Virus record (IMG/VR): IMGVR_UViG_3300020220_000427
Location: 1 to 20,096 of that record
DNA: 20,096 bases
Direction: 5' to 3' (one strand)
From: a virus
The first letter of the stretch is position 1. The number at the start of each line of letters is the position of its first letter. The notes under the pieces are model-generated. The model was not told where the DNA came from. It did no database searches and saw only the letters and a program-made list of their open reading frames with translations. Below, piece by piece: positions 1-20,096 of the stretch. Made by a program: the position numbers and the translations under genes.

Positions 1-76
1 AACTCTCTCCATTTTCAACACGTTCCATCAGTTCATCAAACCTCTCTTGAAACTCTTCCACGGTGAAAACTTCCAT
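1..76 (-). CDS. Small Phd/YefM-like protein (3' part cut by window edge)
   Basis: Only the first 25 residues are in the window. They begin MEVFTVEEFQERF and continue with DELMERVENGES. The pattern of a short beta strand, then a helix with RFxELxERVExGE, is that of the N-terminal part of Phd/YefM-type antitoxins, whose dimers bind operator DNA. Short proteins of this look are common in T4-like cyanophages, where no toxin partner is usually evident, so a toxin-antitoxin role should not be assumed. The start ATG is preceded by an AGGA Shine-Dalgarno sequence about 5 nt upstream, which supports the start. It follows the 68-aa gene by 11 bp and probably shares its promoter. The family call is inference from 25 residues; the reading frame itself is well supported. 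Confidence 0.5.
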   Translation of the reverse strand, partial: MEVFTVEEFQERFDELMERVENGES

Positions 77-87
77 TGTCCTGTTAT

Positions 88-294
88 TTAGTTTTTCTCA
101 CCACGAATGGCAAGGTCGGCATACTCTATCTGTTCAGGATCCAGTTGTGCAGTCACAACTTCCAGAACGTTCATAAACTCTTCAACAGTCTCACACTCTA
201 CAAGACGCTCGCTGCCCTGATCGCTCAACAGCAGAAAGGTGCGGGTGCATACGTCAATCACAATACCTTGAACGGTTTCTTGTGCGGTGGTCAT
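88..294 (-). CDS. Small conserved phage protein of unknown function (68 aa)
   Basis: This is an acidic 68-aa soluble protein without membrane segments or a signal peptide. The N-terminal half (about residues 8-35) is probably a small beta sheet (GIVIDVCTRTFLLLSDQG), followed by an amphipathic helix containing ECETVEEFMNVLEVV. I recall such short proteins from cyanophage genomes but know no function. The start ATG lies about 19 nt downstream of the predicted transcription start of the consensus promoter at 320-348. It has no visible Shine-Dalgarno sequence (upstream bases are AAAACCCCCA), so it may be translated from a very short leader. It is the first gene of a unit that continues into the Phd-like gene. 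What is seen: frame, size, promoter. Function: unknown. Confidence 0.7.
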   Translation of the reverse strand: MTTAQETVQGIVIDVCTRTFLLLSDQGSERLVECETVEEFMNVLEVVTAQLDPEQIEYADLAIRGEKN

Positions 295-311
295 TGGGGG
301 TTTTCTTGATT

Positions 312-331
312 ACCCCCATATTATAGGGGGT
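312..331 (-). promoter_or_regulatory. GC-rich inverted repeat framing the -10 box
   Basis: ACCCCC at 312-317 pairs with GGGGGT at 326-331, with an 8-nt interval that contains the whole TATAAT box. A further G5 block at 296-300 could pair with the same C5 block (313-317), so two hairpins are mutually exclusive. No T-run follows, so it does not look like a terminator. It may be an operator or affect promoter melting; the role is inference. Confidence 0.5.
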
Positions 332-348
332 CTTGGGGCGGGTGTCAA
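320..348 (-). promoter_or_regulatory. Consensus sigma70-type promoter
   Basis: Reading the minus strand, TTGACA lies at 348-343 and TATAAT at 325-320. Both are perfect consensus hexamers separated by exactly 17 bp. The expected transcription start is near 313, giving a leader of about 19 nt to the ATG at 294. The -35 box overlaps the TGA stop of the oxygenase gene. Consensus promoters of this kind are typical of phage early genes read by host RNA polymerase, so this site probably separates the late structural genes from another transcription unit. Confidence 0.8.
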
Positions 349-1130
349 GGGGTCTGTCCAGAATTTATTTTTGGTGCCAAAAGTGGGGAATCAAGTTCAA
401 AAGAAAGATTTAGTGTTTGTCTTTTTCCAGAAATTTGTGGATAAGTGCCATGAACTATCCAAGACGGAAAAATTATCATTTTACCTACTTGTGGTTTTAC
501 ATAATTTATCAAATGTGGTTTGGTGAAGAAATAGAAAAATCCAGCAATTAAGTCGTGCATTTTTGAATGATTTTCACTCATTGGATTTGAACAATCACCT
601 TCTTTTAGTGGACTAGAAATATAAAGTGTGACACTTATAATTCTAGGATCAATGCAGAGTGCTCCTCCAGGACGAGTCAAAGTATGATTATGTGCAATAT
701 GGTAAGAATTTTTATAACCAATGCAAGTCCAACAATTTGTTAATGTCAAAGAAGTATCTGAATTTATTAGATTATGCTCAATTAGACAATCTCTAACTTT
801 TTCTTGTAATGAAAGTGTAATACTTTTATCAATATGTCCAAACAAATTATACTGTTTTATATTACCCTGAGAACTTTTACCGTAAATTCTACTTTGCAAT
901 GAATTTTTTTTGATTGTAGATGAAATAGATCTTTTAATTTTAGTAAGATTAGAATCATCTACCATTTCTTCAATTAACCAATCAGGAGATTTTCTTGGAT
1001 CTGCATATTTTCCAATTTCACCATCATCACCATCATTATTTTTATTCAAATGAGAATCTTCCGAACAGCAAATTCTTGCTAATTCCGCAGCAGAAAATGT
1101 AATAGTTTTATCATTCGCAATATTAGGCAT
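345..1130 (-). CDS. 2OG-Fe(II) oxygenase-like protein (261 aa)
   Basis: The C-terminal half has the layout of phage 2-oxoglutarate/Fe(II)-dependent oxygenases of the double-stranded beta-helix fold, such as the Pfam 2OG-FeII_Oxy_5 type. There is a His cluster NSYHIAHNH (H144, H147, H149), a strand VTLYISSP (167-174), then VGKMIIFPSWIVHGTYP (215-231) with the distal iron-ligand candidate H227, and KRQTLNLSF with R237 as the likely 2-oxoglutarate-binding arginine. These enzymes hydroxylate proteins, nucleic acids or small molecules; the substrate here is unknown. The N-terminal about 100 residues (Ser/Lys/Asp-rich, with CC at 21-22) match nothing I recognise. It lies 16 bp after the assembly-chaperone gene, at the end of the structural run, and its stop codon lies inside the next promoter. 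The second iron ligand (usually Asp/Glu in HxD/E) is not obvious; H147/H149 or D193 are candidates. Confidence 0.65.
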   Translation of the reverse strand: MPNIANDKTITFSAAELARICCSEDSHLNKNNDGDDGEIGKYADPRKSPDWLIEEMVDDSNLTKIKRSISSTIKKNSLQSRIYGKSSQGNIKQYNLFGHIDKSITLSLQEKVRDCLIEHNLINSDTSLTLTNCWTCIGYKNSYHIAHNHTLTRPGGALCIDPRIISVTLYISSPLKEGDCSNPMSENHSKMHDLIAGFFYFFTKPHLINYVKPQVGKMIIFPSWIVHGTYPQISGKRQTLNLSFELDSPLLAPKINSGQTP

Positions 1131-1146
1131 GATAAGCAGTATCTAA

Positions 1147-1557
1147 TTATGAAGGTTTTATTGGCCAGGTAAGTTCGATAACGTTGTTGACAGATAAAAG
1201 TTCTTGATCAGTTATTGTTGAAGGAAAATCTCTAAGTTCTTGTCTGTAAATTTCCCATTCTTCTCTTTTTTCTGGAGATAATGGAGAACTTGGAAAAGCT
1301 GTCCAATCACATCTCAAAAGATAACTATTTCTTTTTTCTCTCAGTTCATACCATCTAATTTCTAAAATCTCATTATCTGGTTTTTTCTCTATTCTTTTTG
1401 TCTCTGGATTATACCAGTAATCTATTTTTGCAAAATTTTTATAATCTTCTTCAGTGACCACATAACATTTAACATCTGGTGCCGAACTAAGATTTGGATA
1501 GTGTGAGGTAACACTAAATGCATTAGTGCCATCTTTTACCAAGAGATAAAAATCCAT
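1147..1557 (-). CDS. Phage tail assembly chaperone-like protein (Phage_tail_APC type, 136 aa)
   Basis: The C-terminal half carries the signature of the phage tail/tail-fibre assembly chaperone family. LREKRNSYLLRCDWTAFPSS (about 72-91) is followed by PLSPEKREEWEIYRQELRDF (about 92-111) and then P-S-T-I. The family pattern is RxxLLxxxDWT, then Lsxexxxxwxx-YRQxLRDxP. Such proteins are usually encoded next to tail-fibre genes and help fibres fold or attach; some remain in the particle. The N-terminal about 65 residues form a small domain with YNPETKRIEKKP that links to the chaperone helix. The start ATG overlaps the stop of the upstream small fibre gene by one base (TAATG), which implies translational coupling. 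Family assignment is strong from the motif; the client is inferred to be one or more of the fibres upstream. Confidence 0.8.
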   Translation of the reverse strand: MDFYLLVKDGTNAFSVTSHYPNLSSAPDVKCYVVTEEDYKNFAKIDYWYNPETKRIEKKPDNEILEIRWYELREKRNSYLLRCDWTAFPSSPLSPEKREEWEIYRQELRDFPSTITDQELLSVNNVIELTWPIKPS

Positions 1558-1925
1558 TATTTAGCCCAACTCCCAGTCCAATTACAAGCTGGCGTAGCTC
1601 TTTGTTCTGAATTATAAACAACTAACTCAATATCCCCAGACCTTACATTGTAATAACAATAAAGACTATCGTTTCCATCCACACCACCAGCAAAGTAAAT
1701 TTCTCTTGAAGAATTTATAAACTGTTTTAGATTACTCATTGAATAACCAGTAGGAGGATACGTGTAACTAGTCTGCCCAGAATTAACTCCATATGTATGT
1801 CGATAATTTGAATCATAGGACATGAAATCTGTGGAAGATCCAGTTTTAAGCTGGTCCTTCAGTGCCGTTCCAGCAAAATTTCTAATGGTATTAACTTCAA
1901 TTGTTTCTACTCTTAAGGTACTCAT
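1557..1925 (-). CDS. Small tail-fibre/adhesin-like protein (122 aa)
   Basis: The N-terminus MSTLRVETIEVNTIRNFAGT resembles the short anchoring motif (STLxVxTI...NxAGT) seen in many cyanophage fibre proteins, and is shared in outline with the two C1q-like neighbours (MSTLIANTVLTTN and MASVVSANTLQTTN). The remainder is Tyr-, Ser- and Asn-rich (for example GQTSYTYPPTGYSMSNLKQF) and beta-rich, ending NWTGSWAK, as expected of a trimeric fibre tip. No named domain is recognised in residues 30-122. The ATG directly follows the TAA of the upstream gene and its own stop overlaps the start of the assembly-chaperone gene, so it is in the same coupled set. A virion or receptor-binding role is inferred from context and the N-terminal motif. 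Confidence 0.6.
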   Translation of the reverse strand: MSTLRVETIEVNTIRNFAGTALKDQLKTGSSTDFMSYDSNYRHTYGVNSGQTSYTYPPTGYSMSNLKQFINSSREIYFAGGVDGNDSLYCYYNVRSGDIELVVYNSEQRATPACNWTGSWAK

Positions 1926-2276
1926 TTATACCGTCCTCCCTAGGGCTTCGTTGAAAATCGCATCAATTTCTGGTGAAATATTTTGCACTGGAGTATTGTC
2001 ACAAACATTACATCCAGCAGCATATTCTTTTTCCACTCTAATTGTCCTTGCCTTAGCAGTTTCTATTGGAGAATTTAGAATAATTTCATTTTTGTTTGCT
2101 GGAATAGATTGAATATAAGGATCATTAATAAGTCTTTCAGTTTCTACTTTTAGTAATTCTTCAATAGCTGATTCCGATCTTACATCAATTGCATTTTGCA
2201 GCCAATCTTGAATATCATACATGGTATGTTCAAGTGCTCTTTTTTGAACATCATTAATAATAACAGTAATTTCCAT
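1926..2276 (-). CDS. Conserved phage protein of unknown function (116 aa)
   Basis: It begins MEITVIINDVQKRALEHTMY and has a strongly helical first half (ALEHTMYDIQDWLQNAIDVR, then SAIEELLKVETERLIND), followed by an Ile/Asn-rich linker and a C-terminal part with the pair CNVCD. I recall similar proteins (short beta start, NDVQKxALE, DIQxW) in cyanophages beside small fibre genes, but know no function. The start is set at 2276: GGAGG lies 9 nt upstream of this ATG, whereas the TTG at 2285 that would add three residues sits directly on the GGAGG and is a poor start. The gene overlaps nothing and follows the C1q-like paralogue's TGA by 5 nt. The CxxC could bind a metal, but with only two Cys this is weak. 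Confidence 0.65.
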   Translation of the reverse strand: MEITVIINDVQKRALEHTMYDIQDWLQNAIDVRSESAIEELLKVETERLINDPYIQSIPANKNEIILNSPIETAKARTIRVEKEYAAGCNVCDNTPVQNISPEIDAIFNEALGRTV

Positions 2277-2281
2277 AAAAG

Positions 2282-2785
2282 TCAACCTCCGATTAGATAA
2301 CCCATATATGTATTATGGGTGCCACAGCATCTTGTTCCGCTATTGATATTATAAACCCTCACTGTATCATTTTTATTTAGTGCAAAAATAGCAAATGCTT
2401 CCATAGTTTTATGACCGCTGAAATTTCCAGAATATCCTGCACCATAACTATCTGTTGATGCTCCATTAATATACCATCTTAGATCAACAATTTCACCATT
2501 ACTAGGTGTTAAAGTCTTACACCAAAATGCATAAAGTCCTTTTTCAGGTGCAGTAGCAGTTCCATTTGCATTGTACCAATTTCCTCTGTTTGCTAAAATA
2601 TTACCAAATGACATATATCCACCACCACCTTCATCACCTTGTCCATTTCTAGTTGCAATAAAATAAGGAAGATTAGGTCGATACAACCGTCCATCAGAAG
2701 ACGGTGTTATTGCAGATCCAGTTGGAATTGCTTTAGCAGTAAGATTGGTTGTTTGTAATGTATTTGCACTTACAACAGAAGCCAT
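2282..2785 (-). CDS. C1q/TNF-like small fibre protein, copy B (167 aa)
   Basis: The N-terminus (1-32, MASVVSANTLQTTN...) is a short anchor. Residues about 41-166 match the C1q/TNF-like jelly-roll pattern: FIATRNGQG, then MSFGNILANRGNWYNANG, an APxxGLYAFWC strand, and a closing THNTYMGYLIGG that corresponds to the typical terminal GxL strand. Such domains trimerise and commonly act as ligand-binding tips. A Cys pair (GTRCCGTH) is conserved in both paralogues. It is a tandem paralogue of the next gene upstream (2788-3279), separated by 2 nt. The two differ mainly in residues 1-40 and near KTMEAFAIFALNKNDT, so the tip surface differs while the core is kept. Receptor binding is inference. Confidence 0.75.
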   Translation of the reverse strand: MASVVSANTLQTTNLTAKAIPTGSAITPSSDGRLYRPNLPYFIATRNGQGDEGGGGYMSFGNILANRGNWYNANGTATAPEKGLYAFWCKTLTPSNGEIVDLRWYINGASTDSYGAGYSGNFSGHKTMEAFAIFALNKNDTVRVYNINSGTRCCGTHNTYMGYLIGG

Positions 2786-2874
2786 AATTATCCAATCAAG
2801 TATCCCATATATGTATTATGGGTGCCACAGCATCTTGTTCCGCTATTGATATTATAAACCCTCACTGTATCATT
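2301..2874. repeat. Tandem gene duplication with exact 71-bp direct repeat
   Basis: The 71 bp at 2301-2371 and at 2804-2874 are identical and encode the C-terminal strands of the two C1q-like genes. A second identical block of about 66 bp lies at 2556-2621 and 3059-3124. The intervening parts differ, so the identity is patchy. This is consistent with a tandem duplication followed by diversification or by conversion of the core. Confidence 0.85.
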
Positions 2875-3279
2875 CGCATTCAAAAGAGTTATAAAATGTG
2901 CTATCATGGGTTTATGTGCACTCCAATTACCAGAATATCCTGCACCATAATTATCTGTTGATGCTCCATTAACATACCATCGTAAATCAATAACTTCACC
3001 ATTACTAGGTGTTAAAGTCTTACACCAAAATGCATAAAGTCCAGTAACTGGCGCCGTGGCAGTTCCATTTGCATTGTACCAATTTCCTCTGTTTGCTAAA
3101 ATATTACCAAATGACATATATCCAGTACCACCTTCATCACCTTGTCCATTTCTAGTTGCAAGAAAATAAGGTGTATTTGGAGTAAAAAATATTCCAGAAG
3201 AATCAATAGTGGCACATATTGTACCATTAGTATGTTGAATATTAGTTGTTAATACTGTATTTGCAATTAAGGTGCTCAT
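2788..3279 (-). CDS. C1q/TNF-like small fibre protein, copy A (163 aa)
   Basis: It has the same layout as its downstream paralogue: an N-terminal anchor MSTLIANTVLTTNIQ, a short spacer, then a C1q/TNF-like domain (about 38-162) with FLATRNGQG, MSFGNILANRGNWYNANG, APVTGLYAFWCK, RWYVNGAST and the closing THNTYMGYLIG. The C1q family consensus (aromatic, then vxxNxGxxYn, aPxxGxYxF) fits closely. It is the first gene after a 54-bp gap and may have its own start signal (TATAAT at 3333-3328). No clear Shine-Dalgarno sequence precedes the ATG. With the long collagen-like rods upstream, this gives the collagen stalk plus C1q head combination known from animal C1q, but encoded on separate polypeptides; a physical link is unproven. 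Confidence 0.75.
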   Translation of the reverse strand: MSTLIANTVLTTNIQHTNGTICATIDSSGIFFTPNTPYFLATRNGQGDEGGTGYMSFGNILANRGNWYNANGTATAPVTGLYAFWCKTLTPSNGEVIDLRWYVNGASTDNYGAGYSGNWSAHKPMIAHFITLLNANDTVRVYNINSGTRCCGTHNTYMGYLIG

Positions 3280-3333
3280 TTTGTTGCAATTTCAACTATC
3301 GATTTAGGATATCACGCATTCTATCTAATTATA
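3280..3333. other. Largest intergenic gap in the structural run (54 bp)
   Basis: Apart from the candidate -10 box at its right end, I see no hairpin with a T-run, no strong ribosome binding site and no repeat here. All other gene junctions from 12336 down to 1147 are 16 bp or less. Confidence 0.6.
3328..3333 (-). promoter_or_regulatory. Possible -10 box ahead of the C1q-like genes
   Basis: TATAAT is present on the minus strand just after the TGA of the 104-aa gene and about 50 nt before the ATG at 3279. A -35 at the right spacing is poor (GTGGAA), so this could be chance in an AT-rich gap or an activator-dependent promoter. Confidence 0.25.
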
Positions 3334-3648
3334 TCATAAAATAGTCCAGGTTCCACCACTAGCTATGATGACTGTGACGCCACTATTTATGGTGATAGGA
3401 CCAATGCTGGCTTCGTTATAAGTTGATTGAATTGTATAAGAGGTAGCAATAGTCTTAGCATTTCTAAGATATGGAAGACCAGTCAGTGTGAGTTGTCCTG
3501 ATGCTAATAATTGACCACCAGTGATGTCACCATTGACATCAAGTGTTGTAGCTGGGTTAGACCTATTAACACCAAGTCTAGTGTTGCTGATGTCGGCAAA
3601 TGTAATTGTATTTGAAACTAGATTACCATGATCTCTTGGTTTTGCCAT
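3334..3648 (-). CDS. Small fibre protein with T4 short-fibre-type repeat (104 aa)
   Basis: The protein carries one copy of the motif LGVNRSNPATTLDVNGDI (about 26-43). This is the repeat form (xvGInxxxPxxxLdVnGdi) seen in the shafts and collars of T4-like fibres and in many S74-chaperone adhesins. After it come beta-rich segments (QLTLTGLPYLRNA, SYTIQSTYNEASIG) and a hydrophobic end GVTVIIASGGTWTIL, typical of small cyanophage virion proteins that begin MAKPRDHGNLV. It starts 1 nt after the giant collagen-like gene ends. A candidate late-type promoter (AATAAATA, 3685-3678) lies about 30 nt upstream. Likely a fibre accessory or a small trimeric fibre; no named family is certain. Confidence 0.65.
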   Translation of the reverse strand: MAKPRDHGNLVSNTITFADISNTRLGVNRSNPATTLDVNGDITGGQLLASGQLTLTGLPYLRNAKTIATSYTIQSTYNEASIGPITINSGVTVIIASGGTWTIL

Positions 3649-3649
3649 T

Positions 3650-6600
3650 TCAATCCTCGTTTACATCATTCTTTTCGTATTTATTCATAAAATTTGATAG
3701 TTTTTCATCAAAACTAGACAGAATTCTACGGTATGCCATATCACGCTTATCCATTGTGTCACTCATTTCTTTTATTGCTTCAATAAGAACAGCGACCAAG
3801 TTTTGGTAAGCAACAGACTTGACACCTTCTCCGTGAACAAGTTCGGGGAAGACGGTCTCAAGTTCTTGTGCAATAAGACCGATTGATTTGCCACCATGAG
3901 ATCTATAGTTGAACTCAACACCTCTCAACTTCTTGACCTTTTCAAGTGCATTTTCAATAGGAGTAATGCGAGTCTTGATTGATCTGTCAGAACTTGCAGT
4001 TACAGTTCCTGGTACAACTAGATTACCAGTGTTTGGAACGAACGAGAATGCAGTTGCCGTTGTTCTGACTTTTGCATTTTGAGCTCCAGAACCAGAAACG
4101 AATACGGGATAATGAGTTGTTGCTGATGTGGAATCTTCTGCATAACTCAGAGTTGTTGTAGAACCTTGAGCACCTACAATACCTTGAACACCTTGAGGAC
4201 CAAATGGACCTTGACTACCTTGCAGACCTTGAACACCTTGTCCAGCGAAGGAACCAGAAACACCTTGAATTCCTCTGACAAAGTTTCCAAGGTTGAAGTA
4301 AACAACTTCAATAATATCACCAGCAGATGCACCAGATGTTAGTACAACCGAAGTTCCATTTGTTGCGGTGTATTCTGCATTTTCTTGTAGGTGAGAACCG
4401 TTAAGATATACAAGGATATATTGTGTACCATAGTTGACCGAAAACACTGTTTGTCCAGCTGTTGCTGAAAAAACGGTTTTTGTAATTGACGATGGTGTTG
4501 TTGTTACGACTTGTCCTTGAACACCTTGAGTTCCTTGTCCACCAACAACTCCCCCTAGACCCTGATTACCTTGTGTTCCCTGTCCAGCGGATGAACCTTG
4601 AACACCCTGGTTCTGCCTTCCCTGAACACCTTGAGTTCCTTGGAATGCCTGAGCACCTATCGTTCCCTGAGCGCCAATAGTGCCTTGAGAGCCAACACCT
4701 TGAGTTCCTTGTCTACCTTGAACACCTTGAGTCCCTTGATTTCCTATTGTACCTTGAGCTCCTATTGCACCTTGAGCTCCTATTGCACCTTGAGATCCTA
4801 TTGCACCTTGAGCTCCCGTTCCTGTAGTGCCCTGGCGGCCCTGAGTTCCTTGATTACCTTGGGAACCGAAACTACCTACAGTTCCCTGAGAACCAACAGT
4901 ACCTTGAGATCCAACGCCTTGACTGCCTTGTGCTCCTTGGTTACCAGATGTTCCACTAAGACCTTGAGATCCTATTGTACCTTGAGCACCTTGAGTTCCT
5001 TGTCTACCTTGAAGACCTTGAGTTCCTTGATTGCCTTGAAGACCTTGGGTTGCTTGTCTACCTTGAAGACCTTGAGTACCTTGAATTCCTTGATTACTTA
5101 ATCCCTGTAATCCCTGAGTTCCTTGTCTACCTTGAAGACCTTGAGTCCCCTGAGTTGCTTGCATACCCTGGGCACCTTGTCCAGCATTTGTACCAGCGGC
5201 ACCTTGAAGACCTTGAGAACCTTGAGTCCCTTGAAGACCAACACCTTGAGTTCCTTGTCTACCTTGAGTGCCTTGTAACCCCTGTAATCCTTGTAATCCT
5301 TGAGCACCTTGAGCGCCTTGAGTCCCTTGAGGACCTTGGGTTCCTTGAACAGCTTGGGTTCCTTGTGTTGCTTGAACACCCTGAGTTCCTTGAGTGCCTT
5401 GAGGACCTTGAGTACCTTGAGAACCCGAACCCTGAACACCTTGAGTACCTTGAGATCCTTGAGCGGCAGTTGCACCTTGGGTTCCTTGATTGCCTTGAAG
5501 ACCTTGCCTACCTTGTAGACCCTGAGTTCCTTGTACCCCTGTTCCTTGAGTGCCTTGAGTTCCTTGATTACCTTGAGTTGCTTGAGGACCTTGGGTTCCT
5601 TGAACACCTTGAGTTCCTTGTCTACCTTGAACACCTTGAGTTCCTTGATTACCTTGAGTCCCTTGTGATCCTTGGAATCCAAGACCTTGGGTTCCTTGAA
5701 CACCTTGTGTTGCTTGAACACCCTGAGTTCCTTGAGTGCCTTGAGTGCCTTGAGTACCTTGTACCCCTGTTCCTTGAGTACCTTGATTACCTTGAAGACC
5801 TTGAAGACCTTGAGAACCAGATCCTTGAATACCTTGATTACCTTGAGTTCCTTGTAGACCTTGTAGACCTTGAGTTCCTTGTAGACCTTGTAGACCTTGA
5901 GTTCCTTGATTGCCTTGAAGACCTTGGGTTGCTTGTGTTCCTTGATTGCCTTGTAAACCTTGAGTCCCCTGGAGTCCCTGAGTTGCTTGAGTTCCTTGTC
6001 TACCTTGAAGACCTTGAGTTCCTTGAACACCTTGATTTCCTTGAAGACCTTGTAGACCTTGTAGACCTTGAGTCCCTTGAGTGCCTTGAGCTCCTTGAGA
6101 ACCAGATCCTTGAATACCTTGATTGCCTTGAGTTCCCTGAGCACCTTGAGTCCCTTGAGTCCCTTGAGTTGCTTGAAGACCTTGGGTTCCTTGATTGCCT
6201 TGAAGACCTTGTATGCCTACCCCTTGTAAACCTTGAGTCCCCTGGAGCCCCTGAGTTCCTTGAGTTCCTTGAGTTCCTTGTCTACCTTGAAGACCTTGAG
6301 TGCCTTGAAGACCTTGATTACCTTGAGTTCCTTGTAGACCTTGTAGACCTTGAGTTCCTTGAACACCTAGAAGACCCTGTAATCCTTGAGTGCCCTGAGT
6401 CGCTTGAGTCCCTTGAGCACCTTGAGTTCCTTGAAGACCCTGTAAGCCTTGAGTGCCTTGGACTCCTTGTAATCCTTGAATTCCTGATCCTTGAATACCT
6501 TGTAAACCTTGAGTTCCCTGAACTCCCTGAAGACCCTGTAAACCTTGAGTTCCTTGGGTTCCTTGAGCACCAACACCTTGAGTTCCTTGTAATCCTTGTG

Positions 6601-9600
6601 CGCCAACACCTTGAACACCTTGAGTTCCTTGATTGCCTTGAAGCCCTTGAGTTCCTTGAGTTCCTTGTCTGCCTTGAAGACCTTGAGTTCCTTGAAGACC
6701 TTGGGTTCCTTGATTACCTTGGAGACCTTGAGTTCCCTGAGTTCCTTGATTACCTTGGAGACCTTGAGTTCCTTGAACACCTTGAAGACCTATTAATCCT
6801 TGTATACCTTGAAGACCTTGAGTTCCTTGAGCACTTTGAGTGCCTTGGATACCTTGGGTTCCTTGAGTTGCTTGTGTTCCTTGAAGACCTTGTAAACTAA
6901 CGCCCTGAATACCCTGATTACCCTGAAGTCCTTGGAGACCTTGTGCTCCTTGATTACTTAAACCTTGAACACCCTGAATTCCCTGAAGTCCCTGGAGACC
7001 TTGTAAACCTTGAATTCCAGATCCTTGAATACCTTGTAAACCTTGAGTGCCTTGAGTGCCTTGAACACCTATACCTTGAACACCTTGGTTGCCTTGAATC
7101 CCTTGAGTGCCTTGATTACCTTGAAGACCCTGAACACCTTGGGTGCCTTGGGTTGCTTGTGTTCCTTGAGTTGCTTGAGTCCCTTGAGCACCTTGAGTGC
7201 CTTGAACACCTTGAGTTCCTTGTAGACCTTGTAGACCTTGAGTTCCTTGAACACCTTGAAGACCTTGAGTTCCTTGAGCACTTTGAGTGCCTTGGACACC
7301 CTGGGTACCTTGAATACCGATTCCACCTTGAATACCTTGGAGACCTTGAAGACCTTGAAGACCTTGAGCACCAACACCTTGAGTGCCTTGAACACCTTGT
7401 GTTGCTTGAGCACCTTGAATACCTTGAATACTTAATCCTTGAAGACCTTGTAGACCCTGTAAACCTTGAGTGCCCTGAGTCGCTTGAGTTCCCTGAGTCG
7501 CTTGAGTTCCCTGATTTCCTTGAGTGCCTTGTAGACCTTGAAGACCTTGATTGCCTTGTAGACCTCTTGATCCTTGAGTTCCTTGGGCTCCTTGAGCACC
7601 TTGAGTGCCCTGTAATCCTTGTAACCCTTGAGTTCCTTGTGTTCCTTGTAATCCTTGTGTTCCTTGTAATCCTTGGGCGCCAACACCTTGAGTGCCCTGA
7701 ACACCTTGAAGACCCTGTGTTCCTTGAATTCCTTGAATTCCCTGAAGACCTTGAGCACCAACACCTTGAAGACCTTGAGTTCCTTGAAGACCTTGAGTTC
7801 CTTGAGTTCCTTGAAGACCTTGAAGACCTTGAAGACCCAAAGTTCCTTGAGTTCCCTGAGTTGCTTGATTTCCCTGGATTCCTTGTGTCCCTTGATTACC
7901 TTGAACACCTTGTAGACCTTGAAGACCTTGAAGACCTTGAACACCTTGTAGACCTTGAGTTGCTTGAGGACCTTGGGTTCCTTGAGCACCTTGAGTTCCT
8001 TGAGTGCCTTGAGTCCCTTGAGTTCCTTGTGTTCCCTGAAGACCTTGTAATCCTTGAGTTCCAGATCCCTGAACACCTTGATCACCCTGAGTTCCTTGTG
8101 TGCCTTGACTTCCTTGAGTTCCAGTTCCTTGAGACCCCTGAAGACCCTGTGTTCCTTGAGACCCTTGAATTCCTTGATTTCCAGATCCCTGAACTCCTTG
8201 AAGACCTTGGAGACCTTGTAGACCTTGAGCACCTACACCTTGAACACCTTGGTTACCTTGAATCCCTTGAAGACCTTGAGTTCCTTGATTACCTTGAAGA
8301 CCTTGAGCACCAACACCTTGAGTTCCTTGAAGACCTTGAAGACCTTGAAGACCTTGAATACCCAAAGTTCCTTGAGTTCCCTGACTACCTATTGATCCTT
8401 GAGTTCCTTGTCTACCTTGAAGACCTTGAGTTCCTTGAAGACCTTGGGTTCCTTGATCACCAGCAACTCCCTGAGTTCCCTGAGCACCAACACCTTGAGA
8501 ACCTTGAAGACCCTGAAGACCTTGAGTGCCTTGGTTACCTTGAGTTCCTAATCCCTGTGTGCCCTGAATACCTTGTGTACCTTGAAGACCTTGTGTACCT
8601 TGAAGACCCTGAGATCCAATATCCCCCTGAACACCCTGTAATCCTTGAGATCCTTGAAGTCCTTGAGTTCCTTGTGTCCCCTGTACACCTTGATTAGAAA
8701 GTCCTTGAAGACCCTGAAGTCCTTGAAGTCCTTGAGTTCCTTGGAGACCTTGAGTGCCTTGGGTACCTTGAGTGCCTTGTACTCCTATTCCTTGAGTTCC
8801 TTGAAGACCTTGTAAACCCTGAGTACTTTGAACACCCTGCAATCCTTGCAATCCTTGAACACCTTGATCTCCTTGCAATCCTTGTGTTCCCTGTAATCCT
8901 TGTAAACCTTGAGTGCCTTGAGTTCCTTGTACTCCTGTTCCTTGAGTTCCTTGTAGACCTTGAAGTCCTTGAGTTCCTTGGAGACCTTGAAGACCTTGAG
9001 TCCCTTGCGTACCTTGGATTCCCTGTGTTCCTTGGAGACCTTGTAAACCTTGGAGACCTTGAGTCCCTTGAGTCCCTTGAGCACCAACACCTTGAGTGCC
9101 CTGAAGACCTTGTAGACCCTGAGTCCCTTGAGAACCTTGAAGACCCTGTAATCCTTGAGTACCCTGAGTCGCTTGAGTACCTTGAGTCGCTTGAGTACCC
9201 TGAGTCGCTTGAGTGCCTTGTAAACCTTGAAGACCTTGAGTGCCTTGTAGACCTTGAAGACCTTGAGTGCCTTGAGTGCCTTGAGCACCAACACCTTGAA
9301 TACCCTGAAGACCCTGTAATCCCTGATTTCCTTGAACACCCTGAAGTCCCTGAGTTCCCTGAGTTCCCTGAGTTCCCTGAACACCTAGATCACCTTGAGT
9401 GCCCTGTAATCCTTGTAACCCTTGAGTTCCTTGAGCTCCTTGGAATCCAGCACCTTGAGTGCCTTGTAATCCTTGCAACCCTTGAGTTCCTTGATTACCT
9501 TGAAGACCCTGAGTTCCTTGAACGCCCTGAACACCAAAGTCACCTTGGGTGCCTTGTAATCCTTGTAATCCTTGTAATCCTTGAGCGCCTTGAACACCCT

Positions 9601-11977
9601 GAACACCAAAGTCACCTTGAGTGCCTTGTAACCCTTGTAATCCTTGGGTCCCCTGGAATCCTTGAACACCAAAGTCACCTTGGGTGCCTTGTAATCCTTG
9701 TAATCCTTGAGTGCCTTGAATACCTTGAAGACCCTGAGTTCCCTGAACACCTTGATTAGAGAGACCTTGTAAACCCTGTAATCCTTGAGTCCCCTGTAAT
9801 CCTTGAGTACCTTGAAATCCTTGAACACCTGTACCCTGAAGACCTTGTAGACCTTGTAGACCTTGAAGACCTTGAGTCCCTTGAACACCTTGAACACCTT
9901 GATTACCAATATCCCCCTGGACACCCTGTAATCCTTGTAATCCTTGAGTGCCTTGAGCTCCTTGATTACTTAAACCTTGAGTGCCCTGAGTTCCTTGAAC
10001 ACCCTGATCTCCTTGAAGACCTTGAGTTCCTTGTGTTCCCTGAACACCTTGATTACCAATATCCCCCTGGACACCCTGTAATCCTTGTAATCCTTGAAGT
10101 CCTTGAGTTCCTTGTGTTCCCTGAACACCTGTTCCTTGAGATCCCTGCAATCCCTGAGTACCTTGATCTCCTTGGACACCTTGAGTGCCTTGGATTCCAA
10201 GGTCTCCTTGAATTCCTTGTAATCCTTGAGTGCCTTGGGACCCCTGAACACCTTGAGTTCCTTGGGATCCTTGGGCACCAATACCCTGAGAACCTTGAAG
10301 ACCTTGAGTTCCTTGAAGACCTTGTAAACCTTGGGTACCCTGAACACCAACATCCCCTTGAAGTCCTTGAGTGCCTTGGAACCCCTGAAGACCTTGTGTT
10401 CCCTGACTACCTTGAAATCCAAGTTGTCCCTGAATGCCCTGAAGACCTTGAGTTCCTTGGGATCCTTGGGTTCCTTGGGACCCTTGTATTCCAGCACCTT
10501 GAATACCTTGCAGACCTTGAGTTCCTTGTAGACCTTGTAGACCTTGAGTTCCTTGATTGCCTTGTATTCCAGCACCTTGAATACCTTGCAGACCTTGAGT
10601 TCCTTGTGTTCCCTGAACACCTTGATTACCAATATCTCCTTGAATGCCTTGTAAACCTTGGGTGCCTTGGAATCCCTGTAGACCTTGAGTTCCTTGTGTT
10701 CCCTGAACACCCGTTCCTTGAGATCCTTGAAGACCTTGAGTTCCTTGCGTACCTTGTACACCTTGATTAGAGAGACCTTGTAGACCCTGTAATCCTTGAG
10801 TGCCCTGTAATCCTTGAGTACCCTGGACACCTTGATTGCTTAATCCTTGAAGTCCTTGAAGACCTTGTAACCCCTGAGTCCCTTGGAATCCTTGAAGACC
10901 CTGATTCCCCTGCATCCCCTGGACACCTTGCAGACCCTGGGTGCCCTGGAATCCCTGTAGTCCTTGAGTTCCTTGAACACCTTGAACACCAGAACCTTGA
11001 ATACCTTGTAAACCTTGGGTGCCCTGGAATCCCTGTAGACCTTGAAGACCTTGAGTTCCTTGATATCCAAGTTCACCTTGAATACCTTGTAATCCTTGAG
11101 TGCCTTGAATACCTTGATTACCCTGTGTACCCTGATATCCAAGTTCACCTTGAATACCTTGTAATCCTTGAGTGCCTTGAATACCTTGATTACCCTGTGT
11201 ACCCTGATATCCAAGTTCACCTTGAATACCTTGTAATCCTTGAGTGCCTTGAATACCTTGATTACCCTGTGTACCCTGATATCCAAGTTCACCTTGAACA
11301 CCTTGAGTTCCCTGAGCACCTTGAACACCCTGATTACTTAGACCTTGAACACCCTGAGAACCCTGAGAACCGACACCTTGCGTACCCTGTATACCCTGAT
11401 CACCTTGAAGACCTTGAGTTCCTTGTACACCTTGATTACTAAGACCTTGGACACCTTGGGCACCCTGAATACCAACATCTCCTTGAAGTCCTTGAGTACC
11501 CTGAACGCCCTGATTACTCAGACCCTGTAGACCTTGGAGACCTTGAAGACCTTGGGTCCCTTGAGTGCCTTGGATTCCCTGAGTTCCTTGTGTTCCCTGA
11601 AAAGTTTCACCCTGAATACCCTGTAGTCCTTGGGTGCTTTGATTTCCTTGTACACCTTGTATCGCCTGACCCTGTAGACCCTGAGTGCCTTGAATACCTT
11701 GATTACCTTGCGTACCCTGTATACCTTGGATACCCTGACTGAATAAATTTTCAGACTTTATCCAATAACGAGAACCAACCTCAGTACCAACTGCAATTAG
11801 AACATATTGATCATAAAATGTGCCATTAGGAACTGGTTTTACCCCAATAGAAGATACACCTACAAGAGGATCCCCCAAATCTGGCTCAGCTTGCTCTACA
11901 CCCAGAAATTCATATCTGTCAGAGGTAATACCAGACTGAGAAAATCTTCTATATCTTCCTGAGGTATATCTTGCCAT
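3650..11977 (-). CDS. Giant collagen-like (Gly-X-Gln) tail fibre with S74 chaperone (2775 aa)
   Basis: Domains in order: (1) residues 1-80, an N-terminal head [12 protein letters not shown]... with [18 protein letters not shown], probably the virion attachment part; (2) about 82-2489, roughly 800 collagen-like triplets, nearly all Gly-X-Gln with X = Thr, Leu, Val, Ile, Asn, Ser or Asp, broken by recurring short interruptions ([15 protein letters not shown]) and Gly-to-Ala tracts (ATQGTQATQ); (3) about 2492-2570, a beta domain [14 protein letters not shown]...YLNGSHL...GDIIEVVYF, common in cyanophage fibres; (4) a short second collagen-like linker; (5) about 2640-2775, a Peptidase_S74 intramolecular chaperone with SDRSIK. 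S2663 and K2668 match the Ser/Lys pair used for self-cleavage, and [15 protein letters not shown] and [16 protein letters not shown] are diagnostic. Predicted to form a trimeric rod; cleavage would release about 113 residues. No strong Shine-Dalgarno sequence precedes the ATG. Function as a host-recognition fibre is inference; the architecture is directly visible. Confidence 0.9.
3678..3685 (-). promoter_or_regulatory. Candidate T4-type late promoter (NATAAATA)
   Basis: AATAAATA on the minus strand matches the T4-like late consensus NATAAATA. It lies within the last codons of the giant fibre gene, with about 30 nt to the ATG at 3648. A second match, CATAAATA at 3391-3384, lies 105 nt before the C1q-like genes. 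Both are short motifs in AT-rich DNA, so chance is possible. Confidence 0.35.
10491..10610. repeat. 78-bp direct repeat within the collagen tract
   Basis: The segment beginning CCAGCACCTTGAATACCTTG occurs at 10491 and again at 10569, 78 bp apart. The two copies match through the following GCAGACCTTGAGTTCC, then diverge. It encodes a 26-residue unit with the GAG-type interruption. Confidence 0.8.
11062..11298. repeat. Exact 72-bp tandem triplication plus partial fourth unit
   Basis: GATATCC-starting units begin at 11062, 11134, 11206 and 11278, exactly 72 bp apart. The first three are identical throughout; the fourth matches for about 21 bp. Each encodes 24 residues starting [12 protein letters not shown], that is, eight collagen triplets. 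The identity marks a recent slippage or unequal-recombination event. Confidence 0.95.
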
Positions 11978-11982
11978 TTATG

Positions 11983-12336
11983 CTACTGCTTCGCGGTTTC
12001 AAGTACACTCAAAACAAGTTGCAAGACATCATTCGCATTACCTTGAATTTTGATAACATCATTAGTTTCAAGAGCGAGTCTTCCATCAGTAATCAAATTC
12101 AAACTATCATTTGAAGGAATTGGAATTGCATTTGCAAATTTATAATCGGACGGAATCTCTGAAGGTCTAGAGTGAATCGCAGTAACTGAAAAAACACTTC
12201 CTGCAGCAGCGACATTAGTTACCTGGGAGAGAATCACAATTGTTGCTACTCCAGTTGGGCAAGTATAAATTCCAACTAAATTAGTCGTTATACCAACTCT
12301 TATCGTTCGAAATTTATTAAGTGCAATTACTGCCAT
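11983..12336 (-). CDS. Small virion structural protein (117 aa)
   Basis: The protein begins MAVIALNKFRTIRVGITTN and has a beta-sandwich look: VGIYTCPTGVATIVILSQVTN is followed by alternating strands and a C-terminal GNANDVLQLVLSVLETAKQ. The pattern xxIYTxPxGxxAivlxxxvtN is one I recall from small cyanophage structural proteins encoded between large fibre genes. It has no signal peptide or membrane span. It starts 2 nt after the stop of the 2258-aa fibre and ends 5 nt before the giant fibre, so it is probably co-translated with them. It may connect or decorate the fibres or baseplate. Structural role is inference from context; confident as a gene. Confidence 0.65.
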   Translation of the reverse strand: MAVIALNKFRTIRVGITTNLVGIYTCPTGVATIVILSQVTNVAAAGSVFSVTAIHSRPSEIPSDYKFANAIPIPSNDSLNLITDGRLALETNDVIKIQGNANDVLQLVLSVLETAKQ

Positions 12337-12338
12337 TT

Positions 12339-15300
12339 TTACTTACCTAACGCAATAATGAGAGGAGTTACTGTATTTAACAGACTTTGACTAAAGGCTC
12401 TACCTGAAATTGTTCCTGTAAGTTGGTTAATAACTACATTATCTCCAATTTGGAAGTTACCTGCTTGGTTTGTACTGGTATATACAACTTGTCCACCTCT
12501 AATTTTATCAACTTCATTTGGTTGAATTGTAACTCCACCCAGAGATGGTTTTGCTGTATTAATATTTGTTCCAGATCCAACCCATTCTAGTGAGATTGAA
12601 GTTGCAATTTGCAAACTCAATCTTGAGAAATAAATTGTTGTACCAGCACCTATCGTACTATTTAGATTTGATAATAGAGTGATGGTTGAGATTCCTGCAA
12701 CAGGAAGTGTTGCACTTTGAATATTAAAATAAATTGGTTCTAAAAATGATATTGCAGCAGCACCGCTACCAACTCCACCAATTGGAGAAAATGTAACTGT
12801 TGGTGGTGTTGAATATTGAGATCCAGAACTAATTACATCAACCGATATTACTGTTCCTGTCGCATCAATGTTTGCACTTCCCTCCGCAGTAATTCCATTT
12901 GGACCAGTTGGGGCGCTGATTATTACATCTGGTGGGAAAAGATATCCACTTCCACCATTTGTTACCTCGATACGAGATACTGTATTATAAAGATCACCAA
13001 AATAAATTGCCTGTCCATCGTAAGGTCTATAAGTGCCAACACCAGAAACAACTATTTCATCAGTTTCAATTTGCGCTTCTCCTACGGATTGAGCGGTATA
13101 ACGATAAATTGATTTTGAAGTCGCATCACCAACACCATCAGAGACAAGACCAAAGTTGCCAAATGAGCAGTTTGAGTTGGTAATATCACATTGTCCTCCA
13201 GATTTAGTAAAGATTCCAATATCGTCACAGATTGTAAAAATAGAAACTAATTGAGCATATGCTCCGTTTGTAACTGATACTCCAATACCACCTTGATTAA
13301 ATTGTGTATAAGAGTCTACAGACATTGTTCCAGTCACGCCAATATCATCTTTATCTCCAGGTTCAGCGTTGAAACCATCAACTTTTAGCCCAATACTATT
13401 GGCAATAAAATTGGTAGCATTTCTGATATATGGTCCCTGATCAATTGGCCCAGTTCCTCTTGAGTAAGGAGGAACAACAACGCCACCAGTCAAGTAATAA
13501 TGAGGGATGGTGTTAATTCCTGTATTGATAACAAAAGTTGACCCATATCCTATGACTTCCTCTACCGCAAAATTATATCCAGTATTAGATGTAGGATAGA
13601 TTGTTGTTGTAGCAGCTCCACTAGTGCAAATAAATTCTAGATCTCTAACAGATACAACATCACCAATATCAACAAACGCTCCTGGTGCTGTAATGGTTGT
13701 GACGCCAGTTATGTGATCATACGTTGCGAAAGAGACAGGTATTGCACGATTGATTATTGTTCCACCAGAGATATAAGTATGTATTAATGTTGATACACCA
13801 ACATAAATTTCAAAAGTATTATCTGAATTAATTTCATCAACATAAAATTCGTATCCAAATTTACCAGATGGGAATTTTTGAGTTGTCGTTCCAATCCCTG
13901 TTCCAGAAGTACAAGAGAATATCAAATCCCTAAGTTCAATTGGATCGCCTTCCCTAACAATCAGTCCAGGTGCTGTGATTGTTGTCTTTCCAGTTTCCCC
14001 CTCATAAATCGCACTAGTTATACCAACAATATCTGTGAATCCATATCCAGAATTACCACCAAAAGCAGGGACAACGACAGAACCAGATTTTAGTGCTGTT
14101 GATCCAAGTCCAACAATACTTGTTACAACTCCAACACAAGAACGAATTGCAGAAATAACATTTTTACATGAATTGAGAGCATCATTATATCCTGTTTGAC
14201 CGTCAATCTGAATTGACATGTCTTTTACTTGAGTGAATGTTGGTTGGAAGTTTCTATATTTTTCAACTGTTCCCCCCGAAACATAAGTATGAGGGAGAAC
14301 TGTTTTACCTGCAACAAAAGTAAATGTGTTTGGACCTACAACAGATTTAACAGGGAAAATGTAATTAAAAGTTCCATCTGGGAAGATTTTTGTTGTATAA
14401 TTTGCGGTGAGGGTTCCACCAGTCACATAAATGTGATCTAAAGTTGAAACTCCAACATTGACCTTAACTTTATTAGAAACATAAAGATCTGGGAAAGATG
14501 GACCTATAGTTCCTATCCCAATAGTTGATGTAAGGATACCGACAAGATTATCGATATTTGACTGAACATCGGCACAAGAATATGGATTTGTATTTGAAGT
14601 GGTTCCGATTCCTGGATTTGGATCAGCCGTAATTGTTAAGTCTCTATTATTGAGTTGATTATTAATTGCAAGTTTTGCATAATCTCTCACAGAATGGAAC
14701 CCGACAATTGACTGTGCGGTTTCTCCAACCAATCCATCCGAAATTGGGACACCAGCGGCGGTGAAGTAAGATCTCGTGGCTTCACGAATATGCTTATTAG
14801 TCCCATATCTTACATCCTTAATAAGTGCATCAACAATAAATCCTAAATCTCTACGACACTTATTTTCTCCTGCAGGAAATACCCCATTATTCACACGAAT
14901 TTTATTGACATTAGTTAATGAACCATTGGTAAATGCAGTGGTTGCAATAGAAACTAAAGTATTAATTGCCTGTTGAACATCCGCACAAGATGCTGTGCTG
15001 GTATTAATGCCAGTTCCAGGATCAGCAGTAATTGTAAGATCAGTGATAGTTAGATTATTAGTAATTGCAAGTTTCATCAGGTTTCTTGCCTGATTGAATG
15101 CATAAACAGATTCTGTTATTTCTCCAACTAATCCATTAGAAATAGGAGCGCCAGATGAATTGAAATATGTTTTAGTAAATTGAATTGTGTAAGTATTTCC
15201 TCCACTAAAGACATCCGTTGAAACTGCATCAACAAAATATGCAAGATCTCGTTTGCACTTATCCATTGTTGTGGATATTCCTGGATAAACATTATAAGTA

Positions 15301-18300
15301 TTAGTCCAAGCAGTTCCGACTATTTCTTGTTTATTTAATTGAATGAGGCGATATGAGTCTTTGAATCTAGAAAATCTAGTGGTTTGTAAATCATTTGGAT
15401 AATAAAAGTCTGGGAAAGATAATGCTATTGCGGCTAAAGATTTATCAATGATTTCATTTTTATTTGACTCTATAAGATTAGAGGCATCGACGTAACGATC
15501 ATTATTTGTTGAGATAACATTAAACTCATATCCAAGATTTCCACTAGGATAATATGCTGTTGCAGGTCCACCACCACTATCACAAATGAATACTAGATTT
15601 TCTAATTTTACCTTTTTATTAGGTTCAATGAAAAGATGTGGTCCAACAGTTGTCCCCAACCCGACAGTGGTAATTGTTGTGATACCAGTGAGTTTATCAT
15701 AAAAAGCGGTAGAAATTCCAAATACTGGAGTATAAAGTCTCCTAGCAGTTCCTCCAGAAACATAGGTGTGATCAAGAGTTGAAACACCAACATTGACCGT
15801 AAATTTAGTTGATGACCTTCTTAGACGTGATGGTGGTGGTTCTATTACATCAAGAACTGTAAAATCATATCCAAGGTTACCACTAGGATAAGATGCTGTT
15901 GATGGTCCACCACCACTATCGCATATAAAAACTAGATCATTTAGTCTTACTCTTTCTCCAGATACGATATCTAGAGAAGAAGACAATGTAATTGTTGATA
16001 TACCAGTTGTCTTATCATATGTTGCGGTAGAAACTGTAATTGCAAATCCTGGGGAACCATTATCACACTCATAGAGCAGCCCAGTAATTCTTGCCGCATC
16101 ATTTTTGACAAGTCCATGATTATTCGCAGTAATTGTGGTTATCCCTGTGCTTGCATCATACACTGCATTAACAACCGTTGTTCCAAGACCTACTGGGTAT
16201 CCACCCCATGTGCAGTTGTTTACAACCGCTCTTGCAATATTAAATGAATAGTCAAGGGTAGCAACTGTCTGCTTAACTTCTTCGGGATTTTTGAGTGTGT
16301 TAGGAATGAAATTGAAGTCATCATTAAAATATGACTTTGCAGCCCCAACACATTTTGCATTACCACCTCTTGTAATATCAAAAGAAACTGCTTTATAAAT
16401 GTCTTTGATATCATCGGCACAATCAATAGAATCTAGATTAACACCATAACGAATTGCAGGAGCCGCAGTTGTTCCAATACCAATCATACTTGTTATAATT
16501 CCAACAAGTTGTCTGATTGTAGTTCCAACACCAACACAACCACCCGCAACTTGAATAACTGATAGATCTTTGAATTGAGTTATGCTCCCAACACCAGACT
16601 GGTATGAAATTGGTGGGGTCAAGTTATTAATAACATGAGTTGCAATTCCTATAGCATAATCAAACGCAGCAATTGTAGCCTGTTGGGTTGCAATCCCAGT
16701 AATGTGAATCAATCCACCAGAATTATTATAGTAAGAAAATCCAGCACCTATTGAATTTCTATTACTGTTTGCTTTCAAATCTTTAGCGACAGCATCTATA
16801 ATACTTACAACGTCTTCTTTACAGTTTGTATAATCATTACTATTCAAATTAAAATTATATCCTGATGGAGATGTCAAGAATCCAACTGCTTCTGCTGCAA
16901 TAAATCCAGTATTCAAATCAAGAAGTCTTGCTGCATCTTGTTCACGATGACTTCCTGCAAATCCACTAAATCCACTGGTTAAGAATCCAACAGATTCTCT
17001 TGCAATATAATCAAGATTGAAACGAAGCAATCTTGCAGCATCAAAATATCTATCTGATGATGGTCCTAATAGTGGTTGTAAGGCAACGATAGCAGCCCCA
17101 TTTGTTGAAGGTTGTCCTCTAAAACTAACATCTGTAACGTGACAACCGCTATTAACATAAAATAAATCTCTCTCTGGATATTTTGGAGTAATCACCACGT
17201 TTCTAAGTTCTGTCCCTTCAACAGAAACTGTTTTTGCCAGAACAATTGGATTCTCTTCAACATAAGTTCCTGGAAATGGTTTGATTGTATCACCAAATAA
17301 AGCTACCGATGCCGCAGATTTAATTGTTCTTTTCGGATGATTTTCTGCCAACCCAGTATTATCATCATTACCGTTTAATGAAACATAGATTGTTCTTCCT
17401 ACTGGTTTGTAGGAAGTAATTTCTACAATTCCTTTTCCATTTGCTTGTGTAGACTCAATATCAATTCCAATTCCAGGAATAACACTTGTAACAATTCCAG
17501 TTAGTTGCGAGCCCTCACCCTTAAAAGTAGTGGCACTAACAATACCAGCACCACTTTGTTCGCCAACTGTGACCAATGATTCATAATCATAAAACTTGAA
17601 GTTTTCTGAACCAGATGGTATATTTTGTGGGTTTTTATATATTACCTGATTTGGATCACCAGCAATAGGTCCTACAAGACCCTGTGTTCCTTGTGGGCTT
17701 TGAACACCCTGATTGCCCTGCATCCCCTGGGTTGCTTGTGTTCCTTGAATACCCTGATCTCCTTGAAGACCTTGAGTTCCTTGGGTTCCTTGAGTTCCTT
17801 GATTGCCTTGAAGACCTTGAAGACCTTGAGTTCCTTGATTACCTTGAAGACCTTGTGTTCCTTGATCTCCAATGGTGCCTTGAACACCTTGATCACCTTG
17901 AGTTCCTTGTTGACCTTGAACACCTTGAGATCCTTGAAGACCTTGGGATCCCTGTAGACCTTGAGTTCCTTGAGTTGCTTGTGTTCCCTGAACACCTTGA
18001 TTAGAAAGTCCCTGAGTTCCTTGAACACCCTGATCTCCTTGAAGACCTTGAAGACCTTGCGTTCCTTGAACACCTTGATTAGCAAGACCCTGAGTTCCTT
18101 GTCCACCTTGAAGACCTTGTGTACCTTGTAAACCTTGTGTACCCTGAACTGATGTCCCCTGAAGACCCTGAAGACCTTGATTCCCCTGGGTTGCTTGTGT
18201 TCCTTGAAAGTTACTGAGAGGTCCCTGGACACCTTGAGTTCCTTGAACACCCTGAGTTCCTTGAAGACCTTGAAGACCTTGAAGACCTTGAATACCCTGG

Positions 18301-19115
18301 TTAGCAAGACCCTGACCACCTTGTGTTGCTTGAGCACCTTGAAGACCTTGATTACCTTGAAGACCTTGAGTTGCTTGAACTCCTTGCAATCCTTGAACAC
18401 CCTGAGGTCCTCTAGTAGCAGCTTTGAGAATTGAAAACTCAGTAGCATTGACAATTGTGTTGACTGGTGTTGCTTGATCTGCCTGGTCCATCCAGGCATA
18501 AACTTCAATATAGTCTCCAGCATTTATTAATGCTTGTGTTGCAATCTGTAAGTTTTTACCATTTCCTGCTGCTGTTCCACCACTGTAGGTAGTGGTTCTT
18601 GTTTGTGTAACTTCAACTCCATTTAGGAAAATAGAGCATATTGGATTTACCTCTGCCGCACCAGTGTTATCAATACCAATATTGATATTGATAATGTAAA
18701 TACCATTATTATTGATAGTTATTCTTTGGGGTATAGTTGTATTAGAATGCGTAAAAAAGTCAGTTTTATAGACTTCAGAATCAAATCGAATAGGAACTCT
18801 ATTCGCATAAGTTACATTGATATCTTCAGTGAGAGAAGTTTTTCTAAACTTCGCAGCCTGAAGTTCTGTTCCATATCCAACATTACCCCAAAACCAACCC
18901 CCATTACCGTCAGATAAAACAAGATCACCAATATTACCAGAAAAATTTGCAGAATCATAAATTCCACCATTAATTCTTACATTATTAAATGTAGAATTCT
19001 CTGGTGATTGTATGTCACCTTTGAAAAGTTCTGCCTCTATTTGTTGGAAAAACTTAGCATTCTGATAAAACCACGCCTCTTCGCCAACTATAAATCTATT
19101 TTCTGGTGCTGGCAT
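12339..19115 (-). CDS. Multidomain virion fibre with jelly roll, collagen-like shaft and beta-helix (2258 aa)
   Basis: Domains in order: N-terminal attachment region (1-90, MPAPENRFIVGEEAWFYQ...); TNF/C1q-like jelly roll (about 95-233, with FDSEVYKTDFFTHSN and NNNGIYIININIGI); collagen-like shaft (236-482), mostly Gly-X-Gln with GLANQ/GLSNQ breaks; a linker with GDPNQVIYKN and FKGEGSQLTGI; a pectin-lyase-like beta-helix (about 571-670, GRTIYVSLNGNDDNTG and HPKRTIKSA...PGTYVEENPI). Then come repeating modules: helical Cys modules (CKEDVVSIIDAVAKDL, CADDIKDIYKAVSFD, CKRDLAYFVDAVSTDV, CRRDLGFIVDALIKDV) and beta modules (AxYDxxTGxTTIT...FxCxSG...GYxF...HTYVSGGT). Further beta-helix follows (KVDGFNAEPG..., GGIGVSVTNGAYAQLVS), and the end GNFQIGDNVVINQLTGTISG is typical of cyanophage fibre C-termini. 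It starts 10 bp after the spike-like gene. No S74 domain is seen. Probably a baseplate-attached or long tail fibre. Confidence 0.85.
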   Translation of the reverse strand: MPAPENRFIVGEEAWFYQNAKFFQQIEAELFKGDIQSPENSTFNNVRINGGIYDSANFSGNIGDLVLSDGNGGWFWGNVGYGTELQAAKFRKTSLTEDINVTYANRVPIRFDSEVYKTDFFTHSNTTIPQRITINNNGIYIININIGIDNTGAAEVNPICSIFLNGVEVTQTRTTTYSGGTAAGNGKNLQIATQALINAGDYIEVYAWMDQADQATPVNTIVNATEFSILKAATRGPQGVQGLQGVQATQGLQGNQGLQGAQATQGGQGLANQGIQGLQGLQGLQGTQGVQGTQGVQGPLSNFQGTQATQGNQGLQGLQGTSVQGTQGLQGTQGLQGGQGTQGLANQGVQGTQGLQGLQGDQGVQGTQGLSNQGVQGTQATQGTQGLQGSQGLQGSQGVQGQQGTQGDQGVQGTIGDQGTQGLQGNQGTQGLQGLQGNQGTQGTQGTQGLQGDQGIQGTQATQGMQGNQGVQSPQGTQGLVGPIAGDPNQVIYKNPQNIPSGSENFKFYDYESLVTVGEQSGAGIVSATTFKGEGSQLTGIVTSVIPGIGIDIESTQANGKGIVEITSYKPVGRTIYVSLNGNDDNTGLAENHPKRTIKSAASVALFGDTIKPFPGTYVEENPIVLAKTVSVEGTELRNVVITPKYPERDLFYVNSGCHVTDVSFRGQPSTNGAAIVALQPLLGPSSDRYFDAARLLRFNLDYIARESVGFLTSGFSGFAGSHREQDAARLLDLNTGFIAAEAVGFLTSPSGYNFNLNSNDYTNCKEDVVSIIDAVAKDLKANSNRNSIGAGFSYYNNSGGLIHITGIATQQATIAAFDYAIGIATHVINNLTPPISYQSGVGSITQFKDLSVIQVAGGCVGVGTTIRQLVGIITSMIGIGTTAAPAIRYGVNLDSIDCADDIKDIYKAVSFDITRGGNAKCVGAAKSYFNDDFNFIPNTLKNPEEVKQTVATLDYSFNIARAVVNNCTWGGYPVGLGTTVVNAVYDASTGITTITANNHGLVKNDAARITGLLYECDNGSPGFAITVSTATYDKTTGISTITLSSSLDIVSGERVRLNDLVFICDSGGGPSTASYPSGNLGYDFTVLDVIEPPPSRLRRSSTKFTVNVGVSTLDHTYVSGGTARRLYTPVFGISTAFYDKLTGITTITTVGLGTTVGPHLFIEPNKKVKLENLVFICDSGGGPATAYYPSGNLGYEFNVISTNNDRYVDASNLIESNKNEIIDKSLAAIALSFPDFYYPNDLQTTRFSRFKDSYRLIQLNKQEIVGTAWTNTYNVYPGISTTMDKCKRDLAYFVDAVSTDVFSGGNTYTIQFTKTYFNSSGAPISNGLVGEITESVYAFNQARNLMKLAITNNLTITDLTITADPGTGINTSTASCADVQQAINTLVSIATTAFTNGSLTNVNKIRVNNGVFPAGENKCRRDLGFIVDALIKDVRYGTNKHIREATRSYFTAAGVPISDGLVGETAQSIVGFHSVRDYAKLAINNQLNNRDLTITADPNPGIGTTSNTNPYSCADVQSNIDNLVGILTSTIGIGTIGPSFPDLYVSNKVKVNVGVSTLDHIYVTGGTLTANYTTKIFPDGTFNYIFPVKSVVGPNTFTFVAGKTVLPHTYVSGGTVEKYRNFQPTFTQVKDMSIQIDGQTGYNDALNSCKNVISAIRSCVGVVTSIVGLGSTALKSGSVVVPAFGGNSGYGFTDIVGITSAIYEGETGKTTITAPGLIVREGDPIELRDLIFSCTSGTGIGTTTQKFPSGKFGYEFYVDEINSDNTFEIYVGVSTLIHTYISGGTIINRAIPVSFATYDHITGVTTITAPGAFVDIGDVVSVRDLEFICTSGAATTTIYPTSNTGYNFAVEEVIGYGSTFVINTGINTIPHYYLTGGVVVPPYSRGTGPIDQGPYIRNATNFIANSIGLKVDGFNAEPGDKDDIGVTGTMSVDSYTQFNQGGIGVSVTNGAYAQLVSIFTICDDIGIFTKSGGQCDITNSNCSFGNFGLVSDGVGDATSKSIYRYTAQSVGEAQIETDEIVVSGVGTYRPYDGQAIYFGDLYNTVSRIEVTNGGSGYLFPPDVIISAPTGPNGITAEGSANIDATGTVISVDVISSGSQYSTPPTVTFSPIGGVGSGAAAISFLEPIYFNIQSATLPVAGISTITLLSNLNSTIGAGTTIYFSRLSLQIATSISLEWVGSGTNINTAKPSLGGVTIQPNEVDKIRGGQVVYTSTNQAGNFQIGDNVVINQLTGTISGRAFSQSLLNTVTPLIIALGK
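13500..16170. repeat. Internal beta-module and helical-module repeats in the 2258-aa fibre
   Basis: Five beta modules begin near residues 985, 1033, 1142, 1703 and 1798. Each has YDxxTGxTTIT, mostly followed by a C-x-S-G turn, YPSGNxGYxF and VSTLxHTYVSGGT. Between them lie paired helical modules (for example near 1288-1380 and 1420-1520) sharing FxxxGxPISxGLVGE and LTITADPxxGI. Identity is clear in protein and only patchy in DNA, so these are older duplications. Confidence 0.8.
17672..18410. repeat. Second Gly-X-Gln repeat tract (739 bp)
   Basis: This is the collagen-like part of the 2258-aa fibre. It uses the same 9-bp units and the same interruption words (GLSNQ and the related GLANQ) as the 7.2-kb tract downstream and lies in the same orientation. 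The two tracts therefore form a pair of dispersed direct repeats. Confidence 0.9.
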
Positions 19116-19125
19116 GTGATTTTAC

Positions 19126-19899
19126 CTATAGGATAGTGACACCAGGAACAGTATTACTCCTTACTTGAGCTCGTTCCTCATTTGTAATTGGACGACTCAA
19201 TTCAGCATCAAGACCTGCAGTGGTACTAGCAGTGGTACTAGCAGTGGCACTAGCAGTGGAACGACTAGTCGAAATTCCAGTAGTCGAAATTCCAGAAGAT
19301 GGAATACAAGGTTTACTTGTTGTAGTCGCATCAACGTTATTACCAGTTACTGGAATATTTGGTAACGCAGCCATTGCTTTTTCAAGAACATCTTTAGCAA
19401 CATAAGTTCCATCAAATACTTTCGTACCAAAAGTTCCACCCTCCACTTTTGATATAACATTTCCAGACAATCCCTTAGCATCAACAATATTAGAGTCTAA
19501 CAATATTCTTCCAGCACCACCTTTCATGCTGATATTTCTTCCTGCTTTTATATCTACATCCTCATCAGCTTCAATTGTTATATTTTTTCCTTTGATTCTA
19601 ATAGATCCATTACGTAGTGCAGTAATTGTAACATCTCCAGCCATCGAAGTAATAACAATGTCAACACCTTTTTCAGATGTTTTATTTCCTGCTACAATTT
19701 CGATAAATCTATCGTTGTAAATTCTGTATGACCCCCCTTCGGTAAGACCAGTAAGATTTACATCATTACTAGAATTGAAACTATACATCGCATATGCCAA
19801 AGACCCATTTGCCCCCATTTGTGGCGTGGAAGTATCAATCCTAAAAGTAGGCATTGCCCAAATATCTCTAGCTTCCCAGTTTTGATTTGATCTTGACAT
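19126..19899 (-). CDS. Beta-helix spike/baseplate-like structural protein (257 aa)
   Basis: Residues 1-55 form an N-terminal region (MSRSNQNWEARDIWAMPTFR). Residues about 56-140 show short alternating strands with Gly/Asp/Asn turns (GDVTITALRNGSIRIKGKNI, ADEDVDIKAGRNISMKGGAG), the pattern of the triple-stranded beta-helix at the end of T4 gp5 and VgrG-type spikes. Residues 200-230 are low-complexity Ser/Thr/Ala, encoded by 12-bp repeats, and the end is TNEERAQVRSNTVPGVTIL. No lysozyme domain is visible, so this is not a full gp5; a separate spike segment or baseplate component is the best inference. It lies 41 bp after the Pro-rich gene and 10 bp before the large fibre. No good Shine-Dalgarno sequence is seen at the ATG. 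Confidence 0.6.
   Translation of the reverse strand: MSRSNQNWEARDIWAMPTFRIDTSTPQMGANGSLAYAMYSFNSSNDVNLTGLTEGGSYRIYNDRFIEIVAGNKTSEKGVDIVITSMAGDVTITALRNGSIRIKGKNITIEADEDVDIKAGRNISMKGGAGRILLDSNIVDAKGLSGNVISKVEGGTFGTKVFDGTYVAKDVLEKAMAALPNIPVTGNNVDATTTSKPCIPSSGISTTGISTSRSTASATASTTASTTAGLDAELSRPITNEERAQVRSNTVPGVTIL
19218..19265. repeat. 12-bp tandem repeat coding S/T/A tail
   Basis: CAGTGGTACTAG occurs at 19218 and 19230, with a one-base variant (CAGTGGCACTAG) at 19242 and a decayed unit at 19254. It encodes the Ser/Thr/Ala-rich linker at about residues 212-229 of the spike-like protein and is likely to vary in copy number. Confidence 0.8.
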
Positions 19900-19933
19900 G
19901 AATATAAATCAAAAATAAATTCTTTCTATTTTC

Positions 19934-19940
19934 TATTTAG
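19934..19940 (-). promoter_or_regulatory. Weak late-promoter-like motif (CTAAATA)
   Basis: CTAAATA on the minus strand sits directly after the stop of the Pro-rich gene and about 35 nt before the ATG at 19899. It differs by one base from the core of the T4-type NATAAATA motif. The same heptamer overlaps stop codons at 91-85 and near 1557, so chance is quite possible. Confidence 0.2.
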
Positions 19941-20096
19941 TTAGTAACCGTAACCGCCTCCGCCGCCGCCACCACCTGGAGATGGAGATGGTGAGGGTGA
20001 AGGTGAGGGGGTAGGAGAGGGTGTGGGGGTAGGTGTAGGCGTAGGTGTGGGAGTGGGGGTAGGAGTGGGTGTGGGGGTAGGAGTGGGTGTGGGGGT
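19941..20096 (-). CDS. C-terminal end of a (Thr/Ser-Pro)n and Gly-rich protein (5' part outside window)
   Basis: The visible 51 codons encode a Thr-Pro dipeptide run (about 13 units), a Ser-Pro run (PSPSPSP), then eight glycines and YGY before TAA. Pro-Thr/Ser runs form extended, stiff polyproline-II linkers, and a Gly/Tyr end is flexible or adhesive. Nothing of the folded part of the protein is in the window, so its family cannot be named; position suggests a virion or baseplate protein. The composition is far more GC-rich than its neighbours, which follows from the CCN/GGN codons. The stop codon and frame are unambiguous. It lies 41 bp upstream of the spike-like gene. Confidence 0.75.
   Translation of the reverse strand, partial: TPTPTPTPTPTPTPTPTPTPTPTPTPSPTPSPSPSPSPSPGGGGGGGGYGY
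20055..20096. repeat. 18-bp tandem repeat, G-rich on + strand
   Basis: GGGGGTAGGAGTGGGTGT occurs at 20055-20072 and 20073-20090, and a third copy is cut by the window end. It encodes Thr-Pro triplets on the minus strand. The + strand here, which is the template for this gene, fits the G-quadruplex pattern G3+ with loops of 1-7 nt. Confidence 0.85.

Follow-up and report, generated by a model that had tools for sequence, protein, structure and literature searches.

C1q domains encoded beside phage tail fibres are known as likely receptor binders, and small tip genes in tandem recur in related phages. Genes for such domains near tail fibres have been reported as putative receptor binders within hypervariable islands (PMC3909814; PMC7468147), their heads are hypervariable between phages (PMC3909814), and C1q also occurs on contractile-injection fibres (PMC12923769). 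The C1q proteins of marine pelagiphage and cryoconite phage (PMC3909814, PMC7468147) lie near a tail fibre, as do the two proteins described here, A and B, and the domain is their variable part. They come from other phage groups, however, whereas A and B form a pair of short paralogues marked by conversion tracts, and they show no population variation in three contigs. The same fold is found in animal C1q, cerebellin, and C1QL heads, which have the signatures TAPxxGxYxF and L-x-x-x-D-T-V in common with A and B, but the identity is about 20%, A and B lack a collagen stalk in the same chain, and no immune role is implied. The C-terminal domain of BclA from Bacillus (3tyj) is a prokaryotic C1q/TNF-type head linked with collagen-like sequence, as is the case here. 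In BclA, head and collagen are part of one chain, whereas here they are on separate genes.

The proteins of ACG-2014j (“exosporium leader peptide”, 178 aa) and S-CAM4 that belong to phrog_15750 are of the same family and size class as A and B, have a single C1q domain, and likewise follow tail proteins within a cluster of structural genes. However, they are only about 20-25% identical to A, they have a common N-terminus (MATNIGTGPQDIPLNQF) that is missing from A and B, and, unlike A and B, they have no close tandem paralogues. In ACG-2014j-like contigs this N-terminus is kept, and the head that follows may be a C1q domain or one that does not match C1q. At 3001-3516 of contig L025, the N-terminal segment of the ACG-2014j C1q protein is joined to a head without a C1q match, so that a module has been exchanged there. 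A further, distant C1q gene can come directly after, as at 3577-4746 of contig L016. Because of these contigs, we regard the exchange of heads and the presence of neighbouring small tip genes as general in this phage group. The tandem 112-aa proteins of S-8S55 (WLW37671/WLW37672) are likewise duplicated small tip-like genes in a Kyanoviridae tail cassette, and that pair also precedes a tail assembly chaperone and 2OG-Fe(II) oxygenases, but it belongs to a different family, homologous to a 122-aa protein of the DNA analysed here, and has no conversion blocks. A and B extend the set of cyanophage tip proteins of the C1q type by a clear tandem example. Searching named phages by tblastn gave no match with A and marginal matches only with B, another alignment (A3) had no conserved stretch fit for searching, and a scan of genome contigs found no relatives. 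Our profile A4 (described below) detected no C1q open reading frame at positions 28000-62000 of the S-SRM01 record, though BFVD lists a C1q protein for this phage.

The window, by which we mean the whole stretch of DNA analysed (20,096 nucleotides), is a viral fragment of 20 kb whose main genes run along the minus strand. As judged from its neighbours, the pair sits in the tail-fibre cassette of a member of the Kyanoviridae (T4-like cyanophages). Among named phages, the best relatives of the protein at 19126-19899, at about 40% identity, come from the Synechococcus phages S-SRM01, S-CAM7, S-SKS1, and ACG-2014f, and in S-SRM01 (Kyanoviridae) the relative directly follows the baseplate hub and lysozyme gene. 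From this protein the gene order runs through the 2258-aa fibre, a 117-aa protein, the 2775-aa fibre, a 104-aa fibre-end-like protein, A, B, the 116-aa protein, the 122-aa tip-like protein, and the tail-fibre assembly chaperone to a 2OG-Fe(II) oxygenase. The pair is thus flanked by an S74 collagen-like fibre and a tail-fibre chaperone, a position that is characteristic of phage receptor-binding proteins. When we used the 116-aa neighbour to look for a syntenic relative with a different tip, we found none beyond the same virus. The main neighbours of the pair are as follows.

12339-19115: fibre of 2258 aa with collagen repeats
3650..11977, minus strand: collagen-like tail fibre of 2775 aa, upstream of the pair, with an S74 intramolecular chaperone at its end and no C1q domain
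1926..2276, minus strand: 116-aa protein directly downstream of B; GGAGG precedes it, within the end of B
1557..1925, minus strand: 122-aa protein, a second type of small tip-like protein (phrog_30680)
1147..1557, minus strand: tail fibre assembly chaperone (Phage_tail_APC)

A and B themselves are two adjacent complete open reading frames on the minus strand, with 2 nt between the stop of A and the start of B, and they are 75% identical in amino-acid sequence. Their longest exact DNA matches are 71, 66, 48, and 35 bp, which confirms the tandem paralogues with shared blocks of 71 and about 66 bp that had been described in the original prediction.

2788..3279, minus strand: A, C1q-like protein of 163 aa (N-terminal spacer 1-36, C1q domain 37-163), an open reading frame matching phrog_15750 (E 4e-11) whose model matches Cbln1/C1q
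2282..2785, minus strand: B, C1q-like protein of 167 aa, paralogue of A, an open reading frame matching phrog_15750 (E 7e-10)
2804..2874, minus strand: 71-bp exact block, copy in A (G strand, G-H loop, and start of H)
2301..2371, minus strand: 71-bp exact block, copy in B
3059..3124, minus strand: 66-bp exact block, copy in A (A' strand to B strand)
2556..2621, minus strand: 66-bp exact block, copy in B
3172..3279, minus strand: N-terminal spacer of A, which begins MSTLIANT, similar to the MSTLRVET at the start of the neighbouring 122-aa protein
2669..2785, minus strand: N-terminal spacer of B, with indels relative to A

Two other IMG/VR data sets contain contigs of the same virus that are 99.4-99.9% identical to the window and have both genes. 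Because both contigs carry the two genes unchanged, an assembly artefact can be ruled out as the source of the pair. Among the three contigs there are 0 nucleotide differences inside A or B, so that no variant pointing to population-level diversification was found in this set.

To place the proteins in a family, we compared them with profiles and with solved structures. Against Pfam C1q (PF00386), B scores 20.2 bits and A 16.7 bits, both under the gathering cut-off of 23.7, and because of this we describe them as C1q-like, or as having a C1q fold, and not as Pfam members; the phrog_15750 member of ACG-2014j passes with 44 bits. The matches to phrog_15750 span positions 2-168 of the 168 in the HMM for A and 28-168 for B. 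Used as single queries against solved C1q heads, A and B gave weak support, while a profile built from a 12-row alignment with phage relatives (A4) matched cerebellin, C1q chains, adiponectin, and collagen X with E values from 2e-25 to 5e-3. The same alignment yielded a model of A with a pLDDT of 67 (70-90 over most of the domain, <50 for residues 1-33), which is a monomer of moderate confidence with an unresolved N-terminus; a model built from A and B alone reached a pLDDT of only 35. The model of A has the ten-strand jelly-roll fold, and Foldseek matched it with a probability of 1.00 to Cbln1 (5kc5), the C1q C chain (1pk6_C), and BclA (3tyj), with a TM to target of 0.71-0.81 for 5kc5 and 1pk6 (0.81 for the C1q C chain), as well as to many viral C1q proteins. 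Because of the profile A4 and the model's matches to Cbln1, C1q, and BclA, we assign A and B as heads of the C1q fold, each preceded by a short spacer that is not modelled, in agreement with the C1q/TNF-like fold predicted from the sequence. The parallel with animal C1q that was drawn at the same time extends to the fold, but not to the architecture: there are no Gly-X-Y repeats within A or B, and hence no single-chain stalk and head of the animal type, and collagen-like sequence is confined to other proteins of the window, of which the one adjacent to the pair ends in an S74 chaperone.

The two genes are a mosaic of nearly identical and strongly diverged tracts. Their gap-free block of 417 bp has 67 differences (84% identical), and a 71-bp identical run is not expected given that number (permutation p = 1e-4). 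Nei-Gojobori counts per segment, in the residue numbering of A, gave dN/dS of 0.63/0.79 for residues 1-36, 0.064/0.18 for 37-120, 0.28/0.69 for 121-145, and 0/0.87 for 146-163. The N-terminal spacer of about 36 residues, which also contains indels, is therefore strongly diverged, as had been noticed at the outset. In all four segments dN is lower than dS, so there is no sign of diversifying selection, and the check along the alignment that had been proposed for it found no segment with dN above dS. Synonymous differences are clustered, as measured by the three longest difference-free runs of degenerate identical codons (p = 1.5e-4). Because of this clustering, the shared blocks look like gene-conversion tracts, although with two sequences, no direct relatives, and no outgroup this is not strictly separable from uneven constraint at the nucleotide level. 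Where the original prediction had left the preserved core to gene conversion or selection, the clustering favours conversion. In contrast, the tandem 112-aa pair of S-8S55, which occupies a comparable site in its own tail cassette, has a dS of 1.31 and no identical run >20 bp.

Within the domain, amino-acid differences cluster at residues 118-135 of A (15-residue window p = 0.004). A divergent loop near residues 125-140 had been predicted, and a cluster of differences is indeed present (119-135 in A), but most of it falls on predicted beta-strand F, the most divergent element of the domain.

2881..2913, minus strand: predicted strand F of A, KPMIAHFITLL
2378..2410, minus strand: strand F of B, KTMEAFAIFAL

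Between the two copies of this strand, 16/33 nt and 6/11 aa differ, so that residues 123-133 hold 6 of the 17 domain substitutions (Fisher p = 0.0007), and 9 of the 17 fall within residues 116-135, which reach from the E-F loop into the first part of the F-G turn (p = 1e-4); these segments were chosen after inspection of the data, and the p values are descriptive. By the secondary structure of the A model, 11 of the 17 substitutions are in beta-strands. Loops A-A', B'-B, C-D, E-F, and G-H, which we assign to the apex from standard TNF/C1q topology, differ at 3 of their 40 residues (Fisher p = 0.26) and are neither enriched nor significantly depleted; two of the three are in the E-F loop, while the G-H loop is identical in DNA between A and B and the A-A' loop is nearly so. 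The expectation that the differences would map to the exposed apex is thus not borne out by a monomer model combined with standard topology, and a hot spot of divergence that looks like a “receptor loop” in the bare sequence may lie on an internal strand. Strand F of TNF/C1q folds sits in the inner, interface-side sheet. At the positions where A has H128, F129, T131, and L132, B has F, A, F, and A, and these swaps of bulky and small residues suggest repacking. This repacking is the one unusual point of the pair, and it might stop two trimers from mixing.

Taken together, we consider it likely that A and B are tandem-duplicated C1q-type tip proteins (adhesins) of the Kyanoviridae that have been partly homogenised by gene conversion. 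As two small virion proteins, each would most likely form a homotrimeric C1q knob, to judge from the fold, the gene position, and published phage C1q proteins, and the knob may attach to a tail fibre or to the baseplate through the ~36 residues at its N-terminus and contact the cell surface. After the tandem duplication, later conversion events would have overwritten several tracts, including most of the inferred apex loops, while the unconverted rest (the N-terminal spacer, the E-F loop with strand F, and short patches) would keep an older divergence under purifying selection. Because conversion covers most of the apex loops and divergence lies mainly elsewhere, the ligands of A and B are probably identical or closely alike, and what separates the two copies is probably the way they dock or the way their subunits pack. 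This C1q-shaped pair of a cyanobacterial virus probably helps to grip the host. The local diversification of a receptor-binding tip that was first proposed, in which selection changed the tip around a constant core and fitted A and B to different receptors, could draw on the cluster at 118-135, on the two differences in the E-F loop, and on the hypervariability of C1q heads between phages (PMC3909814). We give it little credence, as dN stays below dS in each segment, the cluster lies on predicted strand F, and the inferred apex loops are not enriched in differences.

The divergence of strand F and the N-terminus could also have set the order of subunits in a single heteromeric knob, comparable to the A, B, and C chains of C1q. 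The genes are adjacent, the strand F swaps look compensatory, and TNF/C1q topology places this strand on the interface-side sheet, but ACG-2014j has a single phrog_15750 gene at its locus, and we consider a heteromer quite improbable. Least probable, in our estimate, is a functional main copy beside a redundant one, duplicated without distinct roles and bound for loss or fixation; no difference between A and B is of a necessarily functional kind, and tandem pairs are recurrent at this sort of locus, yet neither frame is broken in any of the three contigs, dN stays below dS, and the unconverted tracts preserve an old divergence. Rather unlikely is a reading in which conversion maintains identity in the loops that face the receptor, with strand F and the docking segment at the N-terminus kept distinct. 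One phage would then present a single type of binding face on two trimers that are insulated from each other and sit at two different sites of the virion (or on an ordered heteromer). If this were true, the pair would offer a simple system for how paralogous phage tips avoid mixing.

Some neighbours of the pair deserve mention in their own right. The 2775-aa fibre (3650-11977) has about 700 Gly-X-Y triplets, mostly G-X-Q and dominated by G-T-Q and G-L-Q, and with 16 Pro in 2775 residues it raises the matter of how a near-proline-free triple helix is stabilised. Near 11125-11345 this fibre has four ELGYQ units, whereas each of the two other contigs of this virus has three, a difference of one 72-bp (24-aa) unit in copy number or an assembly collapse. 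The 2OG-Fe(II) oxygenase at 345-1130 lies just past the tail cassette, and several such genes are found around the tip genes of S-8S55; it is conceivable that the enzyme modifies fibre proteins. The 122-aa protein has relatives in Synechococcus, Cellulophaga, and Winogradskyella phages, a small tip module found across unrelated hosts.
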